Source: Occultella glacieicola (GTDB lineage Bacteria; Actinomycetota; Actinomycetes; Actinomycetales; Beutenbergiaceae). From it: DNA of 64,000 bases. This document shows positions 1-64,000 of this stretch, in pieces. The stretch's first letter is position 1, and each line of letters begins with the position of its first letter. Where the stretch lies: assembly GCF_004353825.1 (NCBI RefSeq), contig NZ_SMNA01000001.1, forward strand, positions 372,001-436,000. The letters run 5' to 3'. The notes beneath the pieces are model-generated. The model was not told where the DNA came from. It made no database searches and was given only the letters and a program-made list of their open reading frames with translations. The position numbers and the translations under genes were made by a program.

Positions 1-598
1 CGATGATCGACCACAGCCGCCAGCGCTTCTCACGCAACCGCTCGAACAGGTACCCGACCACGAGGACCTCCTCAAGGAGACCGTTCTTGAGGGCGGCGAG
101 GATCAGGATCGGGACCGCCCACCAGTACGGGTCGAGGGCCGAGGCCTGGACCGAGACGGTGATGCCGAGGGCGCGTCCGGCCAGGTACAGCCCGAGCCCG
201 GGGATGCCGATGATCGCTCCGAGGGCCAGGCCCCAGCCGAAGTCTCGACCGGGCCGGCTCAGGTCGAGGCCGATCCGCCGGAACGGGTTGCGGCCGGTGT
301 CGCTGAGCAGATAGAGCGCGAGGGCGACCGGGATCAGCGCGAACGTCAGGGAGAGCACCTGGTAGAGCAGATCCCAGTAGGGCCGCTCGGACAGCGGCGG
401 GTTGAGGGTGGCGGTCTGGTCCCCGAGGGGGCCGCGGGTGAGGCGGTCGAGGATGTTCACCACGGCATAGACGCCGGACCTGCCCAGGGACAGACCCATG
501 ACGATCCAGATCTCGACGGTCAGGCGTCGGGACCGGGCCCTGGCCGACGGCGCGGGTGCGGTCAGGGAGGGTGTCTCCGGTTCGCCCTGGGTCGCCAT
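1..598 (-). CDS. CPBP-family intramembrane metalloprotease, 3' part missing
   Basis: The reading frame starts at an ATG at 598 and runs off the left edge of the window, so only about 199 N-terminal residues are seen. A hydrophilic N-terminus is followed by several hydrophobic segments. Near the edge is the sequence LKNGLLEEVLVVGYLFERLR, which carries the paired glutamates (EE) of the first CPBP/Abi motif (EExxxR-like). The later His-containing motifs lie outside the window. CPBP proteins are membrane-embedded proteases or protease-like proteins (CAAX processing, bacteriocin self-immunity), but the substrate cannot be inferred here. The gene is divergent from the small HTH gene at 709, and the two share the dyad-rich spacer. 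Confidence 0.8.
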   Translation of the reverse strand, partial: MATQGEPETPSLTAPAPSARARSRRLTVEIWIVMGLSLGRSGVYAVVNILDRLTRGPLGDQTATLNPPLSERPYWDLLYQVLSLTFALIPVALALYLLSDTGRNPFRRIGLDLSRPGRDFGWGLALGAIIGIPGLGLYLAGRALGITVSVQASALDPYWWAVPILILAALKNGLLEEVLVVGYLFERLREKRWRLWSII

Positions 599-634
599 AC
601 GCCGGTTATAGCGCATCCACCTGCGCCGCAGCAG

Positions 635-680
635 GCGTCAAGAACGATTGACGCACCTGGCACCGTCAATGTAAATTGAC
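635..680. promoter_or_regulatory. Two tandem TTGAC/GTCAA dyads, candidate operator
   Basis: Two inverted repeats lie between the divergent CPBP and HTH genes. The first is GCGTCAA (635-641), 6 bases, TTGACGC (648-654). The second is GTCAAT (665-670), GTAA, ATTGAC (675-680). The half-sites share the core GTCAA/TTGAC. The arrangement suggests binding by a dimeric regulator, perhaps the small HTH protein encoded next to it, but this is inference. Confidence 0.55.
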
Positions 681-708
681 GGATATGAACGACTCGGAGG
701 TGAGGTCG

Positions 709-936
709 ATGAGTGCCCTGTCCGCCGCTGCCGAGGACGACGGCGACATCTTCGCCGGGCTCGCGGCGCTCGTGGAACTACGCCACCGGGCCGATGCCCG
801 CGAGGCGGTGCTCGTCCGCCGGGCCCGCAGCGAGGGGCTGACCTGGGCCGAGATCGCGGTCCTGCTCGGGGTCTCCAAGCAGGCCGTGCACAAGAAGTAC
901 GGCGGCTCGCGGTTCGAACGGCGGGGGCCCGCGTAG
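709..936 (+). CDS. Small helix-turn-helix protein, 75 aa
   Basis: A 75-residue protein whose second half, LTWAEIAVLLGVSKQAVHKK, is a clear helix-turn-helix. The N-terminal part is acidic, and there is no other domain. In-frame upstream starts exist (TTG 676, ATG 685, GTG 700), but ATG 709 is the only one with a good ribosome site: GGAGG at 696-700, 8 bases upstream. Similar short HTH proteins in actinomycetes are often encoded beside Clp-N-domain proteins. None is seen here, and the divergent neighbour is a CPBP protease. The paired GTCAA/TTGAC dyads just upstream make autoregulation plausible. The target genes are unknown. Confidence 0.75.
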   Translation: MSALSAAAEDDGDIFAGLAALVELRHRADAREAVLVRRARSEGLTWAEIAVLLGVSKQAVHKKYGGSRFERRGPA

Positions 937-1078
937 GTCGGCCTGCCGACGCGGCCAGGCCAACGGTCCGGAGCGACTCCACCGGTGAGGCAGACACTTC
1001 CGTCTGAAGAAGAACGTTCCATGGTGCTGATCGGACGGGAGGTTCTGCCTGACGACGGGAGGCTATGGCTCGCGCGGG

Positions 1079-1699
1079 TCAGCCCGCGGGAACGGCGTGC
1101 CCGCCGGTGAGGTCGACGAGGCGCGCCGCGACCAGGTCGAGATCGGCTCGGGCCGCCTCCCGGTCACGGGTGGGCAGCATGTCACCCCAGTGCGACAGGA
1201 ACGTGCCGCGCAGTTGCAGCATTCCGGTAGGTCGCGCGAACAGCCACCAGTGCAGGTGCTCCTGGCCGTCGCCCCACCGGGCCACCTGGATCCGTGGTAC
1301 GTCGAGGACATCGCAGGCGGCCCGCTCGATCGCGGTCAACAGCTCGCCCATCCGCGCGGCGGTGGCCGGTCGGAGGTCGCGCAGGTCGGCATGCGCACGG
1401 GGCATCAGGAATGCGCCGAAGGGGAGGGACTGGGCCGCTTGGGGGACGCCGAGAAAGGCGTGCTCGTCGTGCCAGATCACATACGAGGGATCGAGGTGCG
1501 CAGCCGCAGCGCACATGAAGCAGTCCGCGCCGCCGGCGCCCTGACGGGTGGGCTCCTCGGCGGGTTCGACGATGGCGCGAGGCCGCAACTCGCCCTCGAA
1601 CGGCCAACTCGGCCAGTCCGCCCAGCCGAGCTCGCGGTATCCGGTCGCCTCGATCGTGGCACTCACACGCCGGAACCACTGCGCCGCCGACTCCGTCAC
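1079..1699 (-). CDS. HIT-superfamily protein (nucleotide hydrolase/transferase-like)
   Basis: A 206-residue protein with a GTG start at 1699. It has a Cys pair (CFMC) near residue 60, then YVIWHDEHAFLGVP and FLMPRAH, which match the HIT fold core, and near the C-terminus GDGQEHLHWWLFARP, the position of the HIT active-site loop. The loop has two histidines (HLHWW), whereas the classical HIT triad has three, so this is a divergent branch. HIT proteins hydrolyse or transfer nucleotidyl groups, with the middle His as nucleophile. The substrate is unknown. The gene starts 21 bases after the stop of the BNR-4 gene and is probably co-transcribed with it. Confidence 0.75.
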   Translation of the reverse strand: MTESAAQWFRRVSATIEATGYRELGWADWPSWPFEGELRPRAIVEPAEEPTRQGAGGADCFMCAAAAHLDPSYVIWHDEHAFLGVPQAAQSLPFGAFLMPRAHADLRDLRPATAARMGELLTAIERAACDVLDVPRIQVARWGDGQEHLHWWLFARPTGMLQLRGTFLSHWGDMLPTRDREAARADLDLVAARLVDLTGGHAVPAG

Positions 1700-1720
1700 G
1701 GCTCTCGCGCTCCCTCCGGC

Positions 1721-3004
1721 TCAGCGCTTCTCGATCAGGCCGACGACCTCGCAGGCGTAGTGCTGGGACGCCGTCATGGAACCACGGAACCACAGCACGG
1801 CGCGGGTGTCGGGGTCGCCCGGGACCACGATCGGGCGCAGGTTGTCGACGTCGGAGTTCTCGGTGACCGGCGTCCAGTCCCAGGACGCACCGCCGTCGGT
1901 GGTCCGGCCGTGGAAGATCTCGTGGTGGTCGAGCGCCGAGTCGTCGCGCGGGTCGATCGGGGTGGAGGCGTAGACCGAGTCCAGGTCGTAGGGGTCGATC
2001 GCGACCAGACCGGTGTAGTCCTCCTCGTGCGGGAGCAGAGCAGCGCCGGCCTTGGCGAGGTGGTGCACCTGCCAGGTTCCGCCGTCGAACGTGCCGTAGA
2101 AGAACCGGTGGTCGGAGAAGTCGCTGTTCTCCGGGTCGTCGCCGGCGCGGCCGGTGAGGATCGCCACGATCCGGCCGTCCGGCGCGCGGCGGAGGTCCGT
2201 GGTCCAGGCGTGCGTGATCGTGGCCCCCGCGAACTCCGAGCCGGCGGCCAGGATCGTGGTCAGCTCGACCTGGGACGGTGCCTGCTCGTCGAGGACCGGT
2301 CCGCCCACGACGGTGCCGTCACTGGCGTGCAGCGCGCCACCGGAGATGTACCCGTGGTAGATCGAGTTGTTGTAGTCGCGCGGGTGGTGGTCGGTGGTGA
2401 TCAGGTCGATCCGGTCGGTGCCGTTGCTGGCGTAACGGGTGTAGCCATTGACGTAGCCGATCTTGGGGCGGGTGAAGAGCTTGCCGCCGAAGTCGAACGT
2501 GGTGCCGTCATCGGTGGAGACCAGGATCGACGGGTCGTCGTTGATCGCACGCGCGAAGTTGTAGAGCCGGCCCTCGTCGCTGAGGTGGTGCAGGTTGGAG
2601 TAGGTGACCCCGCGCCCGTCGGTGAGGTCGGTCCAGTCGAAGGTCTGCTCGGGCTGCCAGGAGGTCGCGTCGTGCGCCTCGGTCGAGATCCGCCACCGGG
2701 TCAGGTTGTCGGTCTTGTGCTTGGTGTACATGGCCAGGTAGCGCCCGTCCGGGCGGATGAACAGGGCCGCCGTGTTGTGGTCGTCGGCCTCCAGTCGTTC
2801 GTGGAGCACGACCACCTCGGTGGTGCCCGTGGACAGGTCCACGACCGCGAGTTCCACATGGCCCGCGCGGTCCTCGCCGCCCGGGCCCTCCGGGGCCGGG
2901 ATCGAACCCACCAGGAGCGTGTTCGTGACCGGGTCGATGAGAGCGCGCTCGTCCTGGAACCAGCACCACGCGCCGTTGTCGTTGATGAGTTGCACCGTCG
3001 CCAT
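1721..3004 (-). CDS. BNR-4 repeat protein (sialidase-like beta-propeller)
   Basis: A 427-residue protein without a signal peptide. The N-terminus, LINDNGAWCWFQDERALIDP, is typical of the BNR-4 family, a beta-propeller fold found in sialidase-like and polysaccharide-lyase-like proteins. Further Asp-box-like stretches follow, such as VSTDDGTTFDFGG and TTDGGASWDWTP. The ATG at 3004 is preceded by AGGATCAGGG and was chosen although the frame stays open far upstream, because the upstream residues are Pro/Arg/Gly-rich shadow translation. It probably acts on or binds a plant or cell-surface glycan, but the substrate cannot be told. The HIT-family gene follows 21 bases downstream. Confidence 0.8.
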   Translation of the reverse strand: MATVQLINDNGAWCWFQDERALIDPVTNTLLVGSIPAPEGPGGEDRAGHVELAVVDLSTGTTEVVVLHERLEADDHNTAALFIRPDGRYLAMYTKHKTDNLTRWRISTEAHDATSWQPEQTFDWTDLTDGRGVTYSNLHHLSDEGRLYNFARAINDDPSILVSTDDGTTFDFGGKLFTRPKIGYVNGYTRYASNGTDRIDLITTDHHPRDYNNSIYHGYISGGALHASDGTVVGGPVLDEQAPSQVELTTILAAGSEFAGATITHAWTTDLRRAPDGRIVAILTGRAGDDPENSDFSDHRFFYGTFDGGTWQVHHLAKAGAALLPHEEDYTGLVAIDPYDLDSVYASTPIDPRDDSALDHHEIFHGRTTDGGASWDWTPVTENSDVDNLRPIVVPGDPDTRAVLWFRGSMTASQHYACEVVGLIEKR

Positions 3005-3139
3005 GAACCCTGATCCTGCCAGGTGGATAGCCCTTTCCGCACCTCGCCGGACAAGTCCGGCCGCCGGGTCCCTTGCGCAGCGACCGGAGTCGTGGCAGAG
3101 TACTTTGCAACACAAACCACTCTGTGAGGAGAGACCTGG

Positions 3140-3832
3140 ATGTCCGCCGACGAGCCCGATGGCCCGCGGGCCCACGAGGCCGATGTGGCCGGACGCGCCG
3201 ACGACGCACCGCCGTCGGACCCGGCGGCCGTCCTGGCGATGATCGCCGCGCAGCGCGCGTCGACGCGTAAGGGCGTCGAGCCGAACGGGCCGCTCCTCTT
3301 CGGGGCCTGGGGGGTCGCTTGGCTGATCGGCTACCTGGTCCTGTACGTCACCTACGACGAGACCCTCGGCCGGTCCACCGCCTGGGGGTTCGTGGTGTTC
3401 GGCCTCTTCCTGCTCGGTGCCCTGGCGTTCACCGCCGTGCATGTCGCGCGGCGAGCGTCCGGGGTGCGTGGGGCATCCGCCGCCGCCGGGGCGATGTACG
3501 GCTGGAGCTGGGTGATCGCATTCATGATGGCGTGCCTGCTGTTCGCCGGCCTGTCCCGAGCGGGTGCCTCGCCGGAGGTGATGGCGATCACGGCGAACGG
3601 GGTCAGCGCCCTGATCGTGGCGGTCATGTACATGGCCGGCGGTGCGCTCTGGCGGGTGTGGCGGATGTTCGCCCTCGGCGCCTGGATCGCGGTGGTCGCG
3701 GGCGCCGCCGCCCTGATCCCGCAGCCGGGCACCTACCTGGTCATGGCGCTCGCGGGTGGTGGTGGCTTCCTGGTGGCAGCGTTCGGCGACCTGCACCAGA
3801 CGAGGCGCCGCACCAAGCGGTCCGTGCCATGA
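3140..3832 (+). CDS. Integral membrane protein of unknown function, first gene of an ABC operon
   Basis: A 230-residue protein with a hydrophilic Asp/Pro/Ala-rich N-terminus of about 45 residues and then six or so hydrophobic segments. The ATG at 3140 is preceded by GAGGAGAG. The stop overlaps the ATG of the winged-helix regulator (ATGA), and the regulator in turn overlaps the ABC ATPase gene, so all four genes form one transcript. Membrane proteins of this kind next to a PF13601-type regulator are common in actinomycetes, but their role is not known to me. It may sense the condition that triggers the exporter. It has no recognisable catalytic motif. Confidence 0.8.
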   Translation: MSADEPDGPRAHEADVAGRADDAPPSDPAAVLAMIAAQRASTRKGVEPNGPLLFGAWGVAWLIGYLVLYVTYDETLGRSTAWGFVVFGLFLLGALAFTAVHVARRASGVRGASAAAGAMYGWSWVIAFMMACLLFAGLSRAGASPEVMAITANGVSALIVAVMYMAGGALWRVWRMFALGAWIAVVAGAAALIPQPGTYLVMALAGGGGFLVAAFGDLHQTRRRTKRSVP

Positions 3833-4131
3833 GCGAGATCGAGCTCGACCCCGTGATCCACGCCCAGGCCCGACTGCGGGTGGTCGCCACCCTGGCGACG
3901 CTCGACGAAGGTGACCGGCTGGCCTTCCCGAAACTCCAGAAGCTGCTCGAGATGACCGCGGGCAACCTCTCCACCCACCTGCGCAAGCTCGAGGAGGCCG
4001 ACTACGTGCTGATCGACAAGCGGTTCGAGGGTCGCAGCCCGGCCACCTACCTCGAGCTCACCAAGAAGGGTCGCCGGGCCTTCGAGAGTTATACCGAAAC
4101 CCTGGAAGCACTCCTGAGAGGAGCGCAGTGA
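3829..4131 (+). CDS. Winged-helix transcriptional regulator (MarR/ArsR-like, HTH_34 type)
   Basis: A 100-residue single-domain protein. The segment AFPKLQKLLEMTAGNLSTHL is the helix-turn-helix, and RSPATYLELTKKGRRAFESY is the wing and C-terminal helix, matching the short stand-alone winged-helix family PF13601. Its ATG overlaps the previous stop (ATGA at 3829-3832), and its own stop shares one base with the ATG of the ABC ATPase gene. A regulator between a membrane protein and an ABC transporter most likely controls this operon. No ligand-binding domain is present, so the signal may be bound at the dimer interface or relayed by the membrane protein. That is inference. Confidence 0.85.
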   Translation: MSEIELDPVIHAQARLRVVATLATLDEGDRLAFPKLQKLLEMTAGNLSTHLRKLEEADYVLIDKRFEGRSPATYLELTKKGRRAFESYTETLEALLRGAQ

Positions 4132-5042
4132 TGGAACCGATCGTCAGCGTCCGTGACGTCCGCCGCACCTTCGGCGACGTCGTCGCCCTGGACGGCGTGA
4201 GCCTCGACGTCCACCCCGGCGAGATCGTCGGTCTGCTCGGCCCGAACGGCGCCGGGAAGACCACGCTGTTGTCCCTGATCAACGGCCTCCGGAAGCCGGA
4301 CTCCGGCACCGTCCGGCTCTTCGGCGGCGACCCTCGCAGGGCCTCGTCGCGATTCGGGCTGGGCACCACTCCGCAGGAGACCGGGCTGCCCGCCACCCTG
4401 AAGGTCGGTGAGGTCATCGACTTCGTCGGCGGCCACTACAGCGACCCGATGGGCCGCGACGAGCTCCTCGACCGGTTCGATCTGCGAGACCTCGTGACCC
4501 GGCAGACCGGGGGCCTGTCCGGCGGTCAGAAGCGCCGACTCGCGGTGGCCCTCTCGCTGGTCGGTCGCCCGTCCCTCGTGCTCCTCGACGAGCCGACCAC
4601 CGGCCTGGATGTGGAGGGTCGCCGCGCCCTCTGGCAGGCCCTGCGTGACTACCACGCCGAAGGCTCGACGATCATCCTCACCAGTCACTATCTGGAAGAG
4701 GTCGAGGCGCTCGCCGAACGCGTCGTCGTGGTGGGCAGCGGCCGCATCCTCGCCGACGACCGTCTGGGCCAGGTCCTCGCCCACGTGAATGCCCGGCGGG
4801 TGAGCCTGTGCACCGGCGCAGCCGAGACCGACCTCGCCGCGCTGCCCACGGTGACCGCGGTGCAGACCGACGGCGACCGGGCCCATCTGCTCGTCTCCGA
4901 CTCCGACGCATTCGTCCGTGGCCTGGTGGCCTCCGGTACCGAGTTCTCCGGACTCGAGGTCCGCGGCGCTTCGCTCGAGGAGGCCTTCCTGTCCCTGACC
5001 GGCACAGCCGGCATGCCCGAGACCGAGGAGGTCGCAGCATGA
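4131..5042 (+). CDS. ABC transporter ATP-binding protein (exporter type)
   Basis: A 303-residue protein that hydrolyses ATP to drive transport through the permease encoded next. Walker A is GPNGAGKTT at residues 37-45, the signature LSGGQ at 129-133, and Walker B LVLLDEP at 149-155, followed by a C-terminal extension of about 90 residues typical of drug or Nod-factor type exporters (CcmA-like). The ATG at 4131 overlaps the regulator stop by one base, and GAGAGG lies about 10 bases upstream. A GTG at 4128 is an alternative start. It is translationally coupled on both sides. The substrate is unknown; drug, lipid or peptide export are all possible. Confidence 0.92.
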   Translation: MEPIVSVRDVRRTFGDVVALDGVSLDVHPGEIVGLLGPNGAGKTTLLSLINGLRKPDSGTVRLFGGDPRRASSRFGLGTTPQETGLPATLKVGEVIDFVGGHYSDPMGRDELLDRFDLRDLVTRQTGGLSGGQKRRLAVALSLVGRPSLVLLDEPTTGLDVEGRRALWQALRDYHAEGSTIILTSHYLEEVEALAERVVVVGSGRILADDRLGQVLAHVNARRVSLCTGAAETDLAALPTVTAVQTDGDRAHLLVSDSDAFVRGLVASGTEFSGLEVRGASLEEAFLSLTGTAGMPETEEVAA

Positions 5043-5842
5043 GCACCGCCACCGCACCGGCACCGATCGGGGCCACCCCCCGCCCCGGCCCGAGCCTGCC
5101 CAGCCTCGTCCTGCTGCACGCGAAGTTCTCCGTCCTGGAGACCATCCGGATCCCGATCGCCGTGGTCGGCAACCTGCTGTTCCCGACCCTGGCCATGGTC
5201 TTCTTCGTGGTCCCGAACGCGACGGTCGCCGACAATCCGGTGTTCGCGACCGCGGCCGTCGGGCAGCTGGCGATGTTCTCGGTGATGTCCACCTTCCTGT
5301 TCACGTTCGGCTCCGGGGTGGCCGAGGACCGGGCGCTCCCGTTCGACGGCTACGTGCGCACGCTGCCGGCCGGGGTGGCGCCGCGGATGCTCGGCCGGGT
5401 CCTGGCCGGCTGCCTGTTCGCGCTGGTGAGCCTGGTCCCGCTCGGCGTGGTGGGCGCGCTGCTCACCGCGGCCACCGCACCGCCCGCGACCGTGGTGCTC
5501 GCGGCGTTGATGGTGCTGGTGGTCGGCCTGCCGTTCCTGATGCTCGGCCTCGCGATCGGCTACCGGATGAGCAGCAAGGCGGCCATCGCCGTGGTCCAGG
5601 CGGTGCTGTTCCCGCTCGCGTTCGCCGGCGGTCTGTTCCTGCCCGCCGAGATGTTCCCGGCCTGGCTGAACGCCTTCTCCCAGGCCCTGCCCAGCCGCGC
5701 CGGACGAGACCTGCTGATCCAGGTGCTGACCGGCCAGGAGGCGTACTCGCTGGCGCTGCCGGTGCTCATCGCCTGGGGTCTGGTGTTCACGGCACTCGCC
5801 GTGCTGGCCTATCGCCGGGACGAGGGTCGTCGGTTCAACTGA
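5039..5842 (+). CDS. ABC-2 type transporter permease
   Basis: A 267-residue membrane protein, the transmembrane partner of the ATPase encoded just before (ATGA overlap at 5039-5042). It has six hydrophobic segments with the ABC-2 layout: the first follows HAKFSVLETIRIPIAVVGN, and the conserved region GGLFLPAEMFPAWLNAFSQ near residue 200 matches the G-x-x-x-P-xx-P-W motif of ABC-2 exporters. It is the last gene of the four-gene operon, and a strong GC hairpin follows at 5863-5895. With a single permease and a single ATPase, the working pump would be a homodimer of each. The substrate is unknown. Confidence 0.9.
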   Translation: MSTATAPAPIGATPRPGPSLPSLVLLHAKFSVLETIRIPIAVVGNLLFPTLAMVFFVVPNATVADNPVFATAAVGQLAMFSVMSTFLFTFGSGVAEDRALPFDGYVRTLPAGVAPRMLGRVLAGCLFALVSLVPLGVVGALLTAATAPPATVVLAALMVLVVGLPFLMLGLAIGYRMSSKAAIAVVQAVLFPLAFAGGLFLPAEMFPAWLNAFSQALPSRAGRDLLIQVLTGQEAYSLALPVLIAWGLVFTALAVLAYRRDEGRRFN

Positions 5843-5862
5843 GTGCGATGCCCGACGGCGAC

Positions 5863-5895
5863 GGCGGCCCGGACCGGAAAGGTCCGGGCCGTCTC
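5863..5895 (+). terminator. Rho-independent-like hairpin after the ABC operon
   Basis: A perfect 11-bp stem, CGGCCCGGACC (5865-5875) with GGTCCGGGCCG (5881-5891), closes a GGAAA loop and is followed by TCT. It lies 23 bases after the permease stop. There is no long T-tract, as is usual in high-GC actinomycetes. Confidence 0.7.
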
Positions 5896-6022
5896 GTGGT
5901 CGCGTCGGGCGCGAACGGCCAAGCGTCCGGTCGGGTCGGCTGGCGACCTGCCGGCCGGAACCGACGCCAGGTCTCGACGCTCCGTGATCTGCAGGGCCTG
6001 TGCCGGGTGAGAGAATGGGGCG

Positions 6023-6904
6023 ATGGGTCGCAAGGGGTCCGCGACCATCGGGCCGATCGTCGAGCGCACCATCCAGAAGGCGGTGGCGCGTGTGGTTCGG
6101 CGTGAGCGGGCGGTCCACACGCTGAGCGTCGACTCCGAGGTCGACCCCGAGCGCGCGGTGCACCGGCTGCGGGTGGCCGTGCGCAAGCTCCGGGCCATGC
6201 TGTCCGCGTTCGGGCCGTATCTCGACCGGGGTTTCTCCGGTCCGTTGCGCCGCAGGCTGTCGGAACTCTCCGACGTTCTCGCTGCGGTCCGCGACCTTGA
6301 CGTCCAGCTGGCCGCTCTGGACCGGGAGACGACGGCGTCCGCCGCGTTCGCCATGGAGGTGGCGCCGTTCCTCGACTCGCTCCGGCACCGTCGGGCCGAC
6401 GCGGTCCGCCGGCTCGAGGAGCACGTGGCCACGCCGGAGCACGCCGCGCTGATCGCCGACCTTCAGGTGGATCGGGTCCCGGTCCGTGATGGTGAGGTCA
6501 GGGCGCGCCGGGCGCTGCGCCGGCGCCTGCGCAAGGACTGGCGTCGGAGCCGGGACCGGATCGCCGCCGCCCACACAGGGTCGGGTTCCCTGCACGAGGT
6601 CCGCAAGTCCGTGAAGCGGTTGCGCTACCTCGCCGAGCTGGCCACCGACCCGCTCGGACGGCCGGCGAAACGGCTCGCCACCCAGGCCCGGCGGACGCAG
6701 GACCTCCTCGGAGCGCATCAGGACGCCACCGTTCTGGACGGGCTGGTGCGTACCTACGTCGCGGAGACCGGCGGCGCTCCGGGCACGACGTTCGCGCTCG
6801 GGCAGCTCGTCGGCCGAGCGCACGAACGGCGCGGCCGGATCGAGCAGGACTGGCCGCACCGGCGCGACCGGCTGCGCCACCGGGCCGAACAGCTCCTCGG
6901 CTGA
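6023..6904 (+). CDS. CHAD domain protein
   Basis: A 293-residue protein made almost entirely of a CHAD domain (conserved histidine alpha-helical domain). The key basic helices are RAVHRLRVAVRKLRAML near residue 45 and LHEVRKSVKRLRYLAEL near residue 195, each with the H-x-x-R-x-x-x-(K/R)-(K/R)-x-R pattern. CHAD domains bind polyphosphate and often associate with polyphosphate granules, sometimes next to a CYTH phosphatase domain. No CYTH domain is present here, but a Ppx/GppA gene lies 2.7 kb downstream. The ATG at 6023 is preceded by GAGAAT 6 bases upstream and no ribosome site, suggesting a leaderless message. Confidence 0.88.
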   Translation: MGRKGSATIGPIVERTIQKAVARVVRRERAVHTLSVDSEVDPERAVHRLRVAVRKLRAMLSAFGPYLDRGFSGPLRRRLSELSDVLAAVRDLDVQLAALDRETTASAAFAMEVAPFLDSLRHRRADAVRRLEEHVATPEHAALIADLQVDRVPVRDGEVRARRALRRRLRKDWRRSRDRIAAAHTGSGSLHEVRKSVKRLRYLAELATDPLGRPAKRLATQARRTQDLLGAHQDATVLDGLVRTYVAETGGAPGTTFALGQLVGRAHERRGRIEQDWPHRRDRLRHRAEQLLG

Positions 6905-6943
6905 CGGGCCCGAACCTCTCGGCCCGACGGGTCCGACGTTCGC

Positions 6944-6964
6944 CTTGAGCGAAGGTGACTCAAC
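6944..6964. promoter_or_regulatory. HAIR element, HspR binding site
   Basis: CTTGAGC (6944-6950), 7 bases, ACTCAAC (6958-6964) matches the known HAIR consensus CTTGAGT-N7-ACTCAAG with one change in each arm. It sits 86 bases before the hsp20 start codon. HspR is the heat-shock repressor of actinomycetes that binds such sites at dnaK, clpB and hsp20 promoters. The hspR gene itself is not in this window. Confidence 0.85.
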
Positions 6965-7050
6965 CTCGGGAACGATCCTCCGCCGTCGGTGGTTGGAGCA
7001 GTCATCAGGGACCGGCGTAGGGCCGGGCCCAGCCAGACGAGGAGATAGAC

Positions 7051-7509
7051 ATGGCTCTCACCTTCGACCCCTTCCGCGAGGCGGACCGGCTCGCCCACCG
7101 CACGTCGCCCCGGGTGCCCCGGTGGATGCCGATGGACCTGCACCGCAGCGGTGACACGTTCGTCGTCGACATCGACCTGCCCGGCGTCGCGCCGGAGAGC
7201 ATCGACCTGGACGTGGACGGCAACACCCTGACCGTCCAGGCCGAACGCGGCTCCAGCCTCGGCGACGGGGAGCGCTGGATCGCCAAGGAGCGGGCGACCG
7301 GAACCTACCGCCGCCAGCTCAGCCTCGGCGACGGGCTGGACGTGGACGCGATCCGGGCCGACTACGCCCACGGCGTGCTGACCCTGACCATCCCGGTGGC
7401 GGAGCAGGCAAAGCCCCGCAAGATCGAGGTGCGGACCACGAAGCCGGCGATCGCCTCGACCGAGGTCCCGGTCGACGGCGCGGACGACCACGAGGTCGCC
7501 GCCGCCTGA
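7051..7509 (+). CDS. Hsp20/alpha-crystallin small heat-shock protein
   Basis: A 152-residue cytoplasmic holdase chaperone that binds unfolding proteins without ATP. After a short N-terminal arm, the alpha-crystallin domain runs from about residue 28 (MDLHRSGDTFVVDIDLPGV) to about 130 and includes the conserved GVLTLTIPVAE end motif. The C-terminal tail is acidic (about 20 residues), and the usual I-x-I anchor is not obvious. The ATG at 7051 follows AGGAGAT at a good distance. The HAIR element upstream implies repression by HspR and induction by heat. A 25-bp hairpin follows the gene. Confidence 0.93.
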   Translation: MALTFDPFREADRLAHRTSPRVPRWMPMDLHRSGDTFVVDIDLPGVAPESIDLDVDGNTLTVQAERGSSLGDGERWIAKERATGTYRRQLSLGDGLDVDAIRADYAHGVLTLTIPVAEQAKPRKIEVRTTKPAIASTEVPVDGADDHEVAAA

Positions 7510-7540
7510 TCCGCGGACCCGGTGGTGACGACGGGTCGCC

Positions 7541-7595
7541 ACCGATGCGAACGGGCCCCGACCGCTACTTGCGGTCGGGGCCCGTTCGCATCGGT
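7541..7595. terminator. Perfect 25-bp hairpin, bidirectional terminator
   Basis: The arm at 7541-7565 is perfectly complementary to the arm at 7571-7595, with loop TACTT. It lies between the 3' ends of two convergent genes (hsp20 and copZ), so it can stop transcription from both sides. No T-tract is present on either strand. Confidence 0.85.
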
Positions 7596-7605
7596 GAGGT
7601 CACCG

Positions 7606-7833
7606 TCAGTCGTGGATCGCCACCACGTCGTAGCCGGCCTCGTCCACGGCGGCGCGGATCGCGGCCTCGTTCAGGTCCACGTTCGAGACGACCGTGACGG
7701 GCGAGGGTTCGCCCGTGCGCAGTTCCACGGTGACGTCGAGCACGCCGTCGACGCGCTCGAGTTCCTCGGTGACATGGGCGACGCAGTTCGCGCAGGTCAT
7801 GCCGGCGACGTCGATCGTGGTGGTGCGGTCCAT
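7606..7833 (-). CDS. copZ: Copper chaperone, heavy-metal-associated domain protein
   Basis: A 75-residue single HMA domain. The metal-binding motif GMTCANC has cysteines at residues 14 and 17, followed by the ferredoxin-like beta-alpha-beta-beta-alpha-beta pattern and the C-terminal AGYDVV typical of CopZ. It binds Cu(I) in the cytoplasm and hands it to a P-type exporter. It lies 42 bases after the csoR stop on the same strand, so the order is csoR-copZ under one CsoR-controlled promoter. The CopA-type ATPase normally found with these genes is not in the window. Confidence 0.9.
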   Translation of the reverse strand: MDRTTTIDVAGMTCANCVAHVTEELERVDGVLDVTVELRTGEPSPVTVVSNVDLNEAAIRAAVDEAGYDVVAIHD

Positions 7834-7875
7834 CGGGGTTCCTTCGGTCTGGGTTCTGGGTTCTGAATCGTGCGC

Positions 7876-8175
7876 TCAGGAACGCACGAGCCGGGCGATC
7901 GCGGCGGAGGCCTCGCGGACCTTCTCCTCGCCCTCGTCGGTCGAGGATCGGGCGGCGTCGACCACGCAACTGGCGAGGTGGTCGTCCAACAGGCCGAGGC
8001 TCACGGCCTGCAGGGCCTTGGTGACGGCGGAGACCTGGGTCAGGATGTCGATGCAGTAGGTGTCGTTCTCGACCATCTTCGCGATGCCGCGCACCTGGCC
8101 CTCGATCCGGCGCAGCCGCTTCAGGTACGCCTCCTTGTCTGCGACGTACCCGTGGTCGTGTCCGTGCTCGTTCAT
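7876..8175 (-). CDS. csoR: CsoR-family copper-sensing repressor
   Basis: A 99-residue all-helical repressor. The Cu(I) ligands of the family are all present with standard spacing: Cys41 (DTYCIDIL), His66 and Cys70 (DDHLASC). The conserved LKRLRRIEGQVRGI helix lies at residues 18-31. The N-terminus is His-rich (NEHGHDHGY). Apo-CsoR binds a GTA-type palindrome, and copper binding releases it. Such a palindrome lies directly before the gene and overlaps its -10 box. The ATG at 8175 stands 6 bases after TATGAT with no ribosome site, so the message is probably leaderless. The gene is followed by copZ. Confidence 0.93.
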   Translation of the reverse strand: MNEHGHDHGYVADKEAYLKRLRRIEGQVRGIAKMVENDTYCIDILTQVSAVTKALQAVSLGLLDDHLASCVVDAARSSTDEGEEKVREASAAIARLVRS

Positions 8176-8181
8176 CCCACG

Positions 8182-8201
8182 ATCATACCCCTAGAGGGTA
8201 T
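8182..8201 (-). promoter_or_regulatory. csoR promoter -10 box overlapping a CsoR operator
   Basis: ATACCCCTAGAGGGTAT (8185-8201) is a near-perfect palindrome of the CsoR type (TACCC-N5-GGGTA). On the minus strand it overlaps TATGAT (8182-8187), a perfect actinomycete -10 hexamer 6 bases before the csoR ATG. Repressor binding here would directly block RNA polymerase. Confidence 0.85.
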
Positions 8202-8316
8202 CGTCGTGACCAGAGTGTGGTCACTCGACAACGGAACGGTCACGATCCGGGCCCTGCGGATATCGATCCGATATCGACCGGAGTTCGCGACGGGTCCGGC
8301 CCATACCGTGAGAGCC

Positions 8317-9516
8317 ATGACCTCCGACCGCACTTCCCGACTGCGCCGCGGCCTGGCCCTGACGGCCGCCGCCGCCGTCGCCGCGCTCGGCGCCGTGGTG
8401 CTCCCCACGCCGGCGCAGGCCTGCGCCTGCGGCGGGTATGTGGCAGCCGACGGGTACGAGGTGGCCGTGAACCGCGAGGTCGCCACGATCGCGTGGGACG
8501 GCGAGACCGAGCGGATCCTGCTCGAGATGGACGTCCTCACCGACGCCCCCGACGCGGCCCTGCTGATCCCCACCCCGGCTCCGGCGGAGGTCGCCCTCGG
8601 GGATGCCGAGATGTTCGACGAGCTCCTCGAGGTGATCGCACCCGAGGTCGAGGTCGACTACACCTGGTGGCCCGACGTCGAGCTCGGCGACGGGGCCGGT
8701 GGCGCGCCCGAAGGGGCGCCGCCCTCGCTCGGTGTGGATGTCCTGGAGACGGTCGACCTCGGGCCGCTCGAGGCCAGCGTGCTCGCCGCCGATGACGCGG
8801 ACGGCCTGGCGCAGTGGCTCGACGAGCATGGCTACGTGATGCAGGACGGTCTCGCCACCGCGTTGCGGCCCTACATCACCGAGGGCTGGTACTACGTGGC
8901 CATGCGGCTGACCACGGACGCGGCCGATCTGACCGGTGAACTGCAGCCGGTGGACCTGACCTTCCCGTCGGAGTCCCTGATCTACCCGATGCGGCTCTCC
9001 GCCGCCGCCGCGACCGACCAGTTCGTGCGGACCTACGTGTTCGCCGACCGCCGGATGGCCCGCACGGACGCCAGCAATGGCACCGCCCCGGTCGACCTCC
9101 GGTTCGCGGGCCCCGTCGATCCGGCGGAGGTCGAGAACCCCACGCTCGCCGACATCGCGGGTACCACGCCGTACCTGACCGTGATGGACCAGTGGTTCCA
9201 CGAGCCGGGCAGCGAGATCGTCTCCGACTTCACGTTCTCGGCGTCCACGCAGACCGGTGACTATCGCGAGGTCGTCCACGAGACCCGGATGCGGGAGATC
9301 CTCGGAATGCCGGCCGGCCCGGTGCTCACCTTCCTCGGGCTGGTCGCGGTTGCGCTCGCCCTGCTCCTCGGCGGGCGCGCGGTGAGCCGGCGAGCCCGGC
9401 GCCGCGCGGCGGCACCCCGCGGCTCCGGCCCGGCAGCGGCGACCGCGACCGAGCCGCGCCACCCGCACCCGGCCGGCGTCGGCGGCGCCGAGCGCCGGCA
9501 CTCCAGCACCCTCTGA
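8317..9516 (+). CDS. DUF2330 secreted or membrane-anchored protein
   Basis: A 399-residue protein. A signal peptide (LALTAAAAVAALGAVVLPTPAQA) is followed by CACGGYV, the Cys-rich start typical of DUF2330 proteins. The extracellular part has the family features NREVATIAWDG and LLIPTPAPAEV. A C-terminal transmembrane helix (about residues 330-350) and a basic Arg/Ala tail anchor it in the membrane. DUF2330 proteins have no known activity. ATG 8317 has TACCGT 7 bases upstream and no ribosome site, so the message is probably leaderless. It is divergent from csoR, and the spacer of about 140 bases contains the CsoR operator, but copper control of this gene is unproven. Confidence 0.85.
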   Translation: MTSDRTSRLRRGLALTAAAAVAALGAVVLPTPAQACACGGYVAADGYEVAVNREVATIAWDGETERILLEMDVLTDAPDAALLIPTPAPAEVALGDAEMFDELLEVIAPEVEVDYTWWPDVELGDGAGGAPEGAPPSLGVDVLETVDLGPLEASVLAADDADGLAQWLDEHGYVMQDGLATALRPYITEGWYYVAMRLTTDAADLTGELQPVDLTFPSESLIYPMRLSAAAATDQFVRTYVFADRRMARTDASNGTAPVDLRFAGPVDPAEVENPTLADIAGTTPYLTVMDQWFHEPGSEIVSDFTFSASTQTGDYREVVHETRMREILGMPAGPVLTFLGLVAVALALLLGGRAVSRRARRRAAAPRGSGPAAATATEPRHPHPAGVGGAERRHSSTL

Positions 9517-9559
9517 CCCGCCTCGGTCGTCCGGGGAAGCCGCCGAGTAGACTCGCCCG

Positions 9560-10483
9560 GTGCGGCTCGGCGTCCTCGACATCGGTTCCAACACGGTGCA
9601 CCTCGTGGTGGTCGACGTGGTCCGCGGCGCCCATCCGAACCCGGACCTGGACGAGCGGGTCACGCTGCGGCTGATGCAGTACCTCACCGACGAGGGTGCC
9701 ATCAGCGAGGAGGGGATCACGGCGCTGCTCGAGGCGGTCGACGGCGCGGTCCTGCGTGCCCGCGAACAGCGCGTCGACGAGGTGCTCACGATGGTGACCT
9801 CCGCCGTGCGGGAGGCCTCGAACGGGGAGTCCGTGCTCGCCCGGATCCGCGCCCGCCTCGACGGCGACGTCCAGGTGCTCTCCGGCGAACAGGAGGCGGC
9901 CCTGACGTTCCTGGCGGCCCGCCGCTGGCTCGGCTGGGCCGCGGGGCGGCTGCTCGTCCTGGACATCGGTGGCGGCTCGCTCGAGGTCGCTCTCGGCGTG
10001 GACGAAGTGCCGGACCTCGCCGCGTCGCTGCCGCTCGGCGCGGGCCGGCTGACCCGCACCCACCTGCGTCACGACCCCCCGTTACCGGAGGAGGTCAAGC
10101 ACCTGCGTGCCGTGGTCCGGGCCGAGCTCGAGCCGCTTGTGGCGCGGGTTCGGGCCGAGCCCCGCCCGGACCATGTCGTGGCCACGTCGAAGACGTTCCG
10201 CTCGCTCGCCCGCCTGGCCGGCATGGCCGTGGACGGCGTCGGCCCGGACCAGCGCTGGCGGATGAGCACCTCGCTGCTCTCGGACTGGGTGCCGCGGCTG
10301 GCCCGGATCCCCGCCGAGCAGCGCATGGAACTGCCCGGCATCACCCCCGAGCGGACCTACCAGATCGTCGCCGGGGCCGTGGTGGCCGAGGAGCTCCTGC
10401 GTGCCCTGCGGGTGGAGATCGTCGAGGTCTGCCCGTGGGCGCTGCGCGAGGGTGCGCTGCTCCGGCGGCTCGACCAGGTCTGA
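9560..10483 (+). CDS. Exopolyphosphatase / guanosine pentaphosphatase (Ppx/GppA family)
   Basis: A 307-residue ASKHA-fold phosphatase. The phosphate-1 motif LDIGSNTVHLVV is at residues 5-16, the phosphate-2 motif LDIGGGSLEVAL near 133-144, and VTSAVREASNG lies between them. The length matches the short actinobacterial Ppx1/Ppx2 group, which lacks the long C-terminal HD-like domain. It releases phosphate from polyphosphate or converts pppGpp to ppGpp; sequence alone does not decide which. The GTG at 9560 lies 6 bases after TAGACT, a leaderless arrangement. The CHAD polyphosphate-binding protein is encoded nearby. Confidence 0.9.
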   Translation: MRLGVLDIGSNTVHLVVVDVVRGAHPNPDLDERVTLRLMQYLTDEGAISEEGITALLEAVDGAVLRAREQRVDEVLTMVTSAVREASNGESVLARIRARLDGDVQVLSGEQEAALTFLAARRWLGWAAGRLLVLDIGGGSLEVALGVDEVPDLAASLPLGAGRLTRTHLRHDPPLPEEVKHLRAVVRAELEPLVARVRAEPRPDHVVATSKTFRSLARLAGMAVDGVGPDQRWRMSTSLLSDWVPRLARIPAEQRMELPGITPERTYQIVAGAVVAEELLRALRVEIVEVCPWALREGALLRRLDQV

Positions 10484-10495
10484 GGTAACACCGGG

Positions 10496-12076
10496 TCAGC
10501 GCGCGCCGACCGGCTCCGACTCCGCCGCGGTGGCGTCGGAGGGCCGTGCTGTCCCTGCTGTCCCTGCTGTCCCTGCGGCCCGGCGCAGCACCAGGCCGAC
10601 CCCGACGGCGGTGAGCGCCGAGAGCACGACGCCCGCGACCGCCGTCGTCGCCATGCCGGAGGCGAACGCCTCCCGGGCGGAGGAGAGCAGTGCCGCACCC
10701 ACCGACGGGTCGGACTGGGCCCCCGCGACCTCGACGGCGCCGCCGAGCGTCTCGGTGGCCGCGGTCCGGTCGGCACCGGCCAGGGCGGCGGGCACCTCGA
10801 CCCGGGCGCGGTACATCGCCGAGGCGAGGCTACCCAGGATCGCGACCCCGAACGCCGAACCCAGCTCGTATGCGGTCTCGGAGATGCTCGACGCCGCGCC
10901 GGCCCGCTGCGGGGGCACCGCCGCGAGGATCGCGTCGTTGGTGAGGGTCTCGGTGAACCCGGCCCCGGCGCCGACCAGGACGAAGATCGCCACCAGGATC
11001 CCGATCCCGGTGTGGCCGGTGAGGGTGGTTCCGAGCAGGTAGCCGGCGCCCGAGACGGCGATGCCGAGCGGCACGAGCACATGCAGCGGCGCCCGTTCGG
11101 CGACGGCGGCGGCCAGCAACCCCATGCCCACCGTGGCCACCAGGCCCGGCAGCAGCCACAGGCCGGCGACCATCGGGCTCAGCCCGAGCACCAGTTGCAG
11201 GTACTGGGCGAGGAGGAACAGCAGCCCGGCCATGGCCAGGGCGGCGACCAGGTTCGCCACCACCGACGCCGCGAACACGGGCCGCTGGAACAGCCGCACG
11301 TCCAGCAGCGGGTCGGCTCGGCGCAGTTGCCGACGCACGAACAGGCCGCCGGCGGTCACCGCGACGACCGCCGGCACCAGGGCGAGCGGGACCAGACCGT
11401 CGTGCGCGACGGTCTTGACCGCGTACACGAGCGGCACCATCGTCAGGATCGACAGGGCCACGCTCACCAGGTCGAAGCGGCCCACGCGGGACCCGCGCGA
11501 CTCCGGCACCAGCAGTGGCGCCGCGATCAGGAAGATCACCAGCACCGGCACGTTGAGCAGGAACACCGAGCCCCACCAGAAGTGTTCGAGCAGCCAGCCG
11601 CCCACGATCGGGCCGAGCGCCGCCCCGCCGGAGAACCCGGCGGCCCACACCGCGATCGCGAACCGGCGCTCGCCGTCGTCGGTGAACACGTTCCGCAGCA
11701 GCGCGAGCGTGGCGGGCATCAGCGTCGCACCGAAGACCCCCATCGCGGCGCGGGCCGCGATCAGGTGCGTGGCGTCGGCGCTGAATGCGGCCCAGATGCT
11801 GACCAGGCCGAAGCCGGTGGCGCCGATCAGCAGCAGCCGGCGCCGGCCGAGCCGGTCGCCCAGGGTCCCCATCGTGACGAGCAGTCCCGCGAGCACCAGC
11901 GGGTAGATGTCCACGATCCAGAGCAGCTGGGTGGCGCTCGGCTGCAGGTCCCGGCTGAGCGCCGGCACGGCGAACGAGAGCACGGTGTTGTCGATGCTGA
12001 CGAGCAGCACCGGGAGCATGAGCGCGGCCAGGGCCAGCCAGCGCCGCTTGGGCGAGATGACCGGGGTCGTGTCCAT
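10496..12076 (-). CDS. MFS drug efflux transporter, DHA2 (14-TMS) type
   Basis: A 526-residue proton-driven exporter of the EmrB/QacA group. The N-terminal ISPKRRWLALAALMLPVLLV leads into helix 1 with the DHA2 motif VSIDNTVLSFAVPAL. Motif A is GTLGDRLGRRRLLL near residue 70, and motif C-like GPIVGGWLLEHFWW is near 155. About 14 hydrophobic segments are visible. The C-terminus ends in a short GTA repeat encoded by a 9-bp tandem DNA repeat (10547-10573). ATG 12076 has AGGAA upstream. The divergent TetR gene and the palindrome between them point to TetR repression released by a drug-like ligand. Confidence 0.92.
   Translation of the reverse strand: MDTTPVISPKRRWLALAALMLPVLLVSIDNTVLSFAVPALSRDLQPSATQLLWIVDIYPLVLAGLLVTMGTLGDRLGRRRLLLIGATGFGLVSIWAAFSADATHLIAARAAMGVFGATLMPATLALLRNVFTDDGERRFAIAVWAAGFSGGAALGPIVGGWLLEHFWWGSVFLLNVPVLVIFLIAAPLLVPESRGSRVGRFDLVSVALSILTMVPLVYAVKTVAHDGLVPLALVPAVVAVTAGGLFVRRQLRRADPLLDVRLFQRPVFAASVVANLVAALAMAGLLFLLAQYLQLVLGLSPMVAGLWLLPGLVATVGMGLLAAAVAERAPLHVLVPLGIAVSGAGYLLGTTLTGHTGIGILVAIFVLVGAGAGFTETLTNDAILAAVPPQRAGAASSISETAYELGSAFGVAILGSLASAMYRARVEVPAALAGADRTAATETLGGAVEVAGAQSDPSVGAALLSSAREAFASGMATTAVAGVVLSALTAVGVGLVLRRAAGTAGTAGTARPSDATAAESEPVGAR
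10547..10573. repeat. 9-bp tandem repeat inside the MFS gene
   Basis: Three perfect copies of TGCTGTCCC in a row encode the GTAGTAGTA stretch near the C-terminus of the transporter. Related CAGGGNC repeats occur near 33611-33635 and 42459-42510. Confidence 0.75.
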
Positions 12077-12123
12077 CGCGGTGGTTCCTTCGGAGTATCA
12101 GGATCGGGGTTCGGAGTTACTGT

Positions 12124-12137
12124 ACCGTCTGGACGGT
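12124..12137. promoter_or_regulatory. TetR-type operator between MFS and TetR genes
   Basis: ACCGTC (12124-12129), TG, GACGGT (12132-12137) is a perfect palindrome in the spacer between the divergent efflux pump and TetR genes. This is the usual shape and position of a TetR operator in such pairs. TACACT at 12149-12154 is the likely -10 box of the TetR gene. Confidence 0.75.
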
Positions 12138-12160
12138 TTACCTGGCGATACACTGTGATC

Positions 12161-12673
12161 ATGTCCACAGCCAGGGAGCGCATCGTCGACGCGCTCGAGC
12201 GGGTCCTGATCGAGGAGGGGCCCGCCGCGGCGACCCTCGAACACGTCGCGGAGGGGGCGGGGGTCTCCAAGGGCGGGCTGCTCTACCACTTCGGGAGCAA
12301 GGAGGCGCTGTTCGAGGGCCTGCTCGGCCGGCTCACCGACTCCTCGCAGGACCCTGCGCCCGCGACCGATGCCCGCGGCGCCATCACCGAGTACCTGCGC
12401 CTGTCCATGGTCGCCGACGACGCGTTCAGCACCACCCTGCTGGCCGCACTACGACTCGTCGGTGCCCCCGGCGTCGACGTGCCCGCGGCGCTCTCCGCCG
12501 CGAGCGAGCAGTGGTTCGAGCAGGTCCGCCCGCACATCGCCGACCCCGTGACGGCACGCCTGATCCAGCTCGTGGGGGACGGGCTCTACCTGAACGCCCT
12601 GATCTCCGCCCCGGCCAGCCCGCATGACGACGCCGTGATCGCGCGGCTGCTCGGCGAGGTCGAGCCGCACTGA
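12161..12673 (+). CDS. TetR/AcrR family transcriptional regulator
   Basis: A 170-residue repressor. The N-terminal helix-turn-helix runs from about residue 20 to 50 (AATLEHVAEGAGVSKGGLLYHFGSKEALF shows the LYHF-SKE signature of TetR). The C-terminal ligand-binding part is short, with TetR_C-type features such as ARLIQLVGDGLYL. ATG 12161 stands 6 bases after TACACT and has no ribosome site, so the message is probably leaderless. It is divergent from the DHA2 efflux gene with a perfect palindrome between them, which is the classic layout of a drug-inducible pump. The ligand is unknown. Confidence 0.9.
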   Translation: MSTARERIVDALERVLIEEGPAAATLEHVAEGAGVSKGGLLYHFGSKEALFEGLLGRLTDSSQDPAPATDARGAITEYLRLSMVADDAFSTTLLAALRLVGAPGVDVPAALSAASEQWFEQVRPHIADPVTARLIQLVGDGLYLNALISAPASPHDDAVIARLLGEVEPH

Positions 12674-12686
12674 CCGCCCCGGCGAC

Positions 12687-14132
12687 TCAGTCCAGGTGCG
12701 CGACCAGCCGCTGCGCGAGGCCGGTGTAGGAGCCCGGGGTCAGGTCCAGCAGCCGAGCCTCGACATCGCCCGGCAGCCCGAGCCCACCGATGAACTCGCG
12801 CATCGCGGCCCGGTCAACCCGGCGCCCGCGGGTCAGCTCCTTGAGCCGCTCGTACGGGTCGGCCATGCCCTCGGCACCGGCCACGGCTGCCGCACGCATC
12901 GCGGACTGCACCGCCTCCCCGAGCACCTCCCAGTTGCCGTCCAGGTCCCGGGCCATCGCCTCGGCGTCCACGTCCAGCCCGGCCAGACCGCGGCGCACGT
13001 TGTCCAGCGCGAGCAGCGAGTGCCCGAACGCGACGCCGATGTTGCGCTGGGTGGTGGAGTCGGTCAGGTCGCGCTGCAGCCGGGAGGTCACCAGGGTGGA
13101 GGCGAGAGTGTCCAGCAGCGCGCAGGAGACCTCCAGGTTCGCCTCCGCGTTCTCGAAACGGATCGGGTTCACCTTGTGCGGCATCGTCGAGGACCCGGTG
13201 GACCCCTGCGCGGACAGCCGCTGCTTGAAGTACCCGAGGGAGATGTAGGTCCACACGTCGGTGGCCAGGTTGTGCAGCACCCGGTTGAACCGGGCCACGT
13301 CCGCGTACAGCTCGGCCTGCCAGTCGTGGCTCTCGATCTGGGTGGTGAGCGGGTTCCAGGTGAGGCCGAGACCGGTCACGAACTCCCGGGCCACCGCCTC
13401 CCAGTCCGCGCCGGGTACCGAGATCGCGTGGGCGCCGTAGGTGCCGGTGGCGCCGTTGATCTTGCCGAGGAACTCGGCGCCCTCGACCCGACTCAGCTGC
13501 CGCCGCAGCCGGTGCGCGAGCACGGCCAGCTCCTTGCCGAGAGTCACCGGCGTGGCCGGCTGGCCATGCGTGCGAGCCAGCATCGGCACCGCGGCGTTCG
13601 CGCGGGCCAGGTCCGCGACGGCATCGGCGACCGTGTGCGCGGCCGGCAGCCACGCCTGCCCGACGGCGGAGCGCACCGTGAGGGCGTAGGCCAGGTTGTT
13701 GATGTCCTCGCTCGTGCAGAAGATGTGCACGATCTCGGTCACGTCCGGAAGGACGGTCTCACCGAGCGCCTCGGGGGCGGCGGCGAGCCGCCGCTTGAGG
13801 AAGTACTCCACCGCCTTGACGTCGTGCAGGGTCTCCCGCTCGATCTCGGCCAGTTCGGCGATCTCGGCGGAACCGAACGTGGCCACGACGTCGCGCAGGT
13901 AGGCGACCTCCGCCGTCGACAGGCTCGGCGCTCCCGGCAGCACCACGCCGGTGGTCAGGTGGATCAGCCACTCGACCTCGACGTGCAGCCGGGACCGATT
14001 CAGGGCCGCCTCGGAGAGGTGGTCCACGAGAGGGGCGACCACGGGGCGGTAACGCCCGTCGAGCGGGCCCAGCGCGATCGGCGGGGTGATGGCGGCCAGG
14101 TCGGCGAGGTCGGTGCGAGGGCGTGAGGGCAT
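12687..14132 (-). CDS. purB: Adenylosuccinate lyase
   Basis: A 481-residue enzyme that cleaves SAICAR to AICAR and adenylosuccinate to AMP in purine synthesis, with release of fumarate. The superfamily signature QGSTGSSTMPHKVNPIRFEN near residue 310 carries the catalytic serine loop, and ARTHGQPATPVTLGKELAV near 190 carries the substrate His. The C-terminus has the PurB-type helical end (YERLKELTRG). The length fits the E. coli-like subgroup (about 456-480 residues). The ATG at 14132 has GGAAG upstream. It stands alone, convergent with the TetR gene and not in a pur operon. Confidence 0.95.
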   Translation of the reverse strand: MPSRPRTDLADLAAITPPIALGPLDGRYRPVVAPLVDHLSEAALNRSRLHVEVEWLIHLTTGVVLPGAPSLSTAEVAYLRDVVATFGSAEIAELAEIERETLHDVKAVEYFLKRRLAAAPEALGETVLPDVTEIVHIFCTSEDINNLAYALTVRSAVGQAWLPAAHTVADAVADLARANAAVPMLARTHGQPATPVTLGKELAVLAHRLRRQLSRVEGAEFLGKINGATGTYGAHAISVPGADWEAVAREFVTGLGLTWNPLTTQIESHDWQAELYADVARFNRVLHNLATDVWTYISLGYFKQRLSAQGSTGSSTMPHKVNPIRFENAEANLEVSCALLDTLASTLVTSRLQRDLTDSTTQRNIGVAFGHSLLALDNVRRGLAGLDVDAEAMARDLDGNWEVLGEAVQSAMRAAAVAGAEGMADPYERLKELTRGRRVDRAAMREFIGGLGLPGDVEARLLDLTPGSYTGLAQRLVAHLD

Positions 14133-14191
14133 GGCGTCATTCTTCCAGAGCCCGGTGAACGGGCCGGCAGCGTCTCGCGCGTCGGCGCCGG

Positions 14192-15076
14192 TCAGTCCGG
14201 GCTCACGTCCTGCTCGGGCACGAACCGCGCCGTCTCCAGGCCGTACCGGCGCACGCGGTCGAAGTAGGCGGTCGGGGTGAGGCCGACGAAGCGATGGAAC
14301 GCACGGGTCAGATGCGACTGGTCGTAGTAGCCGGCGGCCGCGGCGAGCTCGCTCCAGATGACCCCGGGGACGGGCGTGTCGCCGCCGTCGCCCACCTGCC
14401 CGGCGCCGGCGGCGAGGGCGGCCGCGGTCAGTCGCTCGAGCAGCCCGTGCAGCCGCTGCAGGTCGGCGAAGGCCTTCGGGGTGACGCCGCACGCGCGGCG
14501 GAACCGGGCCACGAGTGCCGGTGCCGAGACGCCCGCCCGCGTCGCCACGTCGCCCACTCGCGGCTGCGGATCGGCGCCGAACGACGCCAGGGCCGTCCGA
14601 ACGACGGGATCGGGGCGCCAGGCCACCTCGAGCCGGTCCCGCAGACCCGCGACCACCGCGTCGAGGGCGGTACCGGGGTCGACATCCGGCCGGAGCCGGC
14701 GCAGGCCCGGGAAGCCGTCGACCTCATGCACCCCACCGGCCAGCCGCTGGGGATCCAGGCCGACCGCCCGCAGGGCGTCCGGGCGCAGCCGCGCACCGAC
14801 GTTCGCGACCAGTCCACCGTTCGAACTGATCGTGGCCTCATCGGTGAGCCCGGCGACGAACGGGCCACGGAGCAGATGCCAGCCATCGGCCCGGCGGACG
14901 CCGTAGGGCTGCACCGTCAGCGGCACGATGAACGGCACGTCCGTGGCCGGCAGGATCCGCTCGAACCGGGTCGGTGCCACGGTCCGCACGAACCACAGGC
15001 CCGTGAGGACCCCCGCCAGATCTGCGGGCGCTGCTCGCTCGACGAATGCTGAGGCCGGCTCCGGCTCGGGAGGCAT
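14192..15076 (-). CDS. AraC-family transcriptional regulator
   Basis: A 294-residue protein. The N-terminal part (to about 160) is a sensor domain I do not recognise, resembling the DUF6597-type domain found in many actinomycete AraC proteins. The C-terminal part holds two HTH motifs: PRVGDVATRAGVSAPALVAR (about 185-204) and the second with YYDQSHLTRAFHRFVGLTPT (about 255-274), the standard AraC signature. It is divergent from the SRPBCC gene 47 bases away, so that gene is the likely target. ATG 15076 has no clear ribosome site. Confidence 0.88.
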   Translation of the reverse strand: MPPEPEPASAFVERAAPADLAGVLTGLWFVRTVAPTRFERILPATDVPFIVPLTVQPYGVRRADGWHLLRGPFVAGLTDEATISSNGGLVANVGARLRPDALRAVGLDPQRLAGGVHEVDGFPGLRRLRPDVDPGTALDAVVAGLRDRLEVAWRPDPVVRTALASFGADPQPRVGDVATRAGVSAPALVARFRRACGVTPKAFADLQRLHGLLERLTAAALAAGAGQVGDGGDTPVPGVIWSELAAAAGYYDQSHLTRAFHRFVGLTPTAYFDRVRRYGLETARFVPEQDVSPD

Positions 15077-15123
15077 GAAGAATATCCAAGCCCATCCGCC
15101 GCGCCGGCGCCTACCGTTGCCAC

Positions 15124-15558
15124 ATGACCGCAGCCATCGACACGCGGGTGCTGATCCGAGCCCCGCGGGACCGAGTATGGGACCTCCTCACCGACTTCAC
15201 CCGTGCCCACGAGTGGATGACCGAGGCGACGGACATGCGCCTGGACGACGCCACGCTGGCGGTGGGGAGCGTGTTGAGGTTCCGTGCGCAGAACACCGAG
15301 CGCACCTCGACGGTCGAGGCGCTCGAACCCGGCCGGATGATCGCGCTCGCGAGCGACGGCCCCGGCGTGCACGCCGTCTACACCTACACGTTGACCGATC
15401 GCGACGGCGGCACCGAGGTCCACCTCGTCGCCGACGTCACGGCCAGGGGGCCGATGAAGGCCTTCGGTCCGGTGATCCGCAGGTCGATCGCGAACGCCGA
15501 CGGCGGTCAGCTCGAGGCGTTGGCACACCTGCTCACGACCAACGACAACGCCGCCTGA
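15124..15558 (+). CDS. SRPBCC (START-like) family protein
   Basis: A 144-residue protein with the helix-grip fold pattern of the polyketide cyclase/AHSA1 group. It begins TAAIDTRVLIRAPRDRVWDLL, the usual first strand and helix, and ends with a long amphipathic helix. Such proteins bind hydrophobic small molecules, and no catalytic residues stand out. The ATG at 15124 lies 6 bases after TACCGT and lacks a ribosome site, so the transcript is probably leaderless. It is divergent from the AraC-type regulator, which probably controls it. The ligand is unknown. Confidence 0.8.
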   Translation: MTAAIDTRVLIRAPRDRVWDLLTDFTRAHEWMTEATDMRLDDATLAVGSVLRFRAQNTERTSTVEALEPGRMIALASDGPGVHAVYTYTLTDRDGGTEVHLVADVTARGPMKAFGPVIRRSIANADGGQLEALAHLLTTNDNAA

Positions 15559-15571
15559 GCCGGCCCAGCAC

Positions 15572-16369
15572 TCACACGTACGCGTCGGCGGCCCGGACGG
15601 CGGCGTCGGCGTAGGCGCTGCCGAACAGCACCGTGTGCACCAGCAACGGATTCAGGTGGTGCAGCGCGACCCGGTCCGGCCAGCCGTCGGCGAGCGGGGA
15701 GACCTCCTGGTAGCCGTCGAGGATCTCGTCCAGGAACGGTGCCCCGAACAGGTCGAGCATGGCCAGGTCGGTCTCGGCGTGCCCGCCGTGTGCGGTCGCG
15801 TCGATCAGCACGGCCTCACCACCCGAGTCGGCATCCCAGAGCACGTTGCCGTTCCACAGGTCGCCGTGCAGGCGGGCGACGGCGTGCCCACCCGCGCCCG
15901 CGCGCTCGCGCACGAGGGCCGGCTGGTCGTGCTCGAGGTCACCGGCCACGAGCCGGGCGGCGACCGCCTCGACCCTCGCAGCGCCGTCGGGAGTGATCGA
16001 GCCCTGCTCGACGGCGGTGCGCAGGAACGGCAGCACGCGTGTAGTCGCGTAGAACTCGCCCCAGCGCAGGCCCGGGGCGCTCGGTCCGGGCATCGGCCCC
16101 TGGGCCATGAAGCCGGCGGTGCGGCCCGGCACCTGACCGACATGGTCGGCGCCGGCGGCGTGGGTGCGGGCCAGTGCGGCGCCGAACGCGCGGGCCGCGG
16201 CGGCGGAGGCCGGCCCGGACCGGACCGACTCCAACTCGAGCACCCCGGGCCGCACGCCGTGCACCCGGACCACCCGGGCGCCGTCGGGAACCTGCGCCAG
16301 CCAGCGCAGGCCGTCGGCCTCGGCGACCGCGGCGTCCGGATCCGGGAACCGGGTCTTGCGCCAGCTCAC
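15572..16369 (-). CDS. Fructosamine kinase family protein
   Basis: A 265-residue protein-kinase-like fold enzyme that probably phosphorylates ketosamines (glycation adducts) on proteins or small molecules. The catalytic loop ARLHGDLWNGNVLWD near residue 170 has the HGDLWNGN motif, and IDATAHGGHAETDLAML is the metal-binding loop (usually IDPAxxGG). The N-terminus is shorter than in the enzyme from humans (309 residues) but normal for actinomycetes. Its ATG overlaps the stop of the upstream phosphatase gene (ATGA at 16366-16369), so the two are translationally coupled. Confidence 0.88.
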   Translation of the reverse strand: MSWRKTRFPDPDAAVAEADGLRWLAQVPDGARVVRVHGVRPGVLELESVRSGPASAAAARAFGAALARTHAAGADHVGQVPGRTAGFMAQGPMPGPSAPGLRWGEFYATTRVLPFLRTAVEQGSITPDGAARVEAVAARLVAGDLEHDQPALVRERAGAGGHAVARLHGDLWNGNVLWDADSGGEAVLIDATAHGGHAETDLAMLDLFGAPFLDEILDGYQEVSPLADGWPDRVALHHLNPLLVHTVLFGSAYADAAVRAADAYV

Positions 16370-16851
16370 GCGAGCCGTTCGCGCACGTGCGCGACGACAC
16401 CCGGCGCAGCGGCGCTGATCTGGGCGTAGCTGACCTCGAAGTCGCGGCGGTCGCCGTAGTAGGGGTCGGCCACCTCGTCGTCCTCGCGGTCGGCGTCGAA
16501 GCTGCGCAACAGGCGGACCTTCTCCTGCGCGGCGGGGTCCGGGGTGAGCCGGCGCAGGGCGTCGACGTGGCTCTGGTCCAGGGCCAGGATCAGGTCCGCG
16601 TCGGCGAAGTCCGGTGGCGCGAAACGGCGGGCGCGGTGGTCGGTGAGCGTGTGCCCGTTCTCGGTCAGCACGGAGAGGGCTCGGTGGTCCGCGTCCTCAC
16701 CGAGGTGCCAGTCCCCGGTGCCGGCGGAGAACACCCGGACGGCGTCGGTGAGTCCGGCGTCGGCGATCGCGTCCCGGATCACCACCTCGCCGATCGGGGA
16801 GCGGCAGATGTTCCCGGTGCACACGACGGCGATCGTGAAGAGGTCGGCCAT
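16366..16851 (-). CDS. Low-molecular-weight protein tyrosine phosphatase
   Basis: A 161-residue phosphatase. The P-loop VVCTGNICRSP near the N-terminus is the C-x5-R motif with nucleophilic Cys, and the general-acid Asp is in VADPYYGDRRDFE (DPYY) near residue 125. It removes phosphate from tyrosine (and perhaps arginine) residues in the cytoplasm. I chose the ATG at 16851 because it fits the family N-terminus. In-frame ATGs at 16860 and 16902 are possible, and none has a strong ribosome site. It is first in a two-gene operon with the fructosamine-kinase-like gene. Confidence 0.9.
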   Translation of the reverse strand: MADLFTIAVVCTGNICRSPIGEVVIRDAIADAGLTDAVRVFSAGTGDWHLGEDADHRALSVLTENGHTLTDHRARRFAPPDFADADLILALDQSHVDALRRLTPDPAAQEKVRLLRSFDADREDDEVADPYYGDRRDFEVSYAQISAAAPGVVAHVRERLA

Positions 16852-16929
16852 GCCAGCCATTGTGGCCATGGCGGCGACCGACCGCACCCAGGCACGGGCC
16901 ATGGCGACAGGTTGCGCCGACCGACGCCG

Positions 16930-17753
16930 TCAGCCGGGCCGGCCGGGTTGGTCCTGGTCGTGGGCGGCGCGGAGGTCGTCGTAGGCGGCGTCGGCGGCCG
17001 AGGAGAGGTCGGCCTCGCTGGGGATCGCCTCGCGAAGGCCTCGGGGAAGGGTCTCGTCGAGCAGGAAGTCCTGCAGGCGGGTCATCAGCGCTTGCTCGGC
17101 GACGGGACCCGTGAGGTCGAGGAAGTCCAGCACGTACGGGTCGCGGGTGAGCTGTTGGGCGAGCTCGGAGTCCGCGGCCGGCAGGCGGGCCGGGAAGTTC
17201 GACGGCGCCGCCCGGTGCGGGTGTGCAGGCGGTTCATGATCTGGTTCAGCAAGACGTTGCGGGACCAGCCGTGCTCGACTGCGGCCGTGGCGTACCAGTC
17301 CCGCTCGGACGTCTCATCGAGCTTGTCCAGGAGCACGGTGATGTGGCCCCAGGGCAACTGCGCAACAGGCTGTTGCGCGACCTCGTCGGGCCAGGTGTTC
17401 GCGAACGTGCGCATGTAGACGAGGTTGCGCTGGGAGAGGCCGCGCATCTGCGGAAATTCTTCCCGCAGGTCGGTGGAGAGTCGAGCGATGACACGTGTGC
17501 TCCAGCCTTCGACGCCCTGCCTCTCCAGAATCGTCCGGCCGAGCCGCCCGTACAGGCCGACGAGTTCGGTGTTCACCACCCGCTGTGCCCGCCAGCGCGC
17601 CTCGGCGACGGTTCGCTTCAGGTCGTCGAGCAGTCGTGGGTAGTCGTCGGGAAGGTTCTTGTAGTCCACAGGGCAGGAGGCGGTGCAGTCGGGTGCACCG
17701 GTGCCGGCACCCACGCATTGGGGGCGGGAGCGGGTGCCTAGCGTCGTGGCCAT
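16930..17753 (-). pseudogene. DUF1016 (YhcG-type, PDDEXK nuclease family) gene, frameshifted and truncated
   Basis: From 17753 the frame encodes the DUF1016 N-terminal domain: LPDDYPRLLDDLKRTVAEAR, then VNTELVGLYGRLGRTI, RGLSQRNLVYMRTFA and QLPWGHITVLLDKL. After NRLHTRTG (near 17210) the frame is lost. The expected continuation (AAPSNFPARLPAADSELAQQ, then YVLDFLDLTG) is encoded in another frame, consistent with loss of one G in a G-run. That second frame soon leaves homology after TRLQDFLLDETLPRG and ends at 16930 without the PDDEXK nuclease core. The gene is therefore a remnant of an orphan YhcG-like protein, a family often seen beside restriction systems. None is nearby. Confidence 0.8.
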
Positions 17754-18054
17754 GAGAGCCTCACCCTCGCCCATGTTTGCCTCGCCCGGACTGCCCGGCG
17801 GCGCCGCGTCCGCCCTCCTGGCCGCGGCCGCCGAGCAGATCCGCCTCGGCCGGGCCGCTTACGCCGCCGTGCTGCCGGAGCACTGGGAGTCCCCGGCCGC
17901 CCTTGCCTACCGGCGCCGGATCGACGCGCTGACCTCGGCCGCCGACCGGCTCGCCGGGACGCTCGACGGTGCGGCCGCGGCGGCCCGGGTCCACGAGAAC
18001 CAGAGCGCCGCGGTCCGGGCGGCGCTCGCCGGCCCCGCCATGACCCCGCGATGA
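17752..18054 (+). CDS. Small helical WXG100-like protein, 100 aa
   Basis: A 100-residue Ala-rich protein predicted to be two helices around a turn. Its size and the HWESPAALAYRRRIDAL segment, with a Trp near residue 46 and a heptad-like spacing, recall WXG100/ESX substrates, but the exact W-x-G is W-E-S here. It may be a partner or chaperone of the lipase-like protein encoded next, because its stop overlaps the ATG of that gene (ATGA at 18051-18054). ATG 17752 lies 7 bases after TAGCGT with no ribosome site, suggesting a leaderless message. An in-frame ATG at 17773 is an alternative start. Confidence 0.65.
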   Translation: MRASPSPMFASPGLPGGAASALLAAAAEQIRLGRAAYAAVLPEHWESPAALAYRRRIDALTSAADRLAGTLDGAAAAARVHENQSAAVRAALAGPAMTPR

Positions 18055-19613
18055 GCGGCGCTCCCGGGGTGGCGATGGTGCCCGACGGCGCGCCCTCCAG
18101 CGCCGCCGCGAACTCCGCCGCCGCGCAACTCGTCGTCTACGGCACGCCACTGGCCGCGGACCCGGCGGAACTGCGGGACCTGGCCGCCGCCGTCGACCGT
18201 GGTTCGGCGCAGGTGGAGCGCGGCCGGGCCCTGCTCCGGCGGGCTCTGGCGATCCTGCAGGAGACCGCCGTCCTGGACGCCGGCTCCGCCGGGCCGGCGA
18301 TCGCCCGGTGCTGGGAGGTGCTGCTCTCGATCAGTGCGGTCATCTCGGATGCGGACGCGATCGCGGCGGCGCTGCGCGCGGCGGCGACCGACTACGAGCG
18401 GGCCGAGGCGGAGGCGCGAGCGGGGTTCACCCGGGGTCTCACCGTGACGGCGCCGCCTGCCCTGGGACTGCCGTGGGACCCGATCGGTATGTTGCGGCCG
18501 CTGACGATGCTGGGCGTCGCGTTCGCCGGGGCGCTCGCGCGCGGGCAACTGACACCGACCGACGCCCAGTTCGGCGCCGCCCTTGAGTCATGGGCCGGAA
18601 CCCTGACCGGGATGTTGGGCGTGTCCTGGGTTGGCACGGAACGTCCCGACTCCTCGACTGTGGTGCTCGCCGGGCTGCTCGCTCCCGCGCTCACCGTCGG
18701 TCTGACCATCGGTGCCACGGCCCGCGTCCACCAGGTCGACCCACCGGGCGCGGTGCCCACCGGATCGCCCGCCACGTCCACGGGACCGGCGCCGACCGGG
18801 GTCGCCGGGGCTATCGGCAGCCTGTACGGGCTGTATCCCCGCCACGGCGGCCCGGAGGCCGCGATCCGGATCGACCGCGTCGTCGGGCCGGACGGAGCGG
18901 TGTCCTGGCAGGTCCTGGTGCCCGGCACCCAGACCGAACTGGTCCCCGAGCTGGCGCTGCCCGAGCCCGCGTTCGGGCCCCCGCATCCCGGCTGGGCAGT
19001 CTCGATGCCCGCGCCGGGGTTGGTCCTGCGGCAGCCGGACAACCCGATCAACAACCGCGGTAACCCGTTCGACTGGGGCACGAACCTCCAGGCCTTCGCC
19101 GCGATGGACACCGCCGTGGAGGACGGCGTGATCCAGGCCATGGAGCAGGCGGGCATCCCACCGGACGAGCCGGTGCTGCTCGTAGGCCACTCCCAAGGTG
19201 CGATGACGACGATGCGGCTCGCCGAGGACCCGGCGTTCACCGAGCGGTTCGAGGTCCGGTCCGTGATCACCGTCGGCGGGCCGGTGGGCCACATCGACAC
19301 CCCCGGCGACGTGGCGGTGCTCAACATCGAGCACGTCGATGACCTCACGTCGGGGTTGGAGAACACCGCCAACCCGGGCCAGTCCGGCCGGACCACGGTG
19401 ATCCGGGACCTGGCCGCCTCACCCGATCCGGCGGATCGAACGGTGACCTCGGTCGCGCAGGCGCACGACATCCCCGCCTACGTGCGCACCGCGCAGATGA
19501 TCGACGCCTCGACCGACCCGGCCGTGCGCGCCTGGCTCGCGGCCTCGCAGGACGTGCTCGGGGGGCCGTCGGACTCCGCGGCCTCGAGGTACTACCAGAT
19601 CGAGCGGGAGTGA
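18051..19613 (+). CDS. WXG-like N-terminus fused to an alpha/beta-hydrolase (lipase/esterase-like)
   Basis: A 520-residue protein. Residues 1-130 are Ala-rich and helical (PAELRDLAAAVDRGSAQVER and ATDYERAEAEARAGF), like ESX-secreted or WXG-type N-termini. A Pro/Thr/Gly linker follows near 230-250. The C-terminal 270 residues are an alpha/beta-hydrolase with the nucleophile motif LLVGHSQGAMTTMRLA (GHSQG), and a His in VAQAHDIPAY may complete the triad. There is no signal peptide, so export, if any, would rely on a type VII-like route. It overlaps the 100-residue WXG-like gene. I do not know the substrate. Confidence 0.75.
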   Translation: MSGAPGVAMVPDGAPSSAAANSAAAQLVVYGTPLAADPAELRDLAAAVDRGSAQVERGRALLRRALAILQETAVLDAGSAGPAIARCWEVLLSISAVISDADAIAAALRAAATDYERAEAEARAGFTRGLTVTAPPALGLPWDPIGMLRPLTMLGVAFAGALARGQLTPTDAQFGAALESWAGTLTGMLGVSWVGTERPDSSTVVLAGLLAPALTVGLTIGATARVHQVDPPGAVPTGSPATSTGPAPTGVAGAIGSLYGLYPRHGGPEAAIRIDRVVGPDGAVSWQVLVPGTQTELVPELALPEPAFGPPHPGWAVSMPAPGLVLRQPDNPINNRGNPFDWGTNLQAFAAMDTAVEDGVIQAMEQAGIPPDEPVLLVGHSQGAMTTMRLAEDPAFTERFEVRSVITVGGPVGHIDTPGDVAVLNIEHVDDLTSGLENTANPGQSGRTTVIRDLAASPDPADRTVTSVAQAHDIPAYVRTAQMIDASTDPAVRAWLAASQDVLGGPSDSAASRYYQIERE

Positions 19614-19615
19614 CG

Positions 19616-20008
19616 TCAGCGGGTCTGCTTCTTCTTCCCGGAGGGGAGGATGACGCTCAGGATCACCGCGATGATCGAGATCACCAGGGCTGCCAGCACC
19701 GCCGACCAGAACCCGTCGACCGTGAGGCCGTAGTTCGTGAACGAGGTCAGCCACGTGGTGAGCATCAGCATCAGGGCGTTCACGACCAGGTGGAAGAGCC
19801 CGAGGGTCAGGATGTAGAACGGGATCGACAGGACCTGCACGATCGGTTTGACGACCGCGTTCACGAGGGTGAAGACCAACGCGACCACCGCCACCACGAT
19901 CAGGGTGCCGAGCGGCGTGCCGTCGGTGGCCAGTTCCAGCCCGGACAGCCACAACGAGGTCAGCCAGATGGCGATCCCGTTGATGATCACTCTGATGACG
20001 AAGCTCAT
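19616..20008 (-). CDS. Phage-holin-superfamily-IV-like membrane protein (PF04020)
   Basis: A 130-residue protein with four hydrophobic segments: IRVIINGIAIWLTSLWL, LGTLIVVAVVALVFTLVNAV, IPFYILTLGLFHLVVNALML, and FWSAVLAALVISIIAVILSV. The motif NAVVKPIVQVLSIPFYILTLGLF is diagnostic for PF04020, a membrane family widespread in bacteria and named after holins, without proof of lytic function. It ends in KKKQTR. The ATG at 20008 was chosen over the upstream in-frame start because homology begins there, and CAGGAT lies 6 bases upstream. It is convergent with the lipase-like gene, only 2 bases apart. Confidence 0.88.
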   Translation of the reverse strand: MSFVIRVIINGIAIWLTSLWLSGLELATDGTPLGTLIVVAVVALVFTLVNAVVKPIVQVLSIPFYILTLGLFHLVVNALMLMLTTWLTSFTNYGLTVDGFWSAVLAALVISIIAVILSVILPSGKKKQTR

Positions 20009-20109
20009 GCCTCGATCCTGCCATGCGCGCTCGCCGGATGGCAGGTGCGACGTGGCCCCGGCCGTGGGGGATGCGTGCATCCGTTCGCGCGCACGGGCAT
20101 GCTGGGCGA

Positions 20110-21252
20110 ATGGCATCGCGCATCCCCGGACCCCCCGCCTTCGACGCCCCGGCGCCGCCCCCGGAGGCACCGCCGGTGCGACTGCGCAAGGAACTCCTGG
20201 ACCTGCCCGCGCACGTGCCCGGGGCCGTCGGCGCCACGGCAGCCGTGTTCAAGCTCTCCGCCAACGAGCTGCCGTTCCCGCCGCTGCCCGCGGTGATCGC
20301 GGCCATCCACGACGCCGCCGAGGACGTGAACCGCTACCCCCAGGTGTACGGCGCCCGGCTGCTGCGGGCGATCGCGAGCCACCACGGCGTGGTCGAGGAC
20401 CAGGTGCTGATCGGCAACGGGGCGGTCGCGCTCGCCGAACTGCTGATCCGCTCGACGTGCGCACCCGGCGACGAGGTGGTGCACCCGTGGCGGTGCTTCG
20501 AGGCCTACCCGGCCGTGGCCCGGGCGAGTGGGGCGGTCGGCGTGCCGGTGCCCCTGAGTCCGGACGGCAGCCACGACCTGGCCGCGATGGCCGTCGCCGT
20601 CACCGACCGCACCCGGGTGATCGTGGTGGCCACGCCTGCGGACCCCACCGGGGCCTCCCTCACCCACACCGACCTGCTCGCCTTCCTCGAGGTGGTGCCG
20701 AGCGACGTCATGGTGATCCTGGACGAGTCCTACGTCCAGTTCGACCGCACCGCAGATGCGATCGACTCCCGCGCCTTGTTGCCCGTCCACAAGAACGTGG
20801 TGGTGCTGCGGACCTTCTCGAACGCCTACGGCCTGGCCGGCCTGCGGATCGGCTATGCCCTGGCTCGGCGACGACTGGTGCGGGTGCTGCGGCGGGTGTC
20901 CACCCCGTTCGGGGTCAGCGACCTCGGCCAGGTGGCGGCCATGGCTGCCCTCGGGCAGACGGCACTGGTCGAGTCCCGAGTGGCGGAACTGGTCGCCGAG
21001 CGGGACCGGGTCGTGGCGGCGCTGCGTAGCCAGGGCTGGGATGTCGGCGACCCCCAGGGCAACTTCTACTGGCTGCCGCTCGGCGAGCACAGCTCCCTGT
21101 TCGCCAAGGACGCCGTGCAGTCCGGCATCACCGTGCGCCCGTTCCCGGGCGAGGGGGTGCGGATCTCGATCGGCGAGCCCGAGGCGAACGACATCGCACT
21201 CGCCGTCGCGTCCCGGTGGGTGCACCGGCGCACGGGCAGGGGCGACGAGTAG
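20110..21252 (+). CDS. HisC-like class I/II aminotransferase fold protein lacking the PLP lysine
   Basis: A 380-residue protein of the histidinol-phosphate/aromatic aminotransferase family: KLSANELPFPPLPAV near residue 55, NRYPQVYGARLLRAIA, ILDESYVQFDRTADA and the C-terminal VRISIGEPEAN (phosphate/carboxylate Arg). The PLP site is altered. The usual TFSKAxGLAGLR reads TFSNAYGLAGLRIGY, so the Schiff-base lysine is Asn238 (AAC at 20821). The NNPTG motif reads ADPTG, so the PLP-contacting Asn is Asp178. It may be a non-catalytic or repurposed protein, or carry a sequencing error. ATG 20110 lies 6 bases after CATGCT, with no ribosome site. Confidence 0.8.
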   Translation: MASRIPGPPAFDAPAPPPEAPPVRLRKELLDLPAHVPGAVGATAAVFKLSANELPFPPLPAVIAAIHDAAEDVNRYPQVYGARLLRAIASHHGVVEDQVLIGNGAVALAELLIRSTCAPGDEVVHPWRCFEAYPAVARASGAVGVPVPLSPDGSHDLAAMAVAVTDRTRVIVVATPADPTGASLTHTDLLAFLEVVPSDVMVILDESYVQFDRTADAIDSRALLPVHKNVVVLRTFSNAYGLAGLRIGYALARRRLVRVLRRVSTPFGVSDLGQVAAMAALGQTALVESRVAELVAERDRVVAALRSQGWDVGDPQGNFYWLPLGEHSSLFAKDAVQSGITVRPFPGEGVRISIGEPEANDIALAVASRWVHRRTGRGDE

Positions 21253-21304
21253 ACTTCGAGCACGCCCCGACCGGGCACCTCAGGTAGCTCTTCACCGACG
21301 CAGA

Positions 21305-21392
21305 GTTGGAGGTATCCAACAAAAACGACCCCGCGACGTGGTGGATCGTCCGAACCCACAAGTTACGGTCCCGTAGCCTACGCTGGCGTAGG
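21305..21392. promoter_or_regulatory. Two palindromes before the 2-oxoacid dehydrogenase operon
   Basis: GTTGGA-GGTA-TCCAAC (21305-21320) and CCTACG-CTGG-CGTAGG (21377-21392) are both perfect 6+6 inverted repeats with 4-base spacers. They lie in the 190-base leader before the E1alpha gene. They look like operator sites, and no regulator gene is adjacent. TetR- or Lrp-type control of such operons is known in general, but assignment here is inference. Confidence 0.5.
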
Positions 21393-21442
21393 TTGCACGT
21401 CGCGAACCATTGATCCACACATCCACACGAATGGAGTTCGGT

Positions 21443-22594
21443 GTGATTCAGTCCGACATCCACGGGGAGACCCCCCACGTCGGCACACAGGATGACGACC
21501 TCATCCAGTTGCTCACCGTCACCGGCGAGCGCGTGCACCATCAGACGTATTCATCCCGAGTCGCCCACCTCGACACCGAGGCCCTCGAGGGCCTCTACCG
21601 CGACATGGTCCTGGTGCGCCGGTTCGACACCGAGGCCACCGCACTGCAGCGGCACGGCGAGCTCGGACTCTGGCCCCAGTGCCTCGGCCAGGAGGCCGCC
21701 CAGATCGGCTCCGGCCGGGCGCTCGCCGCCCAGGACCACGTGTTCCCCTCCTACCGGGAGCACGGTGTCGGCTGGACCCGCGGCCTGGACCTGCGCAAGG
21801 TCCTGCACCAGTTCCGTGGCGAGGACCACGGCGGCTGGGACCCGGCCGAGCACAACTTCTCCCTCTACACCCTGGTGATCGGCTCGCACGCCCTGCACGC
21901 GACCGGCTTCGCCATGGGCGTGCAGCGCGACGGTGACGTCGGCACCGGTGACCCCGACCGCGACCGCGCCGTGGTCGCCTACTTCGGTGACGGCGCCACC
22001 TCCCAGGGGGACGTGAACGAGGCGCTCGTCTTCGCGGCCGTCAACGACGCCCCGGTGGTCTTCTTCTGCCAGAACAACCACTGGGCGATCTCCGAGCCCA
22101 CCGAGCGGCAGAGCCGGGTCCCCCTGTTTCGCCGGGGCTCCGGGTTCGGCGTGCCGGCCGTGCGCGTGGACGGCAATGACGTGCTGGCCTGCTACGCCGT
22201 GACCCAGGAGGCCCTCGAGCGCGCCCGCAGCGGGGGTGGCCCCACGTTCATCGAGGCCGTCACCTACCGGATGGGGGCGCACACGACCTCCGACGATCCG
22301 ACCCGCTACCGCAGCCGGGCCGAGGAGGACTACTGGCGCACCCGCGACCCGATCGACCGGCTCCGACTGCACCTGGTCGCCGAGGGTACGGCGCCCGAGT
22401 TCTTCACCGCCCTGGACGCCGAGGCCGACGCCTACGGAGAACAGATCCGCGACTACTGCCGGTCCATCCCCAAGGCGGAATCGTCCCGGATGTTCGAGCA
22501 CGTCTACGCCGCCGAGCACACCCTCGTGGAGTCCGAGCGAGCCTGGTTCACCGAGTACGAGGCAGGCTTCGCCACGGAAGGAGCGCAGCGATGA
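21443..22594 (+). CDS. 2-oxoacid (pyruvate or branched-chain) dehydrogenase E1 alpha subunit
   Basis: A protein of about 383 residues, the thiamine-diphosphate-binding subunit that decarboxylates a 2-oxoacid. The ThDP motif begins VVAYFGDGATSQGDVNEALV and ends FFCQNNHWAIS (GDG to NN spacing is right). YRMGAHTTSDDPTRYR is the conserved phosphorylation-loop region of E1alpha. GTG 21443 is preferred because GGAG lies 6 bases upstream. ATG 21431 gives four more residues but has no ribosome site. It overlaps the E1beta gene (ATGA). The two-subunit E1 and the E2 sequence fit either a branched-chain or a pyruvate complex, and I cannot separate them. Confidence 0.92.
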   Translation: MIQSDIHGETPHVGTQDDDLIQLLTVTGERVHHQTYSSRVAHLDTEALEGLYRDMVLVRRFDTEATALQRHGELGLWPQCLGQEAAQIGSGRALAAQDHVFPSYREHGVGWTRGLDLRKVLHQFRGEDHGGWDPAEHNFSLYTLVIGSHALHATGFAMGVQRDGDVGTGDPDRDRAVVAYFGDGATSQGDVNEALVFAAVNDAPVVFFCQNNHWAISEPTERQSRVPLFRRGSGFGVPAVRVDGNDVLACYAVTQEALERARSGGGPTFIEAVTYRMGAHTTSDDPTRYRSRAEEDYWRTRDPIDRLRLHLVAEGTAPEFFTALDAEADAYGEQIRDYCRSIPKAESSRMFEHVYAAEHTLVESERAWFTEYEAGFATEGAQR

Positions 22595-23607
22595 GCGAGA
22601 ACACCGGCACCCAGCGGATCCCGATGGCGAAGGCCATCAACCTCGGGCTGCGCCGCTCCATGGAGCGGGACGACAAGGTCCTGCTCATGGGCGAGGACAT
22701 CGGTCGCCTCGGTGGGGTGTTCCGGGTGACCGATGGCCTGCAGAAGGACTTCGGCACCACCCGGGTGGTCGATACCCCGCTCGCCGAGTCCGGCATCATC
22801 GGCACCGCGATCGGCCTCGCACTCGCCGGCTACCGCCCGGTCTGCGAGATCCAGTTCGACGGCTTCATCTTCCCCGCCTACGACCAGATCACCACCCAGC
22901 TGGCCAAACTGCACTACCGCTCCCGCGGACGCGTCGAGCTGCCGGTCGTCATCCGGGTCCCGTACGGCGGCGGCATCGGGGCCGTGGAACACCACAGCGA
23001 GTCGCCCGAGGCGCTCTTCGCCCACACCGCGGGCCTGCGACTGGTCAGCCCGGCCAACCCGGCGGACGCGTTCACGATGATCCAGCAGGCCATCGCGTCC
23101 CCGGACCCGGTGCTCTTCCTCGAACCGAAGGCCCGGTACTGGGACAAGGCGGACGTGGACGTGACCGCGGCGGACCAGGTCCTCGACCTCGGCGGCGGGA
23201 ACGGACTGCACCGGGCCCGCGTGGTGCGCCCGGGCACCGACCTGACGATCGCCGCGTACGGGCCGACGGTCGCGACCGCGATGGCCGCGGCGACGGTGGC
23301 CGAGCAGGAGGGGCACAGCGTCGAGGTCATCGACCTGCGTTCGATCTCCCCGATCGACTTCGACACGATCGCGGACTCGGTGCGCCGCACCCACCGGTTG
23401 GTGGTGGCGCACGAGGCCCCCGTGTTCTTCGGGGCCGGCGCCGAGATCGCGGCCCGGATCACCGAGCAGTGCTTCTACTCCCTCGAGGCGCCGGTGCTGC
23501 GGGTGGGTGGATTCCACGCGCCGTACCCGGTGGCCAACATCGAGGAGGACTACCTGCCGAACCTGGACCGGGTCCTGCACGCCGTCGACGCCGTTCTGGC
23601 GCACTGA
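22591..23607 (+). CDS. 2-oxoacid dehydrogenase E1 beta subunit
   Basis: A 338-residue partner of E1 alpha in the alpha2-beta2 decarboxylase. It begins with the family pattern RIPMAKAINLGLRRSMERDD, then VLLMGEDIGRLGGVFRVTDG and VVDTPLAESGIIGTAIGLAL, all conserved in transketolase-like E1beta. The C-terminal transketolase domain includes VVAHEAPVFFGAGAEIAARI and the final LPNLDRVLHAVDAVL. Its ATG overlaps the E1alpha stop (ATGA at 22591-22594), ensuring equal synthesis. The E2 gene follows after 32 bases. Confidence 0.94.
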   Translation: MSENTGTQRIPMAKAINLGLRRSMERDDKVLLMGEDIGRLGGVFRVTDGLQKDFGTTRVVDTPLAESGIIGTAIGLALAGYRPVCEIQFDGFIFPAYDQITTQLAKLHYRSRGRVELPVVIRVPYGGGIGAVEHHSESPEALFAHTAGLRLVSPANPADAFTMIQQAIASPDPVLFLEPKARYWDKADVDVTAADQVLDLGGGNGLHRARVVRPGTDLTIAAYGPTVATAMAAATVAEQEGHSVEVIDLRSISPIDFDTIADSVRRTHRLVVAHEAPVFFGAGAEIAARITEQCFYSLEAPVLRVGGFHAPYPVANIEEDYLPNLDRVLHAVDAVLAH

Positions 23608-23639
23608 GCCGCGCGACCGCGCAGAACTGGAGTTCAGCC

Positions 23640-25106
23640 ATGCCGAAATACCTCGAGTTCCGTCTCCCGGACGTGGGGGAGGGCCTGACCGAGGCCGACA
23701 TCGTGGCCTGGAAGGTCGCCGTCGGCGACGTCGTGACGGTGAACCAGGCGCTCGTCGAGATCGAGACGGCCAAGTCGCTCGTGGAGCTGCCGAGCCCGCA
23801 CGCGGGCGTCGTCAGCAGGCTCCTGGTCGAGTCCGGCGCGACCGTCGAGGTGGGCACGCCGATCGTCGTGATCGACACAGATCCCGACGGCGAAGCGGAG
23901 CCCGACGGCGCCTCGCCCGCCGTCGCGAGTGGTTCCGGTGGGTCGGCCGACGGCGATGCCGTCGCCGACGACGAGACGAGCGGCGACGTACTGGTCGGGT
24001 ACGGCACGAAGCACGCGGCGGCGGCCCGCCGCCCCCGCCGGGCCGCCGAGCCGGCGGAGACGCCGACCTCCCAGGCCGCACCCTCCCCCCAGCCGGCACC
24101 CGCACCCGCGGCGCCCACCCCCGCGCCGCCGTCGGGCCCTGCGCCCGTGAGCCGCCCCACGGCCGGGGTGAGCGTGGACGCCGGAGCTGCTGCGCCGTCG
24201 TCGACCGTGCTCGCCAAGCCGCCGGTCCGCAAGCTCGCCAAGGATCTCGGGATCGACCTGAACCGGGTGCCGGGCACGGGCCCCGGCGGCATCATCACCC
24301 GTGGCGACGTGGAGGCCGCGGCCGAGCGGTCCGAACCCGAGCGCCAGGCCAGCTACCCCGCGGACGACCGGCCCTGGCTCGACGGCGGGGTGGTGTCCGC
24401 GGACGGGCGCCAGACCCGGGTGCCGGTGCGCAGTGTGCGGGCCCGGACCGCGGAGGCCATGGTCGCGTCCGCGTTCACGGCGCCGCACGTCACCGTCTTC
24501 CAGACCGTGGACGTGACGAAGACGATGAAGCTCGTGGCCCGCCTGAAGGAGGACCGCGACTTCGCCGACACCAGGGTCACGCCGCTGCTGATCGCGGCGA
24601 AGGCCCTGATCCTCGCGATCCGCAGGCACCCGACGATCAGTGCGGCGTGGGACGACGCGACCCAGGAGATCGTCTACAAGCACTACATCAACCTGGGGAT
24701 AGCCGCGTCCACGCCGCGCGGGCTGGTGGTGCCGAACATCAAGGACGCGCACCGGATGAACCTGCACGAGCTCGCGGTGGCCCTCGGGGACCTCACCGCT
24801 ACGGCCAGGGCCGGGAGGACCACGCCCGCGGCGATGAGCGACGGGACGGTCACCATCACCAACGTCGGGGTCTTCGGGATCGACACCGGCACCCCGATCC
24901 TGAACCCGGGGGAGTCGGCGATCCTGGCGTTCGGGGCCATCAGCGAGCGCCCGTGGGTGCACCACGGCAAGATCAAGCCGCGCTGGGTCACCCAGCTCGC
25001 CCTGTCGATGGACCACCGGCTCATCGACGGCGAGCTCGGGTCCCGGGTCCTGGCGGACACCGCGCGCACGCTGGCGGACCCGGCCCAGGGGCTGATCTGG
25101 GGCTGA
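23640..25106 (+). CDS. Dihydrolipoamide acyltransferase (E2) of the 2-oxoacid dehydrogenase complex
   Basis: A 488-residue core enzyme that moves the acyl group from E1 to CoA. The lipoyl domain (1-78) has the modified Lys in EIETAKSLVE (Lys45). A long Ala/Pro-rich linker spans roughly 85-195, and the E1/E3-binding domain is VRKLAKDLGIDLNRVPGTG near 200-235. The catalytic domain ends with SMDHRLIDGELGSR, with the active-site His and Asp. ATG 23640 has GGAG 8 bases upstream. There is a single lipoyl domain, and the KSLVE motif is common in branched-chain-type E2. No E3 (lipoamide dehydrogenase) gene is in the window. A hairpin terminator follows 0.36 kb later, after an insertion-sequence scar. 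Confidence 0.94.
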   Translation: MPKYLEFRLPDVGEGLTEADIVAWKVAVGDVVTVNQALVEIETAKSLVELPSPHAGVVSRLLVESGATVEVGTPIVVIDTDPDGEAEPDGASPAVASGSGGSADGDAVADDETSGDVLVGYGTKHAAAARRPRRAAEPAETPTSQAAPSPQPAPAPAAPTPAPPSGPAPVSRPTAGVSVDAGAAAPSSTVLAKPPVRKLAKDLGIDLNRVPGTGPGGIITRGDVEAAAERSEPERQASYPADDRPWLDGGVVSADGRQTRVPVRSVRARTAEAMVASAFTAPHVTVFQTVDVTKTMKLVARLKEDRDFADTRVTPLLIAAKALILAIRRHPTISAAWDDATQEIVYKHYINLGIAASTPRGLVVPNIKDAHRMNLHELAVALGDLTATARAGRTTPAAMSDGTVTITNVGVFGIDTGTPILNPGESAILAFGAISERPWVHHGKIKPRWVTQLALSMDHRLIDGELGSRVLADTARTLADPAQGLIWG

Positions 25107-25108
25107 GC

Positions 25109-25213
25109 CGGATCGAGTCGCTGGTTCGCTCGTGGCAGCCAGTCAGCGACCTGGGCGTTGAAGTCCTCACGACTGGAGAACGAGCGCCCAGACAGGCACG
25201 AGGTCTCGAAGCA
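25109..25213 (-). pseudogene. IS21-family transposase (IstA) fragment
   Basis: Read on the minus strand, this short stretch encodes FETSCLSGRSFSSREDFN followed by AQVADWLPRANQRLDP, which matches the C-terminal region of IS21 IstA transposases (pattern FETNFLPGRSF-DFN-QL-WL-RAN). It is only about 34 codons, has no start and begins right after the E2 stop. It is the scar of a lost IS21-type element. No matching IstB gene or terminal repeats were found nearby. Confidence 0.7.
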
Positions 25214-25468
25214 GCCTATATGTCGCTAGACCACGTTCTTGAACGCCGGATCACGCGCAGGCGCGAGCATCCCACCGTTGAGCGCGATCCGGTGGGCGAA
25301 CTCGCCCAAGGCGTACTGGCGTATCGCGGGTTCCGCGGTGCTCCAACGCTCCCTGCCGCGCCGCTGCCTGGACCATCGGGACCTCATCAGCCTGTACACC
25401 GCATGGCATCGTTTCAGGCCAGTCATCTAGCGAACCGCTGGATGCGCGCCCGCATGTCCGGTGGTTGT
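25214..25468. other. No gene identified between the IS21 scar and the hairpin
   Basis: About 250 bases. A 66-codon minus-strand frame (25226-25426) ends in YALGEFAHRIALNGGMLAP, and a competing plus-strand frame overlaps it. Neither resembles a family I know or has a ribosome site. The DNA looks less GC-biased at third positions than in its neighbours and is best read as insertion debris. Confidence 0.4.
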
Positions 25469-25497
25469 GGGAGGGGCCGGGCGACCCGGCCCCTCCC
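25469..25497. terminator. 13-bp perfect GC hairpin
   Basis: GGGAGGGGCCGGG (25469-25481), loop CGA, CCCGGCCCCTCCC (25485-25497). It lies between the E2/IS21 scar and the 3' end of the secreted-protein gene on the other strand, so it can end transcription from both directions. Confidence 0.75.
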
Positions 25498-25550
25498 CGA
25501 TCGGTGGTGGGAGTGACGTAGCGCTCTGGCGCCGCCAGCCAGCGGCCCTC

Positions 25551-26117
25551 CTAGCCCAGGGGCACTATGACCTCCTGGGGCTGTCCGCCGGGTACGTCTA
25601 GCGCGGGATCATATGTCGCTTCCAGAATCACCTCGACACCGGACCCCGCCATAGGGGCAACGGTGGCGCCGTTGCACAGGAGTGCCCGAGTGCGCCCAGC
25701 TCCCTCCATCAAGCCGGTTGACGGGTTGAAGCCCACAGGAAAGATGACCGAAGCGTAGCCGGCGCCCTGGTAGGTTCCGGCCTTGCAGATCAGCGCCGCG
25801 GTGTTGGCGTGGTAGTTCGTGTTCCAGCCGCTCGTCCAGACTGACGTGGCCGAGCGACCGTTGGTCAGATCCCTGAGCTGAGCCCTGATGCTGATCGACG
25901 GCACTGCAGCGGTGCAGTTGACCTTGACCGCGACATTGATCGTGCCGCCGACGTGGCTCGAGTTGTGCGGGTCGTTGACCGATAGGTGACACGTGATCAC
26001 TGCTCCTCCGGGACCGGTCGCAGCCTCCGCTGGCGCTGCTGACATGAACCCGATCGTCAAGGCCAAGAGTGCGCCGAGGACCGCCCCGACGCCTCGGCGT
26101 CGTACTCTTCCATGCAT
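25551..26117 (-). CDS. Secreted protein of unknown function, 188 aa
   Basis: A 188-residue protein with an Arg-rich N-terminus (MHGRVRRRG), a hydrophobic core (AVLGALLALTIGFMSAAPAEA) and an AxA-type cleavage site, so it is exported. The mature part has four Cys (TCH, NCT, ICK, LCN) that could form two disulfides and a Ser/Thr/Asn-rich beta-like composition. I do not recognise the family. ATG 26117 was chosen because GGGGAG lies 5 bases upstream, and an in-frame ATG at 26138 is less well placed. It follows the 95-residue ORF on the same strand by 42 bases. It lies in an island scarred by IS21 and a broken methyltransferase gene, so it may be acquired DNA. Confidence 0.75.
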   Translation of the reverse strand: MHGRVRRRGVGAVLGALLALTIGFMSAAPAEAATGPGGAVITCHLSVNDPHNSSHVGGTINVAVKVNCTAAVPSISIRAQLRDLTNGRSATSVWTSGWNTNYHANTAALICKAGTYQGAGYASVIFPVGFNPSTGLMEGAGRTRALLCNGATVAPMAGSGVEVILEATYDPALDVPGGQPQEVIVPLG

Positions 26118-26159
26118 TGAATCTCCCCATTCCTTCATTGATGCAGCGATCGTCTTCGA

Positions 26160-26447
26160 TCACGGAGGTTCGATCGGGATCGTCCCGGCGAGGTGGACAG
26201 GCAGTTCGCGGCTGTCGCTTCGCACGGCCAGCGACCATGCTTCTGCTCCTCGGCGCCCGGCCTCCGCTGCGACCCACGCCAATACCTCGCGCACATCGAC
26301 CGCGTTGATCAACTCGAATGCCCAAACGTCGTACCCAGAGTCGTAGACCGGATCACTTGGGGGCTGCTTTCGGTACAGCCCGACTATGTACCCCGCTGGC
26401 CCTTGATGTTCAGAGAGCGCGAGCGTTTCGATGGCTCGATGTTGCAT
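26160..26447 (-). CDS. Hypothetical protein, 95 aa
   Basis: A 95-residue mixed alpha/beta protein with features such as GPAGYIVGLYRKQPPSDPVY and AVDVREVLAWVAAEAGRRGA. I do not recognise a family. The start used is ATG 26447. The upstream GGGG is too close to be a normal ribosome site, so the true start is uncertain. It is in line with the secreted protein gene 42 bases downstream, which suggests one transcript. Codon use looks protein-like. Confidence 0.55.
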   Translation of the reverse strand: MQHRAIETLALSEHQGPAGYIVGLYRKQPPSDPVYDSGYDVWAFELINAVDVREVLAWVAAEAGRRGAEAWSLAVRSDSRELPVHLAGTIPIEPP

Positions 26448-26607
26448 CCCCTACCCCGTTTCCTCCCCCTCGTCGCAAACTAGCAGCGCGTACCGTCCCG
26501 TGCGCTGCCAATTGACTGACCCAAGGTGACCTATCGACACCGGCAATGCGGCTCATCCGAGCCGGCTCCAGGAAACGCATCGATTCCCGCTACGGGACGC
26601 CCACGTT

Positions 26608-27220
26608 TCAGGGCGCGGTCTCGGTCCACCAGGTGGCATCGGAGTGCCGCTCACAGGCGATCGTGCCCACCGGCCGCTCGCCGCGCACCGCCCTCGATGC
26701 ACATCGAAACCCGCTACCTCGAGCACCCGACGCAGTTCCTTCGCGAGCCATCGAGAGGCGCGCGGAACGGCGTGATTGAACGGTTCGATCGACGCACCGT
26801 CGAAGCAGCCCAGCTCGAAGCTGCTCGCGGGGCCGCAGGGTGCGTGCGAACTCGGCGATCGGCTGGTCGCAGCGCACGGCCCATGGTGGATCGTCGAGAA
26901 CCGTTAGAGGATGCCGTCGAGAGCGTCGTCGGGTTCGTCGATGTGGTCCATCCTTTGCCGGTCGAAGGGGATGCCGGGGTAGGCCGAGCGGGCGTGGCCG
27001 ATGAACGACGGCAGGAGTCGATGCCGCGCACGTTCAGCCCGAGTCCCGCCAGGTGGTTCGTCCAGTGCCCTGGGCCGCAGCCGGCGTCCAGCACTCTCCC
27101 GCTCATGCCCTCGGCCCACGAGTCGATCACCTGCCGATCCGAGGGGTGCACCGCCGACATCGAACCGAGGAGGGCCGTGTACTCATCGGCGCGCGCCGAG
27201 TAGGCAGTGGTCGCCGTCAC
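26608..27220 (-). pseudogene. Class I SAM-dependent methyltransferase, broken by several frameshifts
   Basis: The first 65 codons from GTG 27220 read well: YSARADEYTALLGSM, then GRVLDAGCGPGHWTNHLA, the SAM-binding motif I, and GLNVRGID. Near 27020 the frame shifts, and the continuation (SFIGHARSAYPGIPFDRQRM, DEPDDALDGIL) runs in another frame to a TAA near 26903. Two more shifts carry the expected IAEFARTLRP and then ELGCFDGASIEPFNHAV and LRRVLEVAGFDVH. At least three frameshifts are needed to restore a product of roughly 200 residues. The gene is a clear remnant, and its substrate cannot be told. Confidence 0.85.
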
Positions 27221-27298
27221 GGATCGAGGGTACCGATGGGCGAGCGACGCTGGTGGAACCCGCGACCGGACCGCTGGGCGAGGCCGCGCGCCGGGCGA

Positions 27299-27607
27299 TC
27301 ACAGGTCGAGCGTCGGCTCCACGGAACTGATGGCCTTGCCCTGCGCCCGCGCGTAGTCGATCTCGCGGCGGGTCGCGTCGCCGACGTAGCCGCCCTCGCT
27401 CACCACGCGGACCTCGTCCGCCAGGTCGATCCGCCGCAGATGCAGCTCGCCCAAAGCGTGGCGCAGGGCGGGCGTCGGGTCCTCACCGATCGGCTCGGGG
27501 CCGAGCACGATCACGCCGGTGGCCGTCAATCGTCGCCGCTCCGAACGGAAGAGGTGCTCGAAGCGCAGCGAGCCACACAGGCACACCACCCTGGGCGGGT
27601 TCGGCAC
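27299..27607 (-). CDS. Nucleoside 2-deoxyribosyltransferase-like protein (DUF4406-like)
   Basis: A 102-residue protein starting MPNPPRVVCLCGSLRF with GTG 27607. The CGSLRF motif near the start, the central GELHLRRIDLADEVRVVSEG and the Glu/Tyr end ATRREIDYARAQGKAI match the small Rossmann-like family of deoxyribosyltransferase-like proteins, often found in phages and actinomycetes. The EGGYVG and REIDYA segments usually line the active site. It lies 4 bases after the stop of the low-complexity VWA-operon protein and may be co-transcribed. Role unknown; nucleotide salvage is possible. Confidence 0.7.
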   Translation of the reverse strand: MPNPPRVVCLCGSLRFEHLFRSERRRLTATGVIVLGPEPIGEDPTPALRHALGELHLRRIDLADEVRVVSEGGYVGDATRREIDYARAQGKAISSVEPTLDL

Positions 27608-27611
27608 GTCG

Positions 27612-28556
27612 CTACCAGTTCTGGCCGGAGCCGTCCCCACCGCCGGAGGCTTGCTCCTCCGCGTCACGGGACTGCTGAGCCTCCTCGTTCCGGCTCTGTA
27701 GCTCCTCCTGGCGCGGGTCGACCGACTCGCCCCCGGAGCCGGATTCGCTGGGTTCGCCGGAGCCGGACTCGGAGCCGGACTCGCTGGGTTCGCCGGAGCC
27801 CGACTCGGATCCCGACTCGCTCGGCTCGCCGGACTCGGACCCCGACTGGCTCGGCTCGCCCGACTCGGACCCGGATTCGCTCGGTTCGCCGGTCCCGGTC
27901 TCGCTGGGTTCACCGGAGGGCTCCTCGCCCTGTTGCTCCTGCTGCTGTTGCTGCTCTTCGGACTGTTCCTGGCTCTCCTGCTGGCGCTCCTCGGCCTGCT
28001 GGGCCTGCTCGCCGCCGTTGCCCCCGGACTCGCCGCAGTCGGCCAGGATCTCCTGGGCCTCGGTGTACCGGGACGTGGACTGCGCGAAGTCGCCCGCGAG
28101 GCGGGCCTCGTCGCCGAGCCCCTCGACGGCGAGGGAGTAGTTCGTCCGGACCATGCACTCGTCCTCGCCGCGGGGCTCACCGTCCGGCGCCTTCGGCACC
28201 ATCTCCAGCGCGACCCCGAACTCCTGGGTCGCGGCGAAGAAGTCGCCGCCCGCGTAGATGGCGGTGCCCTGGTTGAAGAAGGGCTTCCACGGCTCGATCA
28301 CGTTGAAGAACTCGAGCGCACCGAACCGCTCGGCGGAGGTGTTGTGGTTGGCGTTGTCGTAGGCGCTCTGCCCGGCGGTGTTGATGGCGACGGCGCTGAG
28401 CAGCTTGAGCGCGGCCAGGAACGCGATCACGACGACCGGAAGCGACCACAGCAGCAGCGCGCGACGGCGCTTGGCCAGCTTGTCCGCGAACCGCTTGTCC
28501 CGGATCTCCTCGGTGGTCTGGAACTCCCCGGGCGGCGGCAGGATGTCGAGGCTCAT
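27612..28556 (-). CDS. Membrane-anchored TPR-like protein with a Ser/Glu/Gly repeat tail (BatC-like position)
   Basis: A 314-residue protein with one transmembrane helix near residues 33-58 (ALLLWSLPVVVIAFLAALKL). A central helical region follows (about 60-175) with NVIEPWKPFFNQGTAIYAGG and ATQEFGVALEMVPKAP, which read like tetratricopeptide units. The C-terminal 140 residues are low complexity: Gln/Glu-rich, then repeats of GEPSESGSESG, ending GGDGSGQNW. It is the last member of the MoxR-DUF58-VWA operon, in the place of BatC/BatE-like TPR proteins. Its ATG overlaps the upstream VWA stop (ATGA at 28553-28556). Confidence 0.8.
   Translation of the reverse strand: MSLDILPPPGEFQTTEEIRDKRFADKLAKRRRALLLWSLPVVVIAFLAALKLLSAVAINTAGQSAYDNANHNTSAERFGALEFFNVIEPWKPFFNQGTAIYAGGDFFAATQEFGVALEMVPKAPDGEPRGEDECMVRTNYSLAVEGLGDEARLAGDFAQSTSRYTEAQEILADCGESGGNGGEQAQQAEERQQESQEQSEEQQQQQEQQGEEPSGEPSETGTGEPSESGSESGEPSQSGSESGEPSESGSESGSGEPSESGSESGSGEPSESGSGGESVDPRQEELQSRNEEAQQSRDAEEQASGGGDGSGQNW
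27735..27925. repeat. Degenerate tandem repeat encoding GEPSESGSESG
   Basis: Six to seven imperfect copies of a roughly 27-33 base unit lie inside the BatC-like gene and give an extracytoplasmic tail of GEPSESGSESG repeats. Copies differ mainly at third codon positions, so the protein repeat is kept while the DNA drifts. Confidence 0.8.
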
Positions 28557-29638
28557 CGCGGGTTTCCCCTTCCGGCCGGCTCGGGTTCACGGCGGGAGTT
28601 CTCCCGACGGCGGTCCCTCGTCTCGACCTCGTTCTTGCGGCGGGTCTTCGGTACCTCGCGGGTCAGGTCCCACGCCTCCCAGGCCAGCAGCAACGCCAGG
28701 ATGACGGCGGCCGGCCAGTACACGTCCCGGTAGGTGGTGTTGTCGCGGCGCCCGTCCGCGGCGATGTTCTCGACGTCGATGCCCTCGACCAGGAAGGTCA
28801 CGTCATCGGGGGTGATCCGGTGGGTGAACTCCACGCCGAGCTGGCCGGCGAGCGTGCGCAGGTTGTCCTCGTCGTAGTGCGAGATGCCCGGTTGTCCGTC
28901 CGGCCCGGTGATGTACGGGGCGTCGGTGCCGAAGCCGGTGTCCGAGGTGCCGTCGTAGGAGCGCATCATGCCGCCCTCGGTGGTGCCGTAGCCCATCACC
29001 GCGCCACCGTCGAACAGCGGACCGAGCTGCTCGAAGGACTCGAAGGCACTGCCGGCGGTGGAGTCGGAGCCGTCGGTGTTCTCGCCGTCGGAGAGGAAGA
29101 ACACCAGCCGCACGTTCTCCGGGTTGCGCTCGATCGCGGAGTTCACCGAGTCGGTCAGCGCCTGCAGGGGCCGGTCGATGGAGGAGCCCGCCGAGTAGGC
29201 GGTGATCTCCTGGGTGACCGTGTCCGCCCAGGAGCGCACGGCGCGCGCGTCGGTGGTCATCGGCAGCTGGCGGGTGGCCTGGGAGTCGAAGGAGATGATC
29301 GTGTACCGGGCGCCCGGCATGGCGTTGGTCAACGCCTCCATGTCCGCCTGCACCCCCTCGAGACGGGCCCGGCCGTCGTCGTAGTCCTCCGCCGCCATCG
29401 ACCCGGTGCGGTCGACCACGAAGAACAGCTCGGCGTTCGTGGTGAGCAGCTCGCTGTCCGTGCGCGGCACGGCCGGGCAGAGCCCGATCACCAGGGCGGC
29501 GACGATGATCCCGGTCCGGCGCGCCCAGTCGCGGCGACGTTCGCCACGGGAGGCCTTGATGCGCCACACGGCCAGGGCGATCAGGGGCACGAACACGATG
29601 AGGAGCAGCCAGAGCGGCAGCAGCATGCGCAGGATCAT
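28553..29638 (-). CDS. VWA domain membrane protein (BatB-like)
   Basis: A 361-residue protein. N-terminal hydrophobic segments (LPLWLLLIVFVPLIALAVW and TGIIVAALVIGLCPAVP) precede a von Willebrand A domain beginning AELFFVVDRTGSMAAED, with the metal-dependent adhesion motif D-x-T/S-G-S, and a second metal residue in FLSDGENTDGSD. A C-terminal helix near 310-330 is followed by a highly charged Arg/Glu tail. It overlaps the next gene (ATGA) and the previous one at 29635-29638. VWA proteins next to MoxR ATPases often act in metal insertion or protein-complex assembly, but the client is unknown. Confidence 0.88.
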   Translation of the reverse strand: MILRMLLPLWLLLIVFVPLIALAVWRIKASRGERRRDWARRTGIIVAALVIGLCPAVPRTDSELLTTNAELFFVVDRTGSMAAEDYDDGRARLEGVQADMEALTNAMPGARYTIISFDSQATRQLPMTTDARAVRSWADTVTQEITAYSAGSSIDRPLQALTDSVNSAIERNPENVRLVFFLSDGENTDGSDSTAGSAFESFEQLGPLFDGGAVMGYGTTEGGMMRSYDGTSDTGFGTDAPYITGPDGQPGISHYDEDNLRTLAGQLGVEFTHRITPDDVTFLVEGIDVENIAADGRRDNTTYRDVYWPAAVILALLLAWEAWDLTREVPKTRRKNEVETRDRRRENSRREPEPAGRGNPR

Positions 29639-30675
29639 GTGCGCAACCTCCAGACCGCGAGGAGGTAGATCCCGAGAAGCGCCATCAACCAGGGGAAGTA
29701 CTCCTCCGGCCGGTCGGTGATCACCACCTCGGGGTTGGCGTCGAGCTCGGCCGCCTGTTGGGAGGTGATGTTGTCGATGATGCCGTCCACGGCGCCGGGG
29801 TCGTCGCTGGCGTAGAACAGGCCGCCGTACAGCTCGACGACGTCGCGGTACTCCTTCTCCTGCGCCGCGGACGTCGCGGTGACCTCGCCGGCGTAGAAGC
29901 CGTGCAGCGTGATGCCCCGTTCGTCTACGAGCTCACCCGCCTCGGGAAGCGTGTAGATCTCGTTGCCGAACACCTCGTTGTCCGTGGCCAGGATGATCGA
30001 TCGGGATCTCTCGGTGTCGGTCAGGTCGAAGGACAGGGCGCAGGTGGCCAGCCCGTCCCCGACGAGCGAGGAGGAGCTGTCCCCGAGGCCGGTGGTGCCG
30101 AGCACGAAGTCCAGCAGCCGGTCGTAGGCGGCCGGGTCGAAGGACAGGTCGTCGAGGGAGTCCAGGTCGAAGTCGAGGGCATCCGCGGCGTAGCGCAGCT
30201 CCTCCTCGACCAGGTCGTAGTCGTCGGTCAGTGGGAACACGGTCCGGGAGGTGGAGTTCCAGATCGAGAGGGCGATCCGCTCGCCGTTGAAGCTCGGCAG
30301 CAGCTCGAGGAACTTCTCCACCACCTGGGTGTCGTACTCGATCATCGAGCCGGACACGTCCAGGCACAGCACGATGTCCCGGGTGGCCAGCTCGTCGGAG
30401 CGGGTCACCTTGTCGACGGGCCGCGCCGCGAGGAACCCGGTCGCGACCACGGCACCGACCAGGACCACGGCGAGGCCAGTGAGCAGCACCCGGTACTTGC
30501 TCATCCGGGACCGGAACGAGGGCAGCGTCGTCAGGTAGGACGCGTTCGCCACCCAGGTGACCGAGGTGCGCTCCCGTTTCGCGGCCCGCGCGAACCAGCC
30601 GGCCACGAGCGCGGCCACGGCGACGGCGATGACCGCGGCGATCGCCCACGGGTGCAGGAAGGTCTCGGTCACCAT
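29635..30675 (-). CDS. VWA domain membrane protein (BatA-like)
   Basis: A 346-residue protein with two N-terminal transmembrane helices (WAIAAVIAVAVAALVAGWF and LLTGLAVVLVGAVVATGFLA). The VWA domain begins ATRDIVLCLDVSGSMIEYDT, with a complete D-x-S-x-S motif and Thr/Asp ligands downstream (LATDNEVFGNE). The C-terminal helix is FPWLMALLGIYLLAVWRLRT. It overlaps the upstream gene (30669-30675) and the downstream VWA gene (ATGA). The two tandem VWA genes differ in MIDAS quality: this one keeps the DVSGSM consensus, the next one has DRTGSM. Confidence 0.88.
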   Translation of the reverse strand: MVTETFLHPWAIAAVIAVAVAALVAGWFARAAKRERTSVTWVANASYLTTLPSFRSRMSKYRVLLTGLAVVLVGAVVATGFLAARPVDKVTRSDELATRDIVLCLDVSGSMIEYDTQVVEKFLELLPSFNGERIALSIWNSTSRTVFPLTDDYDLVEEELRYAADALDFDLDSLDDLSFDPAAYDRLLDFVLGTTGLGDSSSSLVGDGLATCALSFDLTDTERSRSIILATDNEVFGNEIYTLPEAGELVDERGITLHGFYAGEVTATSAAQEKEYRDVVELYGGLFYASDDPGAVDGIIDNITSQQAAELDANPEVVITDRPEEYFPWLMALLGIYLLAVWRLRT

Positions 30676-31196
30676 TCCCGGACCACCCCCCGCGCGCTCT
30701 CCGTGGCGCTGAGGGCCTCGGCGTCGGAGTCGGAGGCGAACGCCGGCTCCTGGTAGTCCTCGAGCAGCGTGGTGAGCCGGCCGGTGCCCTCGAGGGTGGC
30801 GATCTCGTTCACGGTCAGCGAGCTGGTGTCCATCCGCAGCCGGCCGTTCGCGAACTCGCGGAGGATGTGGTTCAGGTCCAGGTGCAGGGTGCGCAGGTCG
30901 GACTCGCCCTCCCGGTACCGCGCCTCTGCCGCGTCCACCTCGTCGAGCGTCTCCCGCCGCAGGCCGGAGTACCGATCCCGACGGCCGCCGTCGGCATCCT
31001 TCGCGGCCCGTTCCCGGGTGAAGTAGAAGACCCACCAGTACCAGGCGGCGATCAGGATCAGCAGGGCCGCGCCGACGATCCACACCCACGTCGAGAACGA
31101 CGCGGGGTCGACCGGCTCGTTGATCGGGGCCGCACCGATCTGGGCTACGGCGGGTGCCACCGCGGCAGCTGCGCCGGTCGGGTCAGTGGCGAACAC
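30669..31196 (-). CDS. Single-pass membrane protein in the MoxR/VWA operon (DUF4381-like position)
   Basis: A 175-residue protein with an Ala-rich N-terminus, one transmembrane helix (FSTWVWIVGAALLILIAAWY near residues 34-53) and a cytoplasmic helical part. The segment TLHLDLNHILREFANGRL near residue 102 resembles the helical core of DUF4381/BatD-like partners. The start is GTG at 31196, overlapping the DUF58 stop by 14 bases. Its own 3' end overlaps the VWA gene. The function is unknown; a scaffold role between the AAA ATPase and the VWA proteins is inference. Confidence 0.75.
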   Translation of the reverse strand: MFATDPTGAAAAVAPAVAQIGAAPINEPVDPASFSTWVWIVGAALLILIAAWYWWVFYFTRERAAKDADGGRRDRYSGLRRETLDEVDAAEARYREGESDLRTLHLDLNHILREFANGRLRMDTSSLTVNEIATLEGTGRLTTLLEDYQEPAFASDSDAEALSATESARGVVREW

Positions 31197-32073
31197 GGCG
31201 CTGCCTCCTCAACAGGTCGAACATCCGGTCGATCAGCTCGTCCTCACTGTTGGCGGTCACGGCCTCGACACCCTGACGGCGCAGCATGGCCGCGACGTCG
31301 TGGCGGCGGCGCAGCGCGGCGTCGGCCGCCTCGGCGGAGAGGTCCTTGCGCGAGCGCAGGTACTCGGGTATCTCGAGGTGGGTGTCGACGTCGTCGATGA
31401 CCCGGTCGGAGAACGCGGTGGGCAGCACGTCCCCGATCTGGATGACCATCACCTCGTGGCGGGTCCGCAGCCGCTTCAGGCCGAGTTCGTGCTCGGGCCG
31501 GGGACGGGCCTCGTCGGTGATCAGGACCACCAGGGACCGGCGCGTGAACCAGGTCAGGATCCGGTCGAACACCCGGTTCAGGTCGCTCGGCGGCGCCTCC
31601 AGGTCGAGCATCGACTCGGACCGGCGCAGCAGCATCTCCATGTGCTCGGTGCCGCCGCGAGCCGGGATCTGCACGATCCGGTCCTCGTCGCCGGCCACGA
31701 GGGCCACCAGGTCCCCACGGGCGCGGGCGAGGTAGCAGATCACCTCGGCCGCGAACAGGGCGATGTCGGACTTCATGGACCCGTCCGGGGCAGTGGCGGC
31801 CATGTTCCGGCCGGTGTCCAGGGCCAGCACCATGGCCACGTTGGAGTCGCGGACGAACCGGCGGATCACCGGGTGGCCGGAGGAGGCGCTGGACTTCCAG
31901 TCGATGTCGCCGACGTCGTCGCCGAACTGGTACAGGGCCATCTCGTCGAAGTCCTGGCCGTGCCCGGAGTAGATCGACCGGTGCCGCCCCTCGAGCAGGC
32001 CCGCGGCGCGCCGGACCGTGGGAAGGTCGAGCCGTGCTCGGACCTTCGCCAGGCGCGATCGGGACTGTGCCAC
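31183..32073 (-). CDS. DUF58 domain protein
   Basis: A 296-residue cytoplasmic protein. The DUF58 signature lies near residue 52 (FGDDVGDIDWKSSASSGHPV), followed by RRFVRDSNVAMVLALDTGRNM, a VWA-like fold start. The rest is a degenerate VWA-type domain with LVVLITDEARPRPEHE near 175. The start is GTG 32073. DUF58 proteins almost always accompany MoxR ATPases. The pair with membrane VWA proteins is the Bat-type layout, thought to help stress tolerance or complex assembly. The MoxR gene lies 79 bases upstream. Confidence 0.9.
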   Translation of the reverse strand: MAQSRSRLAKVRARLDLPTVRRAAGLLEGRHRSIYSGHGQDFDEMALYQFGDDVGDIDWKSSASSGHPVIRRFVRDSNVAMVLALDTGRNMAATAPDGSMKSDIALFAAEVICYLARARGDLVALVAGDEDRIVQIPARGGTEHMEMLLRRSESMLDLEAPPSDLNRVFDRILTWFTRRSLVVLITDEARPRPEHELGLKRLRTRHEVMVIQIGDVLPTAFSDRVIDDVDTHLEIPEYLRSRKDLSAEAADAALRRRHDVAAMLRRQGVEAVTANSEDELIDRMFDLLRRQRRVRH

Positions 32074-32152
32074 GGGGTGGGGCTCCTTGCCGATGGGGAG
32101 AGTGGTCGCCGTCAGTGCTGTCGGTAGCGCGTGGCGGGTGGTCGTGGCCCGG

Positions 32153-33175
32153 TCAGGGGCTCGGCACCGCCGCGTACACGGCGTCGATGAGCGACTCGGG
32201 GGCCACGTTGTTCGCGAGGGCGTCGTAGGTGCGCACGATGCGGTGCCGCAGGATCGAGTGGCGCAGGGCCTTGACGTCGTCCGGGACCACGTAGGAACGG
32301 CCGGCCTGAACGGCCAGTGCCTGGGCGATCCGCATCAGGGCGATGCCACCACGCGGGCTCGCGCCGACCCGCACGTGCTGGTTCAGGTTCGGCAGCGGGC
32401 GGGGACCTCCGCCGCGGGTGGTGTTGATGATGGCCACGATGTACTGCTTGATCGCGGTGTCCACGTAGACCTTCTCCACCAGCGACTGCAGGAACTCCAG
32501 GTCCGGCAGGGAGATCGGCTGCGCCGTGAGCGGGGCGGTCATCGACCCGGAGTTGATCCGCTCGAGGATGTCCACCTCCTCGTCCGGCGCCGGGTAGGTG
32601 AGCACCTCCTTCATCAGGAACCGGTCCATCTGGGCCTCGGGCAGCACGTAGGTGCCTTCCTCCTCGATGGGGTTCTGGGTGGCCAGCACCATGAACGGCC
32701 TCGGCAGCTTGAAGACCTCGCCACCGATCGAGGTCTGCTTCTCCTGCATCGCCTCGAGCATCGCCGACTGGGTCTTGGCCGAGGACCGGTTGATCTCGTC
32801 GAGGAGCACCAGGTTCGCGTGCACCGGGCCGAGCTGGGTGGCGAACTCCCCGGTGGCGTAGTTGTAGATCTGGGTGCCAATGATGTCGTTCGGCATCAGG
32901 TCCGGCGTGCACTGGATCCGGTGGAACGAGCCGCCGACGGCGGAGGCCAGGGTCTGCGCGGCCGTCGTCTTGGCCAGACCGGGCACCGACTCGAGGAGCA
33001 CGTGCCCGCCGGCGAGCAGCGAGGAGACCAGTGCGGTGCGCAGGGGGGCCTGCCCGACGATGCGCTGATCGAACACCCGCGAGATCTGGCCGAGCAGCGC
33101 GGTGGCGCGCCGGGAGTCGTCGTAGGAGATGGGTGAGGCCGATGGCGCGAGGTGCGACGGGGCTGGGTTGGACAT
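32153..33175 (-). CDS. MoxR-family AAA+ ATPase
   Basis: A 340-residue AAA+ protein. Walker A reads ESVPGLAKTTAAQTLA near residue 65, the DLMPNDIIGTQIY region is the family hallmark, Walker B is LVLLDEINRSSAKTQSA, and sensor 1 is VLATQNPIEEEGTYVLP. The C-terminal lid has RVGASPRGG and the arginine finger region. It is a chaperone-like ATPase that remodels VWA-containing partners, here probably the DUF58 and two VWA proteins downstream. ATG 33175 has GGGAG 5 bases upstream, and CATAAT at 33213-33218 is a good -10 box for the whole operon. Confidence 0.94.
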   Translation of the reverse strand: MSNPAPSHLAPSASPISYDDSRRATALLGQISRVFDQRIVGQAPLRTALVSSLLAGGHVLLESVPGLAKTTAAQTLASAVGGSFHRIQCTPDLMPNDIIGTQIYNYATGEFATQLGPVHANLVLLDEINRSSAKTQSAMLEAMQEKQTSIGGEVFKLPRPFMVLATQNPIEEEGTYVLPEAQMDRFLMKEVLTYPAPDEEVDILERINSGSMTAPLTAQPISLPDLEFLQSLVEKVYVDTAIKQYIVAIINTTRGGGPRPLPNLNQHVRVGASPRGGIALMRIAQALAVQAGRSYVVPDDVKALRHSILRHRIVRTYDALANNVAPESLIDAVYAAVPSP

Positions 33176-33212
33176 GGTCTCCCACTCGAGGACGGCGGCG
33201 GATGCATCCGCG

Positions 33213-33218
33213 ATTATG
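33213..33218 (-). promoter_or_regulatory. -10 box of the MoxR/VWA operon
   Basis: CATAAT on the minus strand lies 37 bases before the moxR ATG. Unlike most first genes here, this one has both a leader and a ribosome site. Confidence 0.5.
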
Positions 33219-33337
33219 CCAGCCGATCCTTGGAGTTCCCTGGGCGACGACGGGCAGCCCTGCCCATCGGGGGCGGGTGCAGGGCCGCGAACGCGGCCGC
33301 GTCCGAACCGCTCCCGGCCCCGATTAGGCTCGAGGTC

Positions 33338-35362
33338 GTGCCCGTGATCCCCGCCCCACTGCGCTGGGTGGTCGCCGCCCTGCCGACGGCGGTGCTCGCC
33401 TGCGTCCTCGGCCTCGCGTTCTCCGGGGCGGCCGCGCCGACGCTCGTCGCCGACTCCGGGGCACTGGTCCGGTGGGGGCTTCCGGTCGTCACGGTGCTCA
33501 GCGAAGCGGCCGCGGCGGTGACCCTCGGCTCTCTCGTGCTGCTGCTGTTCGTGCTGCCCCGCCCGACGGGGCCGCGCGCGGGCGACCGGGCCGGCGGCCG
33601 GTCCCGGCCCGGCAGGGCCGACAGGGCCGATGGTGCCGCCTGGACCCTCGCGGCCCGCGTGGTCGGCTGGTCCGGGCCGGCCTGGGCGCTGCTGCTGGTC
33701 GTGGACATGGTCGTCGGCTACGCCTCGGTCGCGGGCCGCCCGCTCGGCGGTGCGGGTTTCGGCGACGAGCTCGCCTTCTACCTCACCGAGATCTCCACCG
33801 GCCGAGCCGCCCTGGTGACCGCGATCGTCGCCGCCCTCGCCTCCGTGGCGTGCGTCGCCGTCGCCGGTTACGGCACCGCGATGCTGGCCGCCGTGCTGAG
33901 CTTCTCGGTCCTGATCCCGATCGCGACCACCGGGCACGCGGCCGGCGCCGCGAACCACGAGCTCGGCATGTCCGGCCTGTTCGGCCACCTGGCCTCGGTC
34001 TGCATCTGGATGGGCGGGCTGGTGGTGCTGTGCGTGGTCGCGCCGCGGCTGGGCCGGGACCTGCGGGCCGCCGTCGGGCGGTACTCCACGGTCGCGATCT
34101 GGGCGTTCCTCGGGGTGGGCCTGTCCGGGCTCGCGAACGCGTGGATCCGGCTCGGTACGCTGTCCGCCTTCCTCACCGACTACGGGCTGATCCTGCTCGC
34201 GAAGATCGCCGCGTTCCTGCTGCTCGGGGTGTTCGGGTACGTGCACCGTGAGCGCACCATCCCGAAACTGCCGGCCGACGGCGGAACTCGCGCCGTGTTC
34301 TGGCGGCTCGCCGGGGTGGAGGTACTCGTCATGGCCGCGGCCACCGGGCTCGCGGTGGCGCTCGCCGCCACCGGCCCGCCGGTGGCGCAGGAACCGGTCG
34401 AGGGGCTGAGCCCGGCCGAGGTGCTGTCCCAGTACCCGGTGCCGCCGGAGCCGACCCTGGCCCGCTGGTTCACCGAGTGGGTCCCCGACCTGCTGTTCGG
34501 GACGATCAGCCTGGTCCTGGCCGTGCAGTACCTGCGCTGGGTGTGGCGGTTGCGCCGCCGGGGGGATGCCTGGCCGGTGGCCCGTACGGTGGTCTGGCTC
34601 GTCGCCGTCGCCGCCTTCGCCTGGGTGACCTGCGGCGGCCCGGCCGTCTACGGCCGGATCATGTTCAGCGCGCACATGCTCCAGCACATGAGCACGGTCA
34701 TGGTCATCCCGATCCTGTTCGTCCTGGCCGCCCCGGTGACGCTCGCGCTGCGGGCGCTGCCCGCCCGGCGCGACGGGTCCCGCGGGCCGCGCGAGTGGCT
34801 GCTGGCCCTGGTGCACTCCCGGGCGGCGCGGTTCTTCGGGAACCCGCTGGTGGCCGCGCTGAACTTCGTCGGCTCGATGATCGTGTTCTACTTCACGCCG
34901 CTGTTCGAGTTCGCCCTGACCACCCACCTGGGGCACATCGGCATGGTGGTGCACTTCAGCCTGGCCGGGTACATGTTCGTGAACGTCCTGATCGGGATCG
35001 ACCCCGGTCCGGCCCGGCCGAGTTACCCGCTGCGGCTGCTGCTGCTGTTCGGGACCATGGCGTTCCACGCGTTCTTCGGCATCGCGCTGATCTCGATGAC
35101 CACCCTGCTCGCCCCGGACTACTTCGGGGCGCTCGGGCTGCCCTGGGGCGTGGACGCGCTCGCGGACCAGGAGACCGGCGGTGAGATCACCTGGGGCATC
35201 GGCGAGGTGCCGAGCCTGATCCTCGCGGTGAGCCTGGCCGTGGCCTGGTCCAAGGACGACGCCCGCACCGCCAAGCGCCTCGACCGGGCCGCCGAACGCG
35301 ACGACGACGCCGAGCTCAAGGCCTACAACGCGATGCTCGAGCGGATGTCCAAGGACGGCTGA
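33338..35362 (+). CDS. CopD-CtaG fusion: copper-import/cytochrome oxidase assembly membrane protein
   Basis: A 674-residue polytopic protein. The N-terminal half has CopD-like helices, with VTAIVAALASVACVAVAGYG and the His-bearing ATTGHAAGAANHELGMSGL, and resembles copper-resistance D proteins. The C-terminal half is a CtaG-type domain: FSAHMLQHMSTVMVIPILFV, FHAFFGIALISM and conserved His/Met residues. The fusion is common in actinomycetes and probably carries copper across the membrane for cytochrome c oxidase. Start GTG 33338 lies 7 bases after TAGGCT with no ribosome site, so it is probably leaderless. csoR and copZ are 25 kb away. Confidence 0.9.
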   Translation: MPVIPAPLRWVVAALPTAVLACVLGLAFSGAAAPTLVADSGALVRWGLPVVTVLSEAAAAVTLGSLVLLLFVLPRPTGPRAGDRAGGRSRPGRADRADGAAWTLAARVVGWSGPAWALLLVVDMVVGYASVAGRPLGGAGFGDELAFYLTEISTGRAALVTAIVAALASVACVAVAGYGTAMLAAVLSFSVLIPIATTGHAAGAANHELGMSGLFGHLASVCIWMGGLVVLCVVAPRLGRDLRAAVGRYSTVAIWAFLGVGLSGLANAWIRLGTLSAFLTDYGLILLAKIAAFLLLGVFGYVHRERTIPKLPADGGTRAVFWRLAGVEVLVMAAATGLAVALAATGPPVAQEPVEGLSPAEVLSQYPVPPEPTLARWFTEWVPDLLFGTISLVLAVQYLRWVWRLRRRGDAWPVARTVVWLVAVAAFAWVTCGGPAVYGRIMFSAHMLQHMSTVMVIPILFVLAAPVTLALRALPARRDGSRGPREWLLALVHSRAARFFGNPLVAALNFVGSMIVFYFTPLFEFALTTHLGHIGMVVHFSLAGYMFVNVLIGIDPGPARPSYPLRLLLLFGTMAFHAFFGIALISMTTLLAPDYFGALGLPWGVDALADQETGGEITWGIGEVPSLILAVSLAVAWSKDDARTAKRLDRAAERDDDAELKAYNAMLERMSKDG

Positions 35363-35404
35363 CCGCCACTCCTTGACCGAGGCGGGTCGCGACCCTGCCA
35401 GCGG

Positions 35405-36328
35405 TCAGCAGGTGGCGAGCAGCCGGGGCAGCACGATGGTGGAGAGGTACTCGCCGTACCCGGGCGGCCAGTCCGGGACATCCGTGGTGACCGGATAGGC
35501 GAGTACGGCCACCACGCAACTGCGGTCGGTGGTCCACGCCTCGGCGGTGAGACCCCACTCGGGGCCGGAGTACGTGCGGCCCTCGGCGCCCGGGACCTCG
35601 AGCGACGTCGTCGGGCTGCCCGCCGGCTGACCAGGTGTGATGTCGATGCCCCGGTTCGTGCGGAATGTGAACCCGACGCCGCTGGGTGACTCGTAGGCGC
35701 CGCCGACCACGGTGTCCATGACGCGGACCGCCGCCGCGAACTCGAGCCCGAGCTCGGCGCCGAGATCGTCGGCCACGAGGGTCGCGTACGGCTCCGCGGC
35801 GGCGCCCTCGAGCAGCGTTCCGGTGGTCAGCGCGTCACTCGTCAACGACGTGGTGGTGGCGACGTCCTCGTCCTCGGGGGTGTTCAGGGACGGGAACGTC
35901 TCGAGAATCTCGAAGGTGTAGGCGTCGAGCACCAGCGCGGACTCCGCCGGCCAGGACGGGTTCACCGGGACGGGGCACGGCGGTGTTTCGGTCGTGTACG
36001 CGACACCGTTCGCGTCCCGGTCGATGCTGTCGACGATCGTCATCGTGACCGTGTCGACGACGACCGTTGCAGGGTGTGCCAGGATCTCGGGCTCCAGGTC
36101 GGCAGGGTCCTCCGGGGTGGAGCCCCACACGGTGACGTAGCTCGAGCCCGGCTCGTACGCCACGAGGTCCGCTGCGGCCTCGGCGCAGTCCGGCGTCTCG
36201 GGCGTGGCGTTCGTGGCGGTGGCCGCCGGCGGTGTGGTGTCCGCCGGGTCGTCCGCGGCTGCCGTGGCACACGCTGACAGAGTCAGGACGAGCGTGCTCA
36301 CTGCGACGATGATCCGAGTGCGATGCAC
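35405..36328 (-). CDS. Lipoprotein of unknown function
   Basis: A 307-residue exported protein. The N-terminus MHRTRIIVAVSTLVLTLSAC ends in a lipobox (LSAC), so lipid attachment to the Cys at residue 20 is expected. A Thr/Pro/Ala-rich linker (about 22-45) follows, then a Cys-poor beta-rich domain with no family I recognise. GTG 36328 is preferred because AAGGGGG stands 7 bases upstream. The frame continues further, but the extra residues lack signal features. It is convergent with the CopD-CtaG gene, so a functional link is not supported by an operon. Confidence 0.75.
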   Translation of the reverse strand: MHRTRIIVAVSTLVLTLSACATAAADDPADTTPPAATATNATPETPDCAEAAADLVAYEPGSSYVTVWGSTPEDPADLEPEILAHPATVVVDTVTMTIVDSIDRDANGVAYTTETPPCPVPVNPSWPAESALVLDAYTFEILETFPSLNTPEDEDVATTTSLTSDALTTGTLLEGAAAEPYATLVADDLGAELGLEFAAAVRVMDTVVGGAYESPSGVGFTFRTNRGIDITPGQPAGSPTTSLEVPGAEGRTYSGPEWGLTAEAWTTDRSCVVAVLAYPVTTDVPDWPPGYGEYLSTIVLPRLLATC

Positions 36329-36490
36329 GAGCGGCCCCCTTGACGTCGGCTCCCTGCCGGCACTGGCGGGCGACCGCGCCAGTCTGCCAGAACCTGCGTC
36401 TCGACGTGGAGTGCCGAGACCTCCTCTCCGGTGCGCGGGACCCGTAGGGACGTCAAGGGCACACTCGGTCACTCGGTGATGGCAGCGCGA
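36329..36490. other. Intergenic stretch without an identified gene
   Basis: About 160 bases between the lipoprotein start and the 3' end of the acetylxylan esterase gene. Frames here are short and overlapping, and I see no clear promoter element beyond the lipoprotein ribosome site. Confidence 0.4.
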
Positions 36491-37474
36491 TCAGCGGCGA
36501 TGGGTCGCGATGTGGGCGAGGGTGCCGGCGACGCACTCCGCGTCCTCCCGGTCCTGACCCGGGTACTCGGTGTGGCCGGCGGAGCGCACGTACAGTTCCT
36601 TCGGCCCGGCGAGGCCGTTGTGGACGGCGAACTGGCCCGGCGGCGGCACGGCGGGATCCCAGAGTGCGGCCTCCACCCGGGTCGGGACGGTGATCCGGGT
36701 GGCCGAGGTCGAGGCGTCGAAGAACCGCAGTACCTCACGGGCCTCGGGGTGCGCGGCGACGTGGTGGCGCACCGACTCCCCGCTGCCGGTGCACGGCATC
36801 CGCAGCCGCAGGTCGTGCTGGCCGAAGCTCGGCACCACCAGCGTGGCGCCGAAGAAGCGGTCGTCCCAGGGCAGCGCAAGGGCGCCCTGCCCGCCGCCGA
36901 AGCTCGCGCCGTGGAAGTACAGCGGCAGGTCCCCGGCGAGCCGGGTCAGGGCGGTCGCGGCGCACCAGAGGTCGGCGGCGCACCCACCGAGGATGTACGT
37001 CGCCACCGAGCCGATGCCCACCAGCACGTGCTCCGCGCCGACCGCAGGGACGCCGTCGATCAGGCTCGCGGCCGGCAGCCCGCGGGCGACCGGGAAGAGG
37101 GCGGCGGCGTCCGCCGGGACCCCGGCCAGATCCGGGGCCATCCGCCCGCCGTACCCGTGGCTGACCACGAGCCCGAGCTCCGGCGACCCGGCCACCGGCA
37201 GCGCGAGCCATCCGCCGAGCGTCAGACCGTCGGTGGTCCGGAACCGCACGGCGTGCAGCTCGTGGACGCCCGTGCGCCCGATCGGGGTGAGCACCGGCGA
37301 CGGGTCGACCTCCCGGGCCCGTGCCGCGAGATCCCGCCAGAATGCGTCGAAGCCCGGTGGTGCCGGCACCGGCTCGACGGCGAGCAGGTCCGGCAGGTCG
37401 TGGCCGTAGGTGGCGTCGGCGGTGTCGGTGCCGAACCACTCCTCGAACGGGGGGCGCCGGCTCGTCGTGGTCAC
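36491..37474 (-). CDS. Acetylxylan esterase (AXE1 family) alpha/beta-hydrolase
   Basis: A 327-residue carbohydrate esterase 7-like enzyme. PPGFDAFWRDLAARAREVDP near the N-terminus and VHELHAVRFRTTDGLTLGGWL are typical of AXE1. The nucleophile motif is LYFHGASFGGGQGALAL (G-x-S-x-G) near residue 190, with the acid and base expected near TVPTRVEAALWDPAVPP and AGHTEYPGQ. There is no signal peptide, so it acts inside the cell on imported acetylated sugars or on cephalosporin-like esters. The start is GTG 37474, 6 bases after TAACGT. It is divergent from the S9 peptidase, with a nested palindrome between them. Confidence 0.88.
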   Translation of the reverse strand: MTTTSRRPPFEEWFGTDTADATYGHDLPDLLAVEPVPAPPGFDAFWRDLAARAREVDPSPVLTPIGRTGVHELHAVRFRTTDGLTLGGWLALPVAGSPELGLVVSHGYGGRMAPDLAGVPADAAALFPVARGLPAASLIDGVPAVGAEHVLVGIGSVATYILGGCAADLWCAATALTRLAGDLPLYFHGASFGGGQGALALPWDDRFFGATLVVPSFGQHDLRLRMPCTGSGESVRHHVAAHPEAREVLRFFDASTSATRITVPTRVEAALWDPAVPPPGQFAVHNGLAGPKELYVRSAGHTEYPGQDREDAECVAGTLAHIATHRR

Positions 37475-37538
37475 GCCGCAACGTTATCGATGCCCGCACC
37501 GGTGCCGTCGCCGCCGAGGGCGACCCTCGAACGATTCG

Positions 37539-37579
37539 TCCGACGATGGTTGAAACCTTCGAAGGTGAACGTCGTCGGA
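37539..37579. promoter_or_regulatory. Nested palindrome between esterase and S9 peptidase genes
   Basis: A perfect 12-base palindrome, ACCTTCGAAGGT (37555-37566), is enclosed by TCCGACGA (37539-37546) and its inverted copy TCGTCGGA (37572-37579). The block lies in the 166-base spacer between divergent genes, and no regulator gene is adjacent. It could be an operator or a small hairpin. The outer arms are separated by 25 bases. Confidence 0.6.
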
Positions 37580-37640
37580 TCGGTACCGAGTCCGGCCGCG
37601 AGTGACGACACGGCGCAGGTTCGCGTGATAGGACCGTGCG

Positions 37641-39851
37641 GTGACCACCAACACGTTCGGCAATGACGCGACCACCCCACCCGCCGCCGCGGCGAGCACG
37701 GCCGACACCCCGGCCAACGCGACCGGCACCTCCCCGGCTCCCGGGTCCGGCGAGGCCGCCGCCCCGCCCACCCCCTTCCACGACCTCGACGCCTACCTCG
37801 CGCTGCCCCGCGTGGGCGGCCTGACGATGTCCCCGGACGGCACCCGCCTGGTCGTGGGTGTCGCCGCCCTGAACCACGACTCGACGGCGTACGTCACCTC
37901 GCAGTGGGACGTGGACCCGGCGGGGGAGCGGCCCGCGCGTCGGATCACCCGCGGCACGAAGGGCGAGAGCCAGGCCACGTTCACCGCGGCCGGCGACCTG
38001 CTGTTCGTCGCGAAGCGGGCCACCGCCGAGACCGGCGAGGACAAGGCCAAGCCGGCCCTGTGGGTGCTGCCCGCCGGCGGCGGGGAGGCCCGGGTGCTGG
38101 CCACCAGGCCCGGCGGCGTCGGCGGCATCACCGCGGCCCGCGCCGCGGACACGGTGGTCGTCACGGCGGACACGCTGCCCTCGGCCACGGACACCGAGTC
38201 CGAGCAGAGGCTGCGGGACCTGCGCTCGGACACGAAGGTGAACGCCATCCTGCACACCGGTTACCCGGTCCGGTACTGGGACTCCGACCTCGGCCCGGAC
38301 CGACCCCGGCTGTACGTCGCGGAGGCGACCTCCGCCGTCGTCGCGGATGCTCCGGACGAGGCGCCGGAGGCGCCGGCCGACCCCGACGCGCCCCTCGACC
38401 TGCGCGACCTGACCCCGGACGCCGGCGCCCACCTGACCAACACCGGGCTCGACCTGAGCGCCGACGGGACCACCGTGGTCACCTCCTGGAACCGCCCGAT
38501 GGCCAAGGGCGCGGTGCGGTCGATCCTGGTGCGCATCGACGTGGCCTCCGGAGAGCGCACCACGATCGCCGACGAACCGGAGGCGGAGTTCGGCGGCGCC
38601 CGCATCAGCCCGGACGGCAGCCGCGTCGCGTACATCCGCGAGACCCTGTCCACCCCGGAGACCGCGCCCGTGGTCACGCTCCACGTCGCCGGCATCGACG
38701 GCACGTCCCCGCAGCGGCTCGGGGCCGACTGGGACGACTGGCCGGCGTCGCTGACGTGGCTGCCGGACGGCTCCGGGCTGCTCGTGACCGCGGACGACGA
38801 CGGCCGCTCGCCGGTGTTCAAGCTCACCCTGGACGGTGAGCGCAGCCGGCTCACCCCGGACGACGCCGCGTACACCGACGTGGTCGTGGCCCCGGACGGG
38901 TCGGCCGCCTACGCGCTGCGCAGCTCCTACGAGTTCCCGGCCGAGGTGGTCCGGATCGATCTGTCCGAGGGCGCCGCCGACCCGGTCACGGCACTGCGCT
39001 CGCCGGCCCCGCGCCCGAGCCTGCCCGGCACCCTCACGGAGGTCGAGACGACCGCCGCCGACGGCGCCCGGGTGCGGGCCTGGCTGGCCGTGCCCGAGGG
39101 TGCCACCGAGGCCGACCCCGCCCCGCTGGTGCTGTGGATCCACGGCGGCCCGCTCGGTTCGTGGAACGCCTGGAGCTGGCGCTGGTGCCCCTGGCTGCTG
39201 GTCGCGCAGGGCTACGCGGTGCTGCTCCCGGACCCGGCGCTGAGCACCGGCTACGGCCAGGACTTCATCCAGCGTGGCTGGGGCGCGTGGGGTGCGGCGC
39301 CGTACACCGACCTGATGGCGGTGACCGACGCCGCGGAGGCGTTGCCCGAGATCGACGCCACCCGGACCGGCGCGATGGGCGGCTCGTTCGGCGGCTACAT
39401 GGCGAACTGGGTGGCCGGCCACACCGACCGGTTCAACGGGATCGTCACGCACGCGAGCCTGTGGGCCCTGGACGGGTTCGGCACCACCACGGACGCCGGC
39501 TACTTCTGGGGCCGGGAGATGACCCCGCAGATGGCGCTCGCCAACTCGCCGCACCTGTCCGTGGAGAAGATCGCCACCCCGATGCTCGTGATCCACGGGG
39601 ACAAGGACTACCGGGTGCCGATCGGCGAGGGCCTGCGGCTCTGGTACGAACTGCTCAGCAAGTCGGCGCTGCCGGCGGACGAGGACGGCCACAGCCCACA
39701 CCGGTTCCTGTACTTCCCGGACGAGAACCACTGGGTGCTCACCCCGCAGCACGCGAAGGTCTGGTACCAGGTGGTCTCCGCCTTCCTGGCCGAGCACGTG
39801 CTCGGCCGGACCGGGGACGAGGCGCCGTCGCTGCCGGAGTCGCTCGGGTAG
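37641..39851 (+). CDS. S9-family prolyl oligopeptidase (acylaminoacyl-peptidase-like)
   Basis: A 736-residue serine peptidase with an Ala/Thr/Pro-rich N-terminus. The middle part (about 60-440) is a beta-propeller with repeats such as FGGARISPDGSRVAYIRE and DVVVAPDGSAAYALRSS. The C-terminal alpha/beta-hydrolase has the nucleophile in GAMGGSFGGYMANWV, Asp in VIHGDKDYRVP and His in FPDENHWVLTP. It cleaves short peptides in the cytoplasm. GTG 37641 lies 6 bases after TAGGAC, again a leaderless pattern. It shares a palindromic spacer with the divergent acetylxylan esterase gene. Confidence 0.93.
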   Translation: MTTNTFGNDATTPPAAAASTADTPANATGTSPAPGSGEAAAPPTPFHDLDAYLALPRVGGLTMSPDGTRLVVGVAALNHDSTAYVTSQWDVDPAGERPARRITRGTKGESQATFTAAGDLLFVAKRATAETGEDKAKPALWVLPAGGGEARVLATRPGGVGGITAARAADTVVVTADTLPSATDTESEQRLRDLRSDTKVNAILHTGYPVRYWDSDLGPDRPRLYVAEATSAVVADAPDEAPEAPADPDAPLDLRDLTPDAGAHLTNTGLDLSADGTTVVTSWNRPMAKGAVRSILVRIDVASGERTTIADEPEAEFGGARISPDGSRVAYIRETLSTPETAPVVTLHVAGIDGTSPQRLGADWDDWPASLTWLPDGSGLLVTADDDGRSPVFKLTLDGERSRLTPDDAAYTDVVVAPDGSAAYALRSSYEFPAEVVRIDLSEGAADPVTALRSPAPRPSLPGTLTEVETTAADGARVRAWLAVPEGATEADPAPLVLWIHGGPLGSWNAWSWRWCPWLLVAQGYAVLLPDPALSTGYGQDFIQRGWGAWGAAPYTDLMAVTDAAEALPEIDATRTGAMGGSFGGYMANWVAGHTDRFNGIVTHASLWALDGFGTTTDAGYFWGREMTPQMALANSPHLSVEKIATPMLVIHGDKDYRVPIGEGLRLWYELLSKSALPADEDGHSPHRFLYFPDENHWVLTPQHAKVWYQVVSAFLAEHVLGRTGDEAPSLPESLG

Positions 39852-39852
39852 G

Positions 39853-40563
39853 TCAGCCGACGGCGAGGTCGTCCAGGGCGAGGTCGGAGCCCACGATCGC
39901 GACCTGGACGCCGCCGTCGACCACGGTGACCTCGGTGAGCTCGACGCCCTCCGGCAACTGCTCGATCGGCACGTCCATGCCGCCGAGGTCGCCGAGCAGG
40001 TTCCCCGGGATGTCCTCGGCGGCCACGCTCGCGCCGCCGATGCTGAAGCTGACCGGGGTCACGCTGATCGCGTTCCCGTTCGCGACCGGCTCCAGCCCGA
40101 CCGTGACCGGGAGCCCGAGCAGGCTCGCCGTCGCCACCAGTTGGCCGTCGACCACGTCGATACCGACGCCCTCGGGCACGTCCTCGGAGGAGGCCAGGGC
40201 GGCCTGCAGGGTCTCGACCGGCAGGGTCATCCGCAGGTCGAGGTCGTCGATGGTGCGAGGCTCACCCGTGCTCACGCCGAGCAGTCGCACGTCCACGTCC
40301 TGGAACGTCAGGTCCTGATATGTGGCCGATGCGGACGTGAACCGCACGTCGTCGAGCCGGCCCATGAGCACCTGGGGCAGGAACAGGAGGCCGCCGATCT
40401 CGACGTCGATGTCACCGGAGAGCTCCGGCACCGACGTGGTGATCTCGTCCTCGAGCTGGGCCTCGGTCTGCGCCACCAGGTAGCGGTCGACGGCGAACGC
40501 GGCGCCGAGCAGCACGACCAGGAGCACCAGGGTGCCGAGCAGGATCTTCCATCCGCGGGACAT
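39853..40563 (-). CDS. DUF2993 family protein, membrane-anchored
   Basis: A 236-residue protein with one N-terminal transmembrane helix (WKILLGTLVLLVVLLGAAFAV) and an extracytoplasmic beta-rich domain with long alternating hydrophobic strands (e.g. VPELSGDIDVEIGGLLFLPQ and VTVVDGGVQVAIVGSDLALD). This matches DUF2993, a lipid-binding-like family common in actinomycetes, function unknown. ATG 40563 lies 7 bases after TACCGT (plus-strand ACGGTA 40571-40576) with no ribosome site, so it is probably leaderless. A GTG at 40572 is less likely. It is convergent with the S9 peptidase, 1 base apart. Confidence 0.83.
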   Translation of the reverse strand: MSRGWKILLGTLVLLVVLLGAAFAVDRYLVAQTEAQLEDEITTSVPELSGDIDVEIGGLLFLPQVLMGRLDDVRFTSASATYQDLTFQDVDVRLLGVSTGEPRTIDDLDLRMTLPVETLQAALASSEDVPEGVGIDVVDGQLVATASLLGLPVTVGLEPVANGNAISVTPVSFSIGGASVAAEDIPGNLLGDLGGMDVPIEQLPEGVELTEVTVVDGGVQVAIVGSDLALDDLAVG

Positions 40564-40581
40564 GGGCCCCACGGTAAGCGA

Positions 40582-41301
40582 TCAACCCTGGGAACCACCC
40601 AGGTGATCACCGAGGAACGCCAGGGTGACCGGCCAGGCCGCGGCGGCGGCACGCGCGTGGTGGAACATCGGGTTCGGGTTGTCGAAGGCGTGACCGGCGC
40701 CCTCGTGCAACCGGAACTCGGCGCTGCCGTTGTCAGCGGTGACCGCGGCCCGGATCGTCTCGACCGACTCCAGGGGGATGTAGGCGTCCTCGGTCCCGAA
40801 GTGGTGCAGGCTCGGCGCCGTGATCGCCGGCGCCAGGGCGAGCAGGGCCGGCAGTGCCGAGCCGTAGTAGGAGACCAACGCGTCCACAGGCTCGAGCGCG
40901 GCCACGTTGAACGCGAGCCCGCCGCCGTAGCAGAAGCCGACCACGCCGACGCCGCCGCTGACCTCGGGGGCCGCCCGCAGCGCCGCCAGGGTCACGCGCG
41001 CGTCGCCGAGGGCATCCGCCCACGGCAACCGCCCGGCCAGCGCCATCCCACGCTCGAGCACGTCGGGCGCCGCCTCGTCGAGCTCGCCGTCCGCCAGCCG
41101 CCAGTACAGCTGCGGCGCGTACACGACGTACCCGGCCCGCGCCAGATCCGCGGCGCGGCCGCGGATGTACTCGCTGACGCCGAAGATCTCCTGCAGCAGG
41201 AGCAGGCCGGGGCCGGTGCCCGACGGCGGCCGCCACCGGTGCACGGGCAGGTCGCCGGAGTCCGTGGTGAGGGTGAGCACGTCATGGGTCGGGTCGGTCA
41301 T
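40582..41301 (-). CDS. Dienelactone hydrolase family protein
   Basis: A 239-residue alpha/beta-hydrolase. The cysteine nucleophile lies in VGVVGFCYGGGLAFNVA (GFCYGG) near residue 120, the Asp in HFGTEDAYIPLESV and the His in HEGAGHAFDNP, the Cys-Asp-His triad of dienelactone hydrolases. The DLH family opens lactone rings in chlorocatechol breakdown or acts as carboxylesterase. An aromatic pathway is not visible here. ATG 41301 lies 7 bases after TACGGT and has no ribosome site. The DUF2993 gene starts on the same strand 18 bases after its stop and has its own -10-like hexamer. Confidence 0.9.
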   Translation of the reverse strand: MTDPTHDVLTLTTDSGDLPVHRWRPPSGTGPGLLLLQEIFGVSEYIRGRAADLARAGYVVYAPQLYWRLADGELDEAAPDVLERGMALAGRLPWADALGDARVTLAALRAAPEVSGGVGVVGFCYGGGLAFNVAALEPVDALVSYYGSALPALLALAPAITAPSLHHFGTEDAYIPLESVETIRAAVTADNGSAEFRLHEGAGHAFDNPNPMFHHARAAAAAWPVTLAFLGDHLGGSQG

Positions 41302-41397
41302 GATCGTCACCGTAGCTCGCCGCGTTCCCTCCCGCGGGGGAGCACCATCACCGGATCGCGGGATCTGCCGAGTTGCCCGGTCGGCGAGCGTGGAGGC

Positions 41398-41853
41398 ATG
41401 ACCACACAGACTGCAGGACAGACCGCCCAGGTGGCGCCGTCGACGACGGCTCGCACACCGAACCGCCTCACCATCGTCGCCGGCTGGTCGACGGTGGTCA
41501 TCGCCGCCGCTCACACGGCGGTCTTCGCGGGCAACCCCTACTGGGCCGACTGGCTCGGCGGCGCGATCCGGAACGGTACGGCCGACGTCGGGGCGATCGC
41601 CACGTTCTGGGCCCTGCCCGGCAGTTTCGTGCCGATCGCCATCCTGTTCGGGCTGCTGACCGTTCGGCTCGGGCGCCGCGGGGAGCGGCTGCCGGGCTAC
41701 GCCGGCTGGGTGCTGCTCGGCTGGTCCCTCGGCTGCGCCTACATGGTCGGACCGAGCGGCTTCCTGCTGGTCCTGGTGCCCGCGATCCTGCTCATCGTCG
41801 CCTCACTGCCCCGGTTCCGTCCGGACGTCGGTGACCGGAGCGCGCACCGCTGA
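41398..41853 (+). CDS. DUF6463-like integral membrane protein
   Basis: A 151-residue protein with four hydrophobic segments after a polar N-terminus: LTIVAGWSTVVIAAAHTAVF, VGAIATFWALPGSFVPIAIL, GYAGWVLLGWSLGCAYMVG and GFLLVLVPAILLIVASL. The AHTAVFAGNPYW loop is characteristic of DUF6463-type membrane proteins of actinomycetes, function unknown. ATG 41398 has TGGAGG immediately upstream. It is divergent from the dienelactone hydrolase gene. Confidence 0.75.
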   Translation: MTTQTAGQTAQVAPSTTARTPNRLTIVAGWSTVVIAAAHTAVFAGNPYWADWLGGAIRNGTADVGAIATFWALPGSFVPIAILFGLLTVRLGRRGERLPGYAGWVLLGWSLGCAYMVGPSGFLLVLVPAILLIVASLPRFRPDVGDRSAHR

Positions 41854-41897
41854 AATTCCGTTGCCCGGCGCGCGCATCGGAACCTACCGTCGCCGTC

Positions 41898-41984
41898 ATG
41901 AGCAACTACTTCATGATGGTGCGTCGTGTCCGGGAACGGGCAGCGACGCTGGGGCTGGCACCGGCTCCGGACGACCTGGGCTGA
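41898..41984 (+). CDS. Possible leader peptide overlapping the Erm-type gene
   Basis: ATG 41898 opens a 28-codon frame (MSNYFMMVRRVRERAATLGL, then APAPDDLG) that ends at TGA 41982-41984. The Erm gene start (GTG 41926) lies inside it in another frame. TACCGT at 41885-41890, 7 bases upstream, is a good leaderless promoter, and no other promoter serves the Erm gene. Known erm genes are often controlled by short leader peptides that stall on macrolides. Here that function is only inferred from position, and it may instead be a chance frame. Confidence 0.4.
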   Translation: MSNYFMMVRRVRERAATLGLAPAPDDLG

Positions 41985-42528
41985 ACGGATCCTCGACGGC
42001 ATCGCCGTCGGTGAGGGCGACCTCGTCCTCGATCTCGGCTCCGGGACGGGTGCGCTGACCCTGCCGCTGGCCGCGCGCGGCGCCCGGGTGATCGCGGTGG
42101 AACTGCACGCCGGCCGGGCCAGGTCGCTGCGCCACGCCGTCGCCGGTCAGGACCGGGTGCAGGTGGTGGAGGGTGACCTGCTGGAGACACCGCTGCCCCG
42201 GAGGCCGTTCCGGGTCGTCGCGAACCCGCCCTACGCCGTCGCCGCGGCCCTGGTCCGGCGCCTGACCGGCCGGGACTCGGCGCTGCGCCGGGCCGACCTG
42301 GTGGTGCCCCGGTGGATGGCGAACCGGTACGCCGCCGCCCCGCCGCGCGGGTTCACGGCCGAGGTCGGCGCGCACGTGCCGGCCGCCGCCTTCGACCCGC
42401 CGCCCCGGGCGGACAGCGCCGTGCTGGTGCTGCGCCGGACCCGGGCGCCGCAGCGACGCCAGGGTCAGCGGGGCCGGCAGGGTCAGCGGGGTCGACGGGG
42501 CCGGCGGGCCGCCCCCATGCGCCGCTGA
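41926..42528 (+). CDS. Erm-type 23S rRNA (adenine-N6)-methyltransferase
   Basis: A 200-residue enzyme that methylates an adenine of 23S rRNA, giving resistance to macrolide-type drugs in known Erm proteins. It starts near NGQRRWGWHRL, as in actinomycete Erm proteins, followed by VLDLGSGTGALTLPLAARGA (SAM motif I) and VVANPPYAVAAALVRRL (motif IV NPPY). VVPRWMANRYAAAPPRGF is a conserved region. The C-terminus is short and runs into a basic repeat (QRRQGQRGRQGQRGRRGRR) that may bind RNA. The start is GTG 41926, without a ribosome site, inside a possible leader ORF. The gene is also close to the KsgA family, but the N-terminus favours Erm. Confidence 0.82.
   Translation: MSGNGQRRWGWHRLRTTWAERILDGIAVGEGDLVLDLGSGTGALTLPLAARGARVIAVELHAGRARSLRHAVAGQDRVQVVEGDLLETPLPRRPFRVVANPPYAVAAALVRRLTGRDSALRRADLVVPRWMANRYAAAPPRGFTAEVGAHVPAAAFDPPPRADSAVLVLRRTRAPQRRQGQRGRQGQRGRRGRRAAPMRR
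42459..42510. repeat. CAGGG-type 9/18-bp repeat in the Erm gene 3' end
   Basis: Imperfect units of the kind CAGGGTCAG-CGGGGCCGG follow each other and encode the basic tail QGQRGR-QGQRGR. A related repeat lies in the MFS gene at 10547. Confidence 0.6.
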
Positions 42529-42579
42529 CCGTGCCGACCGGCCGGCCGGCCGCTCGGGCCAGCGACCGTCGGCCGTGAG

Positions 42580-44217
42580 TCACGCCTGTGCGGCGTGTGC
42601 CTCCTCGTACTCGGCCCGGATGTCGTCCCCGCCACCGGACTTCCACGAGGCGACCGTCTCGTCCCAGGAGTCCACCGGTTCCCGACCGAGCAGGATCCCG
42701 TTGCGGGCGTCGTTCAGCATCGTGGTCAGTTGCCCGCCGACCCGGCCCTGGGTCTCGGAGTACAGGCCCCAGGAGGCCGTGAGGGAACTGGCCGGAACGG
42801 CGACCGCCTGGTGGTCGTACACCGCCTGGGCCACGTCCGGGCGCCCGGGGAAGTACGTCTCCTTGGGTGCGTCGACGAGGTACTCGACCGGGAACGCGCC
42901 GTTGGAGGTGTAGGCCAGGCCGTCCTGGGTGAGGACCGGCTCGCTGCCCTCGAACTCGAACGTCACGCCCTCGATGCCGTAGCTGCGGAACAGGTGCTCC
43001 TCGGTTCCGAACGGTGCGGCCAGGTAGTTCAGGACCTGCAGCAGCAGCCGGATCCGGTCCGGGTCGGCCTGCGCCAGCGAGGTGAAGGAGTTGTTGGGCA
43101 TGCCCTGCCACATCGGGGCCGGCTCGCCGTCGGGGCCGGGCGCCACCTGGAGCCCGAGCCGGTAGGCGTCGCCGATCGTGTTCCGGGCGAAGAAGCCGGC
43201 CACGGCCGTGTAGGTGTCCTCGATCACGGCGGCCGAACCCTGGCTGAACCAGGCCTTGGCGTCGGCGTTCGCGCCGCCCACACCGTCGGGGTGGACGAGG
43301 CCCTCCTCGACCAGTCGGCGGCCGAACTCGAGCGCATCCTTCTGCTCCGGCACCTCCAGGGCGTGCGTGAACGCCCCGGCGTCGTCGACCATCCACTCGT
43401 TCGTGATGCCGACCATCGACTGCAGGACCACGAACGGGATCTCGGTGAGCGCCCAGGCGTTGCCCTGCGGGTCGGTCATGTCCCGGCACAGCTGCAGGAA
43501 CTCGTCGAGGCCGGCGAAGGACGGGTCGACGCCGCGGGCCTCGAACAGGTCGTCGCGGGTGAAGATGATCTGGGAGCCGGTGATACCCCGCTGCACCGGC
43601 AGGCCGTAGATCCTGCCGTTGAAGACGGTGCCTCGCCAGGAGTCGGTGGGCAGGTTCGCCAGGAACGGGTAGTCCGCGATCGCGTCGCCGGCCAGGAACT
43701 CGGTGAGGTCCTGGCACTTGGCCTCGAGGAACTGCGGCAGTTGCGACAACGAGTCGTCGACGTTGAAGATGTCGCCCAGGTTGTCGCCGGCCACCGCCGT
43801 GGCGAACCGTTGCGGGTAGTCGGCGCCGGGGGTGATGGACAGCTGCAGTTCCGAGCCGACCCGCTCGTTCAGCTCGGCCCAGTACGGGTTCCGGTCCGCC
43901 GTCGGCGGGATCGGGGCGAAGGTGCCCATCGAGGCCGAGACCGGTTCGCCGTCGCCCGGCTTCTCGGAGGTCGCCGGCTGCGGGTCGGACGGATAGGCGA
44001 AGAACACGTGCGGGATCCCACCCTCGCCCACGATGTCCGGCTGCACCCCCTCGTAGGGGATGTAGGTCGGCAGCACCGCCGCCGGGCCGGACGGGTCGCC
44101 GCCCGGCTCCGCCCCGGACGAGTCCGAGCAGCCGGCCAGGGTCGGTGCGGCGGCGAGGGCGGCCAGGCCGCCGAGACCTCCGCGCAGGACGTTGCGGCGG
44201 GAGATGAACGTGCTCAT
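42580..44217 (-). CDS. Extracellular solute-binding lipoprotein of an ABC importer (LplA-like)
   Basis: A 545-residue binding protein. The N-terminus MSTFISRRNVLRGGLGGLAA contains a twin-arginine motif (SRRNVLRGG), and a lipobox LAGC follows near residue 29, so it is exported by Tat and lipid-anchored. The rest is a family-1-like sugar or oligosaccharide binding fold, with YWAELNERVGSELQLSITPG and FNGRIYGLPVQRGITGSQII. It is the last gene of the transport cluster, 46 bases after the second permease gene. The partners (two permeases) are encoded next. No ATPase gene is present, so it likely shares a general MsmK-like ATPase, as Lpl-type systems do. The ligand is unknown. Confidence 0.9.
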   Translation of the reverse strand: MSTFISRRNVLRGGLGGLAALAAAPTLAGCSDSSGAEPGGDPSGPAAVLPTYIPYEGVQPDIVGEGGIPHVFFAYPSDPQPATSEKPGDGEPVSASMGTFAPIPPTADRNPYWAELNERVGSELQLSITPGADYPQRFATAVAGDNLGDIFNVDDSLSQLPQFLEAKCQDLTEFLAGDAIADYPFLANLPTDSWRGTVFNGRIYGLPVQRGITGSQIIFTRDDLFEARGVDPSFAGLDEFLQLCRDMTDPQGNAWALTEIPFVVLQSMVGITNEWMVDDAGAFTHALEVPEQKDALEFGRRLVEEGLVHPDGVGGANADAKAWFSQGSAAVIEDTYTAVAGFFARNTIGDAYRLGLQVAPGPDGEPAPMWQGMPNNSFTSLAQADPDRIRLLLQVLNYLAAPFGTEEHLFRSYGIEGVTFEFEGSEPVLTQDGLAYTSNGAFPVEYLVDAPKETYFPGRPDVAQAVYDHQAVAVPASSLTASWGLYSETQGRVGGQLTTMLNDARNGILLGREPVDSWDETVASWKSGGGDDIRAEYEEAHAAQA

Positions 44218-44263
44218 GATGTGTTCCTTTCGATTCCGGGGGACGACGTCGCGGGGCGGGCGG

Positions 44264-45151
44264 TCAGCCTTTGACCGCTCCGGTGAGGACGCCTTTGGCG
44301 AAGTGACGCTGGAGGAAGGGGTAGACGATCAGGATCGGAACGATCGTGACCACGAGGATCGCCATCTGTACCGAGGCCTGCGGTGGCACCACGTCCACCG
44401 TGGCGCCGAGGTCGGAGGCCCCCAGCTCCGCGTTGTTGACGACGTAGGTGCGCAGCACGAGCTGGAGCGGCCACTTGCCGGAGTCGTTCATGTAGAGCAG
44501 CGCGTTGAAGAACGCGTTCCAGTACCCCACCGCGTAGAACAGCCCGATCACGGCCAGCACGGCCTTGGAGAGCGGCAGCACGATGTTCGTGAAGATCCGA
44601 AGGTGGCCGGCGCCGTCGATGCGGGCGGAGTCGGTCAGTTCCGCGGGGATGCCCATGAAGAAGGAGCGCAGGACGATCACGTTGAACCCGCTCAGGGCCG
44701 TCGGCAGGATCAGGGCCCAGTAACTGTCCAGCAGCCCGAACTCCTTGACCACCAGGTAGTTCGGGATCATCCCGGGCGAGAACAGCAGGGTCAGCAGCAC
44801 CAGCATCAGCATCGGCTTCTGCCCGAACGAACCCTGCCGGGAGAGGGCGTAGGCGAGCAGCGTCGAGGCGACCAGGCTCACCGCGGTTCCGACCACGGTG
44901 ATCCCGATGCTGACCAGCATCGCCTGCGAGACCACGCCACCGGCGAAGATCGACCGGTAGGCGTCCCAGGTGACGCTCGACGGGAACAGCACGAACCCGC
45001 CCGCCGCGTTGACCTGTTCACGGGTCGCCAGGCTGGTGGACACGATGCCGACGAACGGGATGATCACCAGGGCGCAGATCACCGTCAGTGCGATGCCCTT
45101 GACGGCACGCGCCGGCATCGGCGGTGCGTCCAGGCGGCGGGAGGCGCTCAT
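44264..45151 (-). CDS. ABC importer permease, LplC/MalG-like
   Basis: A 295-residue membrane protein with six transmembrane segments. The cytoplasmic EAA loop, ELTDSARIDGAGHLRIFTNI, lies near residue 180, where the ATPase docks. The N-terminus SASRRLDAPPMPARAVKG and the LVASTLLAYALSRQGSFGQK region are like CUT1 sugar permeases of the Lpl type. The ATG overlaps the stop of the upstream permease (ATGA at 45148-45151). Together with the other permease it forms the membrane channel. Confidence 0.92.
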   Translation of the reverse strand: MSASRRLDAPPMPARAVKGIALTVICALVIIPFVGIVSTSLATREQVNAAGGFVLFPSSVTWDAYRSIFAGGVVSQAMLVSIGITVVGTAVSLVASTLLAYALSRQGSFGQKPMLMLVLLTLLFSPGMIPNYLVVKEFGLLDSYWALILPTALSGFNVIVLRSFFMGIPAELTDSARIDGAGHLRIFTNIVLPLSKAVLAVIGLFYAVGYWNAFFNALLYMNDSGKWPLQLVLRTYVVNNAELGASDLGATVDVVPPQASVQMAILVVTIVPILIVYPFLQRHFAKGVLTGAVKG

Positions 45152-46149
45152 GACTTGTACACCCCCGCTTCCCCGAAGATGTGCGCGACCTTGTTGGCGC
45201 CGAGGACCAGGATCACGCCGACCACTCCCTTGACGAGTCCGACCGCTGCCGAGACGCCCCACTGCCCGCCGACGATGCCGTTGTTGTAGACGTAGGTGTC
45301 CAGGACCTCGCTCGCGGCCAGGCCGACACTGTGCTGCTGCAGGATGATCTGCTCGAAGCCGACCGTGAGGGAGTCGCCGAGCCGCAGGATCAGCAGCAGG
45401 ATGATCAGGCCGCGGATGCCCGGCAGGGTGACGTGCCAGAGCTGGCGGATCCGGGAGGCGCCGTCCACGCTGGCCGCCTCGTAGAGGGAGGAGTCGATCT
45501 GCGAGAGGGCGGCCAGGAACAGGATCGTCGCCCAGCCGGTGTCCTTCCAGATCACCTGGGTGGTCAGCAGGGTCACGAACAGGTCCGAGTTGCCCATCAG
45601 CGAGATCGGGTCGAGGCCATTCGCCCGCAGCGTGTTGTTGATGAGTCCGCTGCCGCCGACGATCTGCTGGAACACCGCGACCACGATCACCCAGGACAGG
45701 AAGTGCGGGAGGTACAGGATCGACTGGACCACGCGTTTGATCCGCTCGGACAGCAGGCTGTTCAGCAGCAGGGCCAGCGCGATCGGCGCCGGGAACACGA
45801 ACACGACCTGGACGAGGGTCAGCACGAGTGTGTTGCGCAGCGCACGCAGGAACGCCGGGTCGCCGTTGAGGATGACCTCGAAGTTCTCCAGCCCCACCCA
45901 CGGGCTGGACCCGAACGGCAGGAACGGGACGTAGTCCTGGAACGCGATCACGTTGCCGATCAGGGGCAGGTAGTGGAACCCCAGGACCAGGGCCATGCCG
46001 GGGACGGCCATCAGGATCAGGGCCCGGTCGCGGTGCAGCCGCCGGTACCAACGCTGCTTGTGCCGGCGTGACGGCGGGCGGGTCGCCCCGGTGACCGCCC
46101 GGGCCTCGGGGGCCCGTACGGCGACCGGGTCGGTCGCGGTGTGACTCAC
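45148..46149 (-). CDS. ABC importer permease, LplB/UgpA-like
   Basis: A 333-residue membrane protein. The N-terminal part is basic (RHKQRWYRRLHRDRALILM) and followed by six hydrophobic segments. FLPFGSSPWVGLENFEVIL is the usual CUT1 periplasmic loop, and the EAA motif SLYEAASVDGASRIRQLWHV lies near residue 220. The start is GTG 46149 with a strong AGGAGGAGAGC upstream. The TIM-barrel isomerase gene ends 47 bases before it, and the cluster order is enzymes first, then permeases, then binding protein, so uptake and catabolism of one substrate are coupled. Confidence 0.92.
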   Translation of the reverse strand: MSHTATDPVAVRAPEARAVTGATRPPSRRHKQRWYRRLHRDRALILMAVPGMALVLGFHYLPLIGNVIAFQDYVPFLPFGSSPWVGLENFEVILNGDPAFLRALRNTLVLTLVQVVFVFPAPIALALLLNSLLSERIKRVVQSILYLPHFLSWVIVVAVFQQIVGGSGLINNTLRANGLDPISLMGNSDLFVTLLTTQVIWKDTGWATILFLAALSQIDSSLYEAASVDGASRIRQLWHVTLPGIRGLIILLLILRLGDSLTVGFEQIILQQHSVGLAASEVLDTYVYNNGIVGGQWGVSAAVGLVKGVVGVILVLGANKVAHIFGEAGVYKS

Positions 46150-46196
46150 GCTCTCCTCCTTTGGACGCGTGTCGATGGATGGACGAGTGCCCGCAG

Positions 46197-47060
46197 TCAG
46201 TCGGTGCCGGCGGCGGCGTCGTAGAGGCGGCGCGCGAGCGCGAGGTCCCGGGCCACCACCTCGGTCAGTGGCCGGTCCGGTTCGGTGTACTGGCCGCTCA
46301 GGCAGACCGGTCCGGCGTAGTTGCGCAGCCGCACCTGGGACATCACCGCGGACCAGTCGGACAGCCCTTCGGCGCCCTCCACGTACCAGGGACGCCACTG
46401 GGTCCGGGTCCTGGTCGCGGAGTCGTGTCCTGGTTGCGGTGCCAGGGCGCGGTAGACGGCGTTCTTCAGGTTCACGATGCCCAGCCGTGGTGCCGCGATC
46501 TCGAGGGTGAGCATCGGGTCGTCCCCGGCGAGCGCGTCGTGCGCCGCATCCCAGATCAGCGTGAAGTCCGCGTGCGGGAGACCGTCCAGCAGGTCGAGGA
46601 CCTGCGCGGTGGAGGCGACGTACCGACCATGGTGGGGCTGCACCCCGACCTTGACGCCGTACTGGCGGGCCCACCGTGCGGACTGTTGCAGCTGGGCCCG
46701 GAACCTGGCCACGGACGCGATGTAGCCGTCCGCTTCGATCGGTGCCATCACCCGGATGGTCGGCACGCCGGACGCCTGACAGGCGGCGAACGTCGGCTCG
46801 GTCAGGTCGCCGGCGACGCTGATCGGGACCACCCCGGAGTCGCCGAGCTGTGCGACGAACTCGGGAAGGCGGGCCTCGACCCGCTGAGGGGTCACGAAAC
46901 TGTTCGGCCGCACCGGGATCTCGACGCCGGTGAACCCGATGCCGGAGACGAGGGTGCCGAGCTGCGCGCCGGACAGGTCCGCCCAGGGCTTGGCGAAGAC
47001 GGACCAGATGATCCGCTCCCGTGACATCACACCGCCCACGGCGGTTTCTGCTTCTGTCAT
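46197..47060 (-). CDS. Sugar phosphate isomerase/epimerase-like TIM barrel protein
   Basis: A 287-residue xylose-isomerase-like TIM barrel (AP endonuclease 2 family). Typical segments are GFTGVEIPVRPNSFVTPQRV, IRVMAPIEADGYIASVARFR and the metal-site region TLIWDAAHDALAGDDP, then LGIVNLKNAVYRALAPQ. The metal ligands Glu, Asp and His are spread over these loops. The reaction is uncertain: isomerase, epimerase or dehydratase are all known in this fold. ATG 47060 follows the stop of the enolase-family gene by 5 bases, so it belongs to the same transcript. Confidence 0.87.
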   Translation of the reverse strand: MTEAETAVGGVMSRERIIWSVFAKPWADLSGAQLGTLVSGIGFTGVEIPVRPNSFVTPQRVEARLPEFVAQLGDSGVVPISVAGDLTEPTFAACQASGVPTIRVMAPIEADGYIASVARFRAQLQQSARWARQYGVKVGVQPHHGRYVASTAQVLDLLDGLPHADFTLIWDAAHDALAGDDPMLTLEIAAPRLGIVNLKNAVYRALAPQPGHDSATRTRTQWRPWYVEGAEGLSDWSAVMSQVRLRNYAGPVCLSGQYTEPDRPLTEVVARDLALARRLYDAAAGTD

Positions 47061-47065
47061 GGTGA

Positions 47066-48247
47066 TCAGTCCTGCTCTCCGTAGTTCAGGGGGCGCGCCA
47101 GCGCCCGGATCTGGTCCTCGTCCACGTCGACGCCGAGCCCCGGACCGTCCGGGACCCGCGCCACACCGTCGGTGATCTGCAGTCCGTCGACGAACAGCTC
47201 GGCGAGCAGTTCCGGGCCGTTGAGCTCCGCCGGCAGCGCCAGGTCCACCAGGCTGAACAGGTGCAGGGCGGCCGCGAAGCCGATCCCGCAGTCGGTCAGT
47301 CCACTGGCGAGGACCTCGAGGCCGTGCGCCTCGGCGACGGCGACGGTCCGCAGGGCCGCGCGCAGTCCACCCGCCTTGCAGACCTTCACCACCACCAGGT
47401 CGGCCATGTCGAGCGTGATGTTCCGGGCCAGGTCGGCACTGCTGAAGTTGCCCTCGTCGATCGCGATCGGCAGGTCGGTCTTCGACCGCACGCGGCGCAT
47501 CCCGCCCCAGTCCACGCTCGGCACCGGCTGCTCGAGGCAGTACAGGTTCGGCACGTCCTCGAGCTGCCCCAGGAGCTGATGCACGGCGGCGGGGCGGTAG
47601 GACTGGTTCGCGTCCAGCCAGATCGGCTTCCCCTGGGCGTGCGCGGCGACCGTGTGCACGGCGGCGGCGTCCGCGCTCACGTCGCCGGAGATCTTCACCT
47701 TGTAGGCGTGCAGCTCGCTCGACTCGAGGACCCGCCGACGGACCACGTCCAGCGGGTCCACCCCGATCGCCGAGCACAGCGGCAGCTCGGTGCGGGTGGC
47801 GCCGCCCAGCAGCGCGTGCACCGGCACGCCCAGCACCCGCCCGGCCAGGTCGTGCAGGGCGATGTCGACGGCCGCCTTGGCGAACGGGAACGCACTGGAG
47901 ACAGACGGGCTCAGGACCGCGCTCGCGCGGCGATGGAACGACTCGACCCGGGTCGGGTCGGTGCCGATCAGCAGCGGCGCCAGGTAGCGGCGGATGATCA
48001 CCGCCATCGTCTCGACGGTCTCGTGGCTCCAGCTCGGGAGGGCGCGCTGCTCGCCCCAGCCGACGTGGCCGTCGGTGGCGGTGAGCTTCACGAACAGCAC
48101 GTCACCGTGCTCGTGCGCGGAACCCACCGATCCGCTGCCGAGGACGAACCGGTGTTTGAACGGCACCGGCACCGCGAACACCTCGACGGCGTCGATCCTG
48201 CTGACGACACCGTGCTGGGTGCGTGACGCGGTCGGCACGGCGTTCAC
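47066..48247 (-). CDS. Enolase-superfamily protein of the KxK (muconate lactonizing/dipeptide epimerase) subgroup
   Basis: A 393-residue enzyme with the mandelate-racemase-like N-terminal cap and barrel. The acid-base lysines are in LHAYKVKISG (K-x-K) and VVVKVCKAGGLRAA, and the metal ligands are Asp (IWLDANQSYRP), Glu (YCLEQPVPSV) and Asp (IAIDEGNFSS). The K-x-K motif points to the MLE subgroup, not mandelate racemase. GTG 48247 overlaps the hydroxyacid dehydrogenase stop at 48244 (GTGA). The substrate may be an acid sugar, a lactone or an N-acyl amino acid; sequence alone cannot decide. Confidence 0.9.
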   Translation of the reverse strand: MNAVPTASRTQHGVVSRIDAVEVFAVPVPFKHRFVLGSGSVGSAHEHGDVLFVKLTATDGHVGWGEQRALPSWSHETVETMAVIIRRYLAPLLIGTDPTRVESFHRRASAVLSPSVSSAFPFAKAAVDIALHDLAGRVLGVPVHALLGGATRTELPLCSAIGVDPLDVVRRRVLESSELHAYKVKISGDVSADAAAVHTVAAHAQGKPIWLDANQSYRPAAVHQLLGQLEDVPNLYCLEQPVPSVDWGGMRRVRSKTDLPIAIDEGNFSSADLARNITLDMADLVVVKVCKAGGLRAALRTVAVAEAHGLEVLASGLTDCGIGFAAALHLFSLVDLALPAELNGPELLAELFVDGLQITDGVARVPDGPGLGVDVDEDQIRALARPLNYGEQD

Positions 48248-49230
48248 GCGCTGACCGCCAGCCGCGCCGGATCGACGTAGGAGGTGCCCCGGGTGCCATC
48301 GCGCAGCCAGGCCTCGACGTCGGCCATGACGAACCGGCTGAGGTCCGCGTGCCCCTGGATGGTGTCGCCGGCGACGTGCGGTGTGAGCAGGACGTTCGGC
48401 GCGGCGCGCAGCTCGGCGGAGAGGGTGGGTGGTTCGGGCTGGAACACGTCCAGGGCGGCGAGGATCCGGCCCTCGAGGATCGCCTCGGTGAGGGCGGGAC
48501 CGTCCAGGGTCGCGGCCCGTGCGGAGTTGACCAGGATCGTGCCCGGCCGGATCCTGGCGATGAGGTCGGCGCCGATCAGGCCCTCCGTCTCCGGGGTGCT
48601 CGGCACGTGCAGGGAGATGATGTCGGCGTCCATCACCTCGATCAGGGACGCCCGGCGCACGCCGAGCGCGCCCGCCCGCTCTGCGGTCAGGTACGGATCG
48701 AAGACGAGCAGGTCGACGGCGAACGGTTGCAGCAGGCGGATGAGGGCGCGTGCCGTGGAACTCGCCCCGACCAGCCCGACCGTCCGTCCGGTCAGTTCCG
48801 AGCCGCGCAGCCGGGGCTGCTTCCAGCCGCCGTCCCGCAGCGCCCGGTCGAGCTGAGGCAGGCGGCGGAGCAGCGTCAGGATTGCACCGAGGCAGTACTC
48901 GCCGACGGACAGCGCGATCCGCTCGCCCGCCGAGAAGACGGTCGTTCCGGCCGCCATGGCGTCGAGGTCGACCAACCGCTTCACGGAGCCGGCGGCATGC
49001 GCCACGGTCTTCGGCGTGCGCCCGGCGGTGAGCAGCGTCGTGTCCAGGTGCGGGGTTCCCCAGCTGCTGAGCACCACGTCGGCGCCGGTGACGAGGTCGG
49101 CGACCTCCTCGACGCCGAGTTCCGTGCTCCCCCAGCGCACGGAGAAGGTGGACTCCAACCAGTGGCGCGTCGCCGGGGAGCAGACATCCTCGGCTCGGGC
49201 TGGGGTCATCAGGGCTGAGAGGCTGATCAC
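48244..49230 (-). CDS. D-isomer-specific 2-hydroxyacid dehydrogenase family protein
   Basis: A 328-residue NAD-dependent dehydrogenase. The catalytic Arg is in ILVNSARAATLDGPAL, the Glu in AALDVFQPEPPTL and the His in LLTPHVAGDTIQGHADLSRF. The nucleotide-binding loop reads TVGLVGASSTARALIRLL, where the usual G-x-G-x-x-G has lost its last glycines, as in a subgroup with an ASxxx loop. It reduces or oxidises a 2-oxo/2-hydroxy acid. GTG 49230 has TAGGAG upstream. It is the first gene of the catabolic cluster, and the LysR gene diverges from it. Confidence 0.87.
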   Translation of the reverse strand: MISLSALMTPARAEDVCSPATRHWLESTFSVRWGSTELGVEEVADLVTGADVVLSSWGTPHLDTTLLTAGRTPKTVAHAAGSVKRLVDLDAMAAGTTVFSAGERIALSVGEYCLGAILTLLRRLPQLDRALRDGGWKQPRLRGSELTGRTVGLVGASSTARALIRLLQPFAVDLLVFDPYLTAERAGALGVRRASLIEVMDADIISLHVPSTPETEGLIGADLIARIRPGTILVNSARAATLDGPALTEAILEGRILAALDVFQPEPPTLSAELRAAPNVLLTPHVAGDTIQGHADLSRFVMADVEAWLRDGTRGTSYVDPARLAVSA

Positions 49231-49297
49231 GCAGGACTCCTAGGGTCTGGAACGGGTGCGGTTGATTGGAGGCTAGGCCGCAGGGGTCATGCGCGTC

Positions 49298-49327
49298 CAA
49301 GCCCGATATCGCATGGCTTGATACGTT
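49298..49327. promoter_or_regulatory. LysR-type operator and lysR -10 box
   Basis: CAAGCC (49298-49303), an 11-base spacer holding CGATATCG, then GGCTTG (49315-49320) forms an inverted repeat of the LysR T-N11-A type. It is followed at once by TACGTT (49322-49327), the -10 box 6 bases before the LysR gene start. The site can serve both the divergent catabolic operon and negative autoregulation. Confidence 0.75.
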
Positions 49328-49333
49328 CTCTGC

Positions 49334-50221
49334 ATGGTCTACACGCTGGCTCAGCTCCGCGGCTTCGTGGCCGTCGCCGAGCACGGTCACTTCGGCCGAG
49401 CGGCGCAGTCGCTGCTGACCAGCCAGCCCTCCCTCAGCCGGCAGGTCCAGGGCCTGGAGCGGGCCGTCGGCGTCTCCCTGTTCGAGCGTGGGCCTCGCGG
49501 TGTGCAGCTGACCGTCGCCGGGCACGTGTTCCTGCGCGACGCCCGGCGCATCCTCTCGCTCTCCGAGGGGGCACCGGAGACTGCCAGGCGAGTTGCCGCG
49601 GGACGGGCCGGTCGGATCCAGGTCGCCTTCATCAGCGCCGCGGCGCTGAGCACGCTCGAGCCGCTCCTGACCGAGATCAGCTTCGAACTGGCGCAACTGG
49701 AGGTCGCGCTGGTCGAGCTCAGCGGTGCCGAACAGCTGCAGGCCCTGGCCGACGGCCGGATCGACCTCGGCCTCGTCCGCCCGCCGGTGCCGACCGAGGA
49801 GTTCGATGCCCAAGCGGTCCATGCCGAGCCGTTGATCGTGGCCCTCCCGGTGGGCCACCATCTCGCGGAGAAGGACGGCCCGATCGCTGCGGACGACCTC
49901 ATCGACGAGCCGATCCTGGAGTACGCCGAGGACGGCACGGACTACCTCCACGACCTCTGCGTGCGGCTGCTCGGCAGCGAGAACTTCGTGGCCGCGCAAC
50001 GCGTGTCCCAGCTGTCCACCGCCCTCGCTCTGGTGCGGGCCCGCCGCGGCATCGCGCTCGTCCCGCGCTCGGCGGCGGCCATGAGGTTCGACGGCGTCAT
50101 CCACCGCGAGGTGGCGGGCTCGTCGCCACTGGTCACGCTGCACGCCTGTTGGCGCCGCGACACGATGAATCCGGCCCTGATCAATGTGATCGCGTACCTG
50201 CGGGCCCGGTTGCAGCCCTGA
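49334..50221 (+). CDS. LysR-family transcriptional regulator
   Basis: A 295-residue regulator. The N-terminal HTH is RGFVAVAEHGHFGRAAQSLL followed by TSQPSLSRQVQGLERAVGV, the classic LysR pattern. The rest is a type-2 periplasmic-binding-like effector domain (e.g. RIDLGLVRPPVPTEEFDAQ, and PLIVALPVGHHLAEKDGP). It likely binds a metabolite of the neighbouring catabolic cluster and activates it. The ATG at 49334 lies 6 bases after TACGTT, so the message is leaderless. The divergent operator overlaps its promoter. Confidence 0.92.
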   Translation: MVYTLAQLRGFVAVAEHGHFGRAAQSLLTSQPSLSRQVQGLERAVGVSLFERGPRGVQLTVAGHVFLRDARRILSLSEGAPETARRVAAGRAGRIQVAFISAAALSTLEPLLTEISFELAQLEVALVELSGAEQLQALADGRIDLGLVRPPVPTEEFDAQAVHAEPLIVALPVGHHLAEKDGPIAADDLIDEPILEYAEDGTDYLHDLCVRLLGSENFVAAQRVSQLSTALALVRARRGIALVPRSAAAMRFDGVIHREVAGSSPLVTLHACWRRDTMNPALINVIAYLRARLQP

Positions 50222-50300
50222 CGCCACGGGCCAGGGGTCGGGTGACGGAGACGCGAACCCGGGCCGCTCGGGCGTCGGCGGTCCTTGCCATACTCACCCC

Positions 50301-51410
50301 ATGATCACGCGCCGAGAGCTCGCCCTGCTCCGCCTGATCGCGCAGCGCCTCGCCGGTCCCCGATGCGCCACGGCCGCGGACGCGGTGCGCCACCTCGGCG
50401 CCGCGCAGGCGCAGGACCTGCCGGGTGCGCTCACCTCGATCGCACTCCGGGTCGACGGCGGAACTCGCCGGGGCGTCGAGGAGGCCCTGGCCACGGGGCA
50501 GGTGGTGCGCTCGTGGCCGATGCGCGGGACGCTGCACCTGGTCCCGGCGGAGGACCTCGGCTGGATGCTGGCCGTCACGTCGCCGCGGATGATCGCCGGT
50601 GCCGCGCGTCGTCGCGCCGAACTGGGGATCACCGACGCGGTCCTGGACCGGGCCCGGGAGATCGCGCTGGACGCGCTCGCCGAGCGCCCCGGCCCACGGG
50701 ACGACGCGTCCGGCGGTGGGGCGACCAGCCACCGCGTGGGCCTGCGCCGGGCGGACCTGTTCGGACTCTGGCAGGCGGCCGGCCTGCTGGCGCACTCCCA
50801 GACCGCCGTGCACCTGCTCGGTCAGCTCTGCCAGGAGGCCACCCTCGTGCTCGGGCCGCTGTCCGGCACCGAGCAGCACGTGGTCGCCTACGGGGCCTGG
50901 ATCCCCGAACCCGTGCATCTGGACCGCGACGGCGCCCTGGCCGAGTGGGCCCGCCGGTACCTGCGCAGCCACGGGCCGGCCACCGACCGGGACCTCGCCC
51001 GCTGGGCCTCGCTCTCCCTCACCGACGCCCGCGCCGGGGTGAGCGCCGTACGCGAGGAGTTCACCGCCGTCGAGGTCGACGGCATCGAGCACCTGATGGA
51101 CCCCGCGCTGCCCGACCTGCTCGCCGAGCACCGCGCGCAGGCTCGGCGGCTGCGGCTGCTGCCCGGCTTCGACGAGTTCATGCTCGGCTACGCCGACCGC
51201 ACCTTCGCCGTGCCGGCGGAGTTCGAGGCCCGGATCGTGCCCGGCGGCAACGGCATGTTCCGGGCCACCGTCGTCAAGGGCGGGCAGGTGATCGCCACCT
51301 GGAAGCGCGCCGGCACGGGCGCGAGGACCCGGATCGCGCCGGAGCCGTTCGCCCCGCTCGGCCCGCGGGACCGCGCCGCCATCGACCGGCGCTACACCGA
51401 ACTGCCGTGA
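50301..51410 (+). CDS. HTH_42 (winged-helix) protein, AlkZ-like DNA glycosylase candidate
   Basis: A 369-residue protein of PF06224. The N-terminal region has the motif HLGAAQAQDLPGALTSIALR, with the Q-x-Q/D dyad that is catalytic in the interstrand-crosslink DNA glycosylase AlkZ. VVRSWPMRGTLHLVPAEDLG and LLPGFDEFMLGYADR are further family blocks. Members usually carry the generic name winged-helix DNA-binding protein, so repair activity is an inference. ATG 50301 lies 6 bases after CATACT without a ribosome site. A second gene of the same family is at 55215-56384, so this genome has at least two. Confidence 0.83.
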   Translation: MITRRELALLRLIAQRLAGPRCATAADAVRHLGAAQAQDLPGALTSIALRVDGGTRRGVEEALATGQVVRSWPMRGTLHLVPAEDLGWMLAVTSPRMIAGAARRRAELGITDAVLDRAREIALDALAERPGPRDDASGGGATSHRVGLRRADLFGLWQAAGLLAHSQTAVHLLGQLCQEATLVLGPLSGTEQHVVAYGAWIPEPVHLDRDGALAEWARRYLRSHGPATDRDLARWASLSLTDARAGVSAVREEFTAVEVDGIEHLMDPALPDLLAEHRAQARRLRLLPGFDEFMLGYADRTFAVPAEFEARIVPGGNGMFRATVVKGGQVIATWKRAGTGARTRIAPEPFAPLGPRDRAAIDRRYTELP

Positions 51411-51429
51411 GCCGCCCTAGCGTCCGACG

Positions 51430-51582
51430 TCAGCGGGTCTTGCGTGCGGCCTCGCGGATCTTCTGAGCGCTGCGGTCATAGTCGCTGCGCTTGGCGGGCA
51501 CGACCGCCGTCCGTCGGCCTTCCAGTGTGGTGGCCTTGCCGTAGGAGCCAAACTTGCTCGGGTCGCGCTGTGGTGTCGCCAT
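51430..51582 (-). CDS. Small basic protein, 50 aa
   Basis: A 50-residue protein (MATPQRDPSKFGSYGKATTL at the start, ending QKIREAARKTR). It is highly basic and lacks hydrophobic segments. I do not know the family. ATG 51582 was chosen over an upstream frame start because a GAAGG-like sequence lies before it and the upstream residues look random. It may be an RNA- or DNA-binding protein, but this is a guess from charge alone. Confidence 0.5.
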   Translation of the reverse strand: MATPQRDPSKFGSYGKATTLEGRRTAVVPAKRSDYDRSAQKIREAARKTR

Positions 51583-51598
51583 GGGCTTTTCGCCTTCG

Positions 51599-52865
51599 CT
51601 AATTCGTGACTCTTGAGCGTACTGCAGCCATCCGACGCGATGCACGGAGGCGCAGCGAACGAACGATCGATCCCCAAGTGCACATCGCCACGAACGCACC
51701 TGAGATGGCGAGCGCGGCGTACCAGAAGATCATGAACCAGGGATCTCGTAACTCCCAGGTGAGCGATGCTGCCGCAGTCACGAGCAAACCGGTGCACGCG
51801 CCGATGATGAGTCGTAGCGGCGTCAACAGCCTGGACGTCAGGGCATGTTCGCGGACTCCGAGAAACACCGTGACCACAACTGCAGGAAGGGCGAGAAGAG
51901 AAGAGCAACGCCGCCGAGTCCTCCGGACGCGACCAGGTACGCATAGGCCGATCGTTCGGACTCACTGCGCACCTCGAAGGCGCCGTGGGCGTGCGCTACT
52001 ACGCCGCCGAACTCGTCCTGTGCACCAGTTGGGTTGCTGGACCCGGACGGAAGTTCAAGTGACTCGGACACCACGCCACTCGGCAGGTGTACCTCCAGGT
52101 GGTACGAAGCTGCATCTCCAGCCGCTGGCACCGGGATCGCGAGGGCCGCCGGACGCGCCCCCAGGCTGGCAAGTATCGCCGGCCCCCGGAGTTCGATGTG
52201 AAAGAAATGCGATGTCTTCAGTACCCGTCGAACGCCAGCGTGCTCGGGGGAGACGAGCGCGAACAGAATGAAGTTCTCCTCCAGGTCGAACAGGAGTGAC
52301 CGGGATGCCTCGCCGATCATCGCCAGTTCCTTCGGGACCAGGATGGGTTCGTCACCGAATGAGCCCGTATTGAGAAGAAGTTCGGCCGGTGATCCGCCTG
52401 CGGGTGACCAACCGCCGGGCGTCAGCAGAATCTGCTTCAGAGCCGTTGCCAATTGCGGGTTCGTCGGCCATCCACGCTCAATGTGAATCGGAGCATCTCC
52501 AGGGCCAGCGCGGCGCTGTCGCGCATCCCAAGCACGGGCAGCGGGGCGCCATCCGGCCCGGTGATATTGAAGTCCTTGAGCGGGCCCTTGCGAAAGAGAG
52601 TGATCGGAACAACCAACTGGGCATCACGCCCTCGGGACCAGGTAAGTCTGACGTCGTTCGGCACCGTGCAGTCGATCGAGATGCGCCAACGCCCGCGGTC
52701 TCCGCTCTCGAGCCTCATGCTATCCACGCGTCGGTGCTTCCAAGCCTGCGGGAAGAGCGTGAGTTCGGCGATCGCCGCGCCGCGCCGCGCGACCGACTGT
52801 TCCGCGTGCCTAGCGTGGGCTCTGTGCGAGAGCCGGGCGATCGGTCCCCTCATGTCGCTCATCAT
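51599..52865 (-). pseudogene. Membrane-associated hypothetical protein gene broken by two frameshifts
   Basis: Three overlapping minus-strand frames read as one protein of about 430 residues if two single-base losses are repaired. Part 1 (ATG 52865 to stop 52437) has VVPITLFRKGPLKDFNITGP and ends RTRNWQRL. Part 2 continues near 52450 as ATALKQILLTPGGWSP, includes SRSLLFDLEENFILFALVSP and ends in LLFSPFLQLW near 51880. Part 3 continues VVTVFLGVREHALTSRLLTP and two transmembrane helices (ACTGLLVTAAASLTW and IFWYAALAISGAFVA). The GC bias is weaker than in the neighbours. Alternatives are two sequencing errors or three small genes, less likely because the frames join in register. Confidence 0.75.
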
Positions 52866-52988
52866 GGCGGACCACGGAGGCTCGGATGCTGTCGTTCGGA
52901 ACCGCTGTGGACAAGCATCCGCGGAAGGAGTGGGCTCGTCGTCAGACACTGGGATCGGTAGGAGCCGGGGCGCAGCGATCGTGCCGGT

Positions 52989-53591
52989 ATGAGAAGCCTC
53001 CTCGGTCTGCTGCGGGTGATCGCCATCCTCGTGGCGGCCTGCGGTGCGGTGACCGTGCTCGCCGGCCCGCTGCTCCTGGTGATCGGCAGCCACGACTTCC
53101 GGCAGGGCACCACCACCGTCGAGGGGGACGCGGGATCCCTGGTCACCCTGCTGACGGACGACTATCTGGGCGGGGGCCGGTGCACGTTCGAGGGTGGGCT
53201 GACGCAGGTCGAGACGCTGTCCTCGGGCAGCTACGAGATCAACGGGGTGGCGTTCTTCGCGCAGGCCACGCTGGAGGTGACCGCGTCCGGAGGCGGGTCG
53301 ATCACCTGCGAGCCGGGGCTCCTCTACTACCTCTCACCGATGCCGTCGTGGCTGGCCGCACCGGTGCAGGCGATGTCCGGGCAGGGTCTCACCGGCCCGG
53401 TCGTCGCGATCGGGCTCGGCATCGCGGTGGCGTTCGTGACCGGCCTGGTCAGGTCGATGCTCGCCGAGCCGGAGCGACGTCGACCCGGGGGTCGCCCGGG
53501 TTCGCCGACCGGTGGGGATTCGGACCGGTCGGCCCGCCCGGATCTGCCCGAGCCGCCCGGGCTCAGGCCGGGGGAGTACCGAGCGCGGTGA
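52989..53591 (+). CDS. Membrane protein of unknown function, 200 aa
   Basis: A 200-residue protein with an N-terminal hydrophobic segment ([20 protein letters not shown]) and a second helix near 140-160 ([20 protein letters not shown]). Between them is an extracytoplasmic beta-like domain with two Cys (GRCTFEGG and ITCEPG). The tail is Arg/Pro/Gly-rich. I recognise no family. ATG 52989 was taken because the signal begins there; no strong ribosome site is seen. Its 3' end overlaps the sigma-factor gene on the other strand by 29 bases (53563-53591). Confidence 0.7.
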
Positions 53592-54795
53592 GCCGCCCCC
53601 GCAGCAGGTCCGTCTCGGCGGCGTTGTCGGTCAGCTCCATTGCCCGTCGCAGCGCGGCGGCCGCCTCGCCGGTCCGGCCCAGCTCGGTCAGGAACTCGGC
53701 CCGGGTCGCGTGGAACAGGTGGTAGCCGTCGAGCCCGTCGAGGACGTCCACCTCGGCCAGGGCCGGCCCCGGCCCGGCCACCTGCGCAAGGGCGACGGCC
53801 CGGTTCAACCGCACCACCGCCGTCGGGCTCCATGAGAGAAGCTGGTCGTAGAGCGCGAGGACCTGGAACCAGTCGGTCTGCGCGTGGGTCGCGGCGTCGC
53901 TGTGGACCGCGTTGATCGCGGCCTGCAGTTGGTACGGGCCGGGGGCGCCCCGACGCAGGCAGGCGCGGACCAGATCCTGGCCCTCCGCGATCAGGTCGGC
54001 GTCCCAGCGGTCGCGGTCCTGGTCGGCGAGCAGCACGAACTCCCCGTCGGGCCCGGTGCGGGCCGCACGCCGGGACTCGGTCAGCAGCATCAGGGCGAGC
54101 AGCCCGCGGGCCTCCGGTTCGTCCGGCATCAGCTCGACGAGCACCCGGCCCAGGCGGATCGCCTCGCGGCACAGGTCCGCGCGCACCAGGTCATCCCCGC
54201 TCGACGCGGTGTAGCCCTCGTTGAAGATCAGGTAGACGACCGCGAGCACCGACGTCAGCCGGTCCGGCAAGTCGTGGTCCTCGGGCACCCGGTAGGGGAT
54301 GTTCGCGGCCGTGATCTTGCGCTTGGCCCGCACGATCCGCTGGGCCATGGTCGCCTCGGGCACGAGGAACGCCCGGGCGATCTCCGGCGTGGTGAGCCCA
54401 CCCAGGGTGCGCAGCGTGAGCGCCACCCGCGCGGCCGGGGCGATGGCCGGGTGGGCGCAGGTGAAGATCATCCGGAGCTGGTCGTCCCTCACCGGACCCA
54501 CCGGCTCGGGCTCGTCGCGTGCGTGCAGCAGCGCGGCCTCGGCGTACTTGTCATGGCTCTTCGCCTCCCGGCGGAGCCGGTCGATGGCCCGGTTGCGGGC
54601 GGTCACCACGATCCACGCCCCGGGGTTCGGTGGTGTCCCGTCCCGGGGCCACCGCTCCACGGCGGCGATGAACGCGTCCTGCACCGCGTCCTCGGCGAGG
54701 GAGAGGTCGCCGAGGACGCGGGTCAGGGTGGCCACGCACCGTCCGTGTTCCTCGCGGAACACCCGCCCGACGGCGGCGGTCGCGTCCGGCGTCAT
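53563..54795 (-). CDS. ECF42-type RNA polymerase sigma factor with C-terminal TPR-like domain
   Basis: A 410-residue sigma-70 family protein. Region 2 is [20 protein letters not shown] followed by [17 protein letters not shown], and region 4 is [20 protein letters not shown] with the HTH. The long C-terminal extension (about 190-410) with [20 protein letters not shown] is the TPR-like part typical of ECF42 sigma factors. ECF42 factors lack an anti-sigma gene and are paired with a DGPF-type protein, as here: the DGPF gene ends 7 bases upstream. The regulon is unknown. Confidence 0.9.
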
Positions 54796-54802
54796 CGGCG
54801 GC

Positions 54803-55162
54803 TCACTCGGTCGGTTCCGCCTGGAACGGGCGAACCTCGACCGGGGAGAAGCAGGCCTTCGAGGCCTGGTCGGCGTACTTCAGGGCCGCGTCCAGGTCCG
54901 GGGCCTCGATCACCCAGAAGCCGCCGAGCTGTTCCTTCGTCTCCAGGAACGGGCCGTCGGTGACCACCGCGTCGCCCTGGGTGCTGTCGACCTTCGTGGC
55001 GGTGCTGGACGGCTCGAGTCCGCCACCGAACACCCAGGCCCCGGCCTGCTGCAGCGAGTCGTTGAAGGCCCCCACCTGCGCGTAGGCCTCCTCGAGACCC
55101 TCGGCGGGGATGTCGGCCATCTCCTGGTCGGTGCTCCAGATGGAGAGCAGGTACTGCGTCAT
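54803..55162 (-). CDS. YCII/DGPF domain protein paired with the ECF42 sigma factor
   Basis: A 119-residue protein. The family signature [20 protein letters not shown] near residue 70 contains the DGPF motif. The N-terminus [15 protein letters not shown] is the usual start of such YciI-related proteins. It is co-transcribed with the ECF42 sigma factor, and together they form the standard ECF42 unit of actinomycetes. The DGPF partner is thought to be a regulated target or input protein, though its biochemistry is unknown. ATG 55162 has AGGAGGA upstream. Confidence 0.92.
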
Positions 55163-55214
55163 GTCGGTTCCTCCTGTTCGACGGCGGGCCCTGGTGGCCT
55201 GCCTCTCACCCCTG

Positions 55215-56384
55215 CTACGAACGACGGGTGCCCGGATCGACACCTCGGCCAGAATTCTTTCCGAGGTTCTTCCCGCTCGCCTCGACGCGTCGCGGATCGA
55301 AGGCCTCCCGGGGTGCGCCGAGGAAGGTGGCGAGCCGGTCGGTCGCGGTCTCGACGGCCGCCGTCTGCTCCGCGGTCAGACTCGAGGCGAGCTTGAGCTC
55401 GATGCGGGCGACGCCGCGGCCCGGGGCCCGCTTCCAGGTGCCGGCGTTCAGCCCGTCGACGACCACGGTCGAGGCGTACGGGTCGATCCAGGGGTCCGCC
55501 TCCGGCCCGCGCGGATGCCCGTCGGCGACCGGGAACCCGAGTGCCGGATAGGTCAGGGTCGCCTCGTCGTAGGTCGGTAGCAGGTGCGCGCGTGGCGCGT
55601 CCGGGGCGGTCCGCGCCGGAACGGAGGGGTCGAACCACAAGGTGGTCCCGTCCACCTCCACCGACTCCAGCGCATCGCCGACGATGTCCAGGCCCCGCCG
55701 CACGTCGGCCTGGGTCACGGCGGCCCAGCGGGTCAGGTCCTTGATCGAGGCTGGACCATGCCCAGCGAAGAACCGGTGCACCAGGGCGCCGAGGGCCTCG
55801 TCCCGTTCGAGTTCGGGCTCGGGCGGCAGGATCTCGTCGACGAGCAGGTACGTGTGCTGGGCGCCCTTCATCGGCCCGTTCACGATCACGCCCATGAGCT
55901 CGTTCATCAGGTGCAGGTCCCCGAGCGGCAGCCCCTTGTCCGGCAGGCCGGCGGAGCGCATGTGCGGGGCGATCTCCCGGCGGGTCAGCGCGGTGCGCCC
56001 GGCGAGGATCTTCCGGAACACGTCCGCCCCGCGGGCGGCCACCTCCGTGTCGAGACCGAGTTTGGCGAAGTGGCCGCGCATGCCGGAGAGCACCTTGGGC
56101 GACGTCAGCCCGAGGATCCAACGCAGGTCCTCGGGTGCCACGAAGTGCCAGGTGGGCCGCAGGATGTGGGTCCGCAGGAAGGCGCCCGCGTCGTAAGCGG
56201 CGCGGATCCCGTCGTCGGTGGCGCCCCTGGTGCGCATCCCGACCGACCACAGGGCGTTCGGGGCCTCCTGCGCCTGGACGCAGGTCAGCAGCCGGACCGC
56301 GTCCACGGCGTCGGGCAGACCGGGCGAGGTCAACCGTTGGGTGGCCATCCGTCGGCGCAGCACCCACTCGCGCGTCGTCACCAT
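55215..56384 (-). CDS. HTH_42 (winged-helix) protein, second AlkZ-like paralogue
   Basis: A 389-residue PF06224 protein. It has VQAQEAPNALWSVGMRT (Q-x-Q block), THILRPTWHFVAPEDLRWIL, and LLPTYDEATLTYPALGFPVA with the family's C-terminal layout. The catalytic-type glutamines are kept, so it may be a DNA glycosylase, but only a few members have been tested. ATG 56384 is preceded by CATAGT 8 bases upstream, and ATG 56390 is the other option. It is a distant relative of the protein at 50301 (different lengths and motif details), so the two may repair different lesions. Confidence 0.83.
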   Translation of the reverse strand: MVTTREWVLRRRMATQRLTSPGLPDAVDAVRLLTCVQAQEAPNALWSVGMRTRGATDDGIRAAYDAGAFLRTHILRPTWHFVAPEDLRWILGLTSPKVLSGMRGHFAKLGLDTEVAARGADVFRKILAGRTALTRREIAPHMRSAGLPDKGLPLGDLHLMNELMGVIVNGPMKGAQHTYLLVDEILPPEPELERDEALGALVHRFFAGHGPASIKDLTRWAAVTQADVRRGLDIVGDALESVEVDGTTLWFDPSVPARTAPDAPRAHLLPTYDEATLTYPALGFPVADGHPRGPEADPWIDPYASTVVVDGLNAGTWKRAPGRGVARIELKLASSLTAEQTAAVETATDRLATFLGAPREAFDPRRVEASGKNLGKNSGRGVDPGTRRS

Positions 56385-56639
56385 GGGCACCCACTATGGC
56401 GCAGCCGGGACCGCGGGCGGGAGACCCGTGTGGCGACTCGTTGCCGAACGGAGCCGCTCCGTCTCACATCGTGGAAGTTCGTGGGCGTGCGACTCGACTC
56501 GTCGGCGGAGGCGGCACGATGACACGCGGTCGCGGAGTCGTACGGCTGCGGAACGATCCCGTGGCGAGTGTCCCGCGACCCGCTCGACCGTGCGATGACC
56601 GCGGTCGCCCGTCGCCCACCCGAAAGGTCCTCGCCCGTC

Positions 56640-58028
56640 ATGACCACCCGCACATCCGAGCCGCAGGCCAAGCGGCGGCTCCGGTTCCCCTCGTTCAGCG
56701 CCCAGATCGTCATCGCCCTCGTCCTGGGCGTCGCGCTGGGCTGGCTCGCACTGACCATCGGTCCCGTCACCGACGCCAACGGTGAGGAGGCGCCGAACTG
56801 GCTCACCGAGACGCTCAGCACGATCGGATCGTCGTTCGTGACCCTGCTGCGCGCGATCGTCCCACCCCTGGTGTTCACGGCGATCGTCGCGTCCATCGCG
56901 AACCTGCGGAAGGTCACGAACGCGGCCCGCCTCGCCGGGCAGACTCTGCTCTGGTTCGCCATCACCGCGCTGATCTCGGTGGCCATCGGGATCGCACTCG
57001 GCCTGATCCTGCGGCCCGGGGAGAACACCTCGATCGGAGCCGACGCCGCGGAGGATCCGGGCCGGACGGGCAGCTGGCTGGACTTCCTCACCGGGCTGAT
57101 CCCCGGCAACGTTCTCGGGCTCGGGGCCTCCGCGGGCGGGGACGGCTCGATCTCGGTCAGCTTCAACGTCCTCCAGATCGTGGTGGTCTCGCTCGTGGTC
57201 GGCCTCGCGGCGCTGCGCACCGGCAGCAAGGCCGAGCCGTTCCTCACGTTCAACGCCTCGGCGCTCGCGATCGTGCAGAAGGTGCTGTGGTGGATCATCC
57301 GCCTCGCGCCGCTCGGCACCCTCGGGCTCATCGGCCGCGCCATCGCGACCTACGGCTGGGACCTGCTCGCCCCGCTCGCCACGTTCACCGTGGCCATCTA
57401 CGTGGGCCTCGCGCTCGTGCTGTTCGTGCTCTACCCGGTGCTGCTGCGCGCCAACGGGCTGTCCGTGCTCAGCTACTTCCGCGGCGCCTGGCCGGCGATC
57501 CAGCTCGGCTTCGTCTCCCGTTCCTCGATCGGCACCCTGCCGGTGACCGAGCGGGTCACCGAGCGCAACCTCGGGGTGCCGCGCGAGTACGCGTCGTTCG
57601 CGGTGCCACTCGGCGCGACCACGAAGATGGACGGCTGCGCGGCGATCTACCCGGCCATCGCGGCGATCTTCGTGGCCCAGTTCTACGGCATCGACCTGTC
57701 GATCACGGACTACCTGCTGATCGCGTTCGTCTCCGTGGTCGGCTCGGCCGCGACCGCGGGTCTCACGGGCGCGCTCGTGATGCTGACCCTCACCCTGTCC
57801 ACGCTGGGGCTCCCGCTCGCCGGGGTGGGTCTGCTGCTCGCGATCGACCCGATCCTGGACATGGGCCGGACCGCCGTGAACGTCGCCGGCCAGGCGCTCG
57901 TGCCCGCGATCGTGGCCAAGCGGGAGGGCATCCTCGACGTCGAGCAGTACCGACGGGCGAACGCCGAGGACCTGTTCACCGAGGACGAGGAGGCAGCCGC
58001 CGAGCCGGAGCTGGCCGGCACCCGCTGA
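56640..58028 (+). CDS. Dicarboxylate/amino acid:cation symporter (DAACS family)
   Basis: A 462-residue secondary transporter with about eight helices and two hairpins. The signature region SRSSIGTLPVTERVTERN (serine-rich hairpin 1), GATTKMDGCAAIYPAIAAIF and AIDPILDMGRTAVNVAGQAL (Asp-Arg-Asn motif) match glutamate/C4-dicarboxylate carriers. The TTKMDGCA sequence is typical of the actinobacterial subgroup. It takes up dicarboxylates or acidic amino acids with Na+ or H+. ATG 56640 is weakly placed relative to GAAAGG. It stands alone and is followed by a 21-bp hairpin. Confidence 0.93.
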   Translation: MTTRTSEPQAKRRLRFPSFSAQIVIALVLGVALGWLALTIGPVTDANGEEAPNWLTETLSTIGSSFVTLLRAIVPPLVFTAIVASIANLRKVTNAARLAGQTLLWFAITALISVAIGIALGLILRPGENTSIGADAAEDPGRTGSWLDFLTGLIPGNVLGLGASAGGDGSISVSFNVLQIVVVSLVVGLAALRTGSKAEPFLTFNASALAIVQKVLWWIIRLAPLGTLGLIGRAIATYGWDLLAPLATFTVAIYVGLALVLFVLYPVLLRANGLSVLSYFRGAWPAIQLGFVSRSSIGTLPVTERVTERNLGVPREYASFAVPLGATTKMDGCAAIYPAIAAIFVAQFYGIDLSITDYLLIAFVSVVGSAATAGLTGALVMLTLTLSTLGLPLAGVGLLLAIDPILDMGRTAVNVAGQALVPAIVAKREGILDVEQYRRANAEDLFTEDEEAAAEPELAGTR

Positions 58029-58031
58029 CCC

Positions 58032-58084
58032 GACGGAACGCGCCGGCCCGGTCGGGGAATCCCGACCGGGCCGGCGCGTTCGTC
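58032..58084. terminator. Perfect 21-bp hairpin, bidirectional terminator
   Basis: The arm 58036-58056 pairs perfectly with 58061-58081 around a GAAT loop, with a further 3 pairs outside a 1-base bulge. It lies between the convergent symporter and lamin-tail genes and can stop transcription from either. Confidence 0.85.
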
Positions 58085-58134
58085 ATAGGGATGGTCGGAC
58101 CGGCCGATGGTGCGCCGACCGGCCCGACCGCCGG

Positions 58135-60837
58135 TCAGGCTCGGCCGGAGCCCATCCGGCGACGCGCGGCCAGCGCCACACCGCCGAGCAGCACGGACGC
58201 GAGCGCGGCGAGAGCGACGCCCGTGACGCCGGGCTCGACCCCGGTCGCGGCCAGGCCACCGGGGCCGACACCGGGGCCGCCGAAGCCACCGTCCGCGGCC
58301 AGCACCTCGAGCTCGGCCCAGCCGAGCACCGTCCCGTCCTGCGCCTGGACCACGATCCGGTGCGGCCCGGCCGGCGCGTTCGCGGGGATGGTCACCTCGA
58401 GGGTGTCATCGGCGTTCACCGTCACGCTGGCCAGCAGCACCGGGTCGGAGAGCATCCAGACGTGCACGGCCGTGCCCGCGCCACCCGGGAGGGTGAACAC
58501 GACGGTCTCGCCCGGTTCCGCCGTCTCCGGGCCGGTGAGGTCGCCCCGGTTGTCCTCGGTCAGGTCATCGGCGGATGGTGCCGCCGGGGCCGGGTCGGTC
58601 GGCGCCGGGTCCGTGGGGTCGGTCGGGTCGGGGTCGCCCGGGCCGGCCGGGACGCACGCCGCACCGTCGGCCACCCGCAGGGAGACGCCGTCGTGCGCGG
58701 TGTCGGAGATCCACAGGGTGGTCGGCGCCGCGTCCGGGTCGGCCGAGCACCACACGAACGCGAGCCCCTCGTTCGTGTACGACGTGTTCATCCCGGTCGG
58801 CGCGTGGTGGTCCACCTGCCAGGCGAGCAGGCCGTCGACGAACGCGAACACCGAGGTCCGGTTGTCGCAGGCCTCGTCGCACAGACCCCAGAGCTCGTTG
58901 GCCCCGGCCCGCCAGTCCAGGTCCATGAGCACCGGCACCGACTCGGACGCCTGCGCGGTCTGCAGGAGCGTCGCATCGCCGTCGGACTCGAGTACCACCA
59001 GGTGCACCGCGCCGGTCTGCTCGACGGCCACGGCGAAGATCCCGCCGAAGTGCTCGCCGAAGGCGGCCGGGTCGTACGTCGCCCCGTCGGCGTCGCGGAC
59101 CCCGAGTGCCGTGGCGTCGGCGTCGGAGATCCACTCGATCCCCTCCAGGCCGGCGTTCGCGCCCAGCGCCCCGGTGATCGCGGTGAGGTTCCACTCGTGG
59201 GTCGTGTCCGAGGCTCCCGAGGCACCCAGTTCCACTCGGAGCACCGACGGCCGGCTCGTGCCGCTCGCGTCGTTGTTGCGCTCGGTCGAGAGGAAGATCG
59301 CGCCGTCGCCGGCCACGCTCAGGCCCTCGGCGTCGGGCGTGCCCGTGCCCTCGGGGTAGGTCGGCACCCAGGACTGCGCGATCGCGTACAGCCCACCGGT
59401 CGCCTCAGGTGCGGCGAGTTCGAAGATCTCGCCGTTGTCGTTGTTGACGGCGTAGACGGTGCCGTCGGCGCCGAGGTCCAGGCCGGACATGTCCTCGCCC
59501 CAGGTGTCCGGGGCGACGGCCTCTCGCACGTCGTTCCCGAACGGCCACGGCGACGCGACCACCTCGGGCTCGGTGATGTCCTCGCACGCGTTGACGAGCT
59601 CGAACGTGCCCTCGGAGGTGTCCCCGAACGGGCCGGTCGGGTCCGGGCAGCGCCCGACCGTGGCGGGCGCGTGGGTCGCCCAGGCCACGGAGTCGACCAC
59701 CGCGCCGGTCTCGTCCCGCACGGTGACGCTGTCCGCGCCGCCGAGCCCGAAGTGCGGCTCGGTGAGGAAGGCGCGGTAGCCGCCGGACTCGATCTCGCCG
59801 GTCAGGACCATCGGCTCGTGCTCCGGGTCCGCATCGACGAGGGTCCAGCCGGTCACGTCCACCGTCTGCGCCAGGTCGGTGTTGGCGAGCTCCACCCAGT
59901 CGCCCCGCGGGTCGCCGTTCGACTCCACCTCGTTGATGACGACGGCGTGGGTGCGCGGCCGGGGGACGTTCGCCGTACCGCGGGTCGGCGTGGTGTCGGC
60001 GAACACGCCGGTGCCGTCCGGGAGGCGGCCCTCGGCGAACGCGTGGTCGGTCCAGGCGTAGGAGTCCACCAGCCCGAGCCCGTCGGGGAGGTACATCCGG
60101 AGCTCGTCGTTGGAACCCAGCCCGAAGCCGGCGTCGGTCACGTTCGTCTCGACCACGAGGAAGGCGCCGGGCGCGATCTCGGTCCCGGGCGCGATCGGGA
60201 GCTCGCTCAGGGGGTCGTTGTCACGCAGGATCCAGCCGGACACGTCGATGGCCTCGGCACCGGTGTTGTACAGCTCGACCCAGTCCTCGCCGCCGTCCGG
60301 GTCGTCGGACATGACCTCGTTGACGACGACCGGGGAGTCCGCGTCGTAGAACTCGGGCAGCTCGCGCACCACGTTGGCCGCGCCCGGCGTGGGCTCGGTG
60401 TCGACGAAGTCGCCGGTGCCGTCCGGCACGCGCCCCTCGCTGAAGGCGTGCGCGGTCCAGGTGTAGGAGTCGATCAGGGTCGTGCCGTCGGCCAGGTAGA
60501 GCCGGGCCATGTCGTCGCTGCCGAGCCCGAAGCCGTTCTCGCCGGAGTCGGGCTCGATGACGTAGAACCCGCCCGGTGCGATCGTCACGTCGGGCAGCGC
60601 CAGGGTGCGCGAGTCGTTGTCGTCGCGCAGGATCCAGCCGGTCACCGTGACCGGGTCGGTGCCGACGTTCGTGAGTTCGACGAAGTCGGGGGCGTCGTCG
60701 GCGCTGTTGGACTGCACCTCGTTGATGCGGATGTCGGTCTCGGCGGCCTGGGCCGCGGCCGGCGCGATGAGCACGGCGCCGAGGCCGAGGCCGAGGGCGC
60801 CGGCCGCGGCAAGTGGAGCGGGGATGGGTCGACGCAC
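58135..60837 (-). CDS. Surface protein with three lamin-tail domains, propeller-like part and a sortase signal
   Basis: A 900-residue exported protein. The signal peptide ends near AAQAAETDI. Three lamin-tail domains follow (about 35-145, 160-285, 300-410), each with the LTD pattern INEVxSN...DWVELxN...VTGWxLxD. Then comes a propeller-like stretch (about 430-710) with ADGTVYAVNNDNGEIFELAA. A Pro/Asp-rich linker and an Ig-like domain precede GGLAATGVEPG, a hydrophobic helix and RRRMGSGRA. LAATG plus helix plus Arg tail is a class-E sortase signal, so it is probably anchored to the wall. GTG 60837 has AGGAG upstream. Confidence 0.9.
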   Translation of the reverse strand: MRRPIPAPLAAAGALGLGLGAVLIAPAAAQAAETDIRINEVQSNSADDAPDFVELTNVGTDPVTVTGWILRDDNDSRTLALPDVTIAPGGFYVIEPDSGENGFGLGSDDMARLYLADGTTLIDSYTWTAHAFSEGRVPDGTGDFVDTEPTPGAANVVRELPEFYDADSPVVVNEVMSDDPDGGEDWVELYNTGAEAIDVSGWILRDNDPLSELPIAPGTEIAPGAFLVVETNVTDAGFGLGSNDELRMYLPDGLGLVDSYAWTDHAFAEGRLPDGTGVFADTTPTRGTANVPRPRTHAVVINEVESNGDPRGDWVELANTDLAQTVDVTGWTLVDADPEHEPMVLTGEIESGGYRAFLTEPHFGLGGADSVTVRDETGAVVDSVAWATHAPATVGRCPDPTGPFGDTSEGTFELVNACEDITEPEVVASPWPFGNDVREAVAPDTWGEDMSGLDLGADGTVYAVNNDNGEIFELAAPEATGGLYAIAQSWVPTYPEGTGTPDAEGLSVAGDGAIFLSTERNNDASGTSRPSVLRVELGASGASDTTHEWNLTAITGALGANAGLEGIEWISDADATALGVRDADGATYDPAAFGEHFGGIFAVAVEQTGAVHLVVLESDGDATLLQTAQASESVPVLMDLDWRAGANELWGLCDEACDNRTSVFAFVDGLLAWQVDHHAPTGMNTSYTNEGLAFVWCSADPDAAPTTLWISDTAHDGVSLRVADGAACVPAGPGDPDPTDPTDPAPTDPAPAAPSADDLTEDNRGDLTGPETAEPGETVVFTLPGGAGTAVHVWMLSDPVLLASVTVNADDTLEVTIPANAPAGPHRIVVQAQDGTVLGWAELEVLAADGGFGGPGVGPGGLAATGVEPGVTGVALAALASVLLGGVALAARRRMGSGRA

Positions 60838-60996
60838 GGGTTCTCCTATGGTGTTGGGGGTGCGCCGATCCTTGCGGGCACAGGCGAACGCCCGGTGAAC
60901 GGCCGGGGTTCTGCGGATGACCGCGGGGACTCGGGTGGCGGCGGCCGACCGGCGCGGTGGAGGCGGTCGACGCAACCGAGTGGCATGCTGCCAGGC

Positions 60997-62016
60997 GTGC
61001 GGGAAGACTGGGTGGACCTCGCGAAGGGCATCGCGATCGTCCTGGTGGTGTCGTTCCACGCCGTCGTCTTTCCCGCGAGCCTCGGTCTGGTGCAGGAGTG
61101 GCGAGACCTTGCCGCGTTGCTCGACACGTTCCGGATGCCGTTCTTCTTCTTCACCTCCGGGCTGTTCGCGGCGAAGGCCCTGCGCGCCAGCCTCGGCGCC
61201 CTGTGGCGCACTCGGGTGGCGCGGCTGCTCTGGCTCTTCGTGCTCTGGAGCGTGATCTGGTTCGCTGCCTTCTACGCGGCGCCCCCGCTCGGCACGAGCA
61301 GGATCGGGCAACGGCCGGACGAACTCGTCCTGCTGTTCCTCTCGCCCAACCAGAACACCTGGTACGTGTACGCGCTGGCGCTGTACTTCCTGCTGGCGTG
61401 GGCGTTGCGTCGGTTGCCCACGGCACTCCAGATCGGACTTGCCGCCGCGTTGGCGGTGGCGTTCGACGTCGGCCTGCTCGACGCCACCAACGGCGCGGTG
61501 GACCGCATGGGCCGCGGCTTCGTGTGGTTCCTGGTGGCCGTACATCTGGGCCCCCGGGTGCGTGCGCTCGCCCCGCGGGTGCGGTGGTGGCACCCGCTGC
61601 TCGCCCTGACGATGTACGGGAGCGCCGCGATGCTGGTCGACCTCAACGGTGTCAAGGATGCCCCGTTCGTGCGGCTCACCCTGGCTGCGCTCGCCGTGCT
61701 CGCCGGGTGCGCCCTCGCGGTGGCCCTGAGCCGCGTCGCAGCGCTGGACTGGCTCCGGGCCCTGGGTCGGCGCACCCTCGAGGTCTACCTCGTGCACTTC
61801 TACGTGATCCTGGGCCTGTGCCTGCTGCTCGCGCCCGTCGCGGCCCGGATCGCCGAGTCGCGGGTGCTCGACCTCACCCTGCCACTGCTCCTGACGGCGG
61901 TGGCGGTGCTGGTCCCGCTGGGGGTGCGGCGCCTCACCCGCCGTCTCACCTGGCTCTGGGACCGACCACACCTCGCGCCACGTGAGGACATGGAGGTGGT
62001 CACGGTCTCCGGATGA
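60997..62016 (+). CDS. Acyltransferase-3 family membrane protein
   Basis: A 339-residue protein with about ten hydrophobic segments. The N-terminus [22 protein letters not shown] has the acyltransferase-3 start with the conserved His in the first helix, and [18 protein letters not shown] follows as expected. These enzymes O-acetylate or O-acylate cell-surface sugars, lipids or antibiotics. GTG 60997 has CATGCT 7 bases before it, in line with the leaderless pattern seen elsewhere, and ATG 60985 is possible. It is divergent from the lamin-tail gene, which might share a cell-envelope theme. Confidence 0.85.
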
Positions 62017-62072
62017 CGCGCGCGAGGGCGCGCCCGTCACGGGCACCCAGGGATGCGATCTAGGCTCGAGCG

Positions 62073-63956
62073 GTGAGCGAACGCACCCCCCGCACGCCCC
62101 GTGTGCGTGCCTCCGAACTGGTCGGCCGCGGCTGGCTGAACACCGGCGGCGCCGAGATCTCCCTCGCGGACCTGCGCGGCAAGATCGTCATCCTCGACTT
62201 CTGGACGTTCTGCTGCATCAATTGCCTGCACGTCCTGGACGAGCTGCGCGACCTCGAGGAGCGGCACCGGGACAGCCTCGTGATCGTCGGCGTGCACTCG
62301 CCGAAGTTCGTCCACGAGGCGGACCCTGACGCGCTCGTGGCCGCCGTGGAGCGGTACGGCGTGGCCCACCCGGTCCTCGACGATCCCGAGCTGGTGACCT
62401 GGTCCGCGTACACGGCGCGCGCGTGGCCGACCCTCGTCGTGATCGACCCGGAGGGTTACATCGTCGCCCACATGGCGGGGGAGGGGCACGCCCCGAACCT
62501 GGAGGTCCTGATCGCCGACCTGATCGCCGAGCACGACGCGAAGGGGACCCTGCACGCCGGCGACGGCCCGTACGTGGCGCCCGCACCGCCGTCGGGCACG
62601 CTGCGGTTCCCAGCGAAGGTGATCGAGCTGCCGGGCGGCAACCTGCTCGTCGCGGACGCCGGCCACCACAGCCTGGTCGAACTCGAGCCCGACGGCGAGA
62701 CGTTCGTCCGCAGGATCGGTTCCGGTGAGCGGGGGGCGGCGGACGGCCCGGCGGACGTCGCACGGTTCAACGAGCCGAACGGGCTGTGCCTGGTCCCGGA
62801 GGAGCTGCGCGCATGGAGCGGCTACGACGTGATCGTCGCCGACACCGTGAACCACCGGCTGCGCGGCGTGCGGCTATCCGACGGGCAGGTCAGCACGGTC
62901 GCCGGCACCGGACGCCCCTACCGGGTCGGCGCCCCGGACAACACCGATGAGCCCCGCGACGGCGTCTCCGGCGCCCGCCTGCAGAACCTCTCCTCGCCCT
63001 GGGACGTGGCCTGGGTGCCGCGGATCGGCGGCTTCCTCGTGGCGATGGCCGGCACCCACACCCTCTGGGAGTTCGACGACCAGCAGGACCACGTGTGGCA
63101 CGTCGGCGGCACCATGAACGAGGGGCTGGTGAGCGGGGAGATCCGGCAGGCCTGGTTCGCCCAGCCGTCCGGCCTGGCGGCCGACGACGACGGCCGGGTC
63201 TGGGTGGCGGACGCGGAGACGTCCGCCCTCCGGCTCGTGCACTTCACCGGCGGCTTCGACGCGGACGTGAGCACCGCCGTCGGGCAGGGTCTGTTCGAGT
63301 TCGGCCACGTCGACGGGCCGGCGGCGGACGCGCTCCTGCAGCACCCGCTCGACGTGTGCCTGCTCCCGGACGGCACGGTCGCGATCGCCGACACCTACAA
63401 CGGCGCCGTGCGGTGCTACGACCCGGCGACCGAGCAGGTCACCACGCTCGCCCGCGACCTCGCCGAACCGTCCGGACTGCTCGTCGTCGACGGCGGCGCG
63501 CACCTGCTCGTGGTCGAGTCCACCGCGCACCGGCTCACCCGGGTGCCGCTCGGGGAGGCCGGCAGGGTCGACACTGGCACGACGCACGACGGCGGCGCTC
63601 ACCGCACGCAGCGGCCGGTCACCGACGTCGGTCCTCGCCTCGAGCTCTCGGTGGTGTTCACCCCGGCGGCCGGTCGCAAGCTGGACGACCGGTTCGGGCC
63701 GTCGACGCAGGTCAGTGTCTCCGCGACCCCGACGTCGCTGCTGCGGGAGGGCGCCGGGATCGCCACGGACCTGAGCCGCAGCCTCACACTGGGACCCGGC
63801 GAGGGCGTGCTGCACGTCACCGCCCAGGCCGCGTCCTGTGACGCCGACCCCGCCGTGGAGTTCCCCGCCTGCCACCTGGCCCAGCAGGACTGGGGGATCC
63901 CGGTGCGGGTCGGCCCCGACGGTGTCGCGGAGCTCAGCCTGCCGCTGTTCGGCTGA
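62073..63956 (+). CDS. Thioredoxin-like protein fused to NHL repeats (NHLRC2-like)
   Basis: A 627-residue protein. The N-terminal thioredoxin-like fold (about 20-165) has the redox motif DFWTFCCINCLHVLDELRDL (C-x-x-C within CINC), like TlpA/ResA. Residues from about 180 onward form an NHL propeller with FPAKVIELPGGNLLVADAG, DGRVWVADAETSALRLVHF and DGTVAIADTYNGAVRCYDP. A short beta-rich end follows. There is no signal peptide, so it is cytoplasmic. It may act in redox or peroxide metabolism, but the family is poorly studied. GTG 62073 lies 6 bases after TAGGCT and has no ribosome site. The last 44 bases of the window follow it. Confidence 0.9.
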   Translation: MSERTPRTPRVRASELVGRGWLNTGGAEISLADLRGKIVILDFWTFCCINCLHVLDELRDLEERHRDSLVIVGVHSPKFVHEADPDALVAAVERYGVAHPVLDDPELVTWSAYTARAWPTLVVIDPEGYIVAHMAGEGHAPNLEVLIADLIAEHDAKGTLHAGDGPYVAPAPPSGTLRFPAKVIELPGGNLLVADAGHHSLVELEPDGETFVRRIGSGERGAADGPADVARFNEPNGLCLVPEELRAWSGYDVIVADTVNHRLRGVRLSDGQVSTVAGTGRPYRVGAPDNTDEPRDGVSGARLQNLSSPWDVAWVPRIGGFLVAMAGTHTLWEFDDQQDHVWHVGGTMNEGLVSGEIRQAWFAQPSGLAADDDGRVWVADAETSALRLVHFTGGFDADVSTAVGQGLFEFGHVDGPAADALLQHPLDVCLLPDGTVAIADTYNGAVRCYDPATEQVTTLARDLAEPSGLLVVDGGAHLLVVESTAHRLTRVPLGEAGRVDTGTTHDGGAHRTQRPVTDVGPRLELSVVFTPAAGRKLDDRFGPSTQVSVSATPTSLLREGAGIATDLSRSLTLGPGEGVLHVTAQAASCDADPAVEFPACHLAQQDWGIPVRVGPDGVAELSLPLFG

Positions 63957-64000
63957 CGGCCGCCTCAGGCCGAGGGCGCCGACAGTCCCGAGGGCACCGA

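Follow-up and report, generated by a model that had tools for sequence, protein, structure and literature searches.

Many known pseudoenzymes arose by duplication, with an active sister copy remaining. Among relatives of PLP enzymes, Rv3778c, a cysteine desulfurase relative without the PLP lysine, has been judged likely to be non-catalytic (PMC12910592), and yeast Alt2 retains the conserved aminotransferase fold, its ancestral transaminase activity being gone (PMC5960717). The gene described here resembles Rv3778c in specifying a natural PLP-enzyme relative that lacks the PLP lysine (PMC12910592), but Rv3778c belongs to another subfamily and does not derive from an aromatic aminotransferase. 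Unlike the present protein, Alt2 retains the residues for catalysis as well as the PLP Schiff base, and a paralogue of it is active (PMC5960717). Proteins of the PLP fold without the Lys are thus familiar; what is unusual here is that the single-copy orthologue itself, vertically derived, has been altered. No earlier description of a protein of this type was found in the open literature (most subscription journals lay outside this scope).

The nearest solved structure to the product of the gene at 20110-21252 of the window (by which we mean the whole 64-kb stretch of DNA analyzed) is 4r2n, that of the aromatic aminotransferase Rv3772 from M. tuberculosis (PMC4703992). The product shares with this HisC2/aromatic aminotransferase (4r2n, 4r5z) 44% identity, the same fold, the substrate arginines and the PLP-holding Asp, Tyr and Arg, whereas Lys217, Asn157, Asn156 and Tyr15 of Rv3772 are Asn, Asp, Ala and His here. 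In profile searches, it scored 426.1 bits against NF002878 (PRK03321; cut-off, 374), matched PF00155 of Pfam at 6.8e-55 and fell below the threshold of TIGR01141, the equivalog for histidinol-phosphate transaminase (256.1 bits; cut-off, 276.55). The gene is thus above the family cut-off of the NF002878 aminotransferases of Actinomycetes and syntenic with intact members, but all 108 members sampled keep the Lys and NNPTG. Its start codon is kept across congeners. The gene and its conserved neighbours are as follows.

19616..20008, - strand: phage-holin-type protein with four TM segments, conserved divergent neighbour (start approximate; PF04020; syntenic across the family)
20110..21252, + strand: HisC2/aromatic-aminotransferase-family protein without the catalytic Lys, 380 aa (NF002878, PF00155)
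21440..22594, + strand: 2-oxoacid dehydrogenase E1 alpha (start approximate; TIGR03181 above cut-off; syntenic)
22591..23607, + strand: 2-oxoacid dehydrogenase E1 beta (PF02779/PF02780; syntenic)

The gene lies between the divergent holin-type gene and an E1 alpha/E1 beta/E2 cluster, as in intact relatives. The order of holin-type gene, orthologue and E1 alpha is the same in the genomes of genera g1, g2, g3, g5, g7 and g10; the g4 contig stops short of the holin-type gene. This shared position makes 20110-21252 the true orthologue rather than a duplicated copy. It is a vertically inherited, syntenic orthologue of the actinobacterial HisC2/aromatic aminotransferase, belonging by descent to the HisC2/PRK03321 family and lying by its active site outside the definition of a PLP-dependent aminotransferase. 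A first-pass annotation had called the protein HisC-like, which is borne out for HisC2 but not for HisC proper, an intact HisC1 being encoded elsewhere in the genome.

The same annotation had pointed to two altered active-site positions, a lysine replaced by Asn238 and a PLP-contacting Asn replaced by Asp178. Both replacements are present, but the count was too low: ten invariant positions are altered, eight more than had been noted. Asn238 sits in RTFSNAYGLAGLR, at a position where 4r2n and all of the relatives have Lys, and Asp178 lies within TPADPTG, where relatives read NNPTG. Those changes that map to the pocket or next to it are listed below, with residue numbers of Rv3772 taken from PMC4703992 and the mapping from an alignment of the product with 4r2n.

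20821..20823 (AAC), + strand: Asn238 for Lys217 of Rv3772, the Schiff-base residue; Lys in all 108 relatives, Asn in all four host-genus genomes
20641..20643 (GAC), + strand: Asp178 for Asn157 of Rv3772, an active-site residue; Asn in all 108 relatives, Asp in all four host-genus genomes
20638..20640, + strand: Ala177 for an invariant Asn (108-relative alignment)
20212..20214, + strand: His35 for the invariant lid Tyr (Tyr15 of Rv3772; alignment with 4r2n and 108 relatives)
20422..20424, + strand: Ala105 for an invariant Ser, next to the pocket loop with Gly84/Val86 (108-relative alignment and Rv3772 mapping)
20494..20496, + strand: Cys129 for an invariant Ser, adjoining the PLP-stacking Phe (108-relative alignment and Rv3772 mapping)
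20728..20730, + strand: Ser207 for an invariant Ala, between PLP residues Asp205 and Tyr208 (108-relative alignment and Rv3772 mapping)

The full set, identical in all four host-genus genomes, comprises Y35H, S51A, S105A, S129C, I135A, C174A, N177A, N178D, A207S and K238N, invariance being defined over all relatives with a residue at the position in an alignment of 108 relatives from the order plus Streptomyces, Nocardioides and others. In Rv3772, Tyr15 is a lid residue controlling the entry of Phe, and Asn157 touches the substrate carboxylate (PMC4703992). When positions were taken at 95% conservation, 12 of 109 were altered in the product (other sequences: median, 1; maximum, 8), and 8 of these 12 lie at or beside active-site residues named in PMC4703992 (hypergeometric p 0.005). 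In a control with the same reference genomes, the host genus altered 5 of 167 invariant positions in E1 alpha, 1 of 176 in E1 beta and 6 of 227 in E2, compared with 14 of 127 in 20110-21252. As judged from these alignments, the substitutions gather at the active site.

Other parts of the pocket are retained, including the substrate Arg that had been read as kept.

20722..20724, + strand: retained Asp205 (PLP pyridine nitrogen); D in 108/108 relatives and all 4 host-genus genomes
20845..20847, + strand: retained Arg246 (PLP phosphate; 108-relative alignment)
21136..21138, + strand: retained Arg343 (arginine switch, R322 of Rv3772; alignment, PMC4703992 mapping)
21160..21162, + strand: retained Arg351 (substrate carboxylate, R330 of Rv3772; alignment, PMC4703992 mapping)

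Besides these residues, Tyr76, Gly104, Val106, Phe130, Pro179, Tyr208, Gly248, Pro266 and Phe267 are kept. Of the features of a class I/II PLP-dependent aminotransferase, the product thus has Asp205 and Tyr208 for the pyridine ring, Arg246 for the phosphate, Arg351 for the substrate carboxylate and the fold, and lacks the Schiff-base Lys (Asn238) and the NPTG Asn (Asp178). An AlphaFold2 model built from 53 sequences reached a mean pLDDT of 88.8 and a pTM of 0.86; its top structural match was 4r2n (Z, 49.2; rmsd, 1.4 over 351 residues), and a confident HisC2 fold is kept in the model. The structural matches included, by the titles of the entries, an engineered K270N LL-diaminopimelate aminotransferase with amino acid ligands (3ei8, 3ei9), in which the Lys-to-Asn swap is identical and the fold the same. 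That protein is a man-made single mutant, whereas the one described here is natural and has nine more invariant positions altered. By analogy with what these titles state, a pocket with Asn for Lys can still hold a cofactor-ligand adduct.

All four sampled genomes of the host genus share the altered residues. The orthologues in three congener genomes, one of them assembled as a single contig of 5.6 Mb, are 91 to 93% identical and have the same Asn and Asp, while Lys and NNPTG were found in all other genera of the family with the orthologue. At codon 238, for which a comparison with homologues had been proposed, Lys is present in all relatives sampled outside the genus and Asn in all genomes within it. 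A pattern scan of 395 genomes of the class, restricted to the Asn replacement and to one spelling of the motif, found this form in the present genome only, plus one differently reading match, FWNAYGFAG. The changes come from one origin and four genomes, without convergent replication. The gene tree gives the host-genus stem a long branch (0.357 versus 0.244 for the g4 relative), but the Tajima relative-rate test on the stem protein rate was not significant (chi2, 0.2 to 3.4), and we therefore do not claim a general acceleration or an adaptive burst.

Among the four host-genus genomes, the gene is free of stops and has pairwise Nei-Gojobori dN/dS values of 0.063 to 0.150 with dS up to 0.40, these values being approximate given the simple method and the biased codon usage. 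HisC1 of the same genomes, with its SK and NNPTG, has values of 0.104 to 0.157, and E1 alpha and E1 beta have values of 0.06 to 0.15. The altered protein is under strong purifying selection and is as constrained as the genes of normal enzymes. Because its dN/dS is no looser than that of HisC1, which is intact in these species, 20110-21252 is not a decaying gene. It combines a lost catalytic residue, a retained fold and purifying selection, as a pseudoenzyme does. The first-pass suggestion of a pseudoenzyme or a repurposed binding protein gains support on sequence grounds, since Asn throughout the genus together with purifying selection is what a retained pseudoenzyme predicts.

In genus g8 of the family, the orthologue is absent from all eight genomes and the dehydrogenase genes are present. 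The host genus keeps pheA, an intact HisC1 (above the PRK03317 cut-off in this genome) and several other aminotransferases, and Rv3772 was essential in none of four screens of M. tuberculosis (PMC12910592). Because of these observations, the ancestral activity looks dispensable, and the way for the change would therefore have been opened. A prephenate dehydratase is present in the host genus and its relatives, so that a different aminotransferase presumably serves in their phenylalanine synthesis.

We favor, with a probability of roughly 0.6, the reading that 20110-21252 encodes a genus-specific functional pseudo-aminotransferase that does not transaminate and acts by binding a ligand or a partner. 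The altered protein has probably been given a new job in the host genus, non-enzymatic or at least different. On the host-genus stem, the Schiff-base lysine was lost (K to N) and the cofactor/substrate pocket reshaped (N to D plus eight more changes). Since no lysine is available for the internal aldimine or for proton movement, established PLP chemistry would not lead one to expect ordinary transamination. The product may still fold as the family dimer and act by binding; candidate ligands would be a PLP/PMP-like molecule or an aromatic acid, held by Asp205, Tyr208, Arg246, Phe130, Arg343 and Arg351, or else a protein partner. Because the corresponding Asn157 of Rv3772 contacts the amino-acid carboxylate, Asp178 would disfavor an ordinary amino-acid carboxylate, and the old ligand may not be bound in the old way. 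The role might then be one of sensing, sequestering or regulation instead of catalysis. More speculatively, the gene could exemplify the conversion, within a single genus and with no duplication, of an aromatic aminotransferase into a constrained non-transaminase. This protein might sense the status of PLP, amino acids or keto acids and could act on the 2-oxoacid dehydrogenase encoded next to it; alternatively, it might catalyse a new type of lysine-free reaction in the ancestral pocket.

It seems unlikely, if still worth weighing, that the protein is an enzyme of another chemistry that works without an internal Schiff base, for instance PMP dependent or cofactor free, via Asp178, His35 and Ser207. 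In its favor, the replaced residues are shared by all four genomes and under constraint, most PLP-anchoring residues are kept, and Lys-less fold-type I dehydratases of the ColD/E1 type provide a precedent, using His for Lys with PMP. However, the residue at the Lys position here is Asn238 and not His, and Asn is unable to serve as a general base like Lys or His. Moreover, there is no sugar-nucleotide context, the neighbours being those of the normal enzyme.

We give less credence to a hetero-oligomer in which the protein would be the non-catalytic subunit beside a different aminotransferase, for example HisC1, much as LCB1/SPTLC1 supports LCB2 in serine palmitoyltransferase. The cross-interface residues Tyr76, Pro266 and Phe267 are kept, and the genome has an intact HisC1 with Lys and Asn; this HisC1 is, however, only about 31% identical, and Rv3772 and Rv1600 form homodimers in their solved structures (PMC4703992).

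A dying gene, in which a redundant activity was lost first and the frame is still unbroken, would agree with the apparent dispensability of the ancestral function, given the g8 genomes, the other aminotransferases and pheA. This explanation is quite improbable in view of dN/dS values of 0.06 to 0.15 at dS up to 0.40, stop-free frames in four genomes and ten replaced residues that are identical in all four. We find it hard to credit that the protein still transaminates slowly, with a second lysine or external amines standing in for the lost one: the pocket arginines, Asp205 and Tyr208 are kept, but in one congener Arg takes the place of Lys228, the closest lysine upstream, and the other changes also hit PLP and substrate contacts. 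A sequencing or assembly error is rejected as next to impossible, since identical residues occur in four separately sequenced genomes, one of which is the single contig of 5.6 Mb.

Three further readings were set aside. The genome has no second HisC2, its next best match being 31% identical, and a paralogue with an active sister copy was rejected. Viral origin was likewise rejected, no relative of the product having been found on viral contigs and the synteny being vertical. An ancestral inactivation shared with g8 cannot be claimed: the branching order of g1, g4 and g8 has a support of 0.66 (concatenated genes, FastTree), which does not settle whether g8 or g4 is the nearer relative, and the g4 copy is intact.

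Here the sole copy of an almost family-wide enzyme gene was altered in place; related genera have the orthologue intact, and one genus has lost it. The ten defined substitutions in or near the pocket make this a clean natural experiment on the repurposing of a PLP enzyme. The locus is also a warning, since profile-based annotation would label the product a histidinol-phosphate transaminase.

Several minor observations concern the surroundings of the gene and its relatives. A search with Rfam gave no match in the window. The reverse-strand stretch at 17085-17774 encodes the N-terminal domain of DUF1016 (PF17761) alone, without the nuclease part, and looks like a decaying YhcG-type gene because congeners have fragments or a frameshifted copy only. 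The forward-strand stretch at 17752-19613 encodes a 100-aa protein and a 520-aa protein that has a hydrolase-like GHSQGA motif and is without a Pfam match; the latter is syntenic beside the HisC2 gene across the family at 29 to 43% identity. At the place of the missing gene in one g8 genome (L092 8200-15000), open reading frames inspected by eye comprise a sugar-type ABC transporter set and a ROK-like regulator. In a g9 relative (G022:C1:1523442-1524665), the orthologue aligns in two pieces around an insertion of about 50 residues, within one open frame.
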